A stretch of 64,000 bases of DNA from Sarcina sp. DSM 11001. GTDB taxonomy: Bacteria; Bacillota; Clostridia; Lachnospirales; Lachnospiraceae. Each line of letters begins with the position of its first letter. The first letter of the stretch is position 1. The notes under the pieces are model-generated. The model was given only the letters and a program-made list of their open reading frames with translations, made no database searches and was not told the DNA's origin. The DNA is taken from NCBI RefSeq assembly GCF_900101015.1, contig NZ_FNFZ01000007.1, positions 1-64,000 of the forward strand. The letters are read 5' to 3'. Position numbers and translations under genes: made by a program. Below, in pieces: positions 1-64,000 of this stretch.

Positions 1-140
1 TTTACCAGTTTGACAAGTCCGATTTTGCAGGCAAACTCCTTGATGAGCAGGAGCCCGGCATCTGAAGAAAGGTCGCCACCGTTGAAATTGATTTTGATTT
101 GCTTATTGCTTTCAAGCGAAATGGTGTTAGAATAAGTCAC
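1..140 (-). CDS. IS1380-family transposase, N-terminus (cut by window edge)
   Basis: Reading the minus strand, a GTG start follows a GGAGGTTCCT ribosome binding site, and 46 codons run off the left edge. The peptide contains IKINFNGGDLSSDAGLLLI, which matches the start of IS1380-type DDE transposases (an F-x-GG-x-LSSDxGLLL pattern). These enzymes excise and insert their own element by a cut-and-paste route. The catalytic DDE residues lie outside the window, so activity cannot be judged. The upstream side at 141-301 carries structured inverted repeats expected at an element end. The family call is from memory of family motifs, not a search. Confidence 0.72.
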   Translation of the reverse strand, partial: MTYSNTISLESNKQIKINFNGGDLSSDAGLLLIKEFACKIGLVKLV

Positions 141-240
141 AGGAACCTCCTTCTTGGTTTTTTATTGGCTTGAGCACCTTTATCTTACCAAGAATCAGGT
201 TCTTTTTCTATTCACTTTATAGGTGAAAGCAAATATTGCA

Positions 241-301
241 GTAAACACAGCAACTATGCGGCTTTTAGCCGCTATCACCGCATAGCGGTGAATAATTCAG
301 G
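241..301 (-). repeat. Probable terminal inverted-repeat end of the IS1380-type element
   Basis: About 100-160 bp upstream of the transposase start lies a block of nested palindromes: ATGCGGCTTTTAGCCGC and CCGCTATCACCGCATAGCGG. Read on the minus strand the outer edge begins CCTGAATTATTCACC, and IS1380 elements generally begin with CC. The matching right end is outside the window, so the border at about 301 is an inference. Confidence 0.45.
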
Positions 302-780
302 TGAAAGCCGCAAAGCGTCAGATTTGACGAAACTTTCCGCAGACTAAACTATCCTCAGACGAACTCTCCTCAGACGGAACTTTCCTCAGATTGTCCGTAA
401 ACGAATGGGGGACGGTACTGTGGGAGACACGGAATCATCCTTCCTGTCTCCTGCAGTAACGTCCTCTTTGTTTTCCTTGTACCGCTCGCGTCCTCTCCTT
501 TGTATCGCTCGCGGTCTCTCCCTTGTACCGCTCGCGTCCTCTCCCTTGTACCGCTCGCGGCCTCTCCTTTGTACCGCTCGCGGCCTCTCCTTTGTATCGT
601 TCGCGGCCTCTCCCTTGTGCCGCTCGCGGTCAGCCGGAAATTGTGCGGAATTAGTGCCGAAATTGTAACTGCTTTCAGTGTAAAAACTGCCCATTTTCTG
701 CCTGTATATTGTATAATAATTACAGATCTGACATTACAGATTGGAGATTCTGAGTGCCGGTTTTAGTAAGGGAGGTTTTT
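302..780. other. Gene-free region between the IS end and the first full gene
   Basis: This stretch holds a small palindrome (CGTCA-GATT-TGACG near 316-329), four degenerate copies of a CTCAGACGAACTTTC-like 15-mer (about 339-395), a copy of the GGGGACGGT palindromic family (about 406-451), a 23-bp minisatellite (478-629) and a likely -10 box TATAAT at 712-717 for the gene starting at 781. The open frames across the minisatellite have no ribosome binding site and low-complexity products, so I do not call them genes. Confidence 0.6.
478..629. repeat. 23-bp tandem repeat, six full copies plus a partial
   Basis: The unit TGTACCGCTCGCGGCCTCTCC plus two bases (CT or TT) repeats with a constant 23-bp period, starting at 478, 501, 524, 547, 570, 593 and a partial at 616. 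Copies differ at a few positions (TGTATCG, TTCGCGG, TGTGCCG). Because 23 is not a multiple of three, all frames are open in turn, which argues against a coding role. It is a minisatellite, possibly variable in copy number between strains. Confidence 0.9.
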
Positions 781-1419
781 ATGCAGAGTTATACCAAGAT
801 GCGTTCTACCCGCTATAATGATGTCATTATGAAGGTCATTCCGGGGCATTTTGTGACCCCGAACTCCCATATCAATTATTACATTGATATGACGACAATG
901 AAAACCAGACAGAATGAGGCAAAGGCCGCTGCCAGGGCAATGAGCGAGGATTATGTTGCCAGCACGGTGGTGGATACTATTGTATGTATGGACGGCATGG
1001 AGGTCATCGGCGCCTATATGGCGGAGGAACTGACCAAGGCCGGGATCATGTCCATGAACGCCCACAAGACGATCTATATCATGTCCCCGGAGTATGATCT
1101 TGCCGGACAGATGATCGTCAGGGAGAACAACCAGATGATGGTCCGCGGCAAACACTGCCTGCTCCTTTTGGCTTCGGCAACTACGGGTCAGACCATCGCC
1201 CGCGCGAGCGAGTCGATCAATTATTACGGAGGAACGATCGAAGGCATTTCCGCCATCTATTCCGCTGTCAGCAAGGTCATGGGATATCAAATACACGCGC
1301 TGTATACCAATGCAGACCTTCCGGATTATAAATCCTATCCGCCGAGCAAATGCAAAATGTGCCAGAGCAATCAGCCGATCGACGCCATCTGCAACGGCTT
1401 TGGTTATTCCAGGCTCTGA
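781..1419 (+). CDS. Orotate-phosphoribosyltransferase-like protein lacking the acidic pair
   Basis: A 212-residue protein of type I phosphoribosyltransferase shape. The PRPP-loop segment reads LLLLASATTGQTI where active PRTases have an acidic pair before the TTG (xxDDxxTTG); here the two positions are not acidic. The C-terminus has a cysteine cluster (CKMC then IDAIC). The start at 781 is chosen over an in-frame ATG at 754 because AAGGGAGGT lies a few bases upstream of it. Automatic pipelines would probably label it orotate phosphoribosyltransferase (PyrE); no other pyrimidine genes are nearby, and the altered PRPP site leaves enzymatic activity open. It may bind a nucleotide as a regulator instead. 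Confidence 0.65.
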   Translation: MQSYTKMRSTRYNDVIMKVIPGHFVTPNSHINYYIDMTTMKTRQNEAKAAARAMSEDYVASTVVDTIVCMDGMEVIGAYMAEELTKAGIMSMNAHKTIYIMSPEYDLAGQMIVRENNQMMVRGKHCLLLLASATTGQTIARASESINYYGGTIEGISAIYSAVSKVMGYQIHALYTNADLPDYKSYPPSKCKMCQSNQPIDAICNGFGYSRL

Positions 1420-1430
1420 GTTCAAGTTCA

Positions 1431-1507
1431 TAAGACCGGTTTTCTCTAAGACCGGCTTTCTCTAAGCCCGGTCCGTCTAAGCCCGGCCTGTTTAAGCCCG
1501 GCCCGTC
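1431..1507. repeat. 15-16 bp degenerate tandem repeat downstream of the PRTase-like gene
   Basis: Five consecutive units of the form TAAGCCCGGCCTGTT (the first two TAAGACCGG..TTCTC) begin about 12 bp after the stop codon. It belongs to the pattern of private intergenic repeats seen throughout this window. Confidence 0.8.
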
Positions 1508-1628
1508 AGGAATCCCATAAGGCATAAGGGATTATCAGGAATTGACATGAAGATTTGACAGAAGGAATTGGCATAAGAAATTGATATAAAGCACATAAGG
1601 AATTTACTGGATACTTGTATACAAAATA

Positions 1629-1709
1629 TTGACAAACTTCATATTTGACGCTATATTTTTGTTTTATGAGCAAAGGCGTGCAGGAGTTCGTCTCCTCACG
1701 TCTTTTTTT
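1629..1709 (+). promoter_or_regulatory. Promoter followed at once by an intrinsic terminator: attenuator-like leader
   Basis: TTGACA (1629-1634), a 17-bp spacer and TATATT (1652-1657) form a near-consensus sigma-A promoter. Only about ten bases after the expected start point is a hairpin, GGCGTG-c-AGGAG / CTCCT-CACGTC (1675-1702) with an UUCG-type loop, followed by seven T. RNA starting here would terminate after about 45 nt unless read-through is allowed, giving either a tiny RNA or conditional expression of the symporter gene that begins at 1783. I see no known riboswitch aptamer or T-box. Confidence 0.6.
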
Positions 1710-1782
1710 CGTTTATTTCCGGGCTGCTCTGCAGCCGGATCAGCGATTTGGAACTGTTGTTTGAAGTCTCAGGGAGGAAAGT

Positions 1783-3318
1783 ATGTCAGGGTTTCTAATG
1801 ACACAAAGCATGATCGTGCCGATCACTACGGTTGAAAAGATCACTGCTGTAAATGATTCGGTGAACGGGTTTGTATGGGGGCTGCCCATGCTGATCCTGC
1901 TTGTCGGAACAGGTATTCTCATGACCTGTCTGACAAAGTTTTTCCAGATCACCCATATCAGGCACTGGTTTTCAAAGACGATCGGCGCGGTTTTTACTGA
2001 CAAGCATGTCACAGCACACACGGCGAAGGACGACAAGTCCATCAGCCAGTTTCAGAGTCTTTGCACCGCCCTTGCGGCCACGATCGGCACGGGCAATATC
2101 GCCGGCGTCGCGGCGGCTATCGTCTCGGGCGGCCCGGGAGCTATCTTCTGGATGTGGATCGTGTCCTTCTTTGGCATGATGACCAATTTCTCTGAAAATG
2201 TGCTGGGTATCTATTACCGCCGTAAAAACGAAGTCGGAGAGTGGTGCGGAGGCGCCATGTACTATCTTCACGACGGTCTGGGCTCCAAAAAGGGCTGCAA
2301 GGGGATCGGTGCAGTGCTCGCAGTCCTGTTCAGCGCCTTCTGTGTGCTTGCCTCTTTTGGCATCGGCAACATGAGCCAGGTCAACACCATCGGAGCAAAC
2401 CTGCAGCAGGTTTTCGGGATTCCGGTATATATCTCCGGTATCCTCCTGATGATCCTGGCGGCCCTGGTCATCATCGGCGGCCTAAAGCGCATCGCAGCGG
2501 TCACGGAGAAGCTCGTGCCCTTTATGGCGATCGCCTATATCATCGGTTCTCTGATCGTGCTCTTTGCCAATATCGGCCAGCTGGGTGCTGTTTTTGCCTC
2601 CATTATCCGCGGAGCCTTCGCGATGAAGGCAGTCGGCGGCGGCATCACAGGCTACGGTGTCCGACTTGCTGTGACATGGGGTATGAAGCGCGGCGTCTTC
2701 TCCAATGAGGCTGGTCTCGGTTCCTCTGTCATGGTCCACTCCGCTTCCAATATCCGTGAGCCCGTCATGCAGGGCATGTGGGGCATTTTTGAAGTCTTTG
2801 CCGACACCATCATCGTCTGCTCTCTGACCGCCTTCACGATCCTCTCGAGCGGGGTGGTGGATCTCAATACCGGCGAAATGATCTCCGATTCCGCCAGCAC
2901 GGCGCTGGTTGCTGAGTCCTTTTCCACAGTCTTTGGCAACGTCGGAAGGGGATTTATCGCATTAGCGATCCTGCTCTTTGCCTTCTCGACTGTGCTGGGC
3001 TGGAGCCAGTACGGCATGCGTGGCTTTGAGTATCTCTTCGGAACAAAGGCGACCATTATCTACAGAGTCATTTTTGTAGCCTTCATTTTTGTCGGCTGTA
3101 CCATGAACCTGCAGCTTGCCTGGGACCTTTCCGACACCTTCAACGGCCTCATGGCCATCCCCAACCTGATCGGCGTTCTCGCCTGCTCCGGCACTGTCGT
3201 CGCGGTCACAAAGAACTACGTGGACCGCGTCCTGCGCAAAAAGCAGATCGAGCCCATGTACTCCGCCCTCGACCATGTCCAGGAAATGCATAAGCAGGAG
3301 ATCAGGAACGGGAAATAA
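1783..3318 (+). CDS. Sodium:alanine/glycine symporter (AGCS family)
   Basis: A 511-residue polytopic membrane protein that would import alanine or glycine with Na+. The family signature is clear in the third hydrophobic segment: ALAATIGTGNIAGVAAAI, followed by GGPGAIFWMW, and later GVFSNEAGLGSSVMVHSA, both typical of AGCS transporters. Length is at the upper end for the family (about 450-520). The start at 1783 follows CAGGGAGGAAAGT. It stands alone as a transcription unit with its own promoter and a terminator hairpin in the leader (1629-1709), so expression may be attenuated. A 15-bp degenerate repeat follows the stop. Confidence 0.93.
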   Translation: MSGFLMTQSMIVPITTVEKITAVNDSVNGFVWGLPMLILLVGTGILMTCLTKFFQITHIRHWFSKTIGAVFTDKHVTAHTAKDDKSISQFQSLCTALAATIGTGNIAGVAAAIVSGGPGAIFWMWIVSFFGMMTNFSENVLGIYYRRKNEVGEWCGGAMYYLHDGLGSKKGCKGIGAVLAVLFSAFCVLASFGIGNMSQVNTIGANLQQVFGIPVYISGILLMILAALVIIGGLKRIAAVTEKLVPFMAIAYIIGSLIVLFANIGQLGAVFASIIRGAFAMKAVGGGITGYGVRLAVTWGMKRGVFSNEAGLGSSVMVHSASNIREPVMQGMWGIFEVFADTIIVCSLTAFTILSSGVVDLNTGEMISDSASTALVAESFSTVFGNVGRGFIALAILLFAFSTVLGWSQYGMRGFEYLFGTKATIIYRVIFVAFIFVGCTMNLQLAWDLSDTFNGLMAIPNLIGVLACSGTVVAVTKNYVDRVLRKKQIEPMYSALDHVQEMHKQEIRNGK

Positions 3319-3350
3319 AGCGCGTGAAGCAGATTGAGTGAAACAGGGCG

Positions 3351-3420
3351 TGGAATGAAGAACGTGGAATGAAGAACGTGAAATGAAGGGCTTGAAATAA
3401 AGCGTGAAATGAAGGACGGA
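3351..3420. repeat. 15-bp degenerate tandem repeat
   Basis: Units like GCGTGGAATGAAGAA repeat about five times between the symporter stop and the next gene. Private to this locus. Confidence 0.7.
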
Positions 3421-3459
3421 AAATATAACATGCAGTCTGGTTTGCCATCGAGGTGAGAA

Positions 3460-3837
3460 ATGAAAAACAAAAAGACACATTCGACACAGAGAAAGTATTT
3501 CGGTACGATTCCACGCTCGGAATTTTATGGCTTTGTGCTGGGATATGCCCTGGGCCTTATCATTTCAGGCCTGCTGCGTCTGGACTCCCAGTTCCAGCAC
3601 ATCCTGTTCGCCCTGGTCGGGTTCGGGATTGGTTATTATATTGACAAAAAATATTATCAGGAACCGGATGAGCCGGATGAGCCGGATAATACTGACGAGC
3701 CGGGCAGTACAGATGTGCCGGTGGATTTCACGGACGGGACGACCGGGGAAATACCGGAAGAGACTCCCCTGAATCCTCCTGCAATAGCCGGAAATACTTC
3801 CACCGGGGCAGTACCTGCGGATAAAGAGGAAAACTGA
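3460..3837 (+). CDS. Small two-helix membrane protein with acidic Pro-rich tail
   Basis: 125 residues, function not recognised. Residues about 22-42 (FYGFVLGYALGLIISGLL) and 48-61 (ILFALVGFGIGYYI) are hydrophobic; the short basic N-terminus suggests it is inside. The C-terminal half is a low-complexity tail with PDEPDEPDNTDEP repeats, probably disordered. The ribosome binding site GAGGTGAG precedes the ATG. The 3' end is followed by another tandem repeat and an intrinsic terminator, so it appears to end a unit with the symporter gene, though a repeat-filled gap separates them. Confidence 0.6.
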   Translation: MKNKKTHSTQRKYFGTIPRSEFYGFVLGYALGLIISGLLRLDSQFQHILFALVGFGIGYYIDKKYYQEPDEPDEPDNTDEPGSTDVPVDFTDGTTGEIPEETPLNPPAIAGNTSTGAVPADKEEN

Positions 3838-3952
3838 CTGGAATGTTCTGAAGAAGAAAACTGATCTGAAAAGGAAAACTGATCTGAAAAGAAGATTGAC
3901 CGGGAAGAGAATACTAATCTGAAAAGGTCTGAAAAACGTTAAAGAGAGAAAA

Positions 3953-3985
3953 GGGGCTGTCGCATAATGACAGTCTCTTTTTTGA
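3953..3985 (+). terminator. Intrinsic terminator
   Basis: GGGCTGTC, loop GCATAAT, GACAGTCTC, then a run of T. It is downstream of the small membrane protein gene. Confidence 0.75.
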
Positions 3986-4267
3986 CTGTACCATGACGCA
4001 AAAAGCGACATATCTAATTTGTAAGTCCGAAATCACCACTGCTACATAAAAGGTGAAGCGATATATCGGATTCTTAAGCCTGAGGTCACCTTTATGATCC
4101 TGCTCCATACCGACCTTGCCTCTCCTCTGCTGTGTAGTTGTATGTTGCCTCGACCTGTGTTATGATTTTTTAGGTTACAGAATATTTCTGTTCACGTGCT
4201 GCCGCTTTCTCCATAACGGCAGTGTCAGAATCCTGGCAGCCTGATTCGGATCTGCGGGATTCGCCGC

Positions 4268-4340
4268 ATGAACACATTCAACACATTGAACATGTTGAAC
4301 ACGTTTAAACACATTTAAACACATTTAAACACATTTAAAA
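4268..4340. repeat. 11-bp A/T-rich tandem repeat upstream of the MATE gene
   Basis: AACACATT(T/G)AA units repeat about six times, each slightly different, about 100 bp before the MATE start codon. Confidence 0.7.
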
Positions 4341-4440
4341 GCAAACGGTGCTTATAAGCAAACGGTGCATTCCCGCAGCATCATCGCGGCAGGCCCTGTT
4401 CGTAGCCGTTTGAGCGGAAGCGAAAGGAAGAGATGACCTG

Positions 4441-5796
4441 ATGGCAGAACCAAGAGAAAACAAGATGGGCGTCATGCCCGTGAAAAAACTAATCATAACG
4501 ATGTCGCTGCCCATGATGATATCCATGCTGGTCCAGGCCCTGTACAACGTCGTGGACAGTATGTTTGTCGCCAGGCTTTCAGAGGATGCTCTGACAGCGG
4601 TCACCCTGGCCTTCCCGATGCAGAATGCCCTGATTTCCTTTGCAGCCGGAACAGGTGTCGGAATCAACGCCTTGCTCTCTAAATCTCTGGGCGAGAAGAA
4701 ATTCGACCGGGCAGACGCGGCAGCGAACAACGGGCTCTTCCTGGGTGGTATGACTTATATCCTGTTCCTGTTGATCGGCCTGTTCGGGGCGGCACCCTTT
4801 ATCGGGACACAGATCAGGGATCCGCTGGTCAGGGAATACGGAGCGACTTACCTGCGGATCTGTCTCTGTCTGTCCTTTGGCGCTATTTTCCAGATCACAT
4901 TTGAGCGACTGCTCCAGTCCACAGGGCGGACCTTCTACAGTATGATTTCCCAGGCGACAGGCGCGGTCATCAATATCATCTTTGATCCGATCATGATCTT
5001 CGGCATGTTCGGCTTTCCGAAACTGGGCGTTGCCGGCGCGGCTTATGCCACAGTCCTGGGCCAGGTCATCGCCGCCCTGATCAGTTGCAGCCTGAATCTG
5101 AAAAAGAATGAGGATATCCGCATATCGATCCCGCAGATCCTGCGTCCTGACCCGGATGTCATCAAAAGAATTTATTTTGTCGGGGCTCCGTCGATCCTGA
5201 TGATGTCCATAGGATCTATCATGACCTATTCCATGAACCAGATCCTCGGTGCCTTCTCCAAGACAGCGACAGCGGTCTTTGGTGTGTATTTCAAACTCCA
5301 GAGCTTCTTCTTTATGCCGGTCTTCGGCCTCAACAATGGTCTGATTCCGGTGCTGGCCTACAACTATGGTGCCCGCCGCCGCGACCGTATCAAGGAGGCC
5401 CTGGTATTTTCTGTATCCCTGGCTGTCGGCATTATGCTCTGCGGAACCCTGGCCTTCAATATCTTCCCCCAGGCGCTTCTGGGCATGTTCAATGCCTCGG
5501 AAGAGATGCTCCGGATCGGTGTGCCCGCCCTGAGGATCATTTCCCTCTCCTTCGGCCTGGCCGGTGCCTGCATCGCCATGGGGTCAATCTTCCAGGCATT
5601 TTCCTACAGCTACTACTCCCTGATCGTGTCTGTCGGGCGTCAGCTCGTCGTCCTGATCCCGGTCGCGCTCTTTCTCTCTTCCTTTGGAGAAGTCACACTG
5701 ATCTGGTGGGCCTTCCCCATAGCAGAGCTCATGTCAGCCCTGCTCTCTGTGGTGTTTTTCCGGCGCCTGTACAGCAGGACGGTTAAAACGTTATAA
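4441..5796 (+). CDS. MATE-family multidrug/metabolite exporter
   Basis: 451 residues with about twelve hydrophobic segments in two matching halves, as in MATE antiporters that expel cationic drugs or metabolites using H+ or Na+. The N-terminal helix pattern SLPMMISMLVQALYNVVDSM and the following LTAVTLAFPMQ are typical of the family (the DinF/NorM-like clostridial branch). The length is normal. The start follows GAAAGGAAG; the ATG at 4433 is out of frame. A large 18-bp repeat separates it from tcdA. Confidence 0.93.
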   Translation: MAEPRENKMGVMPVKKLIITMSLPMMISMLVQALYNVVDSMFVARLSEDALTAVTLAFPMQNALISFAAGTGVGINALLSKSLGEKKFDRADAAANNGLFLGGMTYILFLLIGLFGAAPFIGTQIRDPLVREYGATYLRICLCLSFGAIFQITFERLLQSTGRTFYSMISQATGAVINIIFDPIMIFGMFGFPKLGVAGAAYATVLGQVIAALISCSLNLKKNEDIRISIPQILRPDPDVIKRIYFVGAPSILMMSIGSIMTYSMNQILGAFSKTATAVFGVYFKLQSFFFMPVFGLNNGLIPVLAYNYGARRRDRIKEALVFSVSLAVGIMLCGTLAFNIFPQALLGMFNASEEMLRIGVPALRIISLSFGLAGACIAMGSIFQAFSYSYYSLIVSVGRQLVVLIPVALFLSSFGEVTLIWWAFPIAELMSALLSVVFFRRLYSRTVKTL

Positions 5797-5802
5797 ACTG
5801 AT

Positions 5803-5996
5803 TTGTAATTGCAAACAGATAAGCAATTGCAAACAGATAAGCAATTGCAAACAGATAAGCAATTGCAAACAGATAGAAATTGCAAACAGATAGAAATCGC
5901 AAACAGATAGAAATCGTAAACAGATAAGCAATTGCAAACAGATAAACAATTGCAAACAGATAGAAATTGTTAAACAGATAAAAATTGTAAACGGGA
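5803..5996. repeat. 15/18-bp tandem repeat array (about 11 units)
   Basis: AGCAATTGCAAACAGATA (18 bp) alternates with a shorter AAATTGCAAACAGATAG version (15 bp). The array fills nearly the whole gap between the MATE gene and tcdA, starting a few bases after the MATE stop codon. Confidence 0.9.
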
Positions 5997-6021
5997 AAAA
6001 GCAGTCAGGAGGACGGCAGAG

Positions 6022-6852
6022 ATGGAGGACCGGTTTTCCAGGACCCGGATGCTGCTGGGCGATGAAGCTATGGAAAAGCTGAAGGGCTCGAGAGTGGCCG
6101 TCTTCGGCATCGGCGGCGTCGGAGGTTACGTCGTAGAGGCGCTGGCCCGCAGCGGTGTCGGGACGCTGGACCTGATCGATAATGATGAAGTGGCTTTCTC
6201 CAATCTGAACAGACAGATCATCGCGACCATGAATACGATGGGGCGGAGCAAGGTGGAAGCTGCCGCAGAAAGAGTACATTCCATCAATCCGGAGGCAGTG
6301 GTCCATACTTATAAATGCTTTTATCTGCCGGAGACAGCATCGCAGTTTGACTTTACCCTGTACGACTATGTCGTCGACGCGATCGACACGGTGACGGGCA
6401 AGATCCAGCTCATCCTTCAGGCAAAGGCAGCGGGAACCCCGGTGATCAGTGCCATGGGGGCCGGCAATAAGCTCGACCCTTCCCGGTTTGAAGTGGCGGA
6501 TCTCTATGAAACTTCGGTGGATCCCCTCGCCCGCGTGATGCGCCGAGAGCTCAAAAAACGCGGAGTAGATTCCCTCAAGGTCGTGTATTCAAAGGAAAAG
6601 CCGCTGCAGCCTGTTAAAACAGAAGAGAAGTCCCCGGAGCAGGAGCAGGATCAGATTCCGGATGGGCTCCTGCAGGTCCCTGCAGAAAAGACAGTGATAG
6701 CGGCGCCGGTCCGGTACCAGATTCCGGATGAGTCCCCGCAGACCCCTGCAGCCCGCCGTTCAGTGCCGGGAAGCATTGCCTTTGTTCCATCTGTGGCAGG
6801 CCTGATCATAGCAGGTGAAGTCGTCAGAGACATAATCGGACTTACACGCTGA
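6022..6852 (+). CDS. tcdA: tRNA threonylcarbamoyladenosine dehydratase (TcdA/CsdL, ThiF fold)
   Basis: 276 residues. TcdA uses ATP to cyclise t6A37 in ANN-decoding tRNAs to ct6A. The E1/ThiF-type nucleotide-binding core shows G29-I-G-G-V-G-G35, then LDLIDNDEVAFSNLNRQ with the conserved D and the NRQ arginine that contacts ATP, and later VDAIDTVTGK and ISAMGAGNK. Residues about 195-245 form a low-complexity insertion rich in P, E and Q that is not part of the core; the final hydrophobic helix SVAGLIIAGEVVRDI is the usual C-terminal anchor. The ATG follows CAGGAGGACGGCAG. Confidence 0.9.
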   Translation: MEDRFSRTRMLLGDEAMEKLKGSRVAVFGIGGVGGYVVEALARSGVGTLDLIDNDEVAFSNLNRQIIATMNTMGRSKVEAAAERVHSINPEAVVHTYKCFYLPETASQFDFTLYDYVVDAIDTVTGKIQLILQAKAAGTPVISAMGAGNKLDPSRFEVADLYETSVDPLARVMRRELKKRGVDSLKVVYSKEKPLQPVKTEEKSPEQEQDQIPDGLLQVPAEKTVIAAPVRYQIPDESPQTPAARRSVPGSIAFVPSVAGLIIAGEVVRDIIGLTR

Positions 6853-6930
6853 GGAACTGGAGATAAAAAACTGCGAATAAAACCAGTGGATAAAACCTGT
6901 GGTAGAAGTGAGTCTGACGGAGGATCAGCT

Positions 6931-7356
6931 ATGACAGAAACAGACAGCAGGAAAAGCGCAAGATCCGGCGGCAGAGGTAAAAAAGACACGGACACTGTTC
7001 AGCCGCTCTTTGATAGTTTCCGACATGCCTTTGACGGAATACTGACCGGACTGGGTGAACGAAATATGAAGATCCACTGCCTGATGGCTGTGCTGGTCGT
7101 GGCCTTCGGGTTCATTTTGCGCATCTCCATAATGGAATGGTGTATCTGCCTGGTACTGTTCGGCCTTATCATGGCCCTGGAACTGGTCAACACGGCGATT
7201 GAAGCTGTGGTCGATTTGGTGACGCAGGAATACCGCCCCCTGGCAAAGGCTGCCAAGGATACAGCTGCAGGAGCGGTGCTTATTGCTTCGATTATGGCAG
7301 CGATTACAGGCCTGATCATATTTATTCCCCGGCTTTTAGCCTTTTTTCACTTGTAG
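6931..7356 (+). CDS. Diacylglycerol/undecaprenol kinase (DgkA family)
   Basis: 141 residues with three transmembrane segments. The family signature is present as E84-L-V-N-T-A-I-E91-A-V-V-D95, which binds the Mg-ATP and lipid. In Gram-positive bacteria this small kinase usually phosphorylates undecaprenol and so feeds the lipid carrier pool for wall synthesis; it often sits near tRNA-modification or era/ybeY genes. The first 25 residues are a charged disordered extension. The start at 6931 follows CGGAGGATCAGCT; an earlier in-frame ATG at 6886 lacks a site. Confidence 0.9.
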   Translation: MTETDSRKSARSGGRGKKDTDTVQPLFDSFRHAFDGILTGLGERNMKIHCLMAVLVVAFGFILRISIMEWCICLVLFGLIMALELVNTAIEAVVDLVTQEYRPLAKAAKDTAAGAVLIASIMAAITGLIIFIPRLLAFFHL

Positions 7357-7729
7357 TACCCTGATGAATCTGTGTTATAATAAACTCGTGGTGGAAAAAG
7401 GATGTGCTATACAATCCGCGGCGGAAACAAACTGTCCGGGATACGGATCATCTATGAAGTAAGCCATACGGTAAAACACCGAAGATATAAAGCCGGAGAT
7501 ATAAACTATCTGTGAACCGGAATTTAGAAACTATTTCTGTTTAGTTTCGGAAATCAAATCCTTTTAACCACAATTTGGAAACATTTTGCCCTTATTCTCA
7601 TCTCAGTCCATCGGGACTGATTGCAGGTTTTGATATCTTATTTAGGAGGCAGCGGCAAACCGTGCAGGAGCGTCACGGTCATGCCGATAGATACACTGTC
7701 AGTTTCGCTCCGGAAAGAGAGGTAACAAA
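7357..7729. other. Gene-free leader region of the phasin-like gene
   Basis: An extended -10, TGTGTTATAAT (TATAAT 7376-7381), lies just after the kinase gene. The remaining roughly 340 bp of putative leader contain a small hairpin CAGTCC-ATC-GGGACTG near 7606-7621 but no frame with coding character and no riboswitch I recognise. Confidence 0.45.
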
Positions 7730-8155
7730 ATGGCAATGGAAAAAATCGGTGACGGACTCAAAAAGTTACTCCTGGTGGGAATCGGCGCGGCTGCTGTGAC
7801 TGTTGAGAAATCCCAGCAGATCGTTGAAGATCTTGTCAAGAAGGGCGAGATCACAGTCGAGCAGGGCAAGGAACTGAACAAAGAGCTGCAGCACAATGTG
7901 AAAAAGTCCTGGGACGCACGCAAAGCTGATGCTTCCTACTTTGAGGAAAAAATCTCAAAAATGGGTGCTGACGAGCTTGAGGCCCTCAAGAAGGCAATTC
8001 ATGATGTTGAGAATGCCGCTACAGAGACGATCACCGGCCTGACAGAAGAGCAGATCAATGCGGCCAAGGCAGAAGCTGAGGCACAGGAACAGCTTGATGA
8101 ATTGCTCAAAGAAGAAGGATACGCGCCTTCCGATGAAAACGCTCAGGAAAGCTGA
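7730..8155 (+). CDS. Phasin-like / PhaI-type coiled-coil protein
   Basis: 141 residues. A short hydrophobic N-terminal helix (LKKLLLVGIGAAAVTV) is followed by amphipathic helices with heptad-like spacing and an acidic tail. This layout fits the poly(3-hydroxyalkanoate) granule-associated (phasin, PhaI/PhaF) superfamily, whose members coat granules or act as scaffolds. No PHA synthase is in view. The gene stands directly upstream of an AarF/UbiB kinase gene, a pairing that suggests a shared role in lipid or membrane handling. The ATG at 7730 follows GAGAGGTAACAAA. Confidence 0.6.
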   Translation: MAMEKIGDGLKKLLLVGIGAAAVTVEKSQQIVEDLVKKGEITVEQGKELNKELQHNVKKSWDARKADASYFEEKISKMGADELEALKKAIHDVENAATETITGLTEEQINAAKAEAEAQEQLDELLKEEGYAPSDENAQES

Positions 8156-8305
8156 CCGGGAATACGATCAAAGTACGATTGAAGAAGTGATCAGGATTGA
8201 ATGACCAGAATTGAAAAAGTGATCGAAAAAACCAATCAGTCGATGAGACGAAAAGAACTCCATTAAGACAATGTTTTCAACAAAGTATTGTACATGAGCG
8301 GAGCT

Positions 8306-8351
8306 GCCCGCAGCGGGCCGGTAACAGAGCCGGATTCCGCCGCGGGCATTT
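8306..8351 (+). terminator. Intrinsic terminator
   Basis: GCCCGCAGCGGGCCGG pairs imperfectly with GCCGGATTCCGCCGCGGGC, followed by ATTTTT. It is the first of three terminator-like hairpins in a row. Confidence 0.75.
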
Positions 8352-8355
8352 TTCA

Positions 8356-8471
8356 TTTTTGTCTACAGACTTCAGGGCCGGCCAGGAGCATCGCGGGAAC
8401 AGCCGGGCATGAGATGCCGGTTTTTGTCTACAGACTTCAGGGCCGGCCAGGAGCATCGCGGGAACAGCCGG
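8356..8471. repeat. Perfect 51-bp direct repeat carrying terminator hairpins
   Basis: The 51 bp at 8356-8406 recur exactly at 8421-8471 (period 65 bp). The junction forms CCGGGCAT-GAG-ATGCCGG followed by TTTTT, and the second copy runs into CAGCC-GGACAG-GGCTG with a further T-run at about 8484-8488, giving two extra terminator-like structures behind the main one. Confidence 0.9.
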
Positions 8472-8567
8472 ACAGGGCTGCCTGGTTTTTGCCTGCATGC
8501 TGAAGCTCCGGACCGGGTCTGCGCATAAAGGGTTATACATTATACATAAGGGGAAAAGCGGGGAGAC

Positions 8568-10157
8568 ATGAAAGAGAAGGCAAAGATGGACAACCGGAGC
8601 AGGATGAAGGAAATCCGGGAGGTCCTTTTCCGGAATCATATTACAAGAGGGGTGACCCCGGAGAAACTCCGTGTCATTTTGGAGGAACTGGGGCCCACTT
8701 ATATCAAGCTCGGCCAGATCATGTCCCTGCACTCTGACATCCTTCCCAGGGCCTACTGTGAAGAACTGATGAAGCTCAATTCGGAGGTGACTCCCATGTC
8801 CTTCGAGGAGGTGGAAGAGGTCATCAACCGCTCCTACCGTGAGGACTGGCACCAGGTCTTTTCTTACATAGACGAAAAACCACTGGGGTCTGCTTCGATC
8901 GCGCAGGCTCACCGGGCAAGGCTTTTGACCGGCGAGGACGTCGTGATCAAGGTACAGCGCAAGGGGATTTATGACACTATGGCCAGGGATATCGGCCTCC
9001 TGCATCGTCTGGTGAGGCTGATGCCCTCTGTCGGCGGTATTAAGAACGTCGTAGATCTCGGGATGGTTTTGGATGAAATGTGGGCAGTCGCGCAGGAGGA
9101 AATGGATTTCCTTAAAGAGGCAGCCAATGTGGAGGAGTTTGCCCGCAATAATTCCGGGATCAAATATGTCCGCGTGCCCCATCTCTACCGTGAACACACT
9201 ACCAGCCGTGTACTCGTTATGGAGTATGTCGGCGGTTGTGCCATCAATGACAGAGAACATCTTCTCAGCAGGGGATATGATCTGCAGGAGATCGGCCGCA
9301 AACTGATCAACAACTACATCAAGCAGGTCATGGAAGACGGTTTCTTCCATGCTGACCCTCACCCGGGGAATGTCAAGGTCCACGACGGTAAGATCGTCTG
9401 GATCGACATGGGAATGATGGGGAGACTTTCCGCCAGAGACAAGAATCTGATGGAACGCGCTGTGCGAGCCATCGCCGTGAGCGATATTTCCGGACTCGAG
9501 AGCACCGTGATCGAGCTGTGCGAGCCGTCGGGCAAAATAGACGACGGCCGTCTGTACACGGAACTGCGCACTCTGGTCGAACGATATGGGAAGATGTCCC
9601 TGGGCAGTATTGATATCGTGGACTTCTTTATGCAGGTCCTGGAGATCATGAAAGAGAACGGGCTCAGGCTCCCGCACGGCATGACCATGCTGGGGAGGGG
9701 ACTCAATCACATGCAGGGCGTTCTGACCGAGATCAGCCCGGAGATCAATATGATGGAGATCGCGGCGGCGAGGATCCGCGAGAACGCCTTTGAAAAAATG
9801 GATATTGGCCGTGAGATCAGAAAGGGAGGACGCAAGGTCTATACCGCAGTCAATGAAGCGATTGATCTTCCCTCGCTCATGAAAAATGCCCTGGAGGAAT
9901 ACCTCAAGGGCCAGGCCAGAGTCAAAATGGAACTGGATGCCACGAAGGAGATGGCCCTGCTCTTGAGAAAGCTCGTCCGGAACATCGTCATGGGCTTGTG
10001 GGTCATGGCGCTCCTCATCGGTTCGAGCATCATCTGTACGACAGACATGCACCCGCAGTTCCTCGGTATTCCTGCGCTGGGATTCATCGGCTTCATGCTG
10101 GCATTTCTGATCTGCCTGTACATCTTTATCCGCCACTGGTTCACCAGGAACAAATGA
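8568..10157 (+). CDS. AarF/ABC1/UbiB-family atypical protein kinase-like ATPase
   Basis: 529 residues. The UbiB hallmarks are present in order: the KxGQ motif in GPTYIKLGQIMSLHSDILP (about residues 45-62), the alanine-rich loop GSASIAQAH (about 106-114), the lysine of DVVIKVQRKG, the HADPHPGN catalytic segment and the IDMGMMGR metal-binding segment that replaces DFG. Two hydrophobic helices end the protein (about 465-520). In aerobes the family supports ubiquinone synthesis; most Clostridia lack ubiquinone, so here the role is unknown, perhaps lipid extraction or transport. The start follows GCGGGGAGAC; a second ATG six codons on is possible. Confidence 0.88.
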   Translation: MKEKAKMDNRSRMKEIREVLFRNHITRGVTPEKLRVILEELGPTYIKLGQIMSLHSDILPRAYCEELMKLNSEVTPMSFEEVEEVINRSYREDWHQVFSYIDEKPLGSASIAQAHRARLLTGEDVVIKVQRKGIYDTMARDIGLLHRLVRLMPSVGGIKNVVDLGMVLDEMWAVAQEEMDFLKEAANVEEFARNNSGIKYVRVPHLYREHTTSRVLVMEYVGGCAINDREHLLSRGYDLQEIGRKLINNYIKQVMEDGFFHADPHPGNVKVHDGKIVWIDMGMMGRLSARDKNLMERAVRAIAVSDISGLESTVIELCEPSGKIDDGRLYTELRTLVERYGKMSLGSIDIVDFFMQVLEIMKENGLRLPHGMTMLGRGLNHMQGVLTEISPEINMMEIAAARIRENAFEKMDIGREIRKGGRKVYTAVNEAIDLPSLMKNALEEYLKGQARVKMELDATKEMALLLRKLVRNIVMGLWVMALLIGSSIICTTDMHPQFLGIPALGFIGFMLAFLICLYIFIRHWFTRNK

Positions 10158-10195
10158 CTTACGGTTACTTTCCTGACCGCACACTGGTTATGGTG

Positions 10196-10325
10196 TGGCG
10201 GAAACAGCGGGCTGGAAACGGTGAACTGGAAACAGCGGATTGAAAAAACGGATTTAAAAAGGCGGGCTGGAAACAGTGAACTGGAAACAGCGGGCTGGAA
10301 ATGATAAGCTGGAAACAGCGGGCAA
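10196..10325. repeat. 14-15 bp tandem repeat
   Basis: Degenerate GCTGGAAACAGCGG units (about nine) fill the gap after the UbiB-like gene, alternating GGGCTGGAAAC and GAACTGGAAAC forms. Confidence 0.8.
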
Positions 10326-10329
10326 AAAA

Positions 10330-10395
10330 AGACAGGGGACGGTTCTGCAGCTCCTCCGGGGAGGAGACACAGGACCGGCTCCTGTCTCTTTTTCG
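10330..10395. terminator. Hairpin of the GGGGACGGTTCT family, likely convergent terminator
   Basis: GACAGGGGACGGTTCTG pairs imperfectly with CAGGACCGGCTCCTGTC across a GC-rich inner hairpin (CTCCTCCGGGGAGGAG); CTTTTTC follows on the plus strand and a run of T is present on the minus strand side. It lies between two converging genes. The same core occurs near 406-451 and 55831-55857. Confidence 0.65.
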
Positions 10396-10469
10396 CTGTT
10401 TCTTTTATCGCTGTTTCTTTTTTACTTTGTCTTTTTTCGCCTGTTTCTTTGATTCGATTCAGTTCATTT

Positions 10470-11849
10470 TCAGTTCTGGTCGTTCTCCTCGGAGATGATG
10501 TCAGATCCTTCTTCCTCTCCTGAGCTGCCCTCTTCCAGTTCCAGAGTTCCGGGGGCAGGGGTGCCGCTTCTGTCAGCGGGGACTGCGGTCTCCACACCTG
10601 TCGATGTGCCGGCGGGAACGGCTGCGGGAGTCGTGCCGGCAGGAACAGCTGCAGGAGCTGTGCCGGCAGGGACAGCCGCGGAACCTGCTGTGGAGGCTGT
10701 ATCTGCGTTCTCCTGTGTCTGCCCGGAAGCGGAGCCATTTGCATTATTGCCGGTACTGCCGCCGGAAGTAACTGCGGCAGGGGCAGGGGAGGTGCTCCGT
10801 CCGGGAACCTCACCGGTGAGTCCGGGATGCATGGAGAGCTCCTCTTCGGGCATCAGGCCGAACCACAGGTCGAGGCTGTCCGCGATCGCTTTTGCCATCC
10901 TGAGCTGCTGGGAATCCTGAGCCATATTGAGATCCTCGTCCGGGTTGGACATGTATCCCAGTTCGATCATGGTCGTAGGGACTTCACTCCAGTTGTTGCC
11001 GGACATGGTGTCGGTCTTCCAGACATATTCTTTGGCGATCCCGGTCTCCTCGCAGTAGGTATCCAGCAGGATCTGTGAGAGACGGACAGAGGCATCATAA
11101 AGCTCCGAATGAAAGGGATTGTCTTCAGTGATGCAGATCGTCATGGCGCCGTTTGCCTTTACGTCCGTCGTGCTGTTGGCGTGGATACGGATAAAGGCAT
11201 CTGCCTTGTTGTCATTTGCGATCTTGGCGCGCTCGACGCAGCCGATCGGCTGTACTGTATCGTAGTGGGTGAGCAGGACCTGGTATCCGCGGTTTTCAAG
11301 TTCCGTGCGGAGCTTCCGGCTCACCATCATGGTCAGATCATATTCGTGAAGCGCGCTCGCCTGACCGTATGTTCCGATGCTGTCGGCGTCTTTCATCTCG
11401 GTGGAGCCGGGACCGAGGGGCTCCTGGGCGGCAGGCACCTGGGAGGCATGTCCGGGATCGATGACGATCAGGAGATTTTTGCCCTCGGCGGAAAAATTGA
11501 CGTTTTCAGCTCCGGCCAGATAGTCCGGTACCGCCGTCTGAGCGCCTGTGTCCCCGGCTGATGCCTGATCTGTGCCTGAAGTGACTGTCCTTCCCTCTCC
11601 GGAGAGGTCATCAGCATCAGTTCCGGAGCCCTGGGCCGCGGAAAGCGGGGTGGATTCTCCGCTGTCGACAGAGCCGACAGTACTGCCTGCGGCAGAACCT
11701 TCTTCCTGAGTGGGAGCGGCCGGCTCCGGAGGAGTGTCCCTGATCTCGTTTTTACGGGAACCGCATCCTGTCAGAAGAGAGCCGGCGAGCAGGCCTGCGA
11801 TGGCCAGGGCGGCAAAACGGTATCCGGTATGTACAGTTTTTTTCTTCAT
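10470..11849 (-). CDS. Lipoprotein N-acetylmuramoyl-L-alanine amidase (Amidase_3)
   Basis: 459 residues; cleaves the amide bond between MurNAc and L-Ala of peptidoglycan outside the membrane. Signal peptide with lipobox LLTG-C29. A disordered linker (about 30-125) precedes the catalytic domain: IVIDPGHAS (Zn His), HEYDLTMMVS (Zn Glu), FIRIHANST (Zn His) and TTMIELGYMSN (catalytic Glu). The C-terminal 110 residues are a low-complexity tail with AAVPAGT repeats that may span the wall. The start at 11849 is preceded by GGAGGACACAA; a longer in-frame start ten codons upstream lacks a site. It is transcribed toward the UbiB-like gene, with the transglutaminase gene upstream on the same strand. Confidence 0.9.
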   Translation of the reverse strand: MKKKTVHTGYRFAALAIAGLLAGSLLTGCGSRKNEIRDTPPEPAAPTQEEGSAAGSTVGSVDSGESTPLSAAQGSGTDADDLSGEGRTVTSGTDQASAGDTGAQTAVPDYLAGAENVNFSAEGKNLLIVIDPGHASQVPAAQEPLGPGSTEMKDADSIGTYGQASALHEYDLTMMVSRKLRTELENRGYQVLLTHYDTVQPIGCVERAKIANDNKADAFIRIHANSTTDVKANGAMTICITEDNPFHSELYDASVRLSQILLDTYCEETGIAKEYVWKTDTMSGNNWSEVPTTMIELGYMSNPDEDLNMAQDSQQLRMAKAIADSLDLWFGLMPEEELSMHPGLTGEVPGRSTSPAPAAVTSGGSTGNNANGSASGQTQENADTASTAGSAAVPAGTAPAAVPAGTTPAAVPAGTSTGVETAVPADRSGTPAPGTLELEEGSSGEEEGSDIISEENDQN

Positions 11850-12019
11850 TTGTGTCCTCCATGTCAAAAAGCTCTGCAACCAGTGATTGAGAGACGGGGG
11901 TATATTGTTCCGTGAACAGTGTTACTGCTTTGCTGACTGCTTGTTGACAGCTTATTAATTTATTGTTGATTACTTATTGAAAGACTATTAATCATTGATT
12001 GCTGATTGATTGATCATTT

Positions 12020-13351
12020 TTATGACTCTCTCCCAGTAAGTACTTCCCAGGTGTACATGCTGCCTTCCGCATCGGGAGCCAGAGGGGTCACATAATCCCT
12101 CGTAACTTCACTGTCCTGCGGCGTGAACCTGATGTGGACAGAGGGCTGCAGGAGAGAGACCCATCCGCTGTCGCTGGTGTAGGTGTACTCGTCACCCGGG
12201 GTAAAGGAACGCATCTGTTCGGTCGTCCGGTTGAACATATAATGGTGGAGTTTGGCCATATAATCCCTGTCGGAAATCGCTTCCAGAAAGAGATCATAGC
12301 CTTCGCTGGAAGGGGAGATCTCCAGCTCCAGGTCGTCCCAGGTGGGATCCACCTCATACCAGTCCTCTCCCAGCCTGACCAGATTCCAGGCATGTTTCTG
12401 CAGATCATCCTGAGAAGATCCCGCATAACCGCACACCATGGTACAGGTCACTCCTGCCCGTTGCAGCAGGTACTCATACGCGAGTGAATAGCCGTCGCAG
12501 AGCGCGCCGCCGGGAATGCCGCTGCTGTTTTCCACCAGAGCGCCGTAGGCGGTATGTGCGTAATCGTCAGGCCCCGCGGTTCCATTATACCATGCATTTT
12601 CAATCAGGATATCATGCAGCTGAAGAGCAATTTCGGCATCAGACCCGGTGAGGTCCGCCTTCCGGAGCAGTTTCTCCGCTGATTCCTCCAGCCTTCTCTG
12701 TTCCTCTGCGTAATCATCCTTTGAACCGGAGAGGGACAGAACCACCTTGTATTTTCCTCCAAACGAAGGAACGACATAATATCTGCATTCAAAAGAGACC
12801 CTTGCCTGCGCGATCCAGAAAAGCTCCGGATGATCGCTTACCAAGGCATTATAAGCCCTTGTGTACCTTTCTGCAAACTCTTCCGAAGAAGGATTGATGC
12901 CGACTATGCGGGATTCTTCCAGGGAGGCTCCTTCAGCCAGCCCCAGCATGGCATCATACAAAAGCCTTTCCTCTTTGGAAATGCGGGTGTAGTAATAATA
13001 GCTGATCACGTCTTTTGTCTGTTTCCTGTCGGTTCCGTCCTGTTTTTCCGCTGCTTCAGCAGCCGGATCTTCAGCCTGTTCGGCAGTCTCCTTCGCAGCT
13101 GCCAGGGCCAGGTCAGCGATTCCGGCAGCCGCATTGCCGACCGGTTGAAAAGAGTCCCGGACGGGAGCGCCGGCCGATCCGGAAGAAAATCTAAAAGAAT
13201 TTCTGACGGAATCCAAAGCAGAACCCAGGACGGAATCCAGGACAGAATCTCCCCTAAAAGAGCCTGACAGGGCGGCGACGGTCTCCGGCATAGATCCCAG
13301 CGCGAACAAAACGCAGAGAATTGGAATAAACAGACGCAATATTTTTTTCAA
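12020..13351 (-). CDS. Secreted transglutaminase-like cysteine protease domain protein
   Basis: 443 residues with a signal peptide (FIPILCVLFALGSMPETVAA). A variable, repeat-like region (SVLDSVLGSALDSV) and a charged linker lead to a Transglut_core domain: catalytic Cys in GGALCDGYSLAYEYL, His in QKHAWNLV and Asp in WYEVDPTWDD. Such domains in Clostridia act as wall-associated peptidases or cross-linkers. The start is TTG at 13351, with GGAGGG seven bases upstream; no ATG with a site is available. It is the upstream neighbour of the amidase on the same strand, but the 170-bp gap is AT-rich and repeat-like (GATTGATTG units), so an operon is uncertain. Confidence 0.82.
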   Translation of the reverse strand: MKKILRLFIPILCVLFALGSMPETVAALSGSFRGDSVLDSVLGSALDSVRNSFRFSSGSAGAPVRDSFQPVGNAAAGIADLALAAAKETAEQAEDPAAEAAEKQDGTDRKQTKDVISYYYYTRISKEERLLYDAMLGLAEGASLEESRIVGINPSSEEFAERYTRAYNALVSDHPELFWIAQARVSFECRYYVVPSFGGKYKVVLSLSGSKDDYAEEQRRLEESAEKLLRKADLTGSDAEIALQLHDILIENAWYNGTAGPDDYAHTAYGALVENSSGIPGGALCDGYSLAYEYLLQRAGVTCTMVCGYAGSSQDDLQKHAWNLVRLGEDWYEVDPTWDDLELEISPSSEGYDLFLEAISDRDYMAKLHHYMFNRTTEQMRSFTPGDEYTYTSDSGWVSLLQPSVHIRFTPQDSEVTRDYVTPLAPDAEGSMYTWEVLTGRES

Positions 13352-13379
13352 AAATGCCCTCCATGTGGTAAACTAAGTA

Positions 13380-13565
13380 GAAAATGCATACGTGATACAG
13401 AGTTTCCGCTGACGGTCAACGGCAGTACAGCTCGAAATCACAGACACTACATGATCGCAGACAATGCGTGATCACAAGCAATACGTGATTACAGACAATA
13501 TATGATCACAAACAAGGCGTATGCATAAACAATGTGTATTCGCAGATAATGCGTATGCACAGAAA
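13380..13565. repeat. Degenerate 16-18 bp tandem repeat between divergent genes
   Basis: Units related to GTGATCACAGACAATAC recur about nine times between the transglutaminase start and the plus-strand fusion gene. The stretch must also contain both divergent promoters, which I could not pin down apart from a weak TATATAG near 13580. Confidence 0.7.
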
Positions 13566-13654
13566 ATCCAGTACATGTATTATATAGTACACGCCGGACG
13601 CTTTAAAAACAAGCGGTGGAGCGGGATAAAAGAATGGTGGCAAAGGTGGCAAAC

Positions 13655-14479
13655 ATGATGAATATGACTGTAACAACACTTGATCTTCAGACAGGCTATG
13701 AAGTGATCGGACCCGTGTGCGGTTCCTGCCGCGAACAGACTGATCCGGACCAGGCTTTTCTCGAGGCTTTGAGAGAGATCCGCAAGAGCGCTGCGATGCT
13801 GCAGGCAGACGCAGTGATCGGTATGCGTCAGACGGCGGTCCCTCTGGCGGATGGAACAGGTCGTTTTCATATGCAGCTGTATGGCACAGCTGTCCGCGAG
13901 ATCGAGGAAGCTCCAATGGAGACCGGGTTCGCTGCGGCAGCCGGGAACGGCATCCAGACGACAGGAAGGCAGGAGGGTGATTTCCTGATCGACGGCTCCA
14001 CCCTGGTCCGCTACGTTGGCCAAAGCGAATATGTCCGCATTCCGGACGGGATCATCAATATCGGTGCGGAATCCTTCCATAATGCAAGAGTGGTCAGCGT
14101 GGAGATCCCGGACAGTGTCACTGAGATCAGAGAGGGGGCTTTCAGCGGCAGTGAGCGGCTTGAGAGGATCCGTCTTTCCACCCGGCTTCTGGTCATCCGA
14201 AAAAATGCCTTCCAGGGCTGTGTGTCCCTCTCCGATATCGCCCTGCCCGCGAGCCTGCAGGAGATCGACAAAGCCGCTTTTTCCGCCTGCCCCGAGCTCC
14301 CCGCGGTCACGGAGTTTATCCGGAGAAAGGAGGCCGAGGCCAAGGACGCGGAATACCTGCGGAGCCGCAGGCCGGTCTGGAGGCGTCAGGGACGCTGCCA
14401 GTATTGCGGCGGCTTCTTCAAGGGCGGGCTCAAGGGAATGAAAGTCTGCAGCATGTGCGGCATGGAAAAGGATTATTGA
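13655..14479 (+). CDS. YbjQ-domain / leucine-rich-repeat / zinc-ribbon fusion protein
   Basis: About 274 residues, three modules. Residues about 1-85 resemble the YbjQ/UPF0145 fold (TLDLQTGYEVIGPV, then LQADAVIGM and LYGTAV). Residues about 115-210 are BspA-type LRR_5 repeats (YVRIPDGIINIGAESFHN, VSVEIPDSVTEIREGAFSG and so on). The C-terminus is a four-cysteine ribbon, CQYC...CSMC. No signal peptide, so probably cytosolic. Function unknown; LRR_5 is mostly surface-exposed in other proteins, which makes this arrangement odd. Start uncertain: 13655 follows AAGGTGG; alternatives are ATG 13634 and GTG 13616 in the same frame. Confidence 0.7.
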   Translation: MMNMTVTTLDLQTGYEVIGPVCGSCREQTDPDQAFLEALREIRKSAAMLQADAVIGMRQTAVPLADGTGRFHMQLYGTAVREIEEAPMETGFAAAAGNGIQTTGRQEGDFLIDGSTLVRYVGQSEYVRIPDGIINIGAESFHNARVVSVEIPDSVTEIREGAFSGSERLERIRLSTRLLVIRKNAFQGCVSLSDIALPASLQEIDKAAFSACPELPAVTEFIRRKEAEAKDAEYLRSRRPVWRRQGRCQYCGGFFKGGLKGMKVCSMCGMEKDY

Positions 14480-14859
14480 GGACCGGACGGTAAAGAAATC
14501 AGCCTGAAGCAGCCTGACCGGCTGGCTGCAGGCCTGTCCCCTGCACATCCTGCGGAAGACTGTGAAAAAACGCGAAAACTGTGAATATACCCCGGGCTCA
14601 TTCAGTCGACACAAAAAATTCGAATATTTGATTTTATTTTCAGGCAATTTGTGCTATAATTAAGAGTCAGTAGTGCTTTGAAAGAATGGTTTGCCGATGA
14701 GAGATCGAAGTGATGCTGAGCGATGAAACAGTCAGTGCGGGACAGAAGGTAAGGCCGTCAGGACAAAGGACTGCCTGAGATTCCATACCGGAAATACCGG
14801 ATCTGATTTATGGAAAGCACATATTTCCCTGCACAGTGCGCTTCGACATGGAGGAGAAG
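14480..14859. other. Gene-free region with promoter
   Basis: A likely extended -10, TTGTGCTATAAT (TATAAT 14655-14660), gives a leader of about 190 nt before the next gene. The leader has no T-box or riboswitch core that I recognise, and no terminator hairpin. Confidence 0.45.
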
Positions 14860-15300
14860 ATGACAGCAAGAGCAGGAACAGGGGTCAATAAGAAGAGAAC
14901 CTCCTCACAGAGAGTGAAAGAAGAGGAAAAAAGGGAAAAGACAGAAAAGCTTAATGCACAGAAAAGCGCGTTGGGCAGCAAACTTGCTGCTGTTGACGCC
15001 CTCAGAAGCGGGTTTGAGATCCCGGCCATCGAAGGCCGGGAAGTCGAGCATGTCCAGTACGGGACAGGAAAAGTCATCCGGCAGGACGGGGCTGTGATCA
15101 CAGTGCAGTACGGAGACGTGACAAAGAAGCAGAAGCTGCCGTTTGTCGTCGCCGGAGGCCTCATGCACCTGAAGGATGCCGACATGGAGACCAGCCTTAC
15201 GCGCATCGAAGAACTGGACAGACAGGGGGACGCCCTCCGCAAGGAGATGCAGTACCTTGACAGCCTTCTGGCGGATCTGAACAAACCCCCGGCAAAATGA
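14860..15300 (+). CDS. Small basic coiled-coil protein with Tudor/SH3-like core
   Basis: 146 residues, not recognised by name. Residues about 20-35 are a lysine/glutamate helix; residues about 60-100 read EVEHVQYGTGKVIRQDG then AVITVQYGDVTKKQKLPF, the pattern of the small beta-barrel at the C-terminus of UvrD/PcrA helicases (VxHxxFGxGxV...G...V.F). The last 35 residues are predicted helical. A role in nucleic-acid or RNA polymerase contact is possible by analogy with that Tudor module. The start at 14860 is chosen because GGAGGAG precedes it; an upstream GTG at 14836 has no site. It is followed closely by a terminator. Confidence 0.6.
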   Translation: MTARAGTGVNKKRTSSQRVKEEEKREKTEKLNAQKSALGSKLAAVDALRSGFEIPAIEGREVEHVQYGTGKVIRQDGAVITVQYGDVTKKQKLPFVVAGGLMHLKDADMETSLTRIEELDRQGDALRKEMQYLDSLLADLNKPPAK

Positions 15301-15350
15301 TCAGCCGGCGCAAGGCCTTATTGTCTGTGCGCACATGTGATGTCACGAAA

Positions 15351-15376
15351 CCCCGCAGGACAGCTGCGGGGTTTTG
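15351..15376 (+). terminator. Intrinsic terminator
   Basis: CCCCGCAG-GACA-GCTGCGGGG followed by TTTT, about 50 bp after the stop of the Tudor-like gene. Confidence 0.85.
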
Positions 15377-15621
15377 AAAAGTCCGCAGTATTTTAAAAGC
15401 ACGGAGTTATTACCCGCAGTATTTTTTAAAAATCTGCAGGTGATAACAGATGATTTGTAACCATTTGTCTTTTTTTCCGTTATTGATTTGCAAAGAAAAC
15501 TGTTTCATATAAGCGAATTAAGTGGTATTATCATTTAGAAGTACTTTCGTGACAGGACCGGTCGGGCCCTGTGCGTTTACCCAAAGCCCGGAGAACGATC
15601 CCGGCAGGAGGACGATTGAGT

Positions 15622-17109
15622 ATGAACAGATGGAAAATCAGGCTGATCTCTGCTGTAGTTGTATTGGCCGTTGCGGCGGGCTGTCTGACAGCGCCTGCAT
15701 CCGCGAAGAAAAAGAATAAGGGGTCGCAGAAAGAACATGAATCCCAGACCATGAACAGCATCTATCTGCTGCCTGATGCCAATACTTATTATATCTCCGA
15801 ATCCGAGATCAGCTGGATGACAGACAACGAGCTGCTCCTGGCGAGAAACGAGTTTTATGCCAGACGCGGCCGGAAGTTTGATACCAAATTCATAAAAGAC
15901 TATTTCAAAGCCCAGGGCTGGTATAAAGGCAAGATCAAAGCCCAGAATTTTTCTCCTGCCGTATTTAATAAGTATGAGCAGGCGAATATTGATTATATCC
16001 GCGCCTATGAGAGAATGCGGGCCATACTCCGCATGCAGAGAAAACAGAAACCGAAGGGCAAGCGCAGGCTGATCGTGACTGGCCCTTCTTCCGACGGAAT
16101 AGACAACTACAAGAAAGTCACAAAGGTTTATTCCGAGCTGAAGGTTCCCAACAGCGGGACTGAGAACACGGAAGAGGCCCAGGGCGAATTTTCTGTGAAC
16201 TCTCTGGCCTACGGCATGGAGGATCCCAAGAATTCCGGATATTGTCTCCTGGATATGAACGGGGGCGGCACGATGCTCCTGGTGGGACCGCAGGATCCTC
16301 AGGATTACGGGGTCGGAGCTGTCTTTGACATCTATATGCTCATGGACGGTGAGCCCGTGGAAGTAGCCAGCAGCAGTGAGGACGCTGTTTTCTATATGTG
16401 CTCGGACGGAACTTTCTGCAGAGAGAGGACCTTTGAAGACGGGAGCTGGCAGGAGGAATATTATGACCTCGTGGACGGTGGTCTTTACTGCACCAATGTC
16501 CTGAGAATGGATGAGAAGGATCCGAATAATCCCTGGTATGCCGCAAAGGGCATCGCGGAGATCACCGACAACCCGGAGGAACTGGACTATACGTCGGTCT
16601 GGACCGGGATGGGAGCAACCCAGGACGCTATACAGGGAGAAGACCCCGGAACCCCTCAGGCAGGGGAAAAGGAGATGGATCCCGAGGAGCTTGTGACCGG
16701 CTTTGAGGCCATGGAGCACTTTGAGCCGGAGAAAACCACTGTCGAAGCCAAAGATGCCGAAACCAGTGCTCCTGAAAAGGAGGGGATTGAAAAGGTGACC
16801 ATCCCGGATTCCGGTGAAGAAGCAGCTCCTGAAACCGTTGCTCCTGAGAAGGAAGAAGGAAACTCTGAGAAGGTGGAGGAAGTGGATTCCGATGGAAGCT
16901 CCGCTGAAAAACTCAGAAAAGCCTCCGAAAAGAACAAGAAAAAGGAAGGATACCAGTACGGCCTCATATGGTCATCGGCTGACGGGCAGAGAGGAATCGA
17001 CACGACTATCCTCAATTCGATCCCGCTCAAACCGGTCTCCGGAGCAGAGGCGGCTGCGATCCGTGCCCACTATGCGGCGGAGTCGATTGAGTATACACCT
17101 ATCGAGTGA
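15622..17109 (+). CDS. YARHG-domain secreted protein or lipoprotein
   Basis: 495 residues. A signal peptide (LISAVVVLAVAAG-C) could be a lipobox or could be cut after ASA. The YARHG domain is at about residues 65-100, with ELLLARNEFYARRGRKF, thought to be an extracellular binding module. A C-terminal half of unknown fold ends in an acidic, Glu/Pro-rich low-complexity stretch with AAPETVAPEKEE repeats. The ATG at 15622 follows CAGGAGGACGATTGAGT, a slightly long spacing. The upstream gap (15376-15621) is AT-rich with a possible -35/-10 (TTTCAT, 17 bp, TATTAT 15528-15533). Confidence 0.75.
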   Translation: MNRWKIRLISAVVVLAVAAGCLTAPASAKKKNKGSQKEHESQTMNSIYLLPDANTYYISESEISWMTDNELLLARNEFYARRGRKFDTKFIKDYFKAQGWYKGKIKAQNFSPAVFNKYEQANIDYIRAYERMRAILRMQRKQKPKGKRRLIVTGPSSDGIDNYKKVTKVYSELKVPNSGTENTEEAQGEFSVNSLAYGMEDPKNSGYCLLDMNGGGTMLLVGPQDPQDYGVGAVFDIYMLMDGEPVEVASSSEDAVFYMCSDGTFCRERTFEDGSWQEEYYDLVDGGLYCTNVLRMDEKDPNNPWYAAKGIAEITDNPEELDYTSVWTGMGATQDAIQGEDPGTPQAGEKEMDPEELVTGFEAMEHFEPEKTTVEAKDAETSAPEKEGIEKVTIPDSGEEAAPETVAPEKEEGNSEKVEEVDSDGSSAEKLRKASEKNKKKEGYQYGLIWSSADGQRGIDTTILNSIPLKPVSGAEAAAIRAHYAAESIEYTPIE

Positions 17110-17236
17110 CCGTATCCAGTGTTTGGGAGTGACCGCATCCAGTGCCCCATCTTAAGTTTTATCTGGTATAAAAATAATTGATTCGTCACGCCGACCCATC
17201 GCAGCTGACAGGCTGCACCGGATTTTGTGATCATTT

Positions 17237-17282
17237 CAGTGGGGAAGGCCCCCGTTTCTATAAGCGGAGGTCTTCCCCACTG
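17237..17282. repeat. Strong inverted repeat between YARHG and phosphodiesterase genes
   Basis: CAGTGGGGAAGgCC...  pairs with ...GGtCTTCCCCACTG around an inner CCCG/CGG stem. There is no T-run immediately after it, so it may be a transcript-end or processing hairpin rather than a classical terminator. Confidence 0.7.
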
Positions 17283-17284
17283 AG

Positions 17285-17399
17285 TATAAAAGGACAATGG
17301 ACAGAAAATGCAGTTTCTGATGCTGCCTGCTTCGTAACCATTGCAAGTGGATGCGTCATATAAAAGGACAATGGACAGAAAATGAAGATTCTGATACTG
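17285..17399. repeat. 74-bp-period duplication of the phosphodiesterase gene 5' end
   Basis: TATAAAAGGACAATGGACAG and the 21 bases after it occur at 17285-17325 and again at 17359-17399, with three mismatches in 41. The second copy holds the real start codon; the first leads into a 19-codon frame that ends at about 17361 just before it. This looks like a recent tandem duplication that left a decoy translation start. Confidence 0.85.
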
Positions 17400-17885
17400 A
17401 GTGATTCCCACGGACATCACGATCTCGTGCGCAGGGCGATCGGGCAGGAAGCACCGATCGACATGCTGATCCACGCAGGCGATGTAGAAGGAGATCTGGA
17501 CCAGATCTTGGGATCCGGCAGAGACTATGAAGTCTGTGCTGTCGCGGGAAATATGGACTGGCTGGACAAGCTGGAAGATGAACTCTGCTTTGCTGCGGGA
17601 GACCATCATGTCATTTATCTCTCGCACGGCCACCGTCTGGGGGTCCACGGAGGTACCCGGAGGCTGGTGGAGCGCGCAAAGGAATTGGGCGCGGATATTG
17701 CAGTATACGGACACACCCACATTCCCGATTACGGGACGGAGAACGGGATCACGGTGATCAATCCGGGCAGTGTCGCCAAGCCCCGCCAGGAGGGCTGGAA
17801 AAAGAGCTATGCCGTCCTGACGATCGGCGATGACGGAACTATGGATGTCAGGTTCAAGTACCTGCCCCGGCAGCCCTTTTTTTAG
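17382..17885 (+). CDS. YfcE-type metallophosphoesterase
   Basis: 167 residues, a full-length small calcineurin-like phosphodiesterase. Metal ligands are visible: D8 and H10 (LSDSHGH), D34 (HAGD), N57 (AGNMD), H82 (SHGH) and H111/H113 (GHTH). Family members act on phosphodiesters in vitro; the natural substrate is unknown. The start at 17382 is best by homology (MKILILSDSH) although its AAAGGA site is rather distant; the 5' end is duplicated upstream. A T-rich stretch follows the stop. Confidence 0.88.
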   Translation: MKILILSDSHGHHDLVRRAIGQEAPIDMLIHAGDVEGDLDQILGSGRDYEVCAVAGNMDWLDKLEDELCFAAGDHHVIYLSHGHRLGVHGGTRRLVERAKELGADIAVYGHTHIPDYGTENGITVINPGSVAKPRQEGWKKSYAVLTIGDDGTMDVRFKYLPRQPFF

Positions 17886-17992
17886 TATTCTTATTTAGTG
17901 TTTTTTTAGCTTTTTTCAGCATTTTTCAGCATCTGCTTTGACGCAGACGATGGCACAGCCAAACTGCAGTTTCCCTGCAGAAAGGAGACAGC

Positions 17993-18691
17993 ATGACGAT
18001 CATACTGGCGGCGAGCCTTATCCCACCCCTGTTCCTTTTGTGGAAGGTTTATGAGCACGATAAGATCGAAAAAGAACCCTTCGGCCTTTTGCTCACGATT
18101 TTTCTGTTCGGAATGGTCTCGACCCTTCCGGCAGGTCTTCTCGAGTCAGCCGGGATGCTTGTTTTAAACAGGATCATTCCCCAGAGCGGAAATACCCGCC
18201 TGTTTAATCTTATCTTTTACTTTATTGTGGTCGGAGGTGCTGAAGAGCTGGTCAAGTTTTTCGCAATGAAGATCCCCACCTGGAAAAATCCGGAATTCGA
18301 TTATGTGTTTGACGGCGTTATCTATGGCGTCACCGCCTCCCTGGGATTTGCCGCGCTGGAAAATGTACTGTATGTTCTGGATACCGGGCTCACTACAGCA
18401 GGGGTCCGCGCCTGGACTGCGATTCCCCTCCACTGTATAACGGGAATCTTTATGGGACATTATTACGGAGTAGCCAGAGCCGCGGACATGTGGGCTGACC
18501 GGCGCGCAAGCAAAAGTCTTCAGTTAAAGAGCCTTCTGATCCCGATGCTGATCCACGGAGCCTATGACTTTATCGCCACCGACGAGAGCGAGATCCTGAT
18601 CTTTGCCTTCCTGGTCTATATCGTTATCCTCGATATTTTTGCCCTGAGGGCTTTGAAACGCTATTCAGACCAGGACGTCCGCCTGTTCTGA
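17993..18691 (+). CDS. PrsW-family intramembrane glutamic-type protease
   Basis: 232 residues with about seven membrane segments. The family's four blocks are present: E84-E85-L-V-K (first glutamate motif), F-A-A-L-E123-N-V, H147 in AIPLHCITGIFMG, and H188 in IHGAYDF. PrsW proteases cut anti-sigma factors such as RsiW in response to cell-envelope stress. The start follows GAAAGGAGACAGC. No sigma/anti-sigma pair is in the window, so its target lies elsewhere. Confidence 0.88.
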   Translation: MTIILAASLIPPLFLLWKVYEHDKIEKEPFGLLLTIFLFGMVSTLPAGLLESAGMLVLNRIIPQSGNTRLFNLIFYFIVVGGAEELVKFFAMKIPTWKNPEFDYVFDGVIYGVTASLGFAALENVLYVLDTGLTTAGVRAWTAIPLHCITGIFMGHYYGVARAADMWADRRASKSLQLKSLLIPMLIHGAYDFIATDESEILIFAFLVYIVILDIFALRALKRYSDQDVRLF

Positions 18692-18726
18692 TCATAGGCC
18701 GGAATGGCTGTGATACCGGGATGACT

Positions 18727-18838
18727 ATATCTGCCGCAATGATTTGTCCGCCGCAGGATTATATCTGCCGTTATGATTTGTCTGCCGCAGGACAACATCT
18801 GCCGCAATGATTTGTCCGCCGCAGCAAATATATTTGCC
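18727..18838. repeat. About 33-bp tandem repeat, three copies
   Basis: ATCTGCCGCAATGATTTGTC and the following CGCCGCAGGA-type bases recur three times, with a final partial (ATTTGCCG). It lies between the PrsW gene and the tRNA promoter. Confidence 0.85.
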
Positions 18839-18897
18839 GTAACGATTATTCTGAAAATAGAATTTAAATTCTGAATATTATTCTTCGCATTTTCCGG

Positions 18898-18926
18898 TTG
18901 ACATTAAAGGGGATGTGAGGTATATT
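18898..18926 (+). promoter_or_regulatory. Promoter of the tRNA-Gly pair
   Basis: TTGACA (18898-18903), exactly 17 bp, TATATT (18921-18926), ending 32 bp before the first tRNA. This is the best-matching promoter in the neighbourhood. Confidence 0.8.
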
Positions 18927-18958
18927 ATCTATTGTCCGTTGCGAACACAGCGGGAAAT

Positions 18959-19031
18959 GCGATAGTAGTACAGTTGGTAGTACGCCACCTTGCCAAGGTG
19001 GAGGTCGCGAGTTCGAGCCTCGTCTATCGCT
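18959..19031 (+). tRNA. tRNA-Gly (anticodon GCC), copy 1
   Basis: A complete 73-nt cloverleaf: acceptor GCGATAG/CTATCGC, D arm GTAC/GTAC, anticodon stem CCACC/GGTGG with loop TTGCCAA (anticodon GCC), T arm GCGAG-TTCGAGC-CTCGT. CCA is not encoded. Confidence 0.97.
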
Positions 19032-19069
19032 CTCGGGAAGCGGATTTAGTCCCGGCAATTTCATTCTTT

Positions 19070-19142
19070 GCGATAGTAGTACAGTTGGTAGTACGCCACC
19101 TTGCCAAGGTGGAGGTCGCGAGTTCGAGCCTCGTCTATCGCT
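19070..19142 (+). tRNA. tRNA-Gly (anticodon GCC), copy 2
   Basis: Identical in all 73 positions to copy 1, 38 bp downstream, with the same missing CCA. Both are probably made from one transcript that ends at the hairpin just after this copy. Confidence 0.97.
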
Positions 19143-19151
19143 CTTTCTTAT

Positions 19152-19181
19152 GGCGGACACCTTCGGATGTCCGCCATTTTT
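19152..19181 (+). terminator. Intrinsic terminator of the tRNA-Gly operon
   Basis: GGCGGACACC-TTCG-GATGTCCGCC followed by ATTTTT, starting 10 bp after the second tRNA. Confidence 0.9.
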
Positions 19182-19182
19182 G

Positions 19183-19318
19183 TGTATCGACGCGCTCTTT
19201 TATAAACTTTGTATCGACGCGCTTTTTTGTAAATTTTGTATCGACACATTCTTTTGCAGACTTTGCATCGACACACTCTTTTTTGAACTTTGTATCCACA
19301 CACTCTTTTTCGGACTTT
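19183..19318. repeat. 27-bp tandem repeat, five copies
   Basis: TGTATCGACGCGCTCTTTT plus eight bases (aTAAACTT-like) repeats with an exact 27-bp period, drifting toward TGCATCGACACACTC. The period is divisible by three, so an open frame runs through it into the TraX gene, but that frame also runs through both tRNAs and is not a real N-terminus. Confidence 0.88.
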
Positions 19319-19354
19319 TATTCTTTTTCTTTTTTGTCCATGAGGTATTCCGAA

Positions 19355-20158
19355 ATGGAACTTCTTCTAAAACGCCTGGACCGGATGAGAATATACCTTC
19401 CTCCCATCAACGAAGGAAGGCTCAAAATGCTCGCCGTCTTCACCATGTTGATCGATCATGTGACCTACTCATTTCTGGAGAAGGCCTACGATGCCAACGG
19501 GCAGCTTCTGTCATTTTCCTTAGAGAACGGCAGAATGCTGGACCACATTGGAAGAATGATCGGACGTCAGGCCTTTCCCATTTTCTGCTTTTTCCTTGTG
19601 GTGGGTTTTCGAAAGACGCACAGCAGGGCCGGCTACCTTGCGCGGCTTCTGATCTTTTCAGCCCTGTCCCAGTTTCCTTTCCAGAAATGTATTTTTCCGG
19701 GCACGGATGTCTTCCATGCCAGTGTCATGGTCACTTTGACTCTGGGGATGCTGCTCATCTGGGTGATCGATTCAGCGGACAAGGCCTTTCTGCCCCATGA
19801 GGAAGACCGGTCCCGGGATAATCCTTTCGGGATCCTGATTTTCCTCGCGGTCTCAGCCGGAGCTGTCTTCGGCTTCTGCAGGCTGGCGGTCTTTCTGCAC
19901 AGTGACTACAGCTACGGCGGTGTCATCCTGATCCTGCTGATGTATCTGCTGAGGAAATACAGAATTCTTTCGTTGTTCATTTCATGGATGTGGCTGTCGT
20001 GGTATAATCGGTTTGAGATGTACGCCGCGCCTGCTTTTTTCCTCCTCGCCTGCTATAACGGGAAGCGGGGAAGGCAGAACAAGTATTTTTATTATGTTTT
20101 TTATCCGGCACATCTGCTGTTGATCTGGCTTGTGCGCAGACACTTTTTCGGAATGTAA
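19355..20158 (+). CDS. TraX-family membrane protein
   Basis: About 267 residues with eight or so hydrophobic segments. The N-terminal LKMLAVFTMLIDHVTY followed by IGRQAFPIFCFFLVVGF is typical of TraX, first known as the F-pilin acetylase; chromosomal clostridial members have unknown acyl-transfer roles. The start is placed at 19355 (GAGG nine bases upstream); ATG 19340 is also possible. It starts shortly after the 27-bp repeat, and no operon partner overlaps it. Confidence 0.82.
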   Translation: MELLLKRLDRMRIYLPPINEGRLKMLAVFTMLIDHVTYSFLEKAYDANGQLLSFSLENGRMLDHIGRMIGRQAFPIFCFFLVVGFRKTHSRAGYLARLLIFSALSQFPFQKCIFPGTDVFHASVMVTLTLGMLLIWVIDSADKAFLPHEEDRSRDNPFGILIFLAVSAGAVFGFCRLAVFLHSDYSYGGVILILLMYLLRKYRILSLFISWMWLSWYNRFEMYAAPAFFLLACYNGKRGRQNKYFYYVFYPAHLLLIWLVRRHFFGM

Positions 20159-20362
20159 AATGAACGGGATTCAGAATTAATCCTTCCGCAGCTTTTAGTG
20201 CTTTGCGAGTGTCCATTATTGCGGGTGCTTAAAATCATGCATGTCTACTCTTATGGACGCAGTATAGTCGTAATTGTACGCCGGCCTTGAAGCAGGAAAG
20301 TTCAGGCAGAGCGGAAGAACCATGGAATTACCGGGATATAGAAGCAGAATAAGGAGGAGACC

Positions 20363-21964
20363 ATGGAACTTCAGTTTATAGGAGCCGCCCACGAGGTTAC
20401 CGGGAGCTGTCATTTTCTTCAGGTGGGAAATAAAAAGATCCTGGTCGACTGTGGAATGCGGCAGGGAGCGTTGAAGTTTGAAAATGTATCCCTGCCTGTC
20501 GACGCATCAAAAATTGACTTTGTGATCCTGACCCATGCCCATATCGACCACTCAGGCCTGCTTCCAAAGCTCTGGAAAGAAGGCTTCCGCGGCCAGATCC
20601 TGGGCACCCAGGCCACTGTGAGCCTGTGCGATATCATGCTCCGTGACTCCGCCCATATCCAGACGATGGAGGCGGAGTGGCGCAAAAAGAAGGGGAAGAG
20701 AGGGGTGAATGAGGACAAGTTTGAACCTCTCTATACCATGGAGGATGCCCTGGGTGTGATCCGCCTGCTTTCCCCCTACAGCTATGACAAGATCTATACC
20801 ATCTGTGACGGTGTCCGCGTGAGATTTACCGACATCGGGCACCTCCTGGGATCGGCCAGTGTGGAGCTCTGGCTCACCGAGGGGCGCACGGAAAAAAAGA
20901 TCGTCTTTTCAGGAGACATAGGAAACAAGGACCAGCCCCTGCTCAAGGATCCCGCCCTCACGGAGGAAGCGGACTATGTCGTGATGGAGTCGACCTACGG
21001 CGACCGCCTGCATGACAAGGATGTGGGCTATCCCGTCGAGGAGCTGGCACAGATCCTGAAAGAGACTTTCGACCGGGGCGGGAATGTCGTGATCCCTTCC
21101 TTTGCTGTCGGCAGGACCCAGGTCATGCTCTTTTACCTGCGTCAGATCAAGCAGAACGATATGGTTCCGGAGTATAAGAACTTCCCGGTCTATGTGGACA
21201 GTCCGCTCGCCGTCGATGCTACGGAGATCTTTCTGGAAAATGAAGAGAGCTGTTTTGACGAGGAAGCTCTCGCCCTTATTCACCAGGGGATCAATCCCAT
21301 CACCTTCTCCGGCCTGAAGCTGACGATCTCGACCGATGAGTCCAAGGCGATCCTCGATGACTATGAGCCGAAGGTCATCATCAGTGCCTCCGGCATGTGC
21401 GACGCGGGCCGGATCAAGCACCACCTCAAGCACAACCTCTGGCGGCCTGAGTGCACGGTCCTGTTCGTGGGCTACCAGTCTGCGGGATCCCCCGGACGCC
21501 GCATCCTGGAAGGAGCCGAAGAGATCAAGATCTTTGGCGAGCCGGTGGCTGTCAGAGCGGAGATCAAGAGCATCAATACCCTTTCCGGCCATGCGGACAG
21601 GGAAGGCCTGCTCGAATGGATCACAGGATTTAAGGAGAAGCCGCGCCAGGTTTTCGTCGTCCACGGCGACGACGAGGTGGCGACCGGATTTGCCATGGAC
21701 CTCTCCGAGAAGGGATATTCCGCCATGGCGCCTTTCAGCGGAACCCGGTTCGACCTGGCGACGGGCAAGTTTATCGAGATCACAAAGGGAATCCCGATCA
21801 CAAAGACTGCAAAGGCCCGCATTGTTTCGGAATCCTACACGAAGCTCAAACTCACAACAAAGCGCCTGCAGGAGCTGGTCGACGCCAGTACCGGCCTTCC
21901 CAACAAGGATCTGGACAAATTTACCGCGGAGCTTGAGAAGCTTCTTTCAAAATACAAGGTGTGA
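20363..21964 (+). CDS. Beta-CASP metallo-beta-lactamase-fold ribonuclease-like protein
   Basis: 533 residues. The metal site LTHAHIDHSG gives H58, H60, D62 and H63; further His in LGSASVEL and downstream SGD segments complete the beta-lactamase fold. A beta-CASP insertion and the C-terminal RMMBL block (LSGHADREGL ... FVVHGDDEVA) are present, as in CPSF73-like/YsxB-type RNA-processing nucleases. The protein is longer than many bacterial members through a helical C-terminal tail. Ribosome binding site AAGGAGGAGACC. Substrate unknown; RNA processing is the family expectation. Confidence 0.88.
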   Translation: MELQFIGAAHEVTGSCHFLQVGNKKILVDCGMRQGALKFENVSLPVDASKIDFVILTHAHIDHSGLLPKLWKEGFRGQILGTQATVSLCDIMLRDSAHIQTMEAEWRKKKGKRGVNEDKFEPLYTMEDALGVIRLLSPYSYDKIYTICDGVRVRFTDIGHLLGSASVELWLTEGRTEKKIVFSGDIGNKDQPLLKDPALTEEADYVVMESTYGDRLHDKDVGYPVEELAQILKETFDRGGNVVIPSFAVGRTQVMLFYLRQIKQNDMVPEYKNFPVYVDSPLAVDATEIFLENEESCFDEEALALIHQGINPITFSGLKLTISTDESKAILDDYEPKVIISASGMCDAGRIKHHLKHNLWRPECTVLFVGYQSAGSPGRRILEGAEEIKIFGEPVAVRAEIKSINTLSGHADREGLLEWITGFKEKPRQVFVVHGDDEVATGFAMDLSEKGYSAMAPFSGTRFDLATGKFIEITKGIPITKTAKARIVSESYTKLKLTTKRLQELVDASTGLPNKDLDKFTAELEKLLSKYKV

Positions 21965-22068
21965 GCAGAATCTAAGATGTGAGCAGAATCTAAGATGTGA
22001 GCAGAACAGAAGGTTTGGGCAGAATACAGGAAATGGGCAGAATACAGGATATGAGCAAAGCGCAGGTT
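21961..22068. repeat. 18-bp tandem repeat, six copies, beginning at the stop codon
   Basis: GTGAGCAGAATCTAAGAT is exact twice, then GTGAGCAGAACAGAAGGT, TTGGGCAGAATACAGGAA, ATGGGCAGAATACAGGAT and ATGAGCAAAGCGCAGGTT. The first unit contains the stop codon of the nuclease gene and the array ends 26 bp before the folA start. Confidence 0.9.
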
Positions 22069-22094
22069 GCGGGGAAAACAGAGAGGACAGGCAT

Positions 22095-22598
22095 ATGAAT
22101 CTGATCGCGGCAGTTGACAGCAACTGGGCAATAGGAAACAAGGGGCAGCTTCTGGTGAGGATTCCCAATGATCACAAGATGTTCCGGGAGGAGACTCTGG
22201 ACAAGGTCGTCGTCTATGGAAGAAAGACCCTGGAGACCTTCCCGCATGCAAAACCGCTGGACAGAAGGACAAATATCATCCTGTCCGGAAACCGGGAGCT
22301 CAGGGTGCCTGGCGCACAGGTCGTCCACAGCATTGAGGAACTTCTGGAAGCGTGCGTTGCGTATCCTTCCAATGAGATCTATATCATCGGGGGCGCAAGT
22401 GTCTATGAGCAGATGCTCCCTTTTTGCGATACAGCGCATATCACAAAGGTGGACTATGCCTATGAGGCGGATGCTTTTTTCCCCAATCTGGATGAGGATC
22501 CGGACTGGGAGATCACGGCGGACAGCGATGAGCTGACTTATTTTGACCTGTCCTACCGCTTCGTAAAATACGAGAGAAAACACGTAGAGGGTATATAG
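22095..22598 (+). CDS. folA: Dihydrofolate reductase
   Basis: 167 residues, reducing dihydrofolate to tetrahydrofolate with NADPH. The fold markers are visible: NLIAAVDSNWAIGNKGQL (substrate loop), VVYGRKTLETFP, TNIILSGN and IYIIGGASVYEQ (NADPH binding, cis-Gly-Gly). The usual catalytic acid position after the L28-like helix is RIPNDHKMFREETL, an Asp-containing form. The ATG follows GAGAGGACAGGCAT. It lies downstream of an 18-bp array; thyA, its frequent partner, is not in view. Confidence 0.92.
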   Translation: MNLIAAVDSNWAIGNKGQLLVRIPNDHKMFREETLDKVVVYGRKTLETFPHAKPLDRRTNIILSGNRELRVPGAQVVHSIEELLEACVAYPSNEIYIIGGASVYEQMLPFCDTAHITKVDYAYEADAFFPNLDEDPDWEITADSDELTYFDLSYRFVKYERKHVEGI

Positions 22599-22652
22599 TA
22601 AAGGATATATAGCAGAGGATATATTGAAGAGGATATATAGAAGAGGATATTA
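22588..22652. repeat. 15-bp AT-rich tandem repeat
   Basis: GAGGATATATAGAA-like units occur about four times between folA and the lipoprotein gene, overlapping the folA stop; the last GAGGATATTAA supplies the ribosome binding site of the next gene. Confidence 0.8.
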
Positions 22653-22653
22653 A

Positions 22654-23379
22654 GTGGAGAAAACTGGAATAAAGACTTCTTTGAAGAGGACCGGGGCGCT
22701 TCTGTCCTGCCTTCTGTTGTGCATCCTGGTGCTGGCCGGCTGCGGCCGGTCCCTTGTGATCACGACGGGTTTCAGGCACGGCGAGGTTTTCCGTCTCGGA
22801 AAGGAAAAATGCAGGATCGCGGAAATGAAGGTCTACCTCCTGGATCTGCAGAAACAGAGCGAAGCTATGTACGGTGACGCCATCTGGGAGAGCGAGGCAA
22901 AGGAGGATCTGCAGCAGGCGGTCAAGGACCAGGCCCTGGCTCAGCTGACCCGGGTAAAGGCACTCAAAAGCATGGGAGTCAGCATGAATATCATGCTCAC
23001 CAATGAAGAGGAGGATCTCGCAGCAGCGGCACGGAACAAGTATTTTGCCGCCCTGTCCCAGGAGGAAAAGAAGTACATAGGACTGGATGAGAAAAAGATC
23101 CTCAAGGTATTCGAGGACTATGCTCTTGCGGAGAGAATGTGGAAGAGCTTCGGTGATTCCGCCCTTCAGGAATATGAAAAGTTTTTTGAAAAGACCCAGT
23201 GTGATCTCAACATCAAGTACTGGCAGAAGGTCAGCCTGAAAAAGATCGAAGGTGACCCTCAGGCGCCCGGTTTCATCGAGTGCTGTGAAGAGCAGTTTGC
23301 CAAGGACCGCGCTTTCCTCACTGAAGAGACTGAAGAAGACGGGGCGGAAGGCAGCACCGCAGCTGCCGCCGGGGAGTGA
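22654..23379 (+). CDS. Lipoprotein with SurA/PrsA-like helical chaperone domain
   Basis: 241 residues starting at GTG. Signal peptide LLSCLLLCILVLAG-C with a lipobox. The mature part is helical (EMKVYLLDLQKQSEAMYG...) and resembles the N-terminal chaperone domain of PrsA/SurA foldases, but no parvulin domain follows. It may hold exported proteins. The next gene starts only 9 bp after the stop, so the two are probably co-transcribed. Confidence 0.62.
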   Translation: MEKTGIKTSLKRTGALLSCLLLCILVLAGCGRSLVITTGFRHGEVFRLGKEKCRIAEMKVYLLDLQKQSEAMYGDAIWESEAKEDLQQAVKDQALAQLTRVKALKSMGVSMNIMLTNEEEDLAAAARNKYFAALSQEEKKYIGLDEKKILKVFEDYALAERMWKSFGDSALQEYEKFFEKTQCDLNIKYWQKVSLKKIEGDPQAPGFIECCEEQFAKDRAFLTEETEEDGAEGSTAAAAGE

Positions 23380-23388
23380 GAGACCAGA

Positions 23389-24168
23389 ATGGAATTTCGG
23401 ACCATTATAAAGACAGGAGCGATACTGGCCGGCACCGCCGGCCTGGTGCTCTTTCTTCTTCCTGTCTTTACCGGCAGGATCGTCAATATCGGAAATGTGA
23501 CAGGGCTCATCGTCAGTTCCTGTCTTCTTTTTTATGGCATATTTCAGACCAGACTGCACACTGCCGCCGCCGGGATCTCCCGGGCAGGGCTCCCTGTAAA
23601 GTGGGCGGCTGCGGCGGGAGGTCTTTTTCTGACCTGCGTCCTGATCACGGCTGCTGTCCTGACCGCCATGATGGTGCGTGAGACATTCAGGAAACCGCCG
23701 GAGGGAGCGGCAGTCATAGTCCTCGGGTGTCAGGTTAAGGGAGACAGGCCTTCCCGCATGCTCCTTACCAGAGTGGATGCTGCCGCCGGCTGGCTGGAAA
23801 AACATCCCGGCTGTCTGTGCATTGTAAGCGGCGGAAAAGGAGAGGATGAAGAGATTTCTGAAGCTGAATGCATGCGCCGCCTGCTGACAGAACGCGGTAT
23901 TGCCAAAGAGAGGATCCTTCTGGAGGACCGGTCTGTTTCGACCCAGGAAAACCTGCTCTTTTCCGCCCGGATCCTGAAAGAAAAAGGCCTGGCTCCCGGG
24001 GCGGCCATCGTGACCAGCGAATTCCATTCCTGCCGCGCGCACCTGATCGCCCGCAGTCTGGGCCTGGAGGACGGAGCCGTCCCTGCGGGGTCACCCTGGT
24101 GGCTGCTTCCCACCTTTTATGTACGTGAATTGTACGGCCTGCTCTTTCAGATCTTGACTGTACGGTAA
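23389..24168 (+). CDS. YdcF/DUF218-family membrane protein
   Basis: 259 residues. Three N-terminal membrane segments are followed by a DUF218 domain: AAVIVLGCQVKGDRPS, LCIVSGGKGEDEEISEAECM, ILLEDRSVSTQENLLFS and AIVTSEFHSCRA. The family is linked to wall or lipid metabolism (SanA/ElyC-like) but its reaction is not established. Start by context; the best Shine-Dalgarno is a GGGGAG inside the preceding gene end. Confidence 0.85.
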   Translation: MEFRTIIKTGAILAGTAGLVLFLLPVFTGRIVNIGNVTGLIVSSCLLFYGIFQTRLHTAAAGISRAGLPVKWAAAAGGLFLTCVLITAAVLTAMMVRETFRKPPEGAAVIVLGCQVKGDRPSRMLLTRVDAAAGWLEKHPGCLCIVSGGKGEDEEISEAECMRRLLTERGIAKERILLEDRSVSTQENLLFSARILKEKGLAPGAAIVTSEFHSCRAHLIARSLGLEDGAVPAGSPWWLLPTFYVRELYGLLFQILTVR

Positions 24169-24200
24169 GCAGGGGCTCTGCCTGCTGCCTGCCGGGATTG

Positions 24201-24227
24201 TTAGCACTCGCCAAAAATGAGTGCTAA
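24201..24227. promoter_or_regulatory. CIRCE element (HrcA operator)
   Basis: TTAGCACTC, a 9-base spacer, GAGTGCTAA: a perfect match to the consensus CIRCE inverted repeat bound by HrcA. It lies 172 bp before the htpG start and just upstream of the promoter at 24234-24262. Confidence 0.95.
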
Positions 24228-24233
24228 TTTTTA

Positions 24234-24262
24234 TTGACTTTTTTCCCTGACAAGACTACAAT
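24234..24262 (+). promoter_or_regulatory. htpG promoter
   Basis: TTGACT (24234-24239), 17 bp, TACAAT (24257-24262). The CIRCE ends six bases before the -35 box. The leader of about 130 nt contains GGAAA/TTTCC-rich partial hairpins (GAAACCGG..., CCAGGACCGGAAA). Confidence 0.75.
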
Positions 24263-24398
24263 CTTTTTTGTTTAGAAAACTGAAAAATTGCTTTCGAAAC
24301 CGGAAAATGGTTTCCAGGACCGGAAATGTTTTGCCTGGAAATTATCTTCCGGAATGAAAGAAAAGCATAAAGAGAATTGAACAAGGAGGAATTTTAAA

Positions 24399-26561
24399 AT
24401 GGCAGTAGAGAGAGGACCATTATCCATTAACAGCGAAAATATGTTTCCGATCATCAAAAAGTGGCTGTATTCGGATCATGATATCTTTTACAGGGAGCTG
24501 ATTTCCAACGGTTGTGATGCCATCACGAAGCTCAAGAAGCTGGATATGATGGGGGACTATGAACTTCCTGAAGGCTATAAGGCCCGCATCGATATCGAAG
24601 TGGACCCCAGGGAAAAGACGATCAAAGTCACTGACAACGGCCTGGGTATGACTGCGGAGGAGGTCAAGGAATATATTAACAATATCGCTTTCTCCGGCGC
24701 CGAGGCATTTCTGGAAAAATACAAGGACAAGGCGACGGACGACCAGATCATCGGTCATTTCGGCCTGGGCTTCTACAGCTCCTTTATGGTGGCGGAGCTG
24801 GTCGAGATCGATACCCTGTCCTGGCAGGACGGAGCTGAGCCGGTGCACTGGGAGTGCGACGGCGGCAGCACCTATGCGATGGGCGGCGGGGACAAAAAGG
24901 AGATCGGCACGACAGTCACTCTGCACCTGTCCGAGGACTGCGTGGAGTTTTCCAATTATTACCGCGCGCAGGAAGTCATTGAGAAATACTGCTCCTTTAT
25001 GCCCGTGGAGATCTATCTGTCCGAGCACGATACCAAGATGACCGAGACCATCAAAGAGTCCGAGCGCAGGCCTGAGGATGTGGTCATCGAGGTGATCGAG
25101 CCGGAGAAAAAGGCCGAGCCCGCAAAGAAGGAGGGCGAAGAGGCTGTACAGACAGAGCCTGAGGAGAAGCGCCTCAAGATCCGCCGCCGCCCGGTCCAGA
25201 TCAATGACCCTCATCCGCTCTGGGCCAAGACCCCTTCGGACTGCACGGAAGAAGAGTATAAAGAGTTTTACCGCAAGGTCTTCCACGATTACAGGGAGCC
25301 CCTGTTCTGGATCCACCTCAACATGGATTATCCCTTCAACCTCAAGGGCATCCTCTACTTCCCCCGCCTGAACCTGGAGTACGAGTCCGCCGAGGGCGTC
25401 ATCAAGCTCTACAACAGCCAGGTCTTCATCGCGGACAACATCAAGGAGGTCATTCCTGAATTCCTGATGCTGCTCAAGGGCGTGATCGACTGCCCCGACC
25501 TGCCGCTGAACGTCTCCAGGAGCGCTCTGCAGAACGACGGCTTCGCACAGAAGATCAGCGATTATATCTCCAGAAAGGTCGCGGAGAAGCTGGGCGGCAT
25601 GTGCAAGACCGACAAGGAAAATTACGACAAATACTGGGACGACATCAGCCCCTTCGTCAAGTACGGCTGCCTGAGGGACGACAAGTTCTGTGAAAAGATG
25701 ACGGACTATATCCTCTTCAAGGATCTGGACGGCAAATACCACACCCTGCCCGAGGCGCTGGAGATCAACGCGAAGGATACCGGCGATGAAGCCTCTGAGA
25801 CCGCTCAGGACGAAGAAGGAAAGGCCGTTGAGGCCGAGGTGGTCTCCGACGGAGACATTGCCGATGCCGCCTCCGGTTCAGAAGGTGCCGGGGACAAGGA
25901 AGAAGAGGAAGAGGAGCCGAAGGACCGCACGATCTACTACGTGACCGATCCCGAACACCAGAGCCAGTATGTCCGCATGTTCCGTGATAACGGCATGCAG
26001 GCCTTCGTCCTGGAGCACACCATCGACCAGCCCTTCATCGCCCAGCTCGAAGCAAAGAACGAGGGCATCCATTTTACCAGGATCGACGCGGACATCCAGG
26101 ATGCGCTCCGCGCGGATACAGAAGCCGAAAAAGATGAAGAAAAGGCCAAAGAGGACGGAGAGAAGATCACAAAGATCGTACAGAAGGCTCTGGAGGATGA
26201 CAAGCTCACTGTGAAGCTGGAGACCCTCAAGGATCCCGCTGTCTCCTCCATGCTCATCGTGGACGAGCAGACACGCCGCATGAACGACATGATGAAGATG
26301 TATGCCGCCAGCGGCATGGGTTCTGAAATGGGCTTCGGCATCGGCGGTATTGGAAGAGAAGGCCGCACCCTGGTCCTCAACGCGGCGCACCCCCTGGTCA
26401 AGTATGTCCTGTCCCATGAAGAGGGTGACAACACAAAGATGATCTGCGAACAGCTCTATGACCTCGCCCTCCTGCAGAATGAACCTCTCACCGGCGACGG
26501 GATGACCAGGTTTGTTGCCCGCTCCAACGAGATCCTCATGCTTCTGACAAAAGAGCAGTAA
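24399..26561 (+). CDS. htpG: Molecular chaperone HtpG (Hsp90)
   Basis: 720 residues against the usual 620-640. The GHKL ATPase motifs are clear: FYRELISNGCDAITKL, VTDNGLGMTAEE and IGHFGLGFYSSFMVAE. The extra length comes from two charged insertions: residues about 233-264 (Lys/Glu, at the N-to-middle domain hinge, as in eukaryotic Hsp90) and about 460-509 (Glu-rich, in the middle domain). Ribosome binding site AAGGAGGAATTTTAAA. Regulation by HrcA is expected from the perfect CIRCE upstream. Single-gene unit. Confidence 0.95.
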   Translation: MAVERGPLSINSENMFPIIKKWLYSDHDIFYRELISNGCDAITKLKKLDMMGDYELPEGYKARIDIEVDPREKTIKVTDNGLGMTAEEVKEYINNIAFSGAEAFLEKYKDKATDDQIIGHFGLGFYSSFMVAELVEIDTLSWQDGAEPVHWECDGGSTYAMGGGDKKEIGTTVTLHLSEDCVEFSNYYRAQEVIEKYCSFMPVEIYLSEHDTKMTETIKESERRPEDVVIEVIEPEKKAEPAKKEGEEAVQTEPEEKRLKIRRRPVQINDPHPLWAKTPSDCTEEEYKEFYRKVFHDYREPLFWIHLNMDYPFNLKGILYFPRLNLEYESAEGVIKLYNSQVFIADNIKEVIPEFLMLLKGVIDCPDLPLNVSRSALQNDGFAQKISDYISRKVAEKLGGMCKTDKENYDKYWDDISPFVKYGCLRDDKFCEKMTDYILFKDLDGKYHTLPEALEINAKDTGDEASETAQDEEGKAVEAEVVSDGDIADAASGSEGAGDKEEEEEEPKDRTIYYVTDPEHQSQYVRMFRDNGMQAFVLEHTIDQPFIAQLEAKNEGIHFTRIDADIQDALRADTEAEKDEEKAKEDGEKITKIVQKALEDDKLTVKLETLKDPAVSSMLIVDEQTRRMNDMMKMYAASGMGSEMGFGIGGIGREGRTLVLNAAHPLVKYVLSHEEGDNTKMICEQLYDLALLQNEPLTGDGMTRFVARSNEILMLLTKEQ

Positions 26562-26685
26562 AAAATATTCCGGCGTATAATATCGCATTGCACTTTGTTT
26601 TCTCAAGTGCGGTTTACTGCTGTATTATAGACATATAGATCTCTGCAGGATATCTGTATATTCAGAATAAAAGGAGGAACGCAAA

Positions 26686-27174
26686 ATGGCAAAAGTGGAT
26701 ATCGAAGGAAAAAGCCTGGAAGAGCGCATGCAGATGGCAGGCGACATCGCGATGAATTATTTCAGACAGGGACTGAACTGCACGGAATGCGTGATGCGGG
26801 CATTTATGGATATGCATGATACAGGACTTCCGGAGGAAGTGATCTGCATGGGCACCGGTTTCGGCGGCGGGATCGGACATACCAAGAACATCTGCGGAGC
26901 GATCACGGGCGCCTGCATGGCAGTCGGGATGGTCAAGGGCCGCAGAGATCCCTTTGAAAAAGAGGAAATGAAAGACCGCGTCAAACAGCTTCAGGGAGAG
27001 ATCTATCCTGTTTTCGGCGGACTGGTGGAAGAGATCCAGGACAAGTACGGCACACTGATCTGCCGTGAGCTTTCCGACCCCTTCGGGGATTTTAACGGAA
27101 AGGAAAGAAAGAGAAACTGCAAACAGATGATCGGATACTGCGCTTCACTGGCAGAAAAATACGCATTTCAGTAA
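26686..27174 (+). CDS. C_GCAxxG_C_C-family redox protein
   Basis: 162 residues. Cysteine pattern GLNCTEC, then NICGAITGACMAVG (the GCAxxG-like block), TLICREL and RKRNCKQMIGYC matches the small C_GCAxxG_C_C (split-Soret-associated) proteins, presumed electron carriers in anaerobes. The strong AAAGGAGGAACGCAAA site precedes the ATG. A long gene-free region follows. Confidence 0.85.
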   Translation: MAKVDIEGKSLEERMQMAGDIAMNYFRQGLNCTECVMRAFMDMHDTGLPEEVICMGTGFGGGIGHTKNICGAITGACMAVGMVKGRRDPFEKEEMKDRVKQLQGEIYPVFGGLVEEIQDKYGTLICRELSDPFGDFNGKERKRNCKQMIGYCASLAEKYAFQ

Positions 27175-27210
27175 TTGCCCTGAAAGATCTGCTTTCGGCA
27201 TAGAATGGCT

Positions 27211-27290
27211 GTTACAGTATATTCAGACCCTCTCGAAATTTGAAATAACAGGCGTTTTTGCGCGGCTTACAGCGCAAAAACGCCTGTGGA
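27211..27290 (+). repeat. Palindromic repeat family, copy A
   Basis: Begins GTTACAGTATATTCAGACC, continues CTCGAAATTTGA and ends in a perfect 15-bp stem-loop (27249-27286). Matches the framework of copies at 63247-63320 and 36329-36401. Confidence 0.65.
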
Positions 27291-27649
27291 ACAAATGGCC
27301 GGGAACAGCCGGGAATGGTAAAGAGTCAAACCGGATGTCTCGGCGCTTTTTATTGTTTATTTTTTTTCAATATCACCTTGAGTCACTTTGATGACAATTT
27401 CTGAAATGTTGAGAATGAGATGAAGTCTGCAAAGCATGCTATCCTTTTTATGGGATTTATAAGTATGTTTACACGGAGGACGGCAAAACACTTATTCCGG
27501 GCCTGCCATATCTGACATTTTCGTGCATCTGCTGCAGCGTTTTTCCTGCCTTTTTTTACTGCAGCACCTGTTATCTGCACCTGTTGTGCGGTATTGATGG
27601 TGTTGCTTTGCTTCAGACGATGCAGAGAAAGTCAGTCTGGCAGGCTCAT

Positions 27650-27721
27650 GTTATAGTTCGGACTGTCTCGAAATTCGAGGCCTTATTGTGTGCGTGGTCT
27701 ACAACGCAAAATCCGAGTGGA
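27650..27721 (+). repeat. Palindromic repeat family, copy B
   Basis: GTTATAGTTCGGACTG, then TCTCGAAATTCGAGG and a diverged second half ending CCGAGTGGA. The first hairpin is intact, the second decayed. Confidence 0.6.
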
Positions 27722-27872
27722 GCAGGTTCATTCGGCTGCACCCTCATTTAGCCCCGGGAGTGATTTCGGGAGGCCTGCGGTAACACAGAGTCCCATCAAA
27801 AATAAAAGTGTGTTATAATTCCCCTTGACGGACTTTGGCCGTACCGGTCCGGAAAGGGGAATTGTTATTGTG

Positions 27873-30800
27873 ATGAGAGATTTTTACACAAAAGAAAACA
27901 TGCAGGGCGAGGCTTTTCATGTACCGGATGCCGGGCTGGCCTTTGAGCCTTCGGAGCTGGCCTTTGAGATGGAAACCGGAACCGGCCGGGAAGGGGTGAT
28001 CCGCGTGAGGCACAAGGCGGGAAAACCCTCCCGGGGATATGTATATTCTTCCGGACCCTGCATGCGGGCTATGCGTGAGCAGTTTGCCCCCGGAGCGGAC
28101 GGAACCGGCTTTATACGCTGGCAGTTTGATGCCAGGGGGATCGCGCCGGGCAGGACTGTCCGCGGTTTCTTTCGTGTGATTTCTCCTTTCGGCGAATACA
28201 GGATCCCCTATTGCGCGGAGATTTCCGGAAAGGGAGAACTGCTGCGCAAAAAGGAACCCGGGATCTGGGACAAAGACATTCCGGAAAAAGACCCGGCCCG
28301 CCTGGAAATATTATCAAAGGAGCAGTTTGCGGCCCTTGCCGGGAAGGATCCGATGAAGGCTGCAGGCTTTTTTTACAGCGGCAGGTTTGAGAATATCCTG
28401 ACAACGGAGGAGGACAGGACGCTGTACAGAGGCCTCTCCATGAAGGAGGGGAATCTGCAGAATATGGAAGAATTCCTCATCGCCGCCTGCGGGATGGAAA
28501 AGACAATTTACGAACCCGCAGTGGAAACCCTGGTCCTGCAGGTGCAGGGCAGGGCCGGCAGGACGGAAGGACGCATGGCCGGGACCCGGGCGGAGCGGGC
28601 GCTGGAAGCCCACCGGCAGAGAGTGCGCAGCAGTGGACTGGGCGGGGCGCCTGCGCAGCGCAAAGCCCCCGCGCAGGAGGACCTGGTCTACATGAATCTC
28701 GGGATCAGAAAGATCGGATCGGGATTCTCTGAACTGCAGATCAGGGCTGAGGGGAGGTTTCTTCCCACAGCTCCTTTCAGCGTGCCCCAGACAGGGAAAA
28801 AACCTGTGCAGGAGAGCAGTGCCGATACAGGTATTCCGGCAGAAAAGAAATCCAGTGCAGAGGATGTGTCCATCGCGCCTGTCCGTGAGGCAGAACCTTC
28901 GAAGGAACAGACCGGGCTTTCTGCGAGTCAGCCGGGATCTTTTGCAGGGCAGGCAGGATCTGCTGCAGGACAGGCCGGAACTTCCGTGAGTCAGGAGAGG
29001 CCTTCCGCGAGTCAGGAGAGGCCTTCCGCGAGTCAGGCAGGGCCTTTTGCGGGGCAGGCGGTATCTGCTGCCGAGACGGTTTTTACCGTCAGGATCCCTG
29101 TCAACCGCGCCGCGCTGCACGCAGGGAGAAATTTCGGGAGGATCCTGCTCAGAGGTCCCTTCAATGATGCCGAGGTCCCTGTTGAAGTGCACTGCAGTTC
29201 AAATGTCTCCCCCGTGAGACGTCGTCAGGAGAGTGAGCTCAGGCTTCTCCAGCTGCAGCTGATGCGCCTGTATACGGATTACCGCCTTGAACAGCAGTAT
29301 CCCGGGGACAGGGGGCAGCACCCTGAAGACAGGCTTCTGCAGGCGGAAAAGCTGATCGAGGAGATCTCGATCCGCAGCCACAAGGATCTGGTGCCGCGTC
29401 TTTTCGTCGTCCACCTGCTGATCCTGAGAAAGCAGTATACAGAAGCAGCCCGGGTGCTCACCAGGATCGCCGCCAGATATGCGGGCCAGGATGACGCGCA
29501 GAATTTTTCCGCCCGTTTTACAGGAGAAAAAGAGGGAGCCTACTGTTACCGGCAGTATCTGTTTGCCCGCTGCCATATGGACGATGTACAGCTCCGCTCC
29601 CGGGTCGTCCGTTTCCTGCACGGAGTATACCGGCAGAACGGGGACTGGCGGATCGCCTGGATGCTGATGGACCTGTCCGAAGAGTATGCCCCCGGGACCA
29701 GTGCGCGGTGGAATTTCCTCCGGCACCAGTTTGAGAGCGGCTGTTCCAGCCCGGTGATCTGGATCGAAGCGTGGGAGATGGTGCGCCAAAACCCCCAGAT
29801 CCTGCTGCCCGGCAGCAGTGTCCAGGAGCGCTGGGCCAGGGACGATTTCGGCCTCCACGTACTCTGGTACGCGGCGCGAAATTATGTCCTGACCCCGGAA
29901 GCTGCCGAGGTGATGATCACTCTCGCGGAAAAAAAGAAGATCTTTTCCAAGCTCCTGTACAGGGGGCTCTGTGCGGCTTATGAGATCTGGGACAGCGGGG
30001 AGGATACTGAGGATTCTCCGGATTCCGGGACCCGGGAGGAAAGTCCCGCAGCCGGGCCGGAATCCGGCAGCCTGATCAGGACCCGGATCCTGCGCGCGAT
30101 CTGTATCCTTCTGGTGCGCAGGCAGGACATTTCCGCGCAGGCCCACAAATGGTATACCAGAGCGATTGAAAACAACGTGAGCCTGACCACGCTGGAAGAG
30201 AGCTGGCGCCAGAGCGTGCCGGCTGATGATGCGGTTTATCGGATGCCTGCCGGCAGAAACGCTGTATTAAGGACAACGGCTTCCCGCGCCGTCAGGGCTG
30301 TACTTGTCTATGACCGGTTCCGCGGCGAGCAGGTCTTTCCCATCAAGGACGGAGTGGCTTTTCTCCCTGTCTATGGGGACGCGAATACTGTTTTCCTGGA
30401 AGACGCAGCGGGAAACCGCTGCGCAAAGAGCCTGCCCTATGCGCTGGATGTGAAAGAGGACATGGAATCAGCGCTGCAGGATAACGGACAGGACATAACC
30501 CTGCTTTCTGCCCCGTCAGGACCGGCAAAACTGACGGAGAATCCTTACGCTCTTGCGCAATGGGTGGGATTTGGCAGCCGCTCCGGGATCCGTCTCAGGT
30601 ACGGTCAGGAGACAATGGAGGCTGCAGGACGTCTTCTGGACAGCGGCCTGCTCACTTTCGCGGCGCATACAAAGCTCATCCTGCTGTGCCTGGAGCGATG
30701 CGGCAGGCAGAGCGGGGATGCAGGAGAACTGGTTCGTTTCTTCCTTTCCAGGGTACAGCCTATGCGCTGCAGTGAATCGGAGAGGGAGAGGCTCCTCGGG

Positions 30801-31862
30801 TATCTTCTGGATGCCGGGGAAAATGAGGAGGCTGTGCGCTGGCTCGGAGCATTCGGGCCTGACAAGATCAGTTCCGGCCTTCTTGCCAGGGCCTGCACGG
30901 GAGTACTCTGGGAAGGAAACGTGCAGGATGTTGTGGTCTCCTCCGCCTGGGAGGCTTTTGTGCGGGGAAACAGGGACAGTGTCCTGCTCGAAAGGCTGGC
31001 GGCGGAATTTACAGGTCTTTCGGAGGAACTCCTGGATCTGAGGAGGGCGTGTACGGAAGCCGGTCTCCCCACCAACGATCTGGAGCAGAGGATCATACGG
31101 CAGATCCTTTACAGCGGCAGCTCGGGACCTGGCGCCGCTCAGGTGATCGTCAGCGCCGCCGGGAGGCTGGGAGACGTCTTTCTGCCTGCTGTCGCCCAGT
31201 ATGCGGACTACGCTTTTTCCAACGGCCTCTCCCTGGGTGTCCGCATGACGGATCTCATCGCCGGACTTCTGCTGGAGGAAGGGGACAGACCGGCGGATAT
31301 CTGCCGGATCGCCTACCTGAAGGAGCTGTCCATGCGGCATGAAGAGATCACAGAGAGAGAGAAGGCAGCTGCGCAGGCATCGCTGGCGGCCCTTCTTTCC
31401 AGAGAGATCATCTTCCCTTTTTACAGGCAGTTCCCGGGATATGACGACAGGCTGGATCTCTATGCCGAGGAGACCCTTGTCCAGTATCATCCCGCTTCTC
31501 CGGACGACGGCAGGGGCAGACACATCGTCTTTCATTACGCGGCATCCCGCAGAGGAGAGGCGGGGAACTACCGCGCCCGCCCCATGAAGGAAATGTACAG
31601 AGACTTTTTTGTCTCCGGATTCGTGCTTTTTTACGGAGAGCAGATGCATTATTATATTACAGATGATGCTGCTGAGAAAAATGTGGTCCAGAGCGGGACG
31701 GTCGGGCAGGACGCCCGGATTCCGGAAAGCTGTTCCGGCCGGTTCGGCCTGATCAATGATACGACGCGGGCAGCGGCGCTGCGGGAGTACGATGAAGCGC
31801 TGGAGCTCCTGACGGGATATTACCGGAGGAGTTATCTGGAGAGTGAACTGTTCCGGAGATAA
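27873..31862 (+). CDS. Giant DUF5717-type cytosolic protein (two beta domains plus long helical body)
   Basis: About 1,329 residues, no signal peptide, no membrane segment. I associate it with the uncharacterised DUF5717 family of Lachnospiraceae (from memory). Residues about 17-125 look like an Ig-like beta domain (LAFEPSELAFEME, GVIRVRHKAGKPSRGYVY, VRGFFRVISPFGEYRIPY). A Gly/Ser/Gln-rich disordered linker (about 310-400) holds SASQERP and AGQAGS repeats. A second beta strand set follows (VFTVRIPVNRAALHAGRNFG), then 800 residues of TPR-like helices with one beta island (FPIKDGVAFLPVYGDANTVFL), and a C-terminal sheet (RHIVFHYAASRRGEAGNYRA). Start uncertain: ATG 27873 or GTG 27870 after GGAAAGGGG. 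First gene of a three-gene unit. Confidence 0.7.
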   Translation: MRDFYTKENMQGEAFHVPDAGLAFEPSELAFEMETGTGREGVIRVRHKAGKPSRGYVYSSGPCMRAMREQFAPGADGTGFIRWQFDARGIAPGRTVRGFFRVISPFGEYRIPYCAEISGKGELLRKKEPGIWDKDIPEKDPARLEILSKEQFAALAGKDPMKAAGFFYSGRFENILTTEEDRTLYRGLSMKEGNLQNMEEFLIAACGMEKTIYEPAVETLVLQVQGRAGRTEGRMAGTRAERALEAHRQRVRSSGLGGAPAQRKAPAQEDLVYMNLGIRKIGSGFSELQIRAEGRFLPTAPFSVPQTGKKPVQESSADTGIPAEKKSSAEDVSIAPVREAEPSKEQTGLSASQPGSFAGQAGSAAGQAGTSVSQERPSASQERPSASQAGPFAGQAVSAAETVFTVRIPVNRAALHAGRNFGRILLRGPFNDAEVPVEVHCSSNVSPVRRRQESELRLLQLQLMRLYTDYRLEQQYPGDRGQHPEDRLLQAEKLIEEISIRSHKDLVPRLFVVHLLILRKQYTEAARVLTRIAARYAGQDDAQNFSARFTGEKEGAYCYRQYLFARCHMDDVQLRSRVVRFLHGVYRQNGDWRIAWMLMDLSEEYAPGTSARWNFLRHQFESGCSSPVIWIEAWEMVRQNPQILLPGSSVQERWARDDFGLHVLWYAARNYVLTPEAAEVMITLAEKKKIFSKLLYRGLCAAYEIWDSGEDTEDSPDSGTREESPAAGPESGSLIRTRILRAICILLVRRQDISAQAHKWYTRAIENNVSLTTLEESWRQSVPADDAVYRMPAGRNAVLRTTASRAVRAVLVYDRFRGEQVFPIKDGVAFLPVYGDANTVFLEDAAGNRCAKSLPYALDVKEDMESALQDNGQDITLLSAPSGPAKLTENPYALAQWVGFGSRSGIRLRYGQETMEAAGRLLDSGLLTFAAHTKLILLCLERCGRQSGDAGELVRFFLSRVQPMRCSESERERLLGYLLDAGENEEAVRWLGAFGPDKISSGLLARACTGVLWEGNVQDVVVSSAWEAFVRGNRDSVLLERLAAEFTGLSEELLDLRRACTEAGLPTNDLEQRIIRQILYSGSSGPGAAQVIVSAAGRLGDVFLPAVAQYADYAFSNGLSLGVRMTDLIAGLLLEEGDRPADICRIAYLKELSMRHEEITEREKAAAQASLAALLSREIIFPFYRQFPGYDDRLDLYAEETLVQYHPASPDDGRGRHIVFHYAASRRGEAGNYRARPMKEMYRDFFVSGFVLFYGEQMHYYITDDAAEKNVVQSGTVGQDARIPESCSGRFGLINDTTRAAALREYDEALELLTGYYRRSYLESELFRR

Positions 31863-31890
31863 CACTCTGTCCGTGGAACAGATCACCAGA

Positions 31891-31912
31891 GGGGGGCTCA
31901 TAAGAGGCCCCC
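31891..31912. other. Intercistronic hairpin in the DUF5717-DUF5716 gap
   Basis: GGGGGCTC-ATAA-GAG-GCCCCC with one mismatch, between the two genes, ending about 20 bp before the second start. No T-run. It could set the ratio of the two products by RNA processing. Confidence 0.5.
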
Positions 31913-31930
31913 GGAACAGGATGACATCAT

Positions 31931-33244
31931 ATGATTATTTCGAAATCGCCTGCAGGCAAATACATGCTGGGGATCGACCTCACGGATGAATATTGCCAGA
32001 TTTCTTATCTTTATAATAAAAAAGCCCGTTTCGGGCGCGGTTTTGTAAACGCGGCTACGGGAGGGGTGTCGCGTGAACCTGTCACTTATTCCACAGCAGC
32101 GGGACAGGAGGCCTACAATATACCGACAGCCCTCTGCAGGCTGAAGGATTCATCGGTGTGGCTCGCCGGCTATGATGCCCTGGAAGCAGACCAGGCCGGA
32201 GAGGGAACTGCGGTAAAAGACCTTTTGAAAAAAGCCCGTAAGGACGCCAATATCCTTCTGGAGGGAGAGGAATACAGCGCGGGGGCTCTGCTGGCCCTGT
32301 ATCTCCGCAGATGCCTTGCCCTGCTGGAACCGGAGATCACACCTGACCTGATCGCTGCCGTCGCTTTCACAGCCCCCGATATGGATTATGAGCTTGAGCA
32401 GATCCTTGTACGCGCCTTCAGCCGCCTCGACCTGGGGCTGCAGAAGGTCATCTGCGAAAGCCACGAGGAATCTTTTTACAGCTACATGCTCATGCAGGAT
32501 GCGGAGCAGCGCAGGACAGGGATGCTCCTGTGTGAATACGGCGCGGACGGCGCTGTTTCTTTTTCCACTCTCCTGTACAACCGCAGGACAAACCCTGTGG
32601 TCTACTGGACCCAGAGGCAGGACCGCAGGATCGATCCGGGTCTCCAGAAGGTCGGAAAGGACAGGGAGTTCACTCTGGCTGTTCAGGAGGTCCTCCAGCA
32701 GAACGAGGCGTCCGCCGTCTATCTGACAGGCGAGGGCTTCGAAGGAGGATGGCTGAGGGAAGGAGCAGTCTGCCTGTGCAGGGGACGCCGGGTATTTCAG
32801 GGTGAAAACCTGTTCAGCAAAGGGGCGGCCTACAGCGCCCTGCTGCATGTGGACAGGCCCTCCGAGATCCAGGACAGTGTCTTTCTCGCCGGGGATGCTC
32901 TCCGTTCAAATATCGGCATCGAGGTTGTGCTCCGCGAACAGCTGGGGTATCATGTCCTTCTGGATGCCGGCGTGAAGTGGTATAATGCGGAAGTGGAAGA
33001 GGACTTTATCCTTGAAAACGGCAAGGAGTTCAGCCTGCTCAGAACCCCCGTGACGGGAGGCGAAGCGCAGGAGCTGACTGTCCATCTGGACGGGATCCCG
33101 GACAGACCGGACAGAACGACCCGCCTGCGCGTGGTCCTGACCATGCCGGCTGCCGGCCGGCTCAGAGTCCAGATCACGGACCTGGGTTTCGGGGATATTT
33201 TTCCCACAGGAGGGGGCGTCTGGGAAGAGACCTTCGAAGTATAA
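31931..33244 (+). CDS. DUF5716-type Hsp70/actin-fold ATPase
   Basis: 437 residues. The nucleotide-binding motifs of the Hsp70/actin superfamily can be read: phosphate-1 at about 12-22 (YMLGIDLTDEYCQISYL), the connect-1-like HEESFYSYML, phosphate-2 as GMLLCEYGADGAVSFS, an adenosine-like AVYLTGEGFEGGWL, and KGAAYSALLH, typical of the connect-2 helix. A C-terminal beta segment (VTGGEAQELTVHLDGIP...VQITDLGFGDIFP) resembles an Hsp70 substrate domain in length only. No membrane segment. I link it to DUF5716 (memory). It sits 68 bp after the giant protein gene and is probably its ATPase partner. Confidence 0.72.
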   Translation: MIISKSPAGKYMLGIDLTDEYCQISYLYNKKARFGRGFVNAATGGVSREPVTYSTAAGQEAYNIPTALCRLKDSSVWLAGYDALEADQAGEGTAVKDLLKKARKDANILLEGEEYSAGALLALYLRRCLALLEPEITPDLIAAVAFTAPDMDYELEQILVRAFSRLDLGLQKVICESHEESFYSYMLMQDAEQRRTGMLLCEYGADGAVSFSTLLYNRRTNPVVYWTQRQDRRIDPGLQKVGKDREFTLAVQEVLQQNEASAVYLTGEGFEGGWLREGAVCLCRGRRVFQGENLFSKGAAYSALLHVDRPSEIQDSVFLAGDALRSNIGIEVVLREQLGYHVLLDAGVKWYNAEVEEDFILENGKEFSLLRTPVTGGEAQELTVHLDGIPDRPDRTTRLRVVLTMPAAGRLRVQITDLGFGDIFPTGGGVWEETFEV

Positions 33245-33249
33245 TACGA

Positions 33250-33345
33250 TGGTAAAAGCAGTGTGAGAGGCATTGTGAAAAACAGTGTGAGAAGCATAGT
33301 GGAAGCAATGTAAAAAAGGGTGTAGAAAACAGATAAAAAACTGCT
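33250..33345. repeat. Degenerate 15-18 bp repeat
   Basis: CAGTGTGAGAGGCATTGTGAA-like units (shortened here to their core CAGTGTGAGAAGCAT) recur five times in the gap between the ATPase and TPR genes. Confidence 0.65.
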
Positions 33346-33362
33346 TACAGGAGTCTTTGTTT

Positions 33363-34202
33363 ATGGGAAGAATCTTGACAGTGGCGGGAAAGCTCGCCGA
33401 TACGCCTTACAGAATACGGAAGATCGAGCGCAGCGTGTATTCCGCGGAAGAACTGTGCTATTCCCTTGCGCAGTGCGCGGATTTTATGGACGCGGAGATC
33501 ATGGATCCGGCTCTGGCGGACTGGCTGTCCGAGTCCTGCGGTCTCCACGAACTGGCCCGGCTTCTGCGCGGACAGCTGAGAGCCCACCGCACGCCAAAGG
33601 AATTTGTCGGGACGATCCTGCGCGAGTGCGCCTGCCTTCCTCCCGGTGAGAACGCAAAAGTCCTCTCGAGGATGGAAGCGGGCGGCGGAATGGAGTCCAT
33701 CAATAAAGAACTTGCCAGAGCGCAGGCTCTGGCCGCCAAAGGGCACATGCGGAAAGCGCAGAACACCTATACAGAGCTGCTGGACAGGCTCCCGGATATG
33801 GAGCGCGGCACCAGGGCCCAGATCTGGAAGGAAAAAGGACTTCATTACGCGGACAGTTTCCTGTTTGAGCGGGCTGCAGACTGTTTCGGCAGGGCCTGGG
33901 AGCTTTCCCCGATGCCGGAGCATGCGTTCTGGTATGTAGCCTCTTTGTATATGTATATGGACGGGAACGAATACCGGAAGTTCCTGGAGCAGAATCCACA
34001 GTTCTACGAGAGCGCTTATCAGGTGGAACAGCGCGCCGCCAAGGCGGAGAGCCGTTACAAGTCCGGCAGCGAGAGCCGTCAGCTCCGCAGGCTCCGCCAG
34101 CTGAAAAGGGAAAAGCAGGATGAGGCCTTCTCCTCCAGGCTGGGGCACACCCTCAAGGGGATGCAGGAAGACTACAGGGCGAGAGTGACCGCATCGGTCT
34201 GA
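33363..34202 (+). CDS. TPR-domain protein, third member of the module
   Basis: 279 residues, cytosolic. The centre (about 115-200) carries tetratricopeptide repeats (ARAQALAAKGHMRKAQNTYTELLDRLP broken here as ARAQALAAKGHMRKAQ / NTYTELLDRLP; FERAADCFGRAWELSP; EHAFWYVASLYMYM). The N-terminal 100 residues are helical; the C-terminus is basic and coiled. TPR proteins commonly dock to Hsp70/Hsp90 tails, in keeping with an ATPase gene just upstream. ATG 33363 follows CAGGAG; a TTG two codons earlier is too close to the site. Confidence 0.7.
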   Translation: MGRILTVAGKLADTPYRIRKIERSVYSAEELCYSLAQCADFMDAEIMDPALADWLSESCGLHELARLLRGQLRAHRTPKEFVGTILRECACLPPGENAKVLSRMEAGGGMESINKELARAQALAAKGHMRKAQNTYTELLDRLPDMERGTRAQIWKEKGLHYADSFLFERAADCFGRAWELSPMPEHAFWYVASLYMYMDGNEYRKFLEQNPQFYESAYQVEQRAAKAESRYKSGSESRQLRRLRQLKREKQDEAFSSRLGHTLKGMQEDYRARVTASV

Positions 34203-34244
34203 CACTTTAACGACGACCAAAAGATTTACAGAAAGGAAACAGCA

Positions 34245-35678
34245 ATGGCCACAGACAAATACATGAGCCCGCTCTCCGAGCGGTACGCGAGCAGCCAGAT
34301 GCAGTACATTTTTTCACAGGACAAGAAATTCCGGACATGGAGAAAGCTCTGGATCGCCCTGGCGGAGATCGAGCAGGAGCTGGGAATTTCGATCACGGAT
34401 GAACAGATCGAGGAACTGAAAGCCCATGCGGAGGACATTAATTATGAGGATGCCCGCGCCAGGGAAAAGGTAGTCCGGCACGATGTCATGAGTCATGTTT
34501 ACGCCTACGGCCTGCAGTGCCCGAAGGCGAAAGGGATCATCCACCTGGGGGCGACGAGCTGCTATGTGGGCGACAACACGGATATTATCCTTATGAGGGA
34601 CGCCCTGCAGCTGGTGCGCAAAAAGCTGATCAACGTCCTGGCCAAGCTTGCTGATTTCGCGGATACCTACAAAGCCCTGCCGACCCTGGGCTTCACCCAT
34701 TTCCAGCCCGCGCAGCCGACCACGGTCGGCAAACGAGCCACCCTGTGGATGCAGGAATTTGAACTTGCGCTGGCAGAGGTGGAGCATGCCGCAGGCAGCC
34801 TGAGGCTTCTGGGAAGCAAGGGAACGACCGGAACGCAGGCCTCCTTCCTGGAGCTCTTTGACGGAGACCTGGACAAGGTGGACAGACTGGATCCCATGCT
34901 GGCGGAAAAAATGGGATTTGACCGCTGCTTCTCCGTCTCCGGCCAGACCTATCCCCGCCTTCTCGACACGATCGTAGTGAATGCGCTGGCCATCACAGCT
35001 TCCGCGGCTATGAAGATGGCGACGGACATCCGTATCCTCCAGCACCTCAAGGAGGTGGAGGAGCCCTTCGAGAAGACCCAGATCGGCTCTTCAGCCATGG
35101 CTTACAAGCGCAATCCCATGCGGAGTGAGCGCATCTGCTCCCTCGCCCGCTATGTGATGGTAGACGTGCTCAATCCCGCAGTGACCGCCGGCACACAGTG
35201 GTTTGAGAGGACCCTGGATGATTCCGCCAACAAGCGGATCTCTGTCCCCGAGGGCTTCCTTGCGATCGACGGCATTCTGGACCTGTGCCTCAATGTCACG
35301 GACGGTCTGAAGGTCTATCCGAAGGTTATTGAAAAGCACCTGCGCAGCGAGCTTCCTTTTATGGCGACGGAAAACATCATGATGGACGCAGTCAAGGCGG
35401 GCGGAGACCGCCAGGAGCTCCATGAGCGGATCCGGACCCTGTCCATGCAGGCAGGGCGCCGCGTCAAGGAGGAGGGACTCGACAACAACCTCCTCGAGCT
35501 GATCGCTGCGGATCCCGCCTTCGGAATGACGCTGGAGGAGCTGGAAAAGACCATGGATCCCGCGCGCTATATCGGCTGCGCCCCCCACCAGGTGGAACGC
35601 TATCTGAACGAGGTCATCCGCCCGATCCTGGATGCCAACAGCAGCCTTCTCGGCGTCGAAGCGGATATCAAGGTCTGA
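34245..35678 (+). CDS. purB: Adenylosuccinate lyase
   Basis: 477 residues, the usual length. Cleaves SAICAR to AICAR and adenylosuccinate to AMP. The fumarase/aspartase-superfamily signature SSAMAYKRNPMRSE is present, with the upstream HLGATSCYVGDN and FTHFQPAQPTT segments that hold the catalytic His and substrate-binding residues. The start follows GAAAGGAAACAGC, 43 bp after the TPR gene, so it may be read through from that operon. A purF-like gene is 26 kb away; the rest of the purine pathway is not here. Confidence 0.96.
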   Translation: MATDKYMSPLSERYASSQMQYIFSQDKKFRTWRKLWIALAEIEQELGISITDEQIEELKAHAEDINYEDARAREKVVRHDVMSHVYAYGLQCPKAKGIIHLGATSCYVGDNTDIILMRDALQLVRKKLINVLAKLADFADTYKALPTLGFTHFQPAQPTTVGKRATLWMQEFELALAEVEHAAGSLRLLGSKGTTGTQASFLELFDGDLDKVDRLDPMLAEKMGFDRCFSVSGQTYPRLLDTIVVNALAITASAAMKMATDIRILQHLKEVEEPFEKTQIGSSAMAYKRNPMRSERICSLARYVMVDVLNPAVTAGTQWFERTLDDSANKRISVPEGFLAIDGILDLCLNVTDGLKVYPKVIEKHLRSELPFMATENIMMDAVKAGGDRQELHERIRTLSMQAGRRVKEEGLDNNLLELIAADPAFGMTLEELEKTMDPARYIGCAPHQVERYLNEVIRPILDANSSLLGVEADIKV

Positions 35679-35696
35679 GGAAGCTTTCTTAATGGA

Positions 35697-35845
35697 ATCT
35701 TTAAATGATTTTTAAAAGGTCCTACAGACGGACTGTAAATGATCTGTAAAAAGGTCCTTTAGATAATCTGTAAATGATCCATAAAAAGGTCCTTTAAATG
35801 ATCTGAAAATGATTCTTTAAAGGACCTGAAAATGATCTGGAAGGA
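35697..35845. repeat. Degenerate repeat of about 24-26 bp after purB
   Basis: AAATGATCTGTAAAAAGGTC and CTTT-type extensions recur about five times, ending at the ribosome binding site GGAAGGAG of the next gene. Some units are inverted (AAAGGACC against GGTCCTTT), so hairpins can form. Confidence 0.75.
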
Positions 35846-35851
35846 GAATAG

Positions 35852-36229
35852 ATGGACAGAGAAAAAACAGGGACAGGCTCACCTGCCGTTTCTCCCCTGC
35901 AGCGGATCGCGGCGATAGCAGCGATCGTACTGCTTGTCGGTATGTACATTGTCACCTTTGTGCTGGCGGTCCTGGGTGATGAGAGGAGTACTCGGCTCCT
36001 GCGCTTTTGCTTTGGCATGACGATCTTTGTCCCTATTTTCCTGTGGGTCGTGATCTGGTGCGTCGGTTTCCTGCGGCACAAAAAAAGTATAGCCAGCCTT
36101 GACCTCCTCAATTCAAATCCTGAGGAGAGGAGAAAGATGGAGGAAGCTGTCGCGAAGGAGATGGATAAGGGTCAGGAAGGAGTCAGCTCCGGAACTTCCC
36201 GGAACGTAAACAATAAAGAAGGGACGTAA
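35852..36229 (+). CDS. Small two-helix membrane protein
   Basis: 125 residues, not recognised by name. Two hydrophobic segments, about 19-41 (IAAIAAIVLLVGMYIVTFVL) and 54-74 (FGMTIFVPIFLWVVIWCVGF), then a charged helix (SNPEERRKMEEAVAKEMDK) and a polar tail. Strong site GGAAGGAGAATAG. Similar small proteins are common after purB in Lachnospiraceae as far as I recall, but no function is known. Confidence 0.65.
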   Translation: MDREKTGTGSPAVSPLQRIAAIAAIVLLVGMYIVTFVLAVLGDERSTRLLRFCFGMTIFVPIFLWVVIWCVGFLRHKKSIASLDLLNSNPEERRKMEEAVAKEMDKGQEGVSSGTSRNVNNKEGT

Positions 36230-36466
36230 AACCCGGGGCTGAAAAACCGCTGCAGTACACGCCCTATCGAGGGCGTGTACTGCAGCTTGCGAAAATCCCA
36301 TTCCAAATCGCTTCGCGATGGGATTTTCGCCGTAAAACTCGGGTTTTTCGCGAAAAAGCCGCGAAAAACACCTCGAGTTTCGAGGGAGTCTGTACTGTAA
36401 CAAAAACCCTTAAAAAACCCGGAAAAGGTTATTGACATTCTTTTTCAGCGATGTTAGTATACCCTT
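36230..36466. other. Hairpin-rich intergenic block and infC operon promoter
   Basis: Three strong hairpins in 152 bp: a perfect 16-bp stem CTGCAGTACACGCCCT/AGGGCGTGTACTGCAG with loop ATCG (36250-36285); a perfect 13-bp stem GCGAAAATCCCAT/ATGGGATTTTCGC (36289-36330); and palindromic family copy C (36329-36401, minus). Then TTGACA (36432-36437), 17 bp, TAGTAT (36455-36460), the promoter of the translation operon. Confidence 0.7.
36329..36401 (-). repeat. Palindromic repeat family, copy C
   Basis: On the minus strand it reads GTTACAGTACAGACTCCC, CTCGAAACTCGAGG, GTTTTTCGCGGC, TTTTTCGCGAAAAA, CCCGAGTT: the same order of parts as copy E at 63247-63320. Confidence 0.75.
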
Positions 36467-36677
36467 TGTGCCGGGAGGCATTTGCATACAATCAAGCAGA
36501 GCTACACTCTCACCCAGCGGCTGAGGCTTCTGGTGTTCATAGATGTCGGTTAACGCAGGGAACTGCCCGATGGCGGGAACGCACGATTAAGGTGTGTGTC
36601 CGGGCCTGGCGGCGCGGATCTGCGGAAGAGACCGGCTGTATGGTTGGGACAGTGGAGCTATGCGCCACTGTTTTTTG
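36467..36677 (+). promoter_or_regulatory. L20-type leader with terminator (infC-rpmI-rplT autoregulation)
   Basis: A structured leader of about 210 nt lies between the promoter and infC, ending in the intrinsic terminator ACAGTGG-agctatgcg-CCACTGTTTTTT (36649-36676) only 27 bp before the infC start. In Gram-positive bacteria this position is occupied by the L20 leader, in which ribosomal protein L20 binds a 23S-mimicking fold and promotes termination. The assignment rests on gene order and terminator placement; I did not check the consensus aptamer. Confidence 0.72.
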
Positions 36678-36703
36678 TTGCGCAGACACATTGCGCGGAG
36701 GTT

Positions 36704-37237
36704 ATGAAGATAAATAATAGAGACAGAGACAGAGACGATTTGTTTATTAATGAGAGGATCCGCGACAGAGAAGTCCGCGTGATTTCCGCCAGCGGAGAAC
36801 AGCTTGGGATCATGTCCTCAAGAGATGCTCTTAAGCTTGCAGAGGAAGCGAACCTTGACCTGGTCAAGATCTCACCGAATGCGAAACCTCCCGTATGCAA
36901 GATTATTGATTACGGTAAATACAAGTACGAAAAGACCCGCCGGGAAAAGGATGCCAAGCGCAAGCAGCATACTGTGGAGATCAAGGAGATCCGCCTTTCT
37001 CCCAATATCGATACCAATGACCTGGCGACAAAGGTCAATGCGGCAAGAAAGTTCCTGACAAAGGGAAACCGGGTGAAGATCACACTCAGATTCCGCGGAC
37101 GCGAGATGGCGCACATGAATTCCAGTGCCCATATCCTCTCTGATTTTGCCGACGCGCTGACAGACTGCGCGACCGTAGAGAAGGCACCCCGCGTTGAGGG
37201 AAGATCCATGACCATGTTTTTAGCTGAAAAGCGCTGA
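36704..37237 (+). CDS. infC: Translation initiation factor IF-3
   Basis: 177 residues. Typical IF-3 N-domain (INERIRDREVRVISASGEQLGIM), linker (YGKYKYEKTRREKDAKRKQ) and C-domain (KEIRLSPNIDTNDLATKV, RFRGREMAH). Start problem: the GGAGG at 36697-36701 is only two bases from the ATG at 36704, whereas the ATA codon at 36710 has ideal spacing; infC genes typically use non-AUG starts for self-control, so the true start may be AUA 36710. First gene of the operon after the L20-type leader. Confidence 0.95.
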   Translation: MKINNRDRDRDDLFINERIRDREVRVISASGEQLGIMSSRDALKLAEEANLDLVKISPNAKPPVCKIIDYGKYKYEKTRREKDAKRKQHTVEIKEIRLSPNIDTNDLATKVNAARKFLTKGNRVKITLRFRGREMAHMNSSAHILSDFADALTDCATVEKAPRVEGRSMTMFLAEKR

Positions 37238-37376
37238 ACCGCTTAAGCTGCGGTCCCCCGTTTTGGAAGAACAGTTAAGATATTCAGGAATCGCTGCAGC
37301 TGATTTTTCTGCATGCACCAGAAGAAGAATAGCAGTATCTGTAGCAAGCGTGCACATAAGCTAAGGAGGAAAGACT

Positions 37377-37574
37377 ATGCCTAAAATGAAGACTAAGAGA
37401 GCCGCTGCAAAGCGTTTCAAAACTACCGGCACCGGCCTGATCAAGAGATTTAAAGCCTATAAGCGTCACATCCTGACCAAGAAGTCCACAAAGAGGAAGA
37501 GAACTCTTCGTCAGTCCACAATTCTCGATCAGACAAACGTCAAGAACATGAAGAAGGTTATGCCTTATCTTTGA
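37377..37574 (+). CDS. rpmI: Ribosomal protein L35
   Basis: 65 residues, strongly basic, with [19 protein letters not shown] at the start and [12 protein letters not shown]: full-length bL35 of the 50S subunit. Site AAGGAGGAAAGACT. The 139-bp gap after infC is wider than usual for this operon and holds no gene. Confidence 0.98.
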
Positions 37575-37738
37575 TCCAGTGACAGTCTGCTGCACAGGAT
37601 GACAGGAAAGAGACAGTGACCCGAAGACACAGGACGAAATAAGAGAATACTGGCCTGAGGCATGAGGCTGTGCGACACAAAAGAGGACAGCGGCCTGAGG
37701 ACATACAACCGGATATTCAGGAATGTGAGGTATAAGAA

Positions 37739-38092
37739 ATGGCAAGGATTAAAGGCGCGATCAACGCGAAAAAGAAACATAAAAGAGTATTAAAGCTGGC
37801 AAAGGGTTACAGGGGCGCTCGTTCCAAGCAGTACAGGATCGCCAAGCAGTCCGTTATGCGTGCTATGGCTTCCGCATTTGCCGGCCGTAAGCAGCGCAAG
37901 AGAGATATGCGCAGGCTCTGGATCACCCGTATCAATGCAGCTGCAAGGATCAACGGAATCTCCTACAGCCAGATGATGCACGGCCTCAAGGCTGCAGGCA
38001 TCGAGATCAACCGCAAGATGCTCGCTGAGCTCGCAGTCAATGACGGCGCAGGTTTCGCAGCTCTCGCCGAGATGGCAAAGGCCAATGCCTGA
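37739..38092 (+). CDS. rplT: Ribosomal protein L20
   Basis: 117 residues, full-length bL20: a long basic N-terminal helix ([15 protein letters not shown]) and the globular part with [18 protein letters not shown]. Besides 50S assembly, it is the expected repressor that binds the leader upstream of infC. The gap after rpmI is 164 bp and also has no gene. It ends the operon before a terminator. Confidence 0.98.
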
Positions 38093-38166
38093 AAACAGCT
38101 TAAATCTGTAAACAGATAATAGATAATATATATAAATATACTAAAGTATAAAAAGCTTTAAATGAG

Positions 38167-38205
38167 AACCCGTCTCTGCCTTTGCGGCCGAGACGGGTTT
38201 TATTA
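38167..38205 (+). terminator. Intrinsic terminator of the infC operon
   Basis: AACCCGTCTC ... GAGACGGGTTTTATT with an inner GCC/GGC pair: a strong hairpin and T-rich tail 75 bp after rplT. Confidence 0.92.
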
Positions 38206-38434
38206 TTCATTGCGTAATACCCTTGACTTCAGACGTGGGATACGCGCGCAAAAAGGGAAACCCGCCTGATCGCGCAATACCTGGGGCCATCAGGTAGACA
38301 AACTTTTTGGATTGTTTATTCCATCTGCATAAAAGGTTTGTTATAGTACATTTGCCTTAATAATTCATAATTATTTGGAAAGAAACAAGATCAGCACAGA
38401 AATAATACATAGAAACAATAAAGGAAGTGTCAAA
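38206..38434 (+). promoter_or_regulatory. Leader region of the MMPL transporter gene
   Basis: A likely extended -10 lies in GGTTTGTTATAGT (TATAGT 38342-38347) with no clear -35. The leader of about 85 nt ends in AAGGAAG before a TTG start. Nothing else stands out. Confidence 0.4.
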
Positions 38435-40543
38435 TTGAAACTTGGTGAATGGATTGCGAAAATGAGGATCCTTATCCTGCTCGCCGGCGCACTGCTTCTG
38501 ATCCCCTCGGTGATCGGGATCGTCGGGACAAGGGTCAACTATGACCTGCTCAGTTACCTGCCGGATTCGCTGGAGACAGTCAGAGGGCAGGACCTGATGG
38601 TGGATGAGTTCGGAACCGGGGCCTTTGCCATGTGCGTCGTTGAAGGGATGCCCATGAAGGAGGTCCAGAAGCTTGCCGATGAGTTCGACCAGATCGACCA
38701 TGTCAAGAGTGTGCTCTGGTACGGGGAGGTGATGGATATATCGATCCCCACAGAGATCCTGCCCGACAACATCCGCAGTAAGTTCATCAACGGGGACGCC
38801 CAGCTGATGGTCGTGTTCTACGACGACACGACTTCCTCGGACGAGGCCATGTCTGCCCTGACGCAGATGCGCCGCATCGCCGATGAGCGGTGCTTTATCG
38901 GAGGAATGACGGGTATTGTCACGGATATCAAGGATCTGTGTCTCCAGGAGCTGCCGGTCTACGTGGTGATCGCGGCGATCCTGAGCTTTATAGTCCTGGA
39001 ACTGACCACGGAATCCTATATTGTGCCGTTTTTCTTCCTTCTGGGGATCGGCCTTTCCATTCTGTATAATCTGGGCAGCAATTTTTTCCTGGGTTCCATT
39101 TCCTACGTCACCCAGGCCCTGACTGCGGTGCTTCAGCTGGCTGTCACGATGGACTATTCGATCTTTCTGCTGGAGAGCTATGAAGAAAACAAGCGGAAAT
39201 ACCCGGAGGACAGGGACAAGGCGATGGGTATCGCCATCAGCCAGACCTTCCGCTCTGTTGTGGGAAGCTCCGTCACCACTGTCGCCGGATTCCTGGCTCT
39301 CTGCGTTATGACCTTCGCCCTGGGCAGGGACATCGGCATCGTCATGTCCAAGGGTGTCCTGATCGGTGTCCTGTGCTGCGTCACCATACTGCCTGCCATG
39401 ATCCTGGTGTTTGACGGCGCCATAGAAAAAACCTCTCACAGGCGGATCATTCCCGACCTGGGGAGCATCAGCGCGTTTATCATCCGCCACTACCGGATCT
39501 GGATCCTGATCTTTGCCCTTCTGGCCGGACCCGCTCTGTATGGCAGTAAAAATGTCAGTGTTTACTATAATATCGCGCAGTCTCTTCCGGACGATATCCT
39601 CAGCAACATAGCCAACGATAAACTGGAAAAGACTTTTCATATGCACACGACCCACATGATCGTCATGAGCAGGGACCTGGACAGGAAGACCAAAAGGGAT
39701 ATTTTTACACAGATCGAGGACGTGGACGGAGTGAAATTCACGCTGAGCCTGCCCTCCATGGTCGGCCCCCTGATCCCGGAGGAACTGATTCCTCAGGAAC
39801 TTTCGGACAAGCTCCGGAGCGATAAGCATGAGATGGGCCTGGTCGTCTCCAAATACACCGAGGCGACCCCGGAGGTGAACGCCCAGATCGCTAAGATCAA
39901 TGAGATCGTCAAAACCCGGGATCCGGATGCCCTGGTCATCGGCGAAGCCCCTATGATGAAGGATCTGGAGGAGACGACCAATGTCGATATCCAGAGGGTC
40001 AACCTCCTCTCGATGGCGGCGATTTTTGTCATCATCCTGCTGGTCTTTAAGTCGATCTCCCTCCCCTTCCTCCTGGTGCTGGTCATAGAGTTTGCCATCA
40101 ATGTCAATATGGCGGTGCCTTATTATCAGCACATCAGCCTGGCTTTTGTCGCCAGCATTGTCATCGGGACGATCCAGCTGGGCGCGACGGTCGATTACGC
40201 CATCCTGATGACAAACCGCTACCTGACTGAGCGCATGGCCGGCAAGACAAAAGAGGAGGCTGTGTCGATCGCCCACAGGACCTGCATTCTGTCCATCCTG
40301 ACCAGCGGCTGCAGCTTCTTCGTGGCGACCTTTGGTGTCTCCGCCTACTCCCGCGTGGACATGATCGGATCGATCTGTACCCTCCTGGCCAGAGGGGCTC
40401 TTGTGAGCATGGCCTCGGTCATTTTCCTGATGCCCGCCATGTACATGATCTTTGACGGCCTCATCATCCGGACGACCGCCGGATTCAGGAACAGGCGCAG
40501 TCAGAAGACGGATCCCGGAAGCAGTCATCCGCAGACTGTTTAA
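38435..40543 (+). CDS. MMPL/RND-superfamily exporter
   Basis: 702 residues with twelve membrane segments in two halves: helix 1 (ILILLAGALLLIPSVIGIVG), a large outside loop, five helices, and the repeat. The helix-4/10 motifs QLAVTMDYSIFLLE and QLGATVDYAILMT carry the Asp-Tyr pair used for proton relay in MMPL/SSD transporters. These pumps export lipids, peptides or drugs; the substrate is unknown. The start is TTG 38435 preceded by AAGGAAG at good spacing; an upstream TTG at 38375 would add 20 polar residues without a site. Single-gene unit. Confidence 0.88.
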   Translation: MKLGEWIAKMRILILLAGALLLIPSVIGIVGTRVNYDLLSYLPDSLETVRGQDLMVDEFGTGAFAMCVVEGMPMKEVQKLADEFDQIDHVKSVLWYGEVMDISIPTEILPDNIRSKFINGDAQLMVVFYDDTTSSDEAMSALTQMRRIADERCFIGGMTGIVTDIKDLCLQELPVYVVIAAILSFIVLELTTESYIVPFFFLLGIGLSILYNLGSNFFLGSISYVTQALTAVLQLAVTMDYSIFLLESYEENKRKYPEDRDKAMGIAISQTFRSVVGSSVTTVAGFLALCVMTFALGRDIGIVMSKGVLIGVLCCVTILPAMILVFDGAIEKTSHRRIIPDLGSISAFIIRHYRIWILIFALLAGPALYGSKNVSVYYNIAQSLPDDILSNIANDKLEKTFHMHTTHMIVMSRDLDRKTKRDIFTQIEDVDGVKFTLSLPSMVGPLIPEELIPQELSDKLRSDKHEMGLVVSKYTEATPEVNAQIAKINEIVKTRDPDALVIGEAPMMKDLEETTNVDIQRVNLLSMAAIFVIILLVFKSISLPFLLVLVIEFAINVNMAVPYYQHISLAFVASIVIGTIQLGATVDYAILMTNRYLTERMAGKTKEEAVSIAHRTCILSILTSGCSFFVATFGVSAYSRVDMIGSICTLLARGALVSMASVIFLMPAMYMIFDGLIIRTTAGFRNRRSQKTDPGSSHPQTV

Positions 40544-40749
40544 GTTTTGATCTATATGTAATATATGTAACGCAAAAAACGGTTGCATTTTTGTAAAACA
40601 GTTATCCGCGGACTGTTTAACTTTGATGTATGCATATTGTAAAAAACGTTGTGGATGACCAGAGAAATGGATAGGCTGTTTATGTCAAAAAATGAACGAT
40701 TTTCGAAATTTATTTAGTACAAATTAATAAATGAAGACATCATTTTCAA

Positions 40750-40778
40750 TTGAATTTGTATTTTTCTTGTTCTATAAT
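40750..40778 (+). promoter_or_regulatory. Promoter of the FAD-linked dehydrogenase gene
   Basis: TTGAAT (40750-40755), 17 bp, TATAAT (40773-40778). Confidence 0.75.
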
Positions 40779-40831
40779 GAGTTGAGAACTACTATCGGCT
40801 GTAAAAGGGGATGTTATGGTCGAAAACAGGG

Positions 40832-40855
40832 GTAGTACTGCTTATGCAGTAGTAC
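40832..40855. promoter_or_regulatory. Perfect inverted repeat in the dehydrogenase leader, possible operator
   Basis: GTAGTACTGC-TTAT-GCAGTAGTAC, about 55 bp past the -10 box and 50 bp before the ATG. It has no T-run, so it is more like a repressor site or mRNA-stability hairpin than a terminator. The 5'-GTAC-rich dyad would suit a GntR-type lactate regulator, but that is a guess. Confidence 0.55.
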
Positions 40856-40904
40856 GGAACATAATATCATTTTTAAATAAATATATAAAAGGAGGCAATC
40901 ATTT

Positions 40905-42329
40905 ATGGCTCAGTACAATCAGGTAACCCCCGAAATTATTGAGCAGCTTAAGCTTGCTGCACCGGATCATGTTTTTACAGGCGCTGATATCAATGAGGAT
41001 TACATGCGTGACGAGATGCCGATCTACGGCAAAAAGATGCCCGATGTCCTCATTCAGCCTCTGACGACGGAAGAAATCTCAGCAGTCATGAAGATCTGCA
41101 ACGAGAATCTGATTCCCGTTACCCCTCGTGGCGCAGGTACCGGCCTGGTCGGCGCCAGTGTCGCAATGCTCGGCGGTGTCATGATTGATACCCAGAAAAT
41201 GAACCAGATTCTTGAGTATGATCTTGATAACATGATTGTCCGCGTCCAGCCCGGTGTTCTGCTGAATGATCTGGCTGAGGACTGCACCAGGCAGGGCCTT
41301 CTGTATCCCCCGGATCCCGGCGAGAAGTTTGCATGCCTCGGCGGCAACGTCTCCACCAACGCAGGCGGCATGCGTGCCGTCAAGTATGGCGCGACCCGTG
41401 ACTATGTCCGTGCCATGAAGGTTGTCCTTCCTACCGGCGAGGTCGTGGATTTTGGCGCGCAGGTCAGCAAGACCTCTACCGGATACAGCCTGCTCAACCT
41501 GATGATCGGCTCCGAGGGTACTCTGGGCATCATCACCGAGCTCACGCTCAAGATCATTCCTGCTCCCAAGGTAGTTGTTTCCCTCGTTGTTCCTTTCCTT
41601 GATCTGGAAACAGCTATTGCCACTGTTCCGAAGATCAAGAACGCACAGCTGGATCCCCAGGCTCTGGAGTTCATGGAGAGAGAGATCGTCCTGTCCAGTG
41701 AGCGCTTCATCGGCAAGAGCACATTCCCGAAGGAGATGGACGGCCAGGAGGTCGGCGCATATCTGCTGATCACCTTCGACGGCAAGACAGAGGATGAAGT
41801 CATGGCCAAGGTCGAGGAGTGCTGCGAGCTGGTTCTCTCTGCCGGCGCCATCGACGTTCTCGTTGCTGACAGCCCCACCAAGATCAGAGACGCATGGGCA
41901 GCCCGTTCCGGTTTCCTTGAGGCGATCGAGGCCGAGACCAAGCTTCTTGACGAGTGCGACGTTGTCGTTCCCATCACCAAGATCGCTGAGTTCCTGAATT
42001 TCGCAAATGCCTACGGCAAAGAGTGCGGCCTGGAGATCAAGAGCTTCGGCCACGCCGGCGACGGCAACCTTCACATCTATCAGTGCAGCAATGACCTGGA
42101 AGAGGAAGAGTTCAAGAAACGTGTCGACAAGTACTTCAACGTACTGTACAAACAGGCAACAGCGATCGGCGGTCTGGTATCCGGCGAGCACGGCATCGGC
42201 CGCGGCAAGATCAAATATCTGCGCGAGTGCATCGGCGAAACCAGTGTTAACCTTATGTACGGCATCAAGAAGGTCTTCGATCCCAACCTTATCCTTAACC
42301 CTGGCAAGGTCTGCTACCCTCTCGAGTAA
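40905..42329 (+). CDS. FAD-linked D-2-hydroxyacid dehydrogenase (GlcD / lactate dehydrogenase type)
   Basis: 474 residues. FAD-binding (PCMH) half: VTPRGAGTGLVGASV, LGGNVSTNAGGMRAVKYGATRDYV and IGSEGTLGIITELTL. Catalytic cap half: the metal/substrate His in SFGHAGDGNLHIY and SGEHGIGRGK. Oxidises D-lactate or glycolate; in anaerobes such enzymes pair with EtfAB to reduce NAD by electron confurcation, but no etf genes are adjacent. Codon choice is strongly biased to a few codons (GGC, CTG, AAG, ATC), suggesting high expression. Site AAAGGAGGCAATCATTT. Confidence 0.9.
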   Translation: MAQYNQVTPEIIEQLKLAAPDHVFTGADINEDYMRDEMPIYGKKMPDVLIQPLTTEEISAVMKICNENLIPVTPRGAGTGLVGASVAMLGGVMIDTQKMNQILEYDLDNMIVRVQPGVLLNDLAEDCTRQGLLYPPDPGEKFACLGGNVSTNAGGMRAVKYGATRDYVRAMKVVLPTGEVVDFGAQVSKTSTGYSLLNLMIGSEGTLGIITELTLKIIPAPKVVVSLVVPFLDLETAIATVPKIKNAQLDPQALEFMEREIVLSSERFIGKSTFPKEMDGQEVGAYLLITFDGKTEDEVMAKVEECCELVLSAGAIDVLVADSPTKIRDAWAARSGFLEAIEAETKLLDECDVVVPITKIAEFLNFANAYGKECGLEIKSFGHAGDGNLHIYQCSNDLEEEEFKKRVDKYFNVLYKQATAIGGLVSGEHGIGRGKIKYLRECIGETSVNLMYGIKKVFDPNLILNPGKVCYPLE

Positions 42330-42344
42330 GAAAAACGGGTCAGG

Positions 42345-42450
42345 AAAAACCCGGACAGGAAGCTTGAGTAAGAAACCTGAGTAAGAACCTTGAGCAGGAA
42401 GCTTGAGTAAAAGACTTGAGTAAGAACCTCGAGTAAGAACTTTTAAGAAG
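42345..42450. repeat. 14-15 bp tandem repeat after the dehydrogenase gene
   Basis: GAGTAAGAACCTTGA-type units, about seven, begin at the stop codon region (CTCGAGTAAG) and reuse its last bases as the repeat core. Confidence 0.85.
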
Positions 42451-42499
42451 GAAACTGCCGGGAAACAGAATTGTTTAAATAGAATTGTTTAAAATAAAA

Positions 42500-42538
42500 C
42501 AGAGCGGGACTGCAGCTATGGCTGCGGTCCCGCTCTGC
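42500..42538. repeat. Perfectly paired hairpin
   Basis: CAGAGCGGGACTGCAGC / GCTGCGGTCCCGCTCTG with loop TATG and one mismatch. No T-run on the plus side; the minus side has GTTTTATTTT. It probably ends the dehydrogenase transcript in a less classical way. Confidence 0.65.
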
Positions 42539-42675
42539 TGCGTTACTGCCTTAGCTGCGGGGGACATCATTGCCTGCGTCATATTCTGCGTCATTTCTGC
42601 ACCGTTTTCTGTATCTTTTTTCGTGCGAAATTGTTATAATAAAAAATTGAAGAGTTGTGAACGAGGAGGACCGGC

Positions 42676-44169
42676 ATGCATAAAGAAAAGATATTTAACC
42701 GGATATGGAAGGCTGCTGGCATTTTCCTGATCATGCTTGCCATTGCGGGATGCAAAGGAAATGAGCCGGCTCCTGCTGCAGAGACTGCTTCAGAGGACAT
42801 GACGGTCTCGATGGAGAAGGAGATGGCGGAGACAGCGCAGACGGCTGCTACGGCAGCAGCTGAGGAGGAGCCTGCTCTGACGCTTGAGACAGCCCTCGTC
42901 GGAATATGTCTGTCTGATTCTGAATACGGAGATAATGAACGGCTTGTTCCGGAACTGGAGAGATCCCTGACATCTCGGGGCTTTATGCCGGAAAACATTC
43001 TCGTGATGGACCATACAGGCAGCCGCGGCCGCCAGAGTAAACAGGTTCAGGAATGTCTGGACAGAGGCTGCTCTATTGTGATCGTCTCACCGGTCTCGGA
43101 TAAAAGAATCCCTGATATCGCGGATCAGATTTCGGAAGCAGGTGCGAGCGCGATTTTCCTGAACTGCGCCCCCGGGCAAGAAGAGCTGGCCCGCTGGAAT
43201 GAGAGCGGGATCTCCGCAGTCTGGATCGGCACGACCTATGAACAGCAGCTCGCCAACCAGATGGCCGTCCTGTATGAATACAGCGGGACGGACAAAGGGC
43301 TGGATTTTAATGAAGACGGCCATGTCGGCGCATTGCTGATCGGAGGAGGAGAAGCCGCGGAGAGCGCGCTTAAAGAGACAGCGAAAGATCTTGGTTCCAG
43401 ACTTCGGGTCCTCGGAGAGACCGAAAGCAGCAATGCTGAGGAAATTTCCCAATATACACAGGACATCCTGAACGAATACCGCAAAGAAGTCGAAGTGATT
43501 TTGTGCAGTACCGAGGACAGGGCCCTGGCTGCCGCGGACGGAGTTCAGCTCAGGCACCGCCTCGTCGGACGGGATATTCTGGTCGTAGGTACTTCCGCTC
43601 ATGAAGAGACCTGTGAGGCGATCATCAATAAGCTGATGAGCGGCTCTACATTTACGGATTTTTATGAACAAGCGAGTCTGACGGCTGTCGCGGCAAAGGA
43701 CCTGATCGAGGGCAACCTGCCGGAAAAGATGATTTCCAATGTTGTGTTCAAAGTAACGGAGGAAAACGCGCAGGAAGTTCTCGACCTGCTCTGGAAGACG
43801 CGGACCGCTTTGGAGAGCAGGGACGCGGGGGCGACCGGAGAGACGGCCGCGGAGGCAGCGACGGAAGCGGGCAGTACCTCTGAGACGGCTGCAGAGGCGG
43901 CAACCGAAGCGGGCACTACCTCTGAGACTGCCGCAGAAGCGGCAACGGAAGAAGCTGGTACCTCAGAGATCGCTGCGGAAGCAGCCAGTACATCGGAGAT
44001 CGCTGCGAAGGCGGCGACGATAGCAGGCAGTACCTCTGAGATTGCCGCGGAAGCGGCAGCTGTGGAAGCCGGCGGTACTTCCGAGACAGCCGCGGAGGCG
44101 GCGACGATAGCGGGCAGTACCTCTGAGATTGCCGCGGAGGCAGCGACGGAGCTAAATCGTCTCCATTGA
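42676..44169 (+). CDS. Sugar-binding-protein-like lipoprotein with Ala-rich repeat tail
   Basis: 497 residues. Lipobox LAIAG-C25. A disordered acidic linker (about 26-70) leads to a type 1 periplasmic-binding fold (LVGICLSDSEYGDN ... CSIVIVSPVSD ... ILVVGTSAHEETCEAI), with DFNEDGHVGALLIGG resembling the calcium loop of MglB-type galactose-binding proteins. From about residue 385 the chain is a low-complexity tail of roughly seven 14-residue units (STSETAAEAATEAG). No permease or ATPase is adjacent, so it may be a sensor or an orphan binding protein. Site ACGAGGAGGACCGGC; extended -10 TTGTTATAAT at 42631-42640. Confidence 0.75.
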   Translation: MHKEKIFNRIWKAAGIFLIMLAIAGCKGNEPAPAAETASEDMTVSMEKEMAETAQTAATAAAEEEPALTLETALVGICLSDSEYGDNERLVPELERSLTSRGFMPENILVMDHTGSRGRQSKQVQECLDRGCSIVIVSPVSDKRIPDIADQISEAGASAIFLNCAPGQEELARWNESGISAVWIGTTYEQQLANQMAVLYEYSGTDKGLDFNEDGHVGALLIGGGEAAESALKETAKDLGSRLRVLGETESSNAEEISQYTQDILNEYRKEVEVILCSTEDRALAAADGVQLRHRLVGRDILVVGTSAHEETCEAIINKLMSGSTFTDFYEQASLTAVAAKDLIEGNLPEKMISNVVFKVTEENAQEVLDLLWKTRTALESRDAGATGETAAEAATEAGSTSETAAEAATEAGTTSETAAEAATEEAGTSEIAAEAASTSEIAAKAATIAGSTSEIAAEAAAVEAGGTSETAAEAATIAGSTSEIAAEAATELNRLH

Positions 44170-44316
44170 TTGATCTGTAGAGGCCTTCATTGATTGATCT
44201 GTAGAGGCCTTCATTGATTTGCAGAAGATTCCATTGATCTGCAAAAGCCTTCTTTGGATGTGTAGAAATTGTAGAAAAGCTGATCGGACGGGCGAGGCTG
44301 CAGCTTCACCCGTCCG
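44168..44316. other. Repeat plus hairpin between the lipoprotein and sortase genes
   Basis: A roughly 24-30 bp repeat (GATTGATCTGTAGAGGCCTT, exact twice at 44170-44215, then degenerate to 44265) is followed by the hairpin CGGACGGG-...-CCCGTCCG (44285-44316). Confidence 0.7.
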
Positions 44317-44317
44317 C

Positions 44318-44438
44318 ATGTGTCAGGAAACAGAATGCATGTGTCAGGAAACAGAACGCGTGTGTCGGGAAACAGAACGCGTGTGTCAGGAAACAGAAAA
44401 CATGTGTCAGGAAACAGAATGCGTGTGTAAAGGAACAA
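44318..44438. repeat. 21-bp tandem repeat ending in the sortase ribosome binding site
   Basis: ATGTGTCAGGAAACAGAATGC and variants (CGTGTGTCGGGAAACAGAACG) repeat five times plus a partial; the last partial unit mutates to TGTGTAAAGGAACAAA and serves as the ribosome binding site of the sortase gene. Confidence 0.9.
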
Positions 44439-44439
44439 A

Positions 44440-45207
44440 ATGAAAAGACTGATCATAAATTTGCTGCTGATATTTTTTCTCGGTGTCCTTCTCTACAGCG
44501 GATACCAGCTGTACAGTATTTATTCGGAGTACCAAAAGGGAAGGTCGGAGTATAAAAGGACCTCCGAGGAAGTTGTGACCAAAAAAGAAGAGAAAAAGGA
44601 GGAGAAGGCGGCAGAGAAACCGGCACCGGTAGAGACAGCACCGATCGATGTTGATTTTAACAAGCTTCTCAAAAAGAACAGTGACGTGGCAGGCTGGATC
44701 TACTGCCCGGACACAGTCGTGAACTACCCTGTCATGCACGGGGAGGACAATGAACTGTACCTGCATCATATGGTTAATAAGGAGTATAACTTTGCGGGCT
44801 GTATTTTTGAAGACTACCGCAATACCCGCGGACAAAAGGATCCCGCGACGATCCTGTACGGCCATCATATGAAGGACGGTTCCATGTTCGCCATGCTCCA
44901 CGACTATACAGACCAGAAATATTATGACAAACATCCCACAATGTGGTATCTCACACCGACACAGAACTACCGCCTGGACCTCATCATGGGGTATGTCGCC
45001 GGTGAAAAGGATCCTGTTTACAGCCTGTTTGAGACTCCCAAGCAGATGCAGGATTATCTGAGGAGCGTGAAGGAGAAATCCACCTTTAAACCGAAAGTGA
45101 CCTATGATATCGATTCGCTGTACAATATCATAGTCCTTTCCACCTGTGCCTATGAATTCCAGAATGCGCGTTTTCTCGTGATCGCGGTCCCGATCCCGAT
45201 CCAGTAG
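44440..45207 (+). CDS. srtB: Class B sortase
   Basis: 255 residues. An N-terminal membrane anchor (LLLIFFLGVLLYSGYQLY), a Lys/Glu linker (about 44-62) and the sortase barrel. The catalytic triad is visible: H142 or H143 (ILYGHHMKDG), C236 (VLSTCAYEF) and R244. WIYCPDTVVNYPVM and NTRGQKDPATIL are typical of class B. It would join NPxTN-type proteins to peptidoglycan; no such substrate is seen next to it. Downstream is a convergent terminator. Confidence 0.92.
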   Translation: MKRLIINLLLIFFLGVLLYSGYQLYSIYSEYQKGRSEYKRTSEEVVTKKEEKKEEKAAEKPAPVETAPIDVDFNKLLKKNSDVAGWIYCPDTVVNYPVMHGEDNELYLHHMVNKEYNFAGCIFEDYRNTRGQKDPATILYGHHMKDGSMFAMLHDYTDQKYYDKHPTMWYLTPTQNYRLDLIMGYVAGEKDPVYSLFETPKQMQDYLRSVKEKSTFKPKVTYDIDSLYNIIVLSTCAYEFQNARFLVIAVPIPIQ

Positions 45208-45268
45208 CGCTCCTGAAACAGTACCGGCGAATTCTCGTGACTCCAATAGTGTGAGGTTCACCCGCGCT

Positions 45269-45316
45269 GCGGTCCTGCCCTTTCCAGAGATTATTCAGAG
45301 AAAGGTGCGGGACCGC
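45269..45316. terminator. Convergent bidirectional terminator hairpin
   Basis: GCGGTCCtGCcCTTTcC pairs with GgAAAGgTGCGGGACCGC, between the sortase gene (plus) and the thioesterase gene (minus). Confidence 0.7.
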
Positions 45317-45331
45317 TCTTATGTCCTGGTC

Positions 45332-45739
45332 TTATGTTCTGTGCATCCGGTATCCGCTGGAAGAGACCATTGCGATCTGTGTGCCCAGTTCATCCATCAC
45401 CTCCACGGTGTAGAAAGTCGTTCCGTAGCCTTCCTTGAGAACCCTGGCCTCGGCGAACAGTCTGTTGCCTTTTGCGGCACTCAGGAAGCTGATCTGGCTG
45501 GACAGAGTGACGGTAACTGCTTCTTCCATATCATAATTGTTGGCAACAGCAAAAGCAAAATCCGCCATTGTGTAATAGACGGCGCCCATCACCCGGTTTG
45601 CGGCGTTCATGTGCCGCTCGTCAATGGAAAGAGATACCTTTGCATATCCGGGACGCGCTTCGAGAATCTCGATGCCGGTCGTCCCTGTCGCATAGACATC
45701 GTTCTGGAAAAATTCTTTAACCTCTTCTAATGTTCGCAT
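45332..45739 (-). CDS. Hotdog-fold thioesterase (PaaI-like)
   Basis: 135 residues. The hotdog helix and strand order is seen, with HMNAANRVMGAVYYTMADFAFAVANN in place of the usual HxxxxGGxxxxLAD segment; here Met-Gly and Ala-Asp keep the catalytic Asp. Presumed to hydrolyse acyl-CoA thioesters. Minus-strand start with AAAGGGATCCCA before ATG. Divergent from the CobW-like gene, with 150 bp between. Confidence 0.82.
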   Translation of the reverse strand: MRTLEEVKEFFQNDVYATGTTGIEILEARPGYAKVSLSIDERHMNAANRVMGAVYYTMADFAFAVANNYDMEEAVTVTLSSQISFLSAAKGNRLFAEARVLKEGYGTTFYTVEVMDELGTQIAMVSSSGYRMHRT

Positions 45740-45887
45740 TGGGATCCCTTTCTTTTTGGCTGAGTAATATAAAACAAAGTTGATTAATGCAGCGCTGAAA
45801 ACTATTGGTTTAAACCTTTCAGAAGCTGTATATTATATTGTATATTATATAAAGTTTAGTACAGAGTATTTTCAAACAGGAGGAGAT

Positions 45888-46853
45888 ATGCCCCGGATAG
45901 ATTTAGTGACCGGCTTTCTGGGAACCGGCAAGACGACTTTTATCAAGAAATACGCGAAGTTCCTGATCGATCAGGGGCTTTGTGTGGGAATCCTGGAGAA
46001 TGACTACGGAGCGATCAATATCGACATGGTGTTCCTGGAGGATCTGATGGGAGATAACTGCGATGTGGAAATGATCCAGGGAGGGGACGGGATCCTCTCA
46101 CACAGGCGCAGGTTTGCCACTAAGCTGATCTCCATGGCCATGTCGGGATTTGATTGTGTGATCGTCGAGCCCTCGGGGATCTATGATACGGATGAGTTTT
46201 TTGATACGCTGGCAGAGGAGCCTCTGTGCAAATGGTATTCTCCGGGGAGCCTGATCTCCATTATCGATGCGGACATGGAGGAGGAGATCTCTGAGGAGAC
46301 GGAGTATCTCCTCGTCTCTCAGACTGACACCGCGGGAAAGATCATCCTGAGCCATTGGGACAGGGCGGATACGGAAGCTCCGGCCAGAATATGCAGACGG
46401 CTCAATCAGGCGATGGAGCGGTTCCACAGTGACAGGCGGTTTACGGAGGAGGACATTCTGGCAAAAGACTGGCAGGACCTGACTCCGGAGGATTTTGCCG
46501 GGATCGCGATGAGCGGAATGATCCCTGCCGACCACGTCAAACTGCCGGTGGAGCAGGACAGCGGGTACAGCACCCTGTTTTATTTCGGAACCGGAATGGA
46601 TGAAAAGAAGCTGCAGTCCTGCATAGCCAGGACATTTGAGGATCCCTCCTGCGGAAATGTAATGAGGGTCAAGGGATTTGTCCGCACAGGGGAGGATTCC
46701 CGTGTGCAGATCAATGCTACCAGACGCCAGGTACAAATCGAGCCGACCGCCTTTGCGAACGAGGTCCTGATCGTCACCGGAGAAAAACTCCGCCGGGACC
46801 GCATTGACGGGATATGGGCAGAAGACTCAAAGATCATTACTCCGGGGAACTGA
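45888..46853 (+). CDS. CobW/G3E-family GTPase lacking the CxCC motif
   Basis: 321 residues. Walker A is G9-F-L-G-T-G-K-T-T17, switch-like ENDYGAINID, the GTP-specificity region LSHWDRAD, and a C-terminal CobW_C-like strand set (CGNVMRVKGFVR). The metal-binding GCICC segment expected at about residues 63-69 instead reads QGGDGILS, with no Cys pair. Metal-chaperone CobW/ZNG proteins need that motif, so this one has a different job. AGGAGGAG precedes the ATG; an upstream in-frame ATG at 45780 lies in AT-rich promoter DNA. Confidence 0.83.
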   Translation: MPRIDLVTGFLGTGKTTFIKKYAKFLIDQGLCVGILENDYGAINIDMVFLEDLMGDNCDVEMIQGGDGILSHRRRFATKLISMAMSGFDCVIVEPSGIYDTDEFFDTLAEEPLCKWYSPGSLISIIDADMEEEISEETEYLLVSQTDTAGKIILSHWDRADTEAPARICRRLNQAMERFHSDRRFTEEDILAKDWQDLTPEDFAGIAMSGMIPADHVKLPVEQDSGYSTLFYFGTGMDEKKLQSCIARTFEDPSCGNVMRVKGFVRTGEDSRVQINATRRQVQIEPTAFANEVLIVTGEKLRRDRIDGIWAEDSKIITPGN

Positions 46854-46911
46854 AAGCATCCGGGGAGAAAACTCCCTGATCATTGTACCGGGAACTGAAA
46901 GCATCCGGGCA
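46843..46911. repeat. Direct repeat after the CobW-like gene
   Basis: GGGAACTGAAAGCATCCGGG occurs twice, with a 47-bp spacing, the first overlapping the CobW-like stop codon. Confidence 0.8.
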
Positions 46912-46965
46912 GAGGAAGGTATCCTTTTTTCGGAGAATGTATGACCGGAGGCTGAAAAGAGCGGG

Positions 46966-48999
46966 TCAATCCTCGTATTCTTCATCCTCTTCATCCATGT
47001 CTTCTTCAGGGTAATCCTCGTCATTCCAGTCCGGGTCGTCTTCCTCGATAGTATTCCATTCTGTTTCATCCTCCGGCTCTTCCTCGAAGGAATCCCAGTC
47101 GGATTCGTCGTCGGGGTCGATCTCCTGATCTGCCTCCTGGTTGGCATAAGCCGGATCCAGGGAGGCCGGGTCATAAGAGGCAGGATCCTGAGAAGCCGGG
47201 TCGGTATAAGCCGGATCGGAGTAAGCCGGGTCAGAATAAGCCTGATCCGGAGTGGAAGGGACCGGTGAAACCGGATCCCGGGAAGCCGGGTACAAAGAGG
47301 CCGGATCAGAAGCCGGATCAAAACCGGTGGCTTCCTCCCCGTCTGGAACTGGCTGATCCGGGCTGCCTGCGGACACATCCTGATCGCTGCCTGCGGCGTC
47401 CGTTTCATCCTGGACATCTGAAGCAGACGGATCTGCGCTGTCGGAGGGCTGGTCATCTCCGGCGGGGGCATCCTGCGCCCCGGATTCATCAGCAGGCTCC
47501 TCCTGCTCCGCCCGGTCTGATTCTAAAGCCTGGCCTGCAAGAGCGGAAAAAACACCGATCTCGGGAGTGATCCCCACTGAACGCATGTGAAAATAGTGGA
47601 CGATCAAAACACAGGCAGCTGCTCCGGCGAGTGTCAGGAGAGCGCTGAAAACCTTCTTTACGGTCAGACCACTGTCAGGCTTTTCGCCTGACATTTTTTT
47701 GTTTTCAGGAAGGACATCTTCTGATCCGCTGACTTTTGCCGTAGTGCTCGCAGGTACTCTATTTAGTTGTTCCCTGCCTTCTTCAAAAAGACTTTCCCGG
47801 GTCTTTTTACTCGACTCAATATTGTCCGCCGCCAGAATGGAAGATCCGGTGCGGATCCGTGATGCAGTATTCCCGGTACTCTCAATATTCCTGCCAGTGA
47901 TCCGGTTCCTTCCTGTGGAGGACGGGACTCTGCCCGGGGAAGGCCGGGAGCCATCTGTGGAAGACGGCACTCTGCCCGGGGAAGGCTCGAAGCCGCCTGC
48001 AGAAACCCTTGTACTGCCGGTCTCTGAAAGAGAAGCTGCAATTTGGGAGAGAGCTCTGTTTCTGGCTTTTTTTCCTGCCGCGGATATTTTTGCCTGTCCC
48101 TGAAGATGTAAGTCAGAGTCAGCAGAACTATGGAAATCAGTATCTGCAGGTATATGGACCTCTGGTGAGAGACCGCTTTTACCGGTCTGATCTCCGTAAA
48201 GATTATCCCCAATAGGACGTCCCCCGGAGTGGAGGTTTCCGGAAGAGGCGGCCGGAGATTTTTCATAGGTGCTGCCGTCAGTTTTTAAGAGATTTTCAGA
48301 TGCTGAGAACTGAGACTGGACAGCCGGAGAAGGATAGTTGTTTTCCGGACTCCTTTCCCGTAAGTTCTGATCTAAAGCGGATTCATTTAAAGCGGATTCA
48401 TTTAAAGCGGATTCATTTAAAGCGGATTCATTTAAAGCGGATTCATTTAAAGCAGATTCATTTAAGGCGGATCGATCTAAGGCGGATTCATTCAGGACAG
48501 ATTCATTAAAGGCAGATCGATCACCTGAACCGATATCAGGAATCATGTCCTGAACGGCCTGGGAAAGAAAAGCCTCCAGTTCAGCATCCGTGACCAGCGT
48601 TTCTGCATAGGAAGAGGATGGCTTGTAGGGTTCAGCAGGAAGAGGGCCCGCAGAATAGAGAGCTTCTGAACCAGTGGAGCGGAGAGCTCCCGGACCTGCA
48701 GGGCGGATAGTTCCCGAACCGGAGGAGATCAGAACCCCTGAATCTGTAGCGCGAAAAGTTCCCGGATCTGCCAGCCGTCCGCTGGCGGGGGCTGTTTCTC
48801 CGGGGAGGGGGACCGTGGCCCGCAGGGAATCCGGTGTGAGCGGGGAAGACCTGCGGTTCTGCGAAATATGTTCGCTGTGACCAGGCTGGCGGGTATTTCT
48901 TTTTTTTGTGGTAGAACGCACGGAATGCGTTCCGGGAGTACGTGTGCCCGTCCTGTGTCCAGACCGGGACAGAGTTTGTTTTTTCTTTCGATTATCCAT
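46966..48999 (-). CDS. Large low-complexity bitopic membrane protein with three repeat tracts
   Basis: 677 residues, no recognised family. Order: a basic Arg/Thr/Ser-rich start (1-50), a disordered region, a short helical block (LVTDAELEAFLSQAVQDMIPD), eight or so copies of the pentapeptide SALNE (15-bp DNA unit), more Ser/Gly-rich sequence with SPGRVPSST repeats, one membrane helix (VFSALLTLAGAAACVLIVHYF, about residue 445), then a strongly acidic tail with DPASxDPAY repeats ending in Asp/Glu runs. Charge pattern puts the basic half inside and the acidic half outside. Minus-strand start follows GAGGATTCCTG. Function unknown. Confidence 0.7.
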   Translation of the reverse strand: MDNRKKKQTLSRSGHRTGTRTPGTHSVRSTTKKRNTRQPGHSEHISQNRRSSPLTPDSLRATVPLPGETAPASGRLADPGTFRATDSGVLISSGSGTIRPAGPGALRSTGSEALYSAGPLPAEPYKPSSSYAETLVTDAELEAFLSQAVQDMIPDIGSGDRSAFNESVLNESALDRSALNESALNESALNESALNESALNESALNESALDQNLRERSPENNYPSPAVQSQFSASENLLKTDGSTYEKSPAASSGNLHSGGRPIGDNLYGDQTGKSGLSPEVHIPADTDFHSSADSDLHLQGQAKISAAGKKARNRALSQIAASLSETGSTRVSAGGFEPSPGRVPSSTDGSRPSPGRVPSSTGRNRITGRNIESTGNTASRIRTGSSILAADNIESSKKTRESLFEEGREQLNRVPASTTAKVSGSEDVLPENKKMSGEKPDSGLTVKKVFSALLTLAGAAACVLIVHYFHMRSVGITPEIGVFSALAGQALESDRAEQEEPADESGAQDAPAGDDQPSDSADPSASDVQDETDAAGSDQDVSAGSPDQPVPDGEEATGFDPASDPASLYPASRDPVSPVPSTPDQAYSDPAYSDPAYTDPASQDPASYDPASLDPAYANQEADQEIDPDDESDWDSFEEEPEDETEWNTIEEDDPDWNDEDYPEEDMDEEDEEYED

Positions 49000-49148
49000 C
49001 AGGAATCCTCAGTCCTTACTTGCTGTCTGTATTCCGTCCTTTCAATTATATCTATTTTTTTATTTTTCTTCTACAAAAAGTTCACATCTCCAAGGTATTC
49101 TGATAATTTACAGGCTGTTATCTGCCCGCCATGGAACAGGCGTTTGTC

Positions 49149-49159
49149 TTGTGCTATAA
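49149..49159 (+). promoter_or_regulatory. Extended -10 of the DUF362 gene
   Basis: TTGTGCTATAAT with TATAAT at 49154-49159 and the TG extension; no -35 match is obvious. Same form as at 14655 and 27814. Confidence 0.6.
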
Positions 49160-49191
49160 TGTAAAAACCTGCAAACCTCAGGAGGACCAAA

Positions 49192-50319
49192 ATGGAAAAG
49201 AGAGTCAGGCAGCAGATCCCGGACCACAGAATCTGGAAGATCTACGGCACAGAGTATAAAGAAATAACGAAAACGATTCTGGCAGCGGCTGATCTTGCCG
49301 GCAGGATCGGGGACCGGCAGGCGAGGATCGGGATCAAACCGAACCTGGTCGTGGCATCACCTGCTCAGCTTGGCGGGACGACACATCCGGAAGTTGTTGC
49401 CGGCATCATAGAATATCTGCAGGAGAACGGCTTTTCCCGGATCATCGTCGCAGAGGGCTCCTGGGTCGGAGACCGCACGGCAGACGCTTTTGACTACTGC
49501 GGCTATAATGCTCTGTCTGAAAAATACGGTGTTCCACTTGTCGATACGCAAAAGGAAAAGTGGCATGAGAAAGACTGCGCGGGAATGAAACTGAATATCA
49601 CGAATATCGTGGACCGCATAGATTTCCTGATCAATGTTCCGGTTATGAAGGGGCATTGCCAGACAAGGATGACCTGTGCCCTGAAGAACATGAAAGGCCT
49701 GATCCCGAATTCGGAAAAGAGCCGTTTTCACCGTCTGGGGCTGCATAAACCGATCGCTCATCTGCAAAAAGGGATCCACCAGGATTTTATCGTCGTGGAT
49801 CACATCTGCGGAGACCTGGACTTTGAGGAGGGCGGCAACCCCGTGGTGCGCAACTGTGTGATGGCGGCGACGGATCCAGTACTTGTGGACGCCTATGCCT
49901 GCCATCTGATGCAGTATTCGGTGAACGAAGTTCCTTATGTCCGTATGGCAGAGAAACTGGGAGTGGGAACGGCGGATCTCTCCCGGGCAGAGATCATCCG
50001 GCTGAACACCGGGAGCGAGGAGGACGAGCTTCCCCGTCAGGACCGCATCCTGGAGGTTTCCTATGCGGTCGAGGAGGTGGATTCCTGCAGTGCCTGCTAT
50101 GGTAATCTTGTCCATGCCCTGACCAGGCTCAGGGAGGAAGGCCTCCTGGACAAGCTTACTGACCGCATAGCCATCGGCCAGGGAATGCAGGGCAGGACAG
50201 GCCGTCTGGGAGTCGGCCGCTGTACCGAGAATTTTGACACCTGCATCATGGGCTGCCCTCCTGAACCGGAAAAGATCTACAGAGAGTTGAAAGAGTATAT
50301 TGTAAAAAACATGCAGTGA
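49192..50319 (+). CDS. DUF362-domain protein
   Basis: 375 residues. The DUF362 core is seen as IGIKPNLVVASPAQLGGTTHPEVVAGII, RIIVAEGSWVGDRTADAF, LINVPVMKGHCQTRMTCALKNMKG and DPVLVDAYAC. Members often have an attached ferredoxin domain; here there is only a short Cys group at the end (SCSACYGNLV, GRCTENFDTCIMGC), enough for one cluster or metal. Function unknown; anaerobic redox context. Site CAGGAGGACCAAA. Confidence 0.85.
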   Translation: MEKRVRQQIPDHRIWKIYGTEYKEITKTILAAADLAGRIGDRQARIGIKPNLVVASPAQLGGTTHPEVVAGIIEYLQENGFSRIIVAEGSWVGDRTADAFDYCGYNALSEKYGVPLVDTQKEKWHEKDCAGMKLNITNIVDRIDFLINVPVMKGHCQTRMTCALKNMKGLIPNSEKSRFHRLGLHKPIAHLQKGIHQDFIVVDHICGDLDFEEGGNPVVRNCVMAATDPVLVDAYACHLMQYSVNEVPYVRMAEKLGVGTADLSRAEIIRLNTGSEEDELPRQDRILEVSYAVEEVDSCSACYGNLVHALTRLREEGLLDKLTDRIAIGQGMQGRTGRLGVGRCTENFDTCIMGCPPEPEKIYRELKEYIVKNMQ

Positions 50320-50446
50320 ACTGAAAGACTGTTTTTGCAAAATATCTGTAGTGAACTGAAAGAATGTTTAAAAAAAATATCTGCAGTGAACTGAAAGATC
50401 GTTTATGTAAATTACATGCAGTGAATCGAAGGAACAGCATTCATAA
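50314..50446. repeat. 35-bp tandem repeat overlapping the DUF362 stop codon
   Basis: CAGTGAACTGAAAG recurs at exactly 35-bp spacing (50314, 50349, 50384, 50419). The first copy contains the last codon and stop of the DUF362 gene; the last ends before the polymerase start. Confidence 0.92.
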
Positions 50447-51979
50447 ATGGATAATTCGCGGACATATATCGCAATTGACCTGAAGTCATTTTATGCTTCT
50501 GTCGAATGCATGGACAGAGGGCTGGATCCCCTGACCACCCACCTGGTGGTAGCTGATGCCTCCCGCACAGAAAAGACCATCTGCCTGGCAGTATCGCCTT
50601 CTCTGAAATCCTATGGCATTTCAGGAAGGGCGAGACTGTTTGAAGTCGTGCAGAAAATGAAGGAGGTCAACCGGCAGCGGCTGGGCCGGCTGCGGGGCAA
50701 GACTTTCAGGGGAAGTTCCTGGTCCGCCCCGGAGCTGGCTGCGGACCCCTTTCTTGAGGCAGATTACATCACAGCTGTTCCCCGGATGAAGCATTATATG
50801 GGGCTGAGTACCCGGATCTATAAAATCTACCTTCGTTACATCGCGCCGGAGGACATCCATGTCTATTCTATAGACGAAGTGATGATCGATGCGACAAAAT
50901 ATCTTCCCTTATATCACATGACTGCCCATGAATTGGCTATGGAAATGATCAGGGCTGTTCTGGGCGAAACCGGGATCACCGCGACCGCGGGGATCGGACC
51001 GAACCTGTACCTGGCTAAGGTCGCTATGGATATCGAAGCCAAGCATATCAGGCCGGATGCCGACGGAGTCCGTATTGCCGAGCTGGACGAAATGAGTTAC
51101 CGGAAAAAACTATGGGGACATCGTCCGATCACGGATTTCTGGCGTGTGGGCAGGGGATATGCGGCCAGTCTGGCCAGGCACGGCATGTTTACCATGGGAG
51201 ATGTAGCGCGGTGTTCTGTCCGGGACGAGGATCTCCTCTATAACTTGTTCGGGATAAATGCCGAGCTTCTGATCGACCATGCCTGGGGGTGGGAGCCCTG
51301 TACCATCGACCTGATCAAAGCCTATGTTCCCCAGTCCCGGTCCTTCAGCAGCGGTCAGGTACTGTCGGGCCCCTGCGGTTATGAACAGACACGGATCATT
51401 GTCAGGGAAATGGCGGATGCCGCCGCCATCAGTCTTTTTGAAAAAAGAATGCTTACAGACCAGGTAGTACTGACCCTCTGCTATGACACTGAAAACCTCT
51501 CTGATCCGGAAATCCTGAAAAAATACACCGGTTCCGTCAAAAAAGACCGCTATGGGCGCAGGGTGCCAAAAGACGCCCACGGGACGGAAAACATCAGGAG
51601 ACCTACTTCTTCCTCCCGACAGATCATCGATGCGGTGCTGGCTCTCTATGACCGGATCGCAGATCCTGTCCTGAAGATCCGCAGGATCTATCTCGATATC
51701 TGCCATGTTGTGGACGATACCAGTGATCTTTTGACGCCTCGTTTTTCACAAGAAAAAGAGGGAAACTGGGAACAGCTCGATCTTTTCACTGATTACGAGA
51801 ATCTGGAAAAGGAGAGGAAGCAGGAACAGGAAACGTTGGAAAAAGAGCGCAGGCTCCAGGATGCGCTGCTCTCTATTCGACAAAAATACGGCAAGAACGC
51901 GATCCTCAAAGGTACCAGCCTGCAGGAGGGCGCGACTATGCGCCAGCGCAACGATACTGTCGGAGGCCACCGGGCGTGA
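50447..51979 (+). CDS. Y-family DNA polymerase (UmuC/UvrX-type)
   Basis: 510 residues, longer than DinB (about 400). Catalytic motifs: AID11LKSFYASVE20 (metal Asp and following Glu), and YSIDEVMID (Asp-Glu of motif III). Little-finger region follows, with YVPQSRSFSSGQVL. The C-terminus (about 440-510) is charged and coiled. Used for lesion bypass in the SOS or mobile-element setting. Its neighbour is a small YolD-like gene, the usual partner of UvrX-type polymerases. No clear LexA box is seen; a 35-bp repeat fills the upstream region. Ribosome binding site AAGGAACAGCATTCATAA is weak. Confidence 0.9.
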   Translation: MDNSRTYIAIDLKSFYASVECMDRGLDPLTTHLVVADASRTEKTICLAVSPSLKSYGISGRARLFEVVQKMKEVNRQRLGRLRGKTFRGSSWSAPELAADPFLEADYITAVPRMKHYMGLSTRIYKIYLRYIAPEDIHVYSIDEVMIDATKYLPLYHMTAHELAMEMIRAVLGETGITATAGIGPNLYLAKVAMDIEAKHIRPDADGVRIAELDEMSYRKKLWGHRPITDFWRVGRGYAASLARHGMFTMGDVARCSVRDEDLLYNLFGINAELLIDHAWGWEPCTIDLIKAYVPQSRSFSSGQVLSGPCGYEQTRIIVREMADAAAISLFEKRMLTDQVVLTLCYDTENLSDPEILKKYTGSVKKDRYGRRVPKDAHGTENIRRPTSSSRQIIDAVLALYDRIADPVLKIRRIYLDICHVVDDTSDLLTPRFSQEKEGNWEQLDLFTDYENLEKERKQEQETLEKERRLQDALLSIRQKYGKNAILKGTSLQEGATMRQRNDTVGGHRA

Positions 51980-52085
51980 CTGAACAATGCTGAAAAGAAA
52001 ATGATACTGCCACAGGCCGCCTGGCGTGACTGAACAATGCTGAAAAGAAAATGTGATACTGCCACAGGCCGCCTGGCGTGACACA
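51968..52085. repeat. 50/52-bp duplication of the polymerase gene 3' end
   Basis: GCGTGACTGAACAATGCTG and the rest of a 50-52 bp unit occur twice, then begin a third time (GCGTGAC). The repeated unit starts at the polymerase stop codon (GCG TGA), so the stop codon is itself triplicated. Confidence 0.92.
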
Positions 52086-52107
52086 AGAGCAAAGAAAGGA
52101 TCATGCC

Positions 52108-52323
52108 ATGACAGATTCCTATGAGGACATCCTGAATCTTCCCCGCCCGGTCTCCGGCAGGCATCCGCGTATGCCCAAAGAGGACCGCGCGGCACAGTTT
52201 GCGCCATTCTCCGCTCTTTCGGGATATGAAGACGCGATCCGGGAGGCTGCTAAGCAGGCGGAAGAGAGTGCCCGGAATGAATATGGAACCAGACCGCTTT
52301 CTGATAATGACGATAAAATTTGA
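52108..52323 (+). CDS. Small YolD-like partner of the Y-family polymerase
   Basis: 71 residues. The core ILNLPRPVSGRHPRMP then EDRAAQFAPFSALSGYEDAI is the recurring pattern of small YolD-like proteins coded beside UvrX/DinB-type polymerases. Their role is unknown, perhaps a polymerase accessory or regulator. ATG 52108 follows AAAGGATCATGCC; a GTG at 52078 would be in frame but reads through the repeat. Confidence 0.78.
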   Translation: MTDSYEDILNLPRPVSGRHPRMPKEDRAAQFAPFSALSGYEDAIREAAKQAEESARNEYGTRPLSDNDDKI

Positions 52324-52390
52324 CAACAGTAACACGCCGCATTACTATATCTGAGTGCGCCTTAGCACCAAAACATAAGGAAAGGTTTAC

Positions 52391-52425
52391 TGTTCACGCC
52401 CCCTCGAGGGGGTCTGTACGGTAAC
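52391..52425 (-). repeat. Palindromic repeat family, copy D (short)
   Basis: On the minus strand: GTTACCGTACAGACC, CCCTCGAGGGGG. The first 20 bases match copy E exactly; the second hairpin is missing. It lies in the leader of the cyclophilin gene, 18 bp before the start. Confidence 0.72.
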
Positions 52426-52442
52426 AGGAAAGGAACTAAGAA

Positions 52443-53150
52443 ATGAAAAAAGTATTAAGAGCAGCACAAATGTCAGCAGTGATCATGCTGGTACTCTCCC
52501 TTCTTCTCGGAGGGTGCGGGAGCAGCGCAAAGAAAGAATCTGCACAGGAGAAGCAGGACACGGAGTCTGCACAGGAAACTCAGAATACGGAGCCTGTCCA
52601 GGAAACACAACAGGAGACTCCCGGCGCCTACAGCGTTGATTCCATTGCGCCCGAAAATCTGCACCATGCAGAGATCACCGTCAAAGATTATGGGAAGATC
52701 ACCGTCGCACTCGATGCCGGCGCGGCACCTCTGACGGTTGAGAATTTTATGAAGCTGGCGAACGACGGTTTTTATGACGGGCTCACTTTTCATCGGATCA
52801 TGGATGGCTTTATGATCCAGGGCGGAGACCCCAACGGAAACGGTACCGGAGGCTCCGAAGAGAATGTGATTGGTGAATTTGCTTCCAATGGCCATGAAAA
52901 TCCGATCAGCCATGTAAAGGGTGTGATCTCCATGGCCCGCGCTATGGATCCTGACTCAGGCAGCTCCCAGTTTTTCATCACCGTAGCGGATTCAACTTTC
53001 CTTGACGGCGAATATGCAGCCTTTGGTTTTGTGACCGACGGAATGGACGTGGCAGACAGGATCGCCAGCGAAGCCGAGCCTGTTGATGGCAACGGGACGA
53101 TCCCTCCGGAGGCCCAGCCTGTGATCGAGAGCATTGTCATCACGGACTGA
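52443..53150 (+). CDS. Cyclophilin-type peptidyl-prolyl isomerase lipoprotein
   Basis: 235 residues. Lipobox LLLGG-C24 after a signal peptide. A short Glu/Gln/Thr repeat linker (about 28-60) precedes a compact bacterial cyclophilin: TVENFMKLANDGFYDGLTFHR (active-site FHR), MIQGGDPNGNGTGG, SGSSQFFIT. It would help fold exported proteins on the outer face of the membrane. Ribosome binding site AAAGGAACTAAGAA. Confidence 0.92.
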   Translation: MKKVLRAAQMSAVIMLVLSLLLGGCGSSAKKESAQEKQDTESAQETQNTEPVQETQQETPGAYSVDSIAPENLHHAEITVKDYGKITVALDAGAAPLTVENFMKLANDGFYDGLTFHRIMDGFMIQGGDPNGNGTGGSEENVIGEFASNGHENPISHVKGVISMARAMDPDSGSSQFFITVADSTFLDGEYAAFGFVTDGMDVADRIASEAEPVDGNGTIPPEAQPVIESIVITD

Positions 53151-53324
53151 CTAGGCCGGCAGGTTCACAAAGCAGCAGGGAAATACAACGCAGCACAGCT
53201 GAACACCATATGCAGGACGGAGCATCGCATCACAAATGACCGAAATGTGCAGAAAGGATCATTGAATATGAGGCTGCATAGCACATGCTAAGCCGAATAT
53301 CACACGAAAAGCCGAAAAATCAAG

Positions 53325-53355
53325 AAAAACCCATCGCGTCCGCGATGGGTTTTTG
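53325..53355. terminator. Intrinsic terminator (cyclophilin gene)
   Basis: AAAACCCATCGCG-TC-CGCGATGGGTTTTTG: near-perfect stem with T-run; A-run on the other side makes it usable in both directions. Confidence 0.9.
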
Positions 53356-53382
53356 CATTGATTGCATATCTGTAAGTCCACA

Positions 53383-53444
53383 CCTGTGAACTTAAGTCTG
53401 TGAACTTAAGTCTGTGAATTTAAGTCTGTGAACTTAATTCTGTG
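53383..53444. repeat. 14-bp tandem repeat
   Basis: CTGTGAACTTAAGT in four near-exact copies and a partial. Confidence 0.9.
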
Positions 53445-53517
53445 TCCCTATATCTGAGATCAAGATCCCGCGTCACATATATGTATCAATAATCCCTGAG
53501 AACAGTTTAATAGTTCC

Positions 53518-54195
53518 TTACTCGAGTCCTTCCATTGAAAACAATTTGTCACTGAGCTTTTTTCCTGCGTCTTCATCGATCCCATAGAGGTTTTTATCTT
53601 TATCAATCAAGCCGTAGTGGATGACGACTTCTTCCGGCTCGGCATAATGAGGATCCTGGAGATTTTTGTTCAGGACACGGAAAACCGATTTGAAAATCAA
53701 GGTGAGGAGATCTTCCTGAGATTTGCTCCCCAGATCAGAAGTATTTTTCTGCATCTCCGCCACTTCGGCATTGACAGCTTCTGAAGCACCCTCAAAGACT
53801 TTCAAGGGTTCTATGGTGACAGTCACGTCATAGCCGGGAGCTCCGTTATCGTCTGTCCTGACGGCTTCGCCGACAGAGTATTTGCATTTTGCAAGTGCAT
53901 CTGTCAGGAAATCCCGGAACATTGACTTGACTTCATCATTCATTCCTTCGATGCCGGAAAGAGAATCGATCATTTCATTGAGCATTTCGTAGCGCAGCGC
54001 GGACCCGCCATCCGCTCCGATATCCTCAAATTTGACAGAACCATCATATTTTCCGGTACACATGATATCCAGGATTGCCTTGACATAGCTTTGAGCGTCC
54101 CCGTCAGTCGGCTGATGACTGCATCCACAGAGCAGAACAGATATTGACAGTACAGCGGCAAGCAGGACAGACAGTGCCTTAATCTTTTTTTTCAT
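53518..54195 (-). CDS. Lipoprotein, DUF5105-like
   Basis: 225 residues. Signal peptide with lipobox VLLCG-C25 then SHQPTDGDAQSYVKAILDIMCTGKYD, a start common to clostridial DUF5105-type lipoproteins (YVKAxLD...G.Y). The rest is mixed helix and strand (DVTVTIEPLKVF). Function unknown. The start at 54195 is 12 bases from GGAGG; two further Met codons upstream lie in the region before the site. Stands between convergent repeats and galM, same strand as galM but probably its own unit. Confidence 0.7.
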   Translation of the reverse strand: MKKKIKALSVLLAAVLSISVLLCGCSHQPTDGDAQSYVKAILDIMCTGKYDGSVKFEDIGADGGSALRYEMLNEMIDSLSGIEGMNDEVKSMFRDFLTDALAKCKYSVGEAVRTDDNGAPGYDVTVTIEPLKVFEGASEAVNAEVAEMQKNTSDLGSKSQEDLLTLIFKSVFRVLNKNLQDPHYAEPEEVVIHYGLIDKDKNLYGIDEDAGKKLSDKLFSMEGLE

Positions 54196-54255
54196 GAATA
54201 TCGTTATCCTCCAAATCATTTTTATCATAATACGTGCCGCAGCTGCGGCCCTGCG

Positions 54256-55317
54256 TCAGGACTGTGTGCTGAAACGGTAAACAGTAATGGAACGGTACAC
54301 CTCACCTTTTTTAAAGACAGGTTTTTTCCAGTCCGGCTTATTTACGGCATCCGGGAAATACTGCGTCTCAAAACAGACTCCGGTCCTGGGCAGGTAATCT
54401 GCCCCGTTTTTGCCGGGGTAAAGGTTTTTGAGGCCGTTCCCGGTGTAAAACTGCATGCCGGGGAGGTCAGTGTAGACATCCATGCGGCGTCCGGACTTCG
54501 GATCATAGAGAGAAGCGGCGTGGCGCAGCCCGGATTCCGGACTGTTCAGAACGAAGTTGTGGTCGTAGCCGTGCGCAAAATGCAGCTGGTCGTAATCCGC
54601 TTCGATATCCGCGCCGATTTTTTTCTGCTTTGTAAAATCAAAAGGCGTTCCGGCAACCTTCCGGATCTCACCGGTTGGGATAGAAAACTCATCTGCAGGG
54701 GTAAAGTCATCCGCGTTGATCCAGACCTCCTGGTCCAGGATGGGGCCTGTGCCGTCTCCTGCGAGATTGAAATAGGCGTGATTGGTCGGATTGATGACCG
54801 TAGTCTGGTCGGCAGACGCTTCATATCTGATCTCCAGGGCATCCTCCTCAGTCAGCGTGTACGTGACAGAGAATTCCAGATCTCCCGGGAATCCCTGCTC
54901 CCCGTCTTTTGAAAACTTGGTAAAACGGACGCTGCAGCCCTCCGGTCCGTCAGGCAGAGAACCCTGGAACAGATGTGTGACCCATTTGTCCGGCCCTGAA
55001 TGGAGGTTGTTGTCATTGTTGTTTTTGGCCAGCTGATATTGTTTTCCCTCCAGGGTGAAAGCGGCGTGGCCGATCCGGTTGGCGTTCCGGCCTACGCATT
55101 CGCCGCAGCTGGTGGGATTGTGATAATAAGCCTCAGCATTGTCGTACCCGATCACGACATCCGCGAACTTTCCATCTTTGTCCTTTACATTCATCGTGAC
55201 CCAGGCAGCTCCCAGATCAATGAACGAACACTCCGTGCCGTTCCCATTTGTGATCGAAAAGACGGTTACTTCGATTCCATTCTCTGTTTTACCAAATGAT
55301 CTGCTCTGAACTGCCAT
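54256..55317 (-). CDS. galM: Aldose 1-epimerase (galactose mutarotase)
   Basis: 353 residues. Converts beta to alpha anomers of galactose/glucose. Active-site features: NANRIGHAAFTLEGKQYQL, NNDNNLHSGPDKW (His), INPTNHAYFNLAG (His of the catalytic pair) and the C-terminal TGVCFETQYFPDA with the base Glu. Start at 55317 after GGAGGGAAG on the minus strand; the in-frame extension upstream runs through repeats. No Leloir genes adjoin. Confidence 0.95.
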   Translation of the reverse strand: MAVQSRSFGKTENGIEVTVFSITNGNGTECSFIDLGAAWVTMNVKDKDGKFADVVIGYDNAEAYYHNPTSCGECVGRNANRIGHAAFTLEGKQYQLAKNNNDNNLHSGPDKWVTHLFQGSLPDGPEGCSVRFTKFSKDGEQGFPGDLEFSVTYTLTEEDALEIRYEASADQTTVINPTNHAYFNLAGDGTGPILDQEVWINADDFTPADEFSIPTGEIRKVAGTPFDFTKQKKIGADIEADYDQLHFAHGYDHNFVLNSPESGLRHAASLYDPKSGRRMDVYTDLPGMQFYTGNGLKNLYPGKNGADYLPRTGVCFETQYFPDAVNKPDWKKPVFKKGEVYRSITVYRFSTQS

Positions 55318-55887
55318 TCTTCCCTCCTTAAATAGTGTATATGGTATATGTTTGTCGTCATGATCTCCTGTAGATCTTCTTTTGACCTGTTGCTCTTGTT
55401 CATATTTTTGACTGCCTGCACTGCTGACCGCCTGCATTGCTGATTGCCCGCATTGTTACTGTCCGCTTTATTATTATTCACATTGTCATTATCCACATTG
55501 CTATTGTTCACAGACATGCGAGAAAAATGAAGAGCTGAATCGCCTGTTCCGCCCTCTCACAGCGCCCTTCCCCGGATTCAGCCTGTTTGTTTTATGGAAG
55601 AGCATGTGTAAAAACCGGTAGAAGCTTTTTTATCTTATCTCTTAACGGTGGGGATTTCAAGGGCGAGGCATTAAAGTATGGGATGACAGGGCGGACTGAT
55701 GCGCAGACCCACATTAATAGTTGACAAATAGTTTAGTGCCAGTATAATGAGAAAGGATTTGCGGGTTTAGTAATAAAAATCTTCAAGTTTATTATTCGAA
55801 AGTCGGCCAGGACTGATGAATGACCGAAAAGGAGACAGAGAACCGTCCCCTGTCTCCTGGATTTGCACTACAAAGAGGAAATACAGG
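55318..55887. other. Gene-free divergent region with repeat and promoter
   Basis: It has a degenerate 15-18 bp repeat (ACTGCCTGCACTGCTGACC core, about 55408-55516), a plus-strand promoter TTGACA (55721-55726), 16 bp, TATAAT (55743-55748), and copy 3 of the GGGGACGGTTCT family inside the leader of the next gene (55831-55857). Confidence 0.65.
55831..55857. repeat. GGGGACGGTTCT-family hairpin in the regulator leader
   Basis: GGAGACAG-AGAACCGTCCC-CTGTCTCC: an 8-bp perfect stem. Its core AGAACCGTCCCCTGTC is the exact reverse complement of 10331-10346. Confidence 0.75.
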
Positions 55888-56442
55888 ATGGATACTTCAG
55901 AAGTCAATGCCTATATAGGAGAAAAAATAAGGAACCTCAGGAATCGCAACGGGCTCACCCAGCAGGAGCTTGCGGACAGGACTGAGCTGACTAAGGGGTT
56001 TATCTCCCAGGTCGAGCGGGGGCAGGTGTCTGCTTCGATCGTGACTTTGTTTGATATAATCGAGTGTCTGGGGTCCACACCGGCGGAGTTTTTCCGTCAG
56101 GAAGAGGAAAAGGTCGTATTTTCAGAGGATGAATACTTTGAAAAGATCGACGAGGCAGGCAACAGCAGACAGTGGATCGTGCCCTCCGCCCAGAAGTATC
56201 AGATGGAGCCCATGCTTGTAGTACTGCAGCCCCACAGTGAGCTTGAAGAGGACAAGCCGCATACCGGCGAGGAGTTTGGATATCTGATCAGCGGTAAGCT
56301 GAGCCTGCATCTGGGAGAGAAGGTGTATCCGGTCAGGGCAGGAGAGAGTTTTTATTACAGGGCTGAGCAGACCCACCGGATCTCCAATCCCGGGAACCGG
56401 CCGGCCAGACTCATCTGGATCAGTTCTCCGCCGGAATTTTAA
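55888..56442 (+). CDS. XRE-cupin transcription regulator (PuuR-like)
   Basis: 184 residues. HTH_3 domain at about 8-62 (IRNLRNRNGLTQQELADRT, TKGFISQVERG) joined to a cupin at about 105-180 (HTGEEFGYLISGKLSLHLG, RAGESFYYRAEQTHRI). This design is used by regulators that sense polyamines or amino acids. It stands right before potABCD in the same direction, so it likely controls polyamine uptake. ATG 55888 follows AGAGGAAATACAGG; upstream ATG 55816 would run through the palindromic repeat. Confidence 0.9.
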   Translation: MDTSEVNAYIGEKIRNLRNRNGLTQQELADRTELTKGFISQVERGQVSASIVTLFDIIECLGSTPAEFFRQEEEKVVFSEDEYFEKIDEAGNSRQWIVPSAQKYQMEPMLVVLQPHSELEEDKPHTGEEFGYLISGKLSLHLGEKVYPVRAGESFYYRAEQTHRISNPGNRPARLIWISSPPEF

Positions 56443-56545
56443 GGGAAGTATCAAAAGAAAGAAGTATCAAACGAAAGAAGTATCAAAAGAAAATAAGAGC
56501 ATAAGAGAATTAGAAAATAAGATAGGAAATAAGAAAATAAGAAAT
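56440..56545. repeat. 16-bp repeat and A-rich stretch before potA
   Basis: GAAGTATCAAAAGAAA occurs three times, then shorter AATAAGA-type units follow up to the potA ribosome binding site. Confidence 0.8.
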
Positions 56546-56569
56546 ATATAGAACGAGGAACATAAAATT

Positions 56570-58015
56570 ATGGACAAACAGACAGATACTATCATCGAGC
56601 TTCACGGGATCACAAAGGTCTTTGAGGACGGGTTCAAGGCAGTGGACGATTTCAACCTGGAAGTCAAAAGGGGGGAATTTGTCACTTTTCTGGGACCCTC
56701 CGGCTGTGGAAAAACGACAACACTGCGGATGATCGCCGGCTTTGACAATCCCACTGAAGGAGATATTCTTCTGAACGGCAGCTCGATCATCCACCTGCCT
56801 CCCTACAAGAGACCGATCAATACGGTCTTTCAGAGGTATGCTCTTTTTCCGCATATGAATATCTATGAGAATATTGCCTTCGGCCTGCGTCAGAAAAAGA
56901 CACCCGGGGATGTGATCGACAGGAAGGTGCGGCGCGTGCTGGATCTGGTGGATCTGGAGGGGTTTGAAAAGCGTAAGATCCAGACTCTTTCCGGCGGACA
57001 GCAGCAGAGGATCGCGATCGCCAGGGCCCTGGTCAATGAACCGGAGATCCTGCTTCTGGATGAGCCTCTGGGAGCGCTCGACCTCAAGATGCGCAAGGAG
57101 ATGCAGCTTGAGCTCAAGAACATGCACCGCCGGCTCGGGATCACCTTTATCTATGTCACCCATGACCAGGAGGAAGCTCTGACCATGTCTGACAAGATCG
57201 TGGTCATGAATGAGGGGCGCACCCAGCAGATCGGTGTCCCCGAGGATATTTACAATGAGCCGAAAAATGCTTTTGTGGCGGACTTTATCGGTGAGAGCAA
57301 TATCTTTAACGGCATGATGACCGGTCATCTGAAAGCGCGCTTCTGCGGCGGAGAGTTTGACTGCGTGGACGACTACGAAGAGGGAACCCACATCACCGCC
57401 GTCGTGCGGCCCGAGGACGTGGAGATCACTCCTCCCGGCCAGGGTACGATCAACGGCGTCGTAGACAGTGTGATCTTCAAGGGAATGCACTATGAGATCA
57501 CGGTCCTCTCCGGGAAAAATGAGATGGTCATCCAGACTGTGCACAACGCCCGCCGGGGAGACCGCGTGGGTCTGCGGGTCGATCCGGAGAACATCCATAT
57601 CATGATCGCCGAGGACCACACCAATCTTTTCTTTGCGGATGTGACACCGGATTTCCGGTTGGAATACAACGGGCACAGACTCGATACCAGTCTGACCGCG
57701 ATCATCCCGGGCAGCACCAGGAAACAGGACGGCACTCTGGTCGATGGTTCCGGAGATGTGCTTGAGCCCGGCAGGATCAGGATCCAGATCTCTTTGCAGC
57801 CCGATGACATCGAGATGACAGATGATCAGGAAGCGGGTCTGGTCATAGGCACGATCAGCAATCTGATCTACAAGGGTGACCACTACAGCTACATCATCCA
57901 CACAGAACTGGAACAGGACTTTGTAGTCAATGATGAGTTCTTGTGGAATATGGGGGACAGAGTCAGCCTCCTGATGCCTGTAGATAAAATGAAATTTATT
58001 CTGAAAAGAAAGTGA
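56570..58015 (+). CDS. potA: Spermidine/putrescine ABC transporter ATPase, with extended C-terminus
   Basis: 481 residues against about 350-380 in most PotA. Walker A GPSGCGKTT (about 43-51), Q-loop FQRYALFPHM, signature LSGGQQQR, Walker B ILLLDEPLGALD, and H-loop VTHDQEEAL. A TOBE domain at about 285-365 binds the regulatory part; after it another roughly 100 residues (from about 385) with strands such as IGTISNLIYKGDHYSYIIH look like a second TOBE-like unit. This is common in clostridial PotA-like proteins. Ribosome binding site AACGAGGAACATAAA. Confidence 0.95.
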   Translation: MDKQTDTIIELHGITKVFEDGFKAVDDFNLEVKRGEFVTFLGPSGCGKTTTLRMIAGFDNPTEGDILLNGSSIIHLPPYKRPINTVFQRYALFPHMNIYENIAFGLRQKKTPGDVIDRKVRRVLDLVDLEGFEKRKIQTLSGGQQQRIAIARALVNEPEILLLDEPLGALDLKMRKEMQLELKNMHRRLGITFIYVTHDQEEALTMSDKIVVMNEGRTQQIGVPEDIYNEPKNAFVADFIGESNIFNGMMTGHLKARFCGGEFDCVDDYEEGTHITAVVRPEDVEITPPGQGTINGVVDSVIFKGMHYEITVLSGKNEMVIQTVHNARRGDRVGLRVDPENIHIMIAEDHTNLFFADVTPDFRLEYNGHRLDTSLTAIIPGSTRKQDGTLVDGSGDVLEPGRIRIQISLQPDDIEMTDDQEAGLVIGTISNLIYKGDHYSYIIHTELEQDFVVNDEFLWNMGDRVSLLMPVDKMKFILKRK

Positions 58016-58096
58016 GGACCTGTCCTGAAAGCCCCTCTTCACAGGCTGGCAGGCTGACGTTGGGGTCATTCCCGGACAGATCCTGAGGAAACAAAA

Positions 58097-58882
58097 ATGC
58101 AGTTCTCCAGAAAACACCTGGGCATTCCCTATGCCGTATTTCTGCTCGTCTTTGTGGCGGCCCCCCTTCTGTTCCTGTGTTATTATGCTTTTACCAACGG
58201 GCAGGGACAGTTTACCCTCCGGAATCTGAGCGGGTTTTTTACTGACCCGAACACCCTCGGCACGCTTTTTTACAGCCTGCTGGTCGCGGTGGTGACGACG
58301 GTGGTCTGTCTGCTTCTGGCCTACCCGGTCGCCTATATCCTGGCGAAAAGCCGGCTCAGGTCCAGGTCTGTCATCCTGATGCTCTTTATCATGCCCATGT
58401 GGATCAATTTTTCCCTTCGCGTCACTGCGCTCAAGGAGATCCTGACCGTGATCGAGGGAAATCTGGCCATGTTTCCTTTTTTAAACGCGATCATCGGTAT
58501 GACCTATGATTTCCTGCCCTTTATGATCCTTCCGATCTATACGACGATCTCCAGGCTCGACGACGCGCTCAGAGAGGCAGCCATGGACCTGGGGGCGGAC
58601 AGTGTCCAGACCTTCCTCAGGATCACGCTTCCGCTCTCGGTGCCCGGCATTATCAGTGGGATCTCCATGGTCTTTCTGCCCGCGATGACCAACTATGTCA
58701 TTCTGGACATGCTCTACAACAGCACCTATATCATGGGCAGCCTGATCGGAAGCTATTTCTCTGCATATAACTGGAACGGCGGATCGATGATTTCGCTTGT
58801 CCTTTTGGCTATGATCTGCATCTTTACGCTGCTGACAGGCGGCGGTGAAGAGGAGACCGGAAGAGGAGGGGCCCTGCTGTGA
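58097..58882 (+). CDS. potB: Spermidine/putrescine ABC transporter permease PotB
   Basis: 261 residues, six membrane helices. The EAA loop that contacts PotA is EAAMDLGADSVQTFLRITLPLSVPG broken as EAAMDLGADSVQTF / LRITLPLSVPG. Site TGAGGAAACAAAA. It overlaps potC by four bases (GTGA), so translation is coupled. Confidence 0.94.
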   Translation: MQFSRKHLGIPYAVFLLVFVAAPLLFLCYYAFTNGQGQFTLRNLSGFFTDPNTLGTLFYSLLVAVVTTVVCLLLAYPVAYILAKSRLRSRSVILMLFIMPMWINFSLRVTALKEILTVIEGNLAMFPFLNAIIGMTYDFLPFMILPIYTTISRLDDALREAAMDLGADSVQTFLRITLPLSVPGIISGISMVFLPAMTNYVILDMLYNSTYIMGSLIGSYFSAYNWNGGSMISLVLLAMICIFTLLTGGGEEETGRGGALL

Positions 58883-59694
58883 TCGTCAAAATTTTAAAGA
58901 GATTGTTTATTATACTTGTGCTTCTGTTTCTGTATCTCCCGATCCTGATCCTGGCAGTCTACAGCTTTACCAGTTCCACGCAGATCGGCGCGATCAGAGG
59001 CTTTTCCCTGAAAAACTATGTGACGCTTGTTACTACACCTGAACTCACAGGGATGATCGCAGGGACGATCTCCCTGGCTGTCGCCGCCGCCCTGATCGCG
59101 ACTGTGCTGGGAACGATGGGGGCTCTGGGCGCTTTCTATTCGGGGAGAAAGATGTCCTCGATGATCACCACGCTCAACCAGATCCCCGTGATCAATGCGG
59201 ATGTCGTGACCGGCTTTTCCATCTGCATCCTCCTGGTCGTGGCCTTCCATATCAGTAAGGATTCGTATATTCCTCTTCTGGCGGGCCATGTCACTCTCTG
59301 CGCACCCTTTGTCTTTCTCTCCGTGATGCCGAGGATCACCCAGATGGATCCCAGCATTTACGAGGCAGCGTTGGATCTGGGGGCCACTCCCTTCAGAGCC
59401 CTGATCGAAGTGGTCATCCCGCAGATCGTTCCGGGCATCATTTCAGGATTTGCCCTGGCGGTGACCCTGTCTCTGGATGACTATTTCATAGCCACGTACA
59501 CAAAGCCCGCGACCTTTGACACGATCAGTACCTACGTCGTCAATGCGACGAAGGGGGCACAGACAACGATCAAGACGGCACTCTGGGCCTTGTCCACTGT
59601 AATCTTTGTGATCGTGGTCCTGGTGGTCCTGATCTCCAACATCCGGGCCTTGCGCAGTCAGGGAGAACTGAGAAAGGAAGGGAGAAATGTTTAA
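58879..59694 (+). CDS. potC: Spermidine/putrescine ABC transporter permease PotC
   Basis: 271 residues starting at GTG within the potB stop (GTGA). Six helices; EAA loop EAALDLGATPFRALIEVVIP; the family-typical FTSSTQIG/LKNYVTL N-terminal outside loop follows helix 1. AGAGGAGGGG upstream. Overlaps potD by eight bases. Confidence 0.95.
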   Translation: MIVKILKRLFIILVLLFLYLPILILAVYSFTSSTQIGAIRGFSLKNYVTLVTTPELTGMIAGTISLAVAAALIATVLGTMGALGAFYSGRKMSSMITTLNQIPVINADVVTGFSICILLVVAFHISKDSYIPLLAGHVTLCAPFVFLSVMPRITQMDPSIYEAALDLGATPFRALIEVVIPQIVPGIISGFALAVTLSLDDYFIATYTKPATFDTISTYVVNATKGAQTTIKTALWALSTVIFVIVVLVVLISNIRALRSQGELRKEGRNV

Positions 59695-61420
59695 AAAAGT
59701 TCCGAAAAGGGCAAAGATCCCGCTCTTTCTGACCGCAGTGCTGTCTGCTGCTTTTGTCGGGACAGGAGTCCTGAGCTGCCCGGCGGACTGTGCGGTTGTT
59801 CTTCCCGCGCGGACAGCCGGTGCTGCTGTGGTTTCGGCCGGGTCAGCCGGTGCTTCCGGTGTTCAGGAAAGGATCCCGGCGGCAGCCGGAAATACCGCGG
59901 AACCGGCCTCAGATGAAAAGACGGGTGAAGCCGTCATCGAGGATAAGACAGAGGATCAGGCAGAAGAAGCCGGTGACGAAAGCAGGGCGGGATCTGCTGC
60001 AGCCGGGCAGAGTGAAGGGACCATCCGTCTGCGCGTGAGCAACTGGGAGGAATATATCGACCTGGGAGACTGGGACGAGGAGGAGACCATAGAGCTCCCT
60101 TCCGGCGATATCATCGGAGAGAATTCGATGGTCAGAGACTTTGAGGACTGGTACTTCGAGACCTATGGAAGACGGGTGAAGGTGGAATACTCCACCTTCG
60201 GGACAAATGAAGACCTCTACAACATGCTCACGCTGGGAGACGAATACGATCTGGTCTGCCCCTCAGAATACATGATCATGAAGCTCATGGCCGAGGACCG
60301 GCTGGTCCCGCTCTCGGAGGAGTTTTTTGACACTTCCCTGGAATACAACTATTACAGCAGGGGCGTCTCCCCCTTTATCCGCCGTATGTTTGAGGAAAAG
60401 GAGATCGACGGGGAGCCCTGGAAGAAATATGCCGCAGGCTATATGTGGGGAGTCACCGGGATCGTTTATAATCCGGAGGATGTGACTTATGAGCAGTGCT
60501 CCACCTGGAAGATCCTGGGAGATCCCGCTTTCCGGCACAGGGTGACGATCAAGGACAACGTCCGTGACTCTTATTTCGCGGCTGTAGGCGCGGTCAAATC
60601 AGATCTGCTCACCTCCGAAGAGTTTATCAACAGCCCGGACTACGCGCTCCGGCTCGAGGAGGAGATGAATGATACTTCTCCTGAGATGATCGCCAGGGTG
60701 CAGGAATACCTCAAGGATGTGAAGGACAATGTTTATTCCTTTGAGACTGATTCCGGCAAGGCGGACATGATCACCGGCAAGGTGGCCCTGAACTATCAGT
60801 GGTCCGGCGACGCCGTCTACACATTGGATCAGGCGGACGAGGATGACTTCACTCTGGAATTTGCTGTTCCTATGGAAAGCACCAATATTTATTTTGACGG
60901 ATGGGTCATGCTCCAGTGCGGCATCAACGGCGACCCCGACAGACAGCACGCCGCGGAGGCTTTTATCAATTTCCTTTCCCGCCCCGACAATGTCATCCGC
61001 AATATGTATTACATAGGCTATACCTCCGTGCTTTCCGGAGGGGAGGATCCCCGGATTCTGGAATATGCCCAGTATAATTATGAAGCGGAGGACGACGAGG
61101 AGGAGACGGCGGAATACGACCTCGGCTATTTCTTTGCGGAGGAAGGCAGCGGAGATGAGGACTATGTCCTCACCGTGCCCTCAGAACAGCTGCACCGCCA
61201 GCTGTCGGGAGCCTATCCGTCCGAAGACGTGATCCGCAGATCCTCGATCATGACCTATTTTAATGAGGAACAGAACGCGGCGATCAACCAGATGTGGATC
61301 AACGTGCGCTGTCTGGATATCAGGGAGTTCCCTGCAGCGGGATGGCTGGTCCTGGCGGCGGCAGCGGGAGCGGTCATCTGGCTTTTTGTCCGTCCCTGGA
61401 TAAAAAACAAAGCCGGCTGA
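59687..61420 (+). CDS. potD: Spermidine/putrescine-binding protein PotD with linker and C-terminal membrane helix
   Basis: 577 residues against about 350 usual. An N-terminal signal/anchor (IPLFLTAVLSAAFVGTGVLSC), an Ala/Glu-rich disordered linker (about 40-110), the SBP domain from LRVSNWEEYID (typical PotD start) through TFGTNEDLYNML and GDEYDLVCPSEYMI to NAAINQMW, then a C-terminal membrane helix (WLVLAAAAGAVIWLFV) and a short basic end. The binder therefore appears tethered to the membrane at both ends or at the C-terminus after signal cleavage. Start at 59687 after AAAGGAAGGGAGAA. Confidence 0.93.
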   Translation: MFKKVPKRAKIPLFLTAVLSAAFVGTGVLSCPADCAVVLPARTAGAAVVSAGSAGASGVQERIPAAAGNTAEPASDEKTGEAVIEDKTEDQAEEAGDESRAGSAAAGQSEGTIRLRVSNWEEYIDLGDWDEEETIELPSGDIIGENSMVRDFEDWYFETYGRRVKVEYSTFGTNEDLYNMLTLGDEYDLVCPSEYMIMKLMAEDRLVPLSEEFFDTSLEYNYYSRGVSPFIRRMFEEKEIDGEPWKKYAAGYMWGVTGIVYNPEDVTYEQCSTWKILGDPAFRHRVTIKDNVRDSYFAAVGAVKSDLLTSEEFINSPDYALRLEEEMNDTSPEMIARVQEYLKDVKDNVYSFETDSGKADMITGKVALNYQWSGDAVYTLDQADEDDFTLEFAVPMESTNIYFDGWVMLQCGINGDPDRQHAAEAFINFLSRPDNVIRNMYYIGYTSVLSGGEDPRILEYAQYNYEAEDDEEETAEYDLGYFFAEEGSGDEDYVLTVPSEQLHRQLSGAYPSEDVIRRSSIMTYFNEEQNAAINQMWINVRCLDIREFPAAGWLVLAAAAGAVIWLFVRPWIKNKAG

Positions 61421-61629
61421 TCTTTGGACCACTGATGCAGGCCTTAAGCAGGGCATACCACGGGTGTTTATAAAAAAGTACATTCATCGGGCCTTTCACG
61501 CGGAAAAACAGACCTAAAACCGTTTCTTTCAGGCTGACAAAAATCCCCCATTGATGATATGATGCAGATGAGTTACAGTTTTCACACATTATATCTACTC
61601 GGATTATTTAAAAGGAGAACCTATCTGAT

Positions 61630-63054
61630 ATGGGTGGATTTTTTGGAGTCGCATCAAAGAACGACTGCGTTTTTGATTTGTTTTACGGTACTGATTATCA
61701 CTCTCATCTGGGTACGCGCAGGGCAGGAATGGCTGTCCACGACAAAGTAAAGGGCTTTGACCGTGCGATTCACAACATCGAGACATCGAACTTCCGGCCG
61801 AAATTTGACAAAGATATTCTGAAGATGGAGGGACAGCTCGGGATCGGCTGTATTTCCGATTTCGAACCCCAGCCGCTGATCGTCCGGTCCCATCTGGGCA
61901 CCTATGCGATCACGACGGTCGGCAAGATCAACAATTCCCAGGAATTGATGTGGATGCTGTTTAACGGCTCCCACTCCCATTTCCTGGAAATGAGCGGAGG
62001 AGACATCAATCCCACGGAGCTGACGGCTGCCCTCATCAATCAGCGCGATTCTTTCGTGGAGGGGATCCGGTACGCCCAGGAGCTGATCAGAGGCTCGATG
62101 ACCATGATGGTCATGACAAAGGACGGGATTTACGCCGCCAGGGACAGGCTGGGCAGGACTCCGGTCGAAATCGGGACTAAGGAGGACTCCAAATGCATCT
62201 GCTTTGAGAGCTTTTCTTATTTAAACCTGGGATATCATCACGAGAAGGAACTGGGGCCGGGAGAGATCTGCTATGTGACACCGGAGAGTGTTGAGACAGT
62301 AGCCGCACCGAATGAAAAGATGCGGATCTGTACCTTCCTCTGGATCTATTATGGATTCCCGGCATCCTCCTATGAAAATATTAATGTCGAAGCTGCCCGA
62401 TATGAATGCGGTAAGCACCTGGCGCGCAGGGATATGCAGCGCGGTATCGATAAGCCGGACATCGTGGCGGGAGTCCCGGATTCCGGCGTCGCCCATGCGG
62501 TGGGGTATTCCAATGAATCCGGAGTGCCCTATGCCAGACCTTTTGTCAAGTACACCCCGACCTGGCCCAGGTCCTTTATGCCGACTATCCAGAGCCGGAG
62601 GGATCTGATCGCCAAGATGAAGCTTGTCCCGATCCATGACCTGATCGCGGACAGGAGCCTTCTGCTCATCGATGATTCCATTGTGCGCGGAACACAGCTG
62701 AGAGAAACTACGGAATATCTCTATAAGAGCGGGGCCAGAGAGGTCCATGTCCGCCCGGCCTGTCCTCCGCTCGTGTTCGGATGCAAATATCTGAATTTCT
62801 CCAGGTCTAATTCCCACGGAGAGCTGATCACCAGAAAAGTGATCGAAAAGCTCGAGGGAAGTGTTGATCCGGAATCCGGTATTCTGAACAGATATATGGA
62901 TCCCGATACAGCAGAGTACGAAGCCATGCTGAAAGAGATCTGCAAAGAACTGAATTTTTCCTCTCTGCATTACCATCGCCTGGATGATATGATCGAAGCG
63001 ATCGGTATCTCTCCCTGCAAGCTCTGTACATATTGCTGGAACGGGGCTGAGTAA
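61630..63054 (+). CDS. Amidophosphoribosyltransferase homologue without the glutaminase cysteine
   Basis: 474 residues, homologous along its whole length to PurF. PurF needs Cys as the first residue of the mature enzyme (MCG...); here the sequence is MGGFFGV, so Gly replaces the nucleophile and glutamine cannot be used. The other N-domain features (SHLGTRRAGMAV, GTYAITTVGKINN, RDRLGRTPVEIG) and the PRPP loop LLLIDDSIVRGTQ are intact, and the C-terminus ends in CKLCTYC. It could use free ammonia, or regulate the true PurF. The ATG follows AAAGGAGAACCTATCTGAT. Confidence 0.85.
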   Translation: MGGFFGVASKNDCVFDLFYGTDYHSHLGTRRAGMAVHDKVKGFDRAIHNIETSNFRPKFDKDILKMEGQLGIGCISDFEPQPLIVRSHLGTYAITTVGKINNSQELMWMLFNGSHSHFLEMSGGDINPTELTAALINQRDSFVEGIRYAQELIRGSMTMMVMTKDGIYAARDRLGRTPVEIGTKEDSKCICFESFSYLNLGYHHEKELGPGEICYVTPESVETVAAPNEKMRICTFLWIYYGFPASSYENINVEAARYECGKHLARRDMQRGIDKPDIVAGVPDSGVAHAVGYSNESGVPYARPFVKYTPTWPRSFMPTIQSRRDLIAKMKLVPIHDLIADRSLLLIDDSIVRGTQLRETTEYLYKSGAREVHVRPACPPLVFGCKYLNFSRSNSHGELITRKVIEKLEGSVDPESGILNRYMDPDTAEYEAMLKEICKELNFSSLHYHRLDDMIEAIGISPCKLCTYCWNGAE

Positions 63055-63085
63055 TACATTCCCTGAGAGTATGTTCTGAATGGCG

Positions 63086-63131
63086 CCTTCCGGCGTGCCG
63101 GACTGTTTCCGGTATACCGGAAGGTGTTTTT
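63086..63131 (+). terminator. Intrinsic terminator of the PurF-like gene
   Basis: CCTTCCGG ... CCGGAAGG with an inner GCCGGA/TTCCGG pair, followed by TGTTTTT. Confidence 0.85.
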
Positions 63132-63246
63132 CGCATATTCCTGTATATTTTCAGGATAATATATACATATTAGTCGAAAAAAACAGAAAAAAGTTGTATT
63201 ATTGTAGATAATTGGGAAAAGTTTCTGAAATACAGGAGAGTTTGGA

Positions 63247-63320
63247 GTTACCGTACAGACCCCCTCGAAATTCGAGGCGTTTTTCGCGGGTTTTTCGCGA
63301 AAAGCCCGAGTGGGACGGCG
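63247..63320 (+). repeat. Palindromic repeat family, copy E (fullest copy)
   Basis: Order of parts: GTTACCGTACAGACCC, CCTCGAAATTCGAGG (hairpin 1), CGTTTTTCGCGGG, TTTTTCGCGAAAAG (hairpin 2), CCCGAGTGGGACGGCG. It ends 45 bp before the next start codon. Confidence 0.78.
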
Positions 63321-63364
63321 GTCTGCCGGTTCCGGTTTGTTTTCAGAGAGGATTTAAGGATAAA

Positions 63365-64000
63365 ATGAAAAAAAGAATAACAGGAATACTCCTCATCGTG
63401 ATGGTTCTTCTCTGCGCCTGCAGCCTGCCTTTCGGCGCCGGGGCAGGGAAATCTGATCACGGTGAGGAAACTCAGGAGGAGTCCCTTGAGGAGGAACCCC
63501 TTTCCGCTTCCTCCGTGGAGGATGACGGACGTTACCATATCGGGATCCTGACTTACCGCAGTCATGGCGCAGCCGAGGAGACAGTCAGAGGTTTTAAAAA
63601 AGAACTGGTCTCCATGCTTGGAAACGATCATGTGGTCTTTGAAGAGACGAGCGCGGACGGCGATCCGGAAAAATGCGCGGAGATCGCCACGGATTACGCG
63701 AACAGAGGGATGCACCTGATCTTTGCCTGCGGGACCGAAGCAGTGCAGAATGCAGGTGCCGCCGTCGGGGATACACCCATAATAGGAGCCTGCGTCACTG
63801 ATTTCCTCCTGTCCGAAGTCGTCAGTTCCCTTGAAGCGCCGGGAAAGAATATCTCTGGCGTGTCGTGCCTGGGACCCATTGAAAATCAGGTGGAAATGAT
63901 GCTTCAGGTCACCTCCTGGCCGGCCGGGATCGGGATCATCTCCAGCGGGATCGAGGTGGGATCCAGGTTCCAGGAGAGTGTCGCCGGTCAGTTCCTGACG
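63365..64000 (+). CDS. ABC_sub_bind-type lipoprotein (3' end outside window)
   Basis: 212 codons are visible and the frame is open at the window edge. Signal peptide with lipobox VLLCA-C19, an acidic linker (about 30-52), then a type 1 binding fold: YHIGILTYRSHGAAEETVRGF, EKCAEIATDYANRGMHLIFACG, IIGACVTDFL. This matches the ABC_sub_bind (TrpX-like) family of amino-acid or tryptophan-type uptake binders. ATG follows AAGGATAAA. Permease and ATPase genes, if any, lie beyond the window. Confidence 0.85.
   Translation, partial: MKKRITGILLIVMVLLCACSLPFGAGAGKSDHGEETQEESLEEEPLSASSVEDDGRYHIGILTYRSHGAAEETVRGFKKELVSMLGNDHVVFEETSADGDPEKCAEIATDYANRGMHLIFACGTEAVQNAGAAVGDTPIIGACVTDFLLSEVVSSLEAPGKNISGVSCLGPIENQVEMMLQVTSWPAGIGIISSGIEVGSRFQESVAGQFLT

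Follow-up and report, generated by a model that had tools for sequence, protein, structure and literature searches.

The window, a stretch of 64,000 nucleotides from Sarcina sp. DSM 11001 (Lachnospiraceae), carries three same-strand ORFs separated by intergenic gaps of 68 and 118 bp, an arrangement that agrees with an earlier, sequence-only reading of this DNA. The coordinates are collected in Table 1. The open frame of the first gene starts at TTG 27825, upstream of the ATG used here. A Pfam scan identifies DUF5717_N (1.4e-102) and DUF5717 (2.7e-52) in gene 1 and DUF5716_C (3.3e-83) in gene 2, while gene 3 gives sub-threshold TPR matches only, the best being TPR_2 (E 0.0033). The reading of gene 3 as a TPR protein nevertheless proves right, since its homologue at locus L206, the only one scanned and from another family, matches TPR_2 at 2.2e-21, far above the cut-off. 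Neither a TM segment nor a signal peptide was found in the three window proteins by Kyte-Doolittle hydropathy, the maximal 19-residue means being 1.41 (DUF5717), 1.39 (DUF5716) and 0.54 (TPR protein); by this measure the earlier description of the proteins as free of both is confirmed.

Table 1. Positions of the three genes and of DUF5716 features in the window
Feature	Positions	Strand	Residues	Remarks
DUF5717 gene	27873..31862	+	1329 aa	counted from ATG at 27873
DUF5716 gene	31931..33244	+	437 aa	
Phosphate-1 relic GIDLTDEYCQ	31970..31999	+	aa 14-23	G and D retained; TDEY in place of DnaK GTTN
Phosphate-2 relic EYGADGAVSF	32534..32563	+	aa 202-211	Asp194-equivalent is Glu
Adenosine-motif region LTGEGF	32723..32740	+	aa 265-270	G267 and F270 invariant in 29 rows of A1
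Connect-2-like region NLFSKGAA	32807..32830	+	aa 293-300	L294, G298 and A299 invariant in 29 rows of A1
SBDbeta-like domain	32906..33241	+	~aa 326-437	boundary read off model
TPR gene	33363..34202	+	279 aa	from ATG; conserved N-terminal stretch, then TPRs

The DUF5717 protein is composed of an N-terminal part, an S/A/Q/G-rich linker and a long body; within window residues 225-391, three stretches are missing from the relative at L110. The length and the linker thus stand as first described, and the Ig-like parts proposed alongside them find weak support in a single sub-threshold BACON match (E 0.0025) among 15 homologues of the N part. PDB profile searches gave nothing convincing with DUF5717 and one weak match, 8p0a_C (0.0079), with its N part. 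The protein is one chain in Lachnospiraceae, as in some other families, and the N part and body are separate genes in 15 of 20 other-family loci.

Fold and motifs of DUF5716

The AlphaFold (AF2) model of DUF5716 (pLDDT 91) predicts a two-lobed actin-type NBD followed by an SBDbeta and matches DnaK over both. The chain stops where the SBDbeta of DnaK stops, and the helical lid, SBDalpha, is missing. Hsp70-type proteins account for 49 and 48 of the best 50 matches listed in two fold searches, the remaining listed matches being ciliary central-pair entries; none of the filament-forming actins ParM, MreB and FtsA is among the best 50 listed in either search. The Hsp70/actin-type fold of the sequence-only reading is borne out by profile search, model and fold searches alike. 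At the sequence level the relation is faint: E-values against PDB sequences are weak (best 1e-3), hhalign assigns a probability of only 47% to the DUF5716-Hsp70 relation, and a Pfam HSP70 match is absent, even at E 1, from all 50 Lachnospiraceae DUF5716 proteins searched and from that of genome G373. One chain of the order matches both Pfam families. DUF5716 forms a clade with Hsp70b (support 1.0). By sequence and predicted structure, DUF5716 is a lid-less descendant of the Hsp70 family that consists of NBD and SBDbeta; by sequence comparison, its closest relative is the Hsp70b encoded beside its counterpart in other families.

The phosphate strings quoted in the earlier reading are present in the protein, but degenerate; in the MAFFT register, GGGT of DnaK reads GADG in the phosphate-2 relic. 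Intact phosphate-1 and phosphate-2 motifs, K70 and T199 were found in none of 29 Lachnospiraceae DUF5716 proteins and in none of 19 DUF5716-like proteins of other families, and the motifs were intact in the controls, 59 of 59 Hsp70a-c and 6 of 6 DnaK. The E171 column is ambiguous in the window protein, MAFFT placing His there and hhalign Glu176; the Glu176 column holds Glu in 2 of 29 proteins and Gln in 18 of 29. The label "ATPase" given to gene 2 is contradicted by these alignments: 48 of 48 aligned proteins lack the catalytic Lys and Thr as well as the two phosphate motifs. With the residues for ATP hydrolysis missing throughout, DUF5716 is probably no ATPase. It may still bind nucleotide, since D8 is kept in 25 of the 29 Lachnospiraceae proteins.

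The module in Lachnospiraceae and its counterpart in other families

In a sample of 120 Lachnospiraceae genomes, DUF5717 occurs in 117, DUF5716 in 116 and the TPR protein in 116 (a weak match elsewhere in G029 is not counted), so that the expected co-occurrence of the three genes, with the large companion and the TPR partner kept, holds. On the same contig as DUF5716, DUF5717 is found in 113 of 116 genomes (exceptions G009, G039 and G055) and the TPR gene in 115 of 116 (exception G084). DUF5716 and the TPR protein are fused as a single ORF in four genomes. A set of 80 Lachnospiraceae loci was fetched via DUF5716, so that all of them contain it by design; these loci also supplied the DUF5717 model used for reading loci. 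The TPR count at loci is a six-frame count, as ORF-picking undercounts TPR at high GC. The 120-genome counts are independent of these loci, except for the model (A4) of a fourth gene, built from nine of them. This gene, encoding a two-TM coiled-coil-like protein, is present in 52 of the 120 genomes and at 57 of the 80 loci; the Pfam names suggested for it (DUF2207_C, SLATT_4 and others) all fall below cut-off. It has no match in the window genome, and in the 20 neighbourhoods L112-L131 from genomes lacking it, judged by hydropathy and eye, no replacement two-TM coiled-coil-like ORF directly follows the TPR gene. The description as a three-gene cytosolic module is therefore incomplete for the 52 genomes with the membrane gene, to which the window genome does not belong.

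We also note several other chaperone genes. Among loci with at least 4 kb upstream, htpG lies co-directionally upstream in 34 of 68 (window included) at varying distance, which is a lead only. A DnaJ-like ORF adjoins dnaK in the window genome, and an extra Hsp70 in genome G367 (locus L142) scores best with DnaK rather than with Hsp70a-c.

The module was initially thought to be restricted to Lachnospiraceae, which does not hold: DUF5717 is also present in 51 of 105 sampled genomes of other families of the order. The system was found here in this one order only, near-universal in one family; a DUF5717 match in class genome G266 (2e-4, 47 columns) was taken as chance. In the other families, the counterparts of the three genes lie within a 7-9 gene operon that comprises DUF5717N, DUF5717C, Hsp70a, a GrpE-domain protein, a DUF5716-like protein, Hsp70b, Hsp70c-VWA and TPR, and sometimes also a 2-TM coiled-coil-like protein. 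Three Hsp70s with intact motifs stand beside DUF5717 at 16 of the 20 other-family loci read. Of the 16 complete operons, 13 are free of internal ORFs of at least 70 aa that carry no label. The GrpE-domain protein is a predicted GrpE-type exchange factor by sequence (all 5 proteins scanned match PF01025 above cut-off; 4ani_A, 2.3e-6). By a crude string test, whose set excludes the inserted genes of L210, L211 and L218-L220, the J-protein HPD string is absent from 20 DUF5717C, 18 DUF5717N, 18 GrpE-type, 16 TPR and 3 coiled-coil proteins; the three window proteins also lack it.

The VWA-Hsp70 (Hsp70c) was found in 49 of the 51 DUF5717-positive other-family genomes and in 0 of 54 DUF5717-negative ones. 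The same query and cut-off gave no hit in the 120 Lachnospiraceae genomes, the 49 hits serving as positive control. Five matches among 388 genomes of the phylum (337-346 bits, frames of 618-625 aa) fit ordinary DnaK in length and score. None of the 100 Lachnospiraceae loci read, nor the window, carries Hsp70a, Hsp70b or GrpE, and no DnaK match was found at Lachnospiraceae loci.

Origin, proposed role and alternatives

Lachnospiraceae retain DUF5717, DUF5716 and TPR, plus the membrane protein in part of the family, and a quick tree (SH-aLRT only), in which 12 rows, the G373 protein and the window protein included, were flagged for unusual composition, places their form as a reduced descendant. 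The module is thus, on balance, likely to be a reduced Lachnospiraceae form of the order's Hsp70 chaperone operon. We infer that the reduction occurred through loss rather than gain elsewhere, a polarity that depends on the rooting on active Hsp70s. A fuller account, nearly as likely as not, is that of a near-universal Lachnospiraceae machine that would descend from a multi-Hsp70 chaperone operon, would have shed its ATP-driven Hsp70s and exchange factor and would run on the pseudo-Hsp70. This machine would serve as a scaffold that binds clients independently of ATP and that is anchored to the membrane in some members of the family. DUF5716, the TPR protein and DUF5717 would form one stable complex, in which DUF5716 would bind either a peptide or a partner protein independently of any ATP cycle, in the manner of Ssz1, and DUF5717 would be the scaffold. 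The TPR protein may be an adaptor, perhaps toward the cell's own DnaK. Where the coiled-coil protein is present, it may serve as a membrane tether. The likely role proposed here is ATP-independent binding on a scaffold.

The closest known systems share parts of this picture. Ssz1, the atypical Hsp70 of the yeast ribosome-associated complex, resembles DUF5716 in shape, descent not being implied. On the ribosome Ssz1 works with a J-protein, and it binds ATP, whereas DUF5716 has lost its phosphate motifs, is fused, where fused, to a TPR protein, and stands beside window proteins without an HPD string. The larger operon resembles DnaK-GrpE-DnaJ in its Hsp70a/b/c with both phosphate motifs (59 of 59) and its GrpE-domain neighbour, but differs in the missing HPD of the non-Hsp70 proteins tested, the VWA on Hsp70c and the presence of DUF5717; the Lachnospiraceae loci depart further, being without Hsp70a-c, GrpE or a DnaK match. 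In Myxococcus, MxDnaK2 is an additional Hsp70 sharing an operon with a GrpE homologue; that operon has two genes, and a scaffold, TPR protein or pseudo-Hsp70 goes unmentioned in the available portion of the source (PMC11019930).

DUF5716 could instead be an Hsp110/Sse1-like helper that binds the cell's DnaK and serves in nucleotide exchange or positioning, with TPR and DUF5717 bringing clients. We regard this as unlikely: DUF5716 is without the SBDalpha that Sse uses with its NBD for partner contact; Sse and Ssz1 bind ATP, according to the part of the source available (PMC8476630), whereas DUF5716 lost both phosphate motifs; and a GrpE-domain protein is already present in the larger operons.

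Less probable still is a role in conflict or defence, in a system resembling those centred on GAP1-N2 GTPases. As far as the available text describes it (PMC7159879, eLife 2020), the GAP1-N2 theme, found mainly in actinobacteria and firmicutes, joins HSP70 genes, GrpE and a beta-sandwich (FNIII) protein fused to DnaJ/TPR in one neighbourhood, and a subset has a second HSP70 without a peptide-binding domain. With PADLOC models, Hsp70a/b/c of the larger operons match PDC-M61B weakly (best 5.5e-9), and the TPR protein of L206 matches PDC-M71B, likewise weakly (2e-9), and TPR; the fourth gene gives a Cas1 match at 0.0065. The three window proteins, however, have no PADLOC match at E 0.01, 13 of 16 complete operons leave no place inside for a GTPase/GAP1 gene, and a distribution over 117 of 120 Lachnospiraceae genomes does not resemble that of a patchy defence system. 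The larger operon also differs from GAP1-N2 systems in having three Hsp70s plus a degenerate one, and DUF5717. A tblastn scan of viral contigs, for DUF5716 with a single protein query that reaches close relatives only, gave no relative of DUF5716 or Hsp70c; mobile or viral origin was accordingly set aside.

A filament-forming or cytoskeletal actin-like system, the other half of the original "chaperone or filament machine", is very improbable: its fold is that of the actin superfamily, but nearly all listed fold matches are Hsp70-type, and the SBDbeta together with the relatives' operons, which hold a GrpE-domain protein and intact-motif Hsp70s, argues for chaperone ancestry.

The preferred account of a reduced, ATP-independent chaperone module concerns families for which the open-access literature searched holds no published account, DUF5716 being named there in one unrelated paper and DUF5717 in none; the same search found none of the larger Hsp70 operon. 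Three Pfam entries of unassigned role, in ~97% of sampled genomes of a dominant gut family, thereby gain an ancestry and a mechanism that can be put to the test. The order provides a natural series, along which a set of ATP-driven chaperones appears to lose its motors and a dead paralogue stays conserved. Such a series would let one probe what Hsp70-shaped proteins do without ATP and, if the account is true, the module would be to chaperones what a pseudokinase complex is to kinases.

The module in the window and in Lachnospiraceae

The three same-strand genes seen in the sequence-only reading, separated by gaps of 68 and 118 bp, were confirmed by ORF reading. The Pfam scan assigns the first gene to DUF5717_N/DUF5717 and the second to DUF5716_C. 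The third protein gives TPR matches below threshold only, but the single other-family homologue put through Pfam, that of L206, is unmistakably of TPR type (TPR_2, 2.2e-21). The closest named relatives are seven loci with DUF5716 70-79% identical, six of Lachnospiraceae and one of Eubacteriales by title.

Coordinates of the module and of other features observed
Feature	Sequence	Positions	Strand	Remark
tRNA-Gly(gcc) genes	window	18959-19143		tandem pair
Listed ORF	window	18932-20158		start read out of the tRNA-Gly pair
htpG (Hsp90)	window	24399-26561		upstream of the module
Inverted repeat	window	27248-27287		perfect, 16 nt, 8-nt loop; upstream of DUF5717
DUF5717 gene	window	27873-31862	+	
Linker in DUF5717	window	28545-29045		aa 225-391; three insertions relative to locus L110, in part low-complexity sequence with repeated SASQERP/GQAG
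DUF5716 gene	window	31931-33244	+	
TPR gene	window	33363-34202	+	
Second DnaK-like Hsp70	L142 (genome G367, same genus as the window)	1672-3258	minus	528 aa; adjoins ORF of DnaJ-like appearance

The inverted repeat is perhaps the terminator of the gene upstream of DUF5717. htpG lies upstream and co-directional in 34 of the 68 loci that have at least 4 kb upstream (from L032-L111, window included), and possibly forms a shared chaperone neighbourhood with the module.

DUF5716 is present in 117 of the 120 family genomes, with one match in every genome that bears it, and DUF5717 in 116. The TPR gene is found in 116 by strong match; the 117th, G029, has a weak match elsewhere. None of the three genes (TPR by strong match) is found in G029, G091 and G098, and G020 (67% complete) holds DUF5716 alone. 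DUF5717 shares a contig with DUF5716 in 113/116 genomes and the TPR gene in 115/116. Both accompany DUF5716 in 79 of 80 named loci, which were fetched with DUF5716; the exception, L032, sits at a contig end. Gaps between successive module genes are mostly short, with many overlaps, and DUF5716 of L036 is split across two frames.

The module had been read as cytosolic. This holds for the window, where hydropathy reveals no TM segment in any of the three proteins, but not for a large part of the family, since a fourth, membrane-type gene occurs in 57/80 loci and 52/120 genomes. Its start lies from 89 bases upstream to 55 bases downstream of the TPR gene's end (56 loci measured), and it belongs to no Pfam family. 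Its ~390 aa protein is strongly hydrophobic around residues 170-230, a region which, from hydropathy and inspection by eye, we read as two putative TM helices flanked by charged, coiled-coil-like arms. A genome search did not find this gene in the window's genome.

Loss of Hsp70 catalytic motifs in DUF5716

A larger operon in other families of the order encodes three Hsp70s (Hsp70a, Hsp70b and Hsp70c). Scored by alignment-free patterns, phosphate-1 and phosphate-2 are both intact in DnaK (6/6), Hsp70a (21/21), Hsp70b (20/20) and Hsp70c (18/18), and in none of the 19 other-family DUF5716-like proteins or of 29 and 50 Lachnospiraceae DUF5716 proteins, two overlapping sets. Lys70 and Thr199 (DnaK numbering) are retained in 0/48 DUF5716 and DUF5716-like proteins in the MAFFT alignment. 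The ATPase activity proposed earlier for DUF5716 is thus not borne out in the proteins aligned, and judged by its residues DUF5716 is probably not an ATPase. The state of Glu171 depends on the alignment: 0/29 in MAFFT, and Glu in 2/29, the window protein among them, and Gln in 18/29 in the hhalign register. Asp8 is retained in 25/29, with Glu in the other four.

Most invariant residues of the 29-protein Lachnospiraceae alignment fall in the adenosine-type loop (G267, F270), the connect-2-like stretch (L294, G298, A299) and SBDbeta (G347, W350, D417, G419, G421); G14 of phosphate-1 and C283 are also invariant. This distribution suggests that the constraint on DUF5716 is on shape and interfaces rather than catalysis.

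The larger operon in other families

An HSP70 gene search in 12 relatives was the entry point to the operon, in two genomes from the window's order, G373 and G374. Both neighbourhoods contain DUF5717 (as two genes), Hsp70a, Hsp70b, Hsp70c and TPR. G373, in which Hsp70c and TPR are each broken into two ORFs, additionally has a GrpE-domain protein, DUF5716 and the coiled-coil-type fourth gene; the G374 genes are spread over two contigs, neither of which showed a gene for GrpE or DUF5716.

Twenty other-family neighbourhoods, several of them sharing a genus, were labelled with models made from Lachnospiraceae and DnaK sequences and those of G373 and G374. Of these, 16 have every gene in the order DUF5717 - Hsp70a - GrpE - DUF5716-like - Hsp70b - Hsp70c - TPR, and 13 of the 16 have no additional ORF of at least 70 aa inside. 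In L208 the contig ends ~1.8 kb past Hsp70a, in a region that holds an unlabelled ORF; L211 and L220 are cut by the edge of the stretch taken; L223 has DUF5717 alone, with its Hsp70c on a different contig. The coiled-coil-type fourth gene follows the operon in L206, L207 and L224. Extra ORFs, some lipoprotein-like and some small, occur within the operon in L210, L211, L218, L219 and L220. GrpE is assigned by Pfam in 5/5 proteins scanned and by a PDB match (4ani_A). Hsp70c carries a VWA domain (2/2 scanned) with an invariant DTTGSMD (14/14), which we take to be the MIDAS motif. The HPD string is absent from the non-Hsp70 operon proteins tested.

The DUF5717 profile matches 62/116 order genomes, 11 of the own family and 51 of the 105 others, so the supposed restriction to Lachnospiraceae does not stand. 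In the class sample it matches 17/391, comprising 16 own-family genomes and one chance-level match. Hsp70c-VWA, counted at E 1e-100 or better, occurs in 49/116 order genomes, all among those 51; the two lacking it are G518 (80% complete) and G526. It is found in 0/54 DUF5717-negative order genomes, 0/11 family members of the order sample and 0/120 of the Lachnospiraceae sample. In the phylum sample its only hits were cross-matches of DnaK-like type, in 5 of 388. Run on the window and 100 Lachnospiraceae loci, the Hsp70a, b, c, GrpE and DnaK models matched only DUF5716 itself. The Hsp70 of L142 was rejected as an Hsp70a-c member, its best score being to DnaK.

DUF5716, DUF5716-like proteins and Hsp70b form one group in FastTree (support 1.0). 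In a quick IQ-TREE run, with 12 rows flagged for unusual composition, Lachnospiraceae DUF5716 is a single group (99) whose sister is the G373 large-operon protein (99), and the remaining DUF5716-like proteins branch outside. If the tree is rooted on active Hsp70s, on which the direction hangs, the large operon would be ancestral and the family version reduced, and degeneration of DUF5716 would have preceded loss of the active Hsp70s.

Mechanism and relation to known systems

DUF5716 is an operon member of Hsp70 ancestry that has lost its catalytic residues. In four genomes (L118-L121) it is fused to the TPR protein as a single ORF of 684-723 aa; these natural fusions independently support the view that the two proteins work together. 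DUF5716, the TPR protein and DUF5717 may form a stable complex, in which DUF5717 would serve as scaffold and DUF5716 would bind a client or partner via SBDbeta with no ATP cycle; in part of the family the complex may be tethered to the membrane. In shape, DUF5716 so used would be like Ssz1 (PMC8476630).

Of the published gene neighbourhoods encountered, that of the GAP1-N2 GTPase systems comes closest, through its HSP70/GrpE theme (PMC7159879). A defence system akin to these is improbable, because the module is near-universal in Lachnospiraceae; unlike those systems, moreover, 13 of the 16 complete larger operons leave no room inside for a GTPase or GAP1 gene. The reading as a complex built around a probably inactive Hsp70 relative is preferred.

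None of the papers listed from the open library, which takes in few subscription papers and no preprints, describes the system, and as far as searched the module is undescribed in print. It is real and order-wide, and because it is Hsp70-derived, it represents a variation on a known kind, not a new kind.
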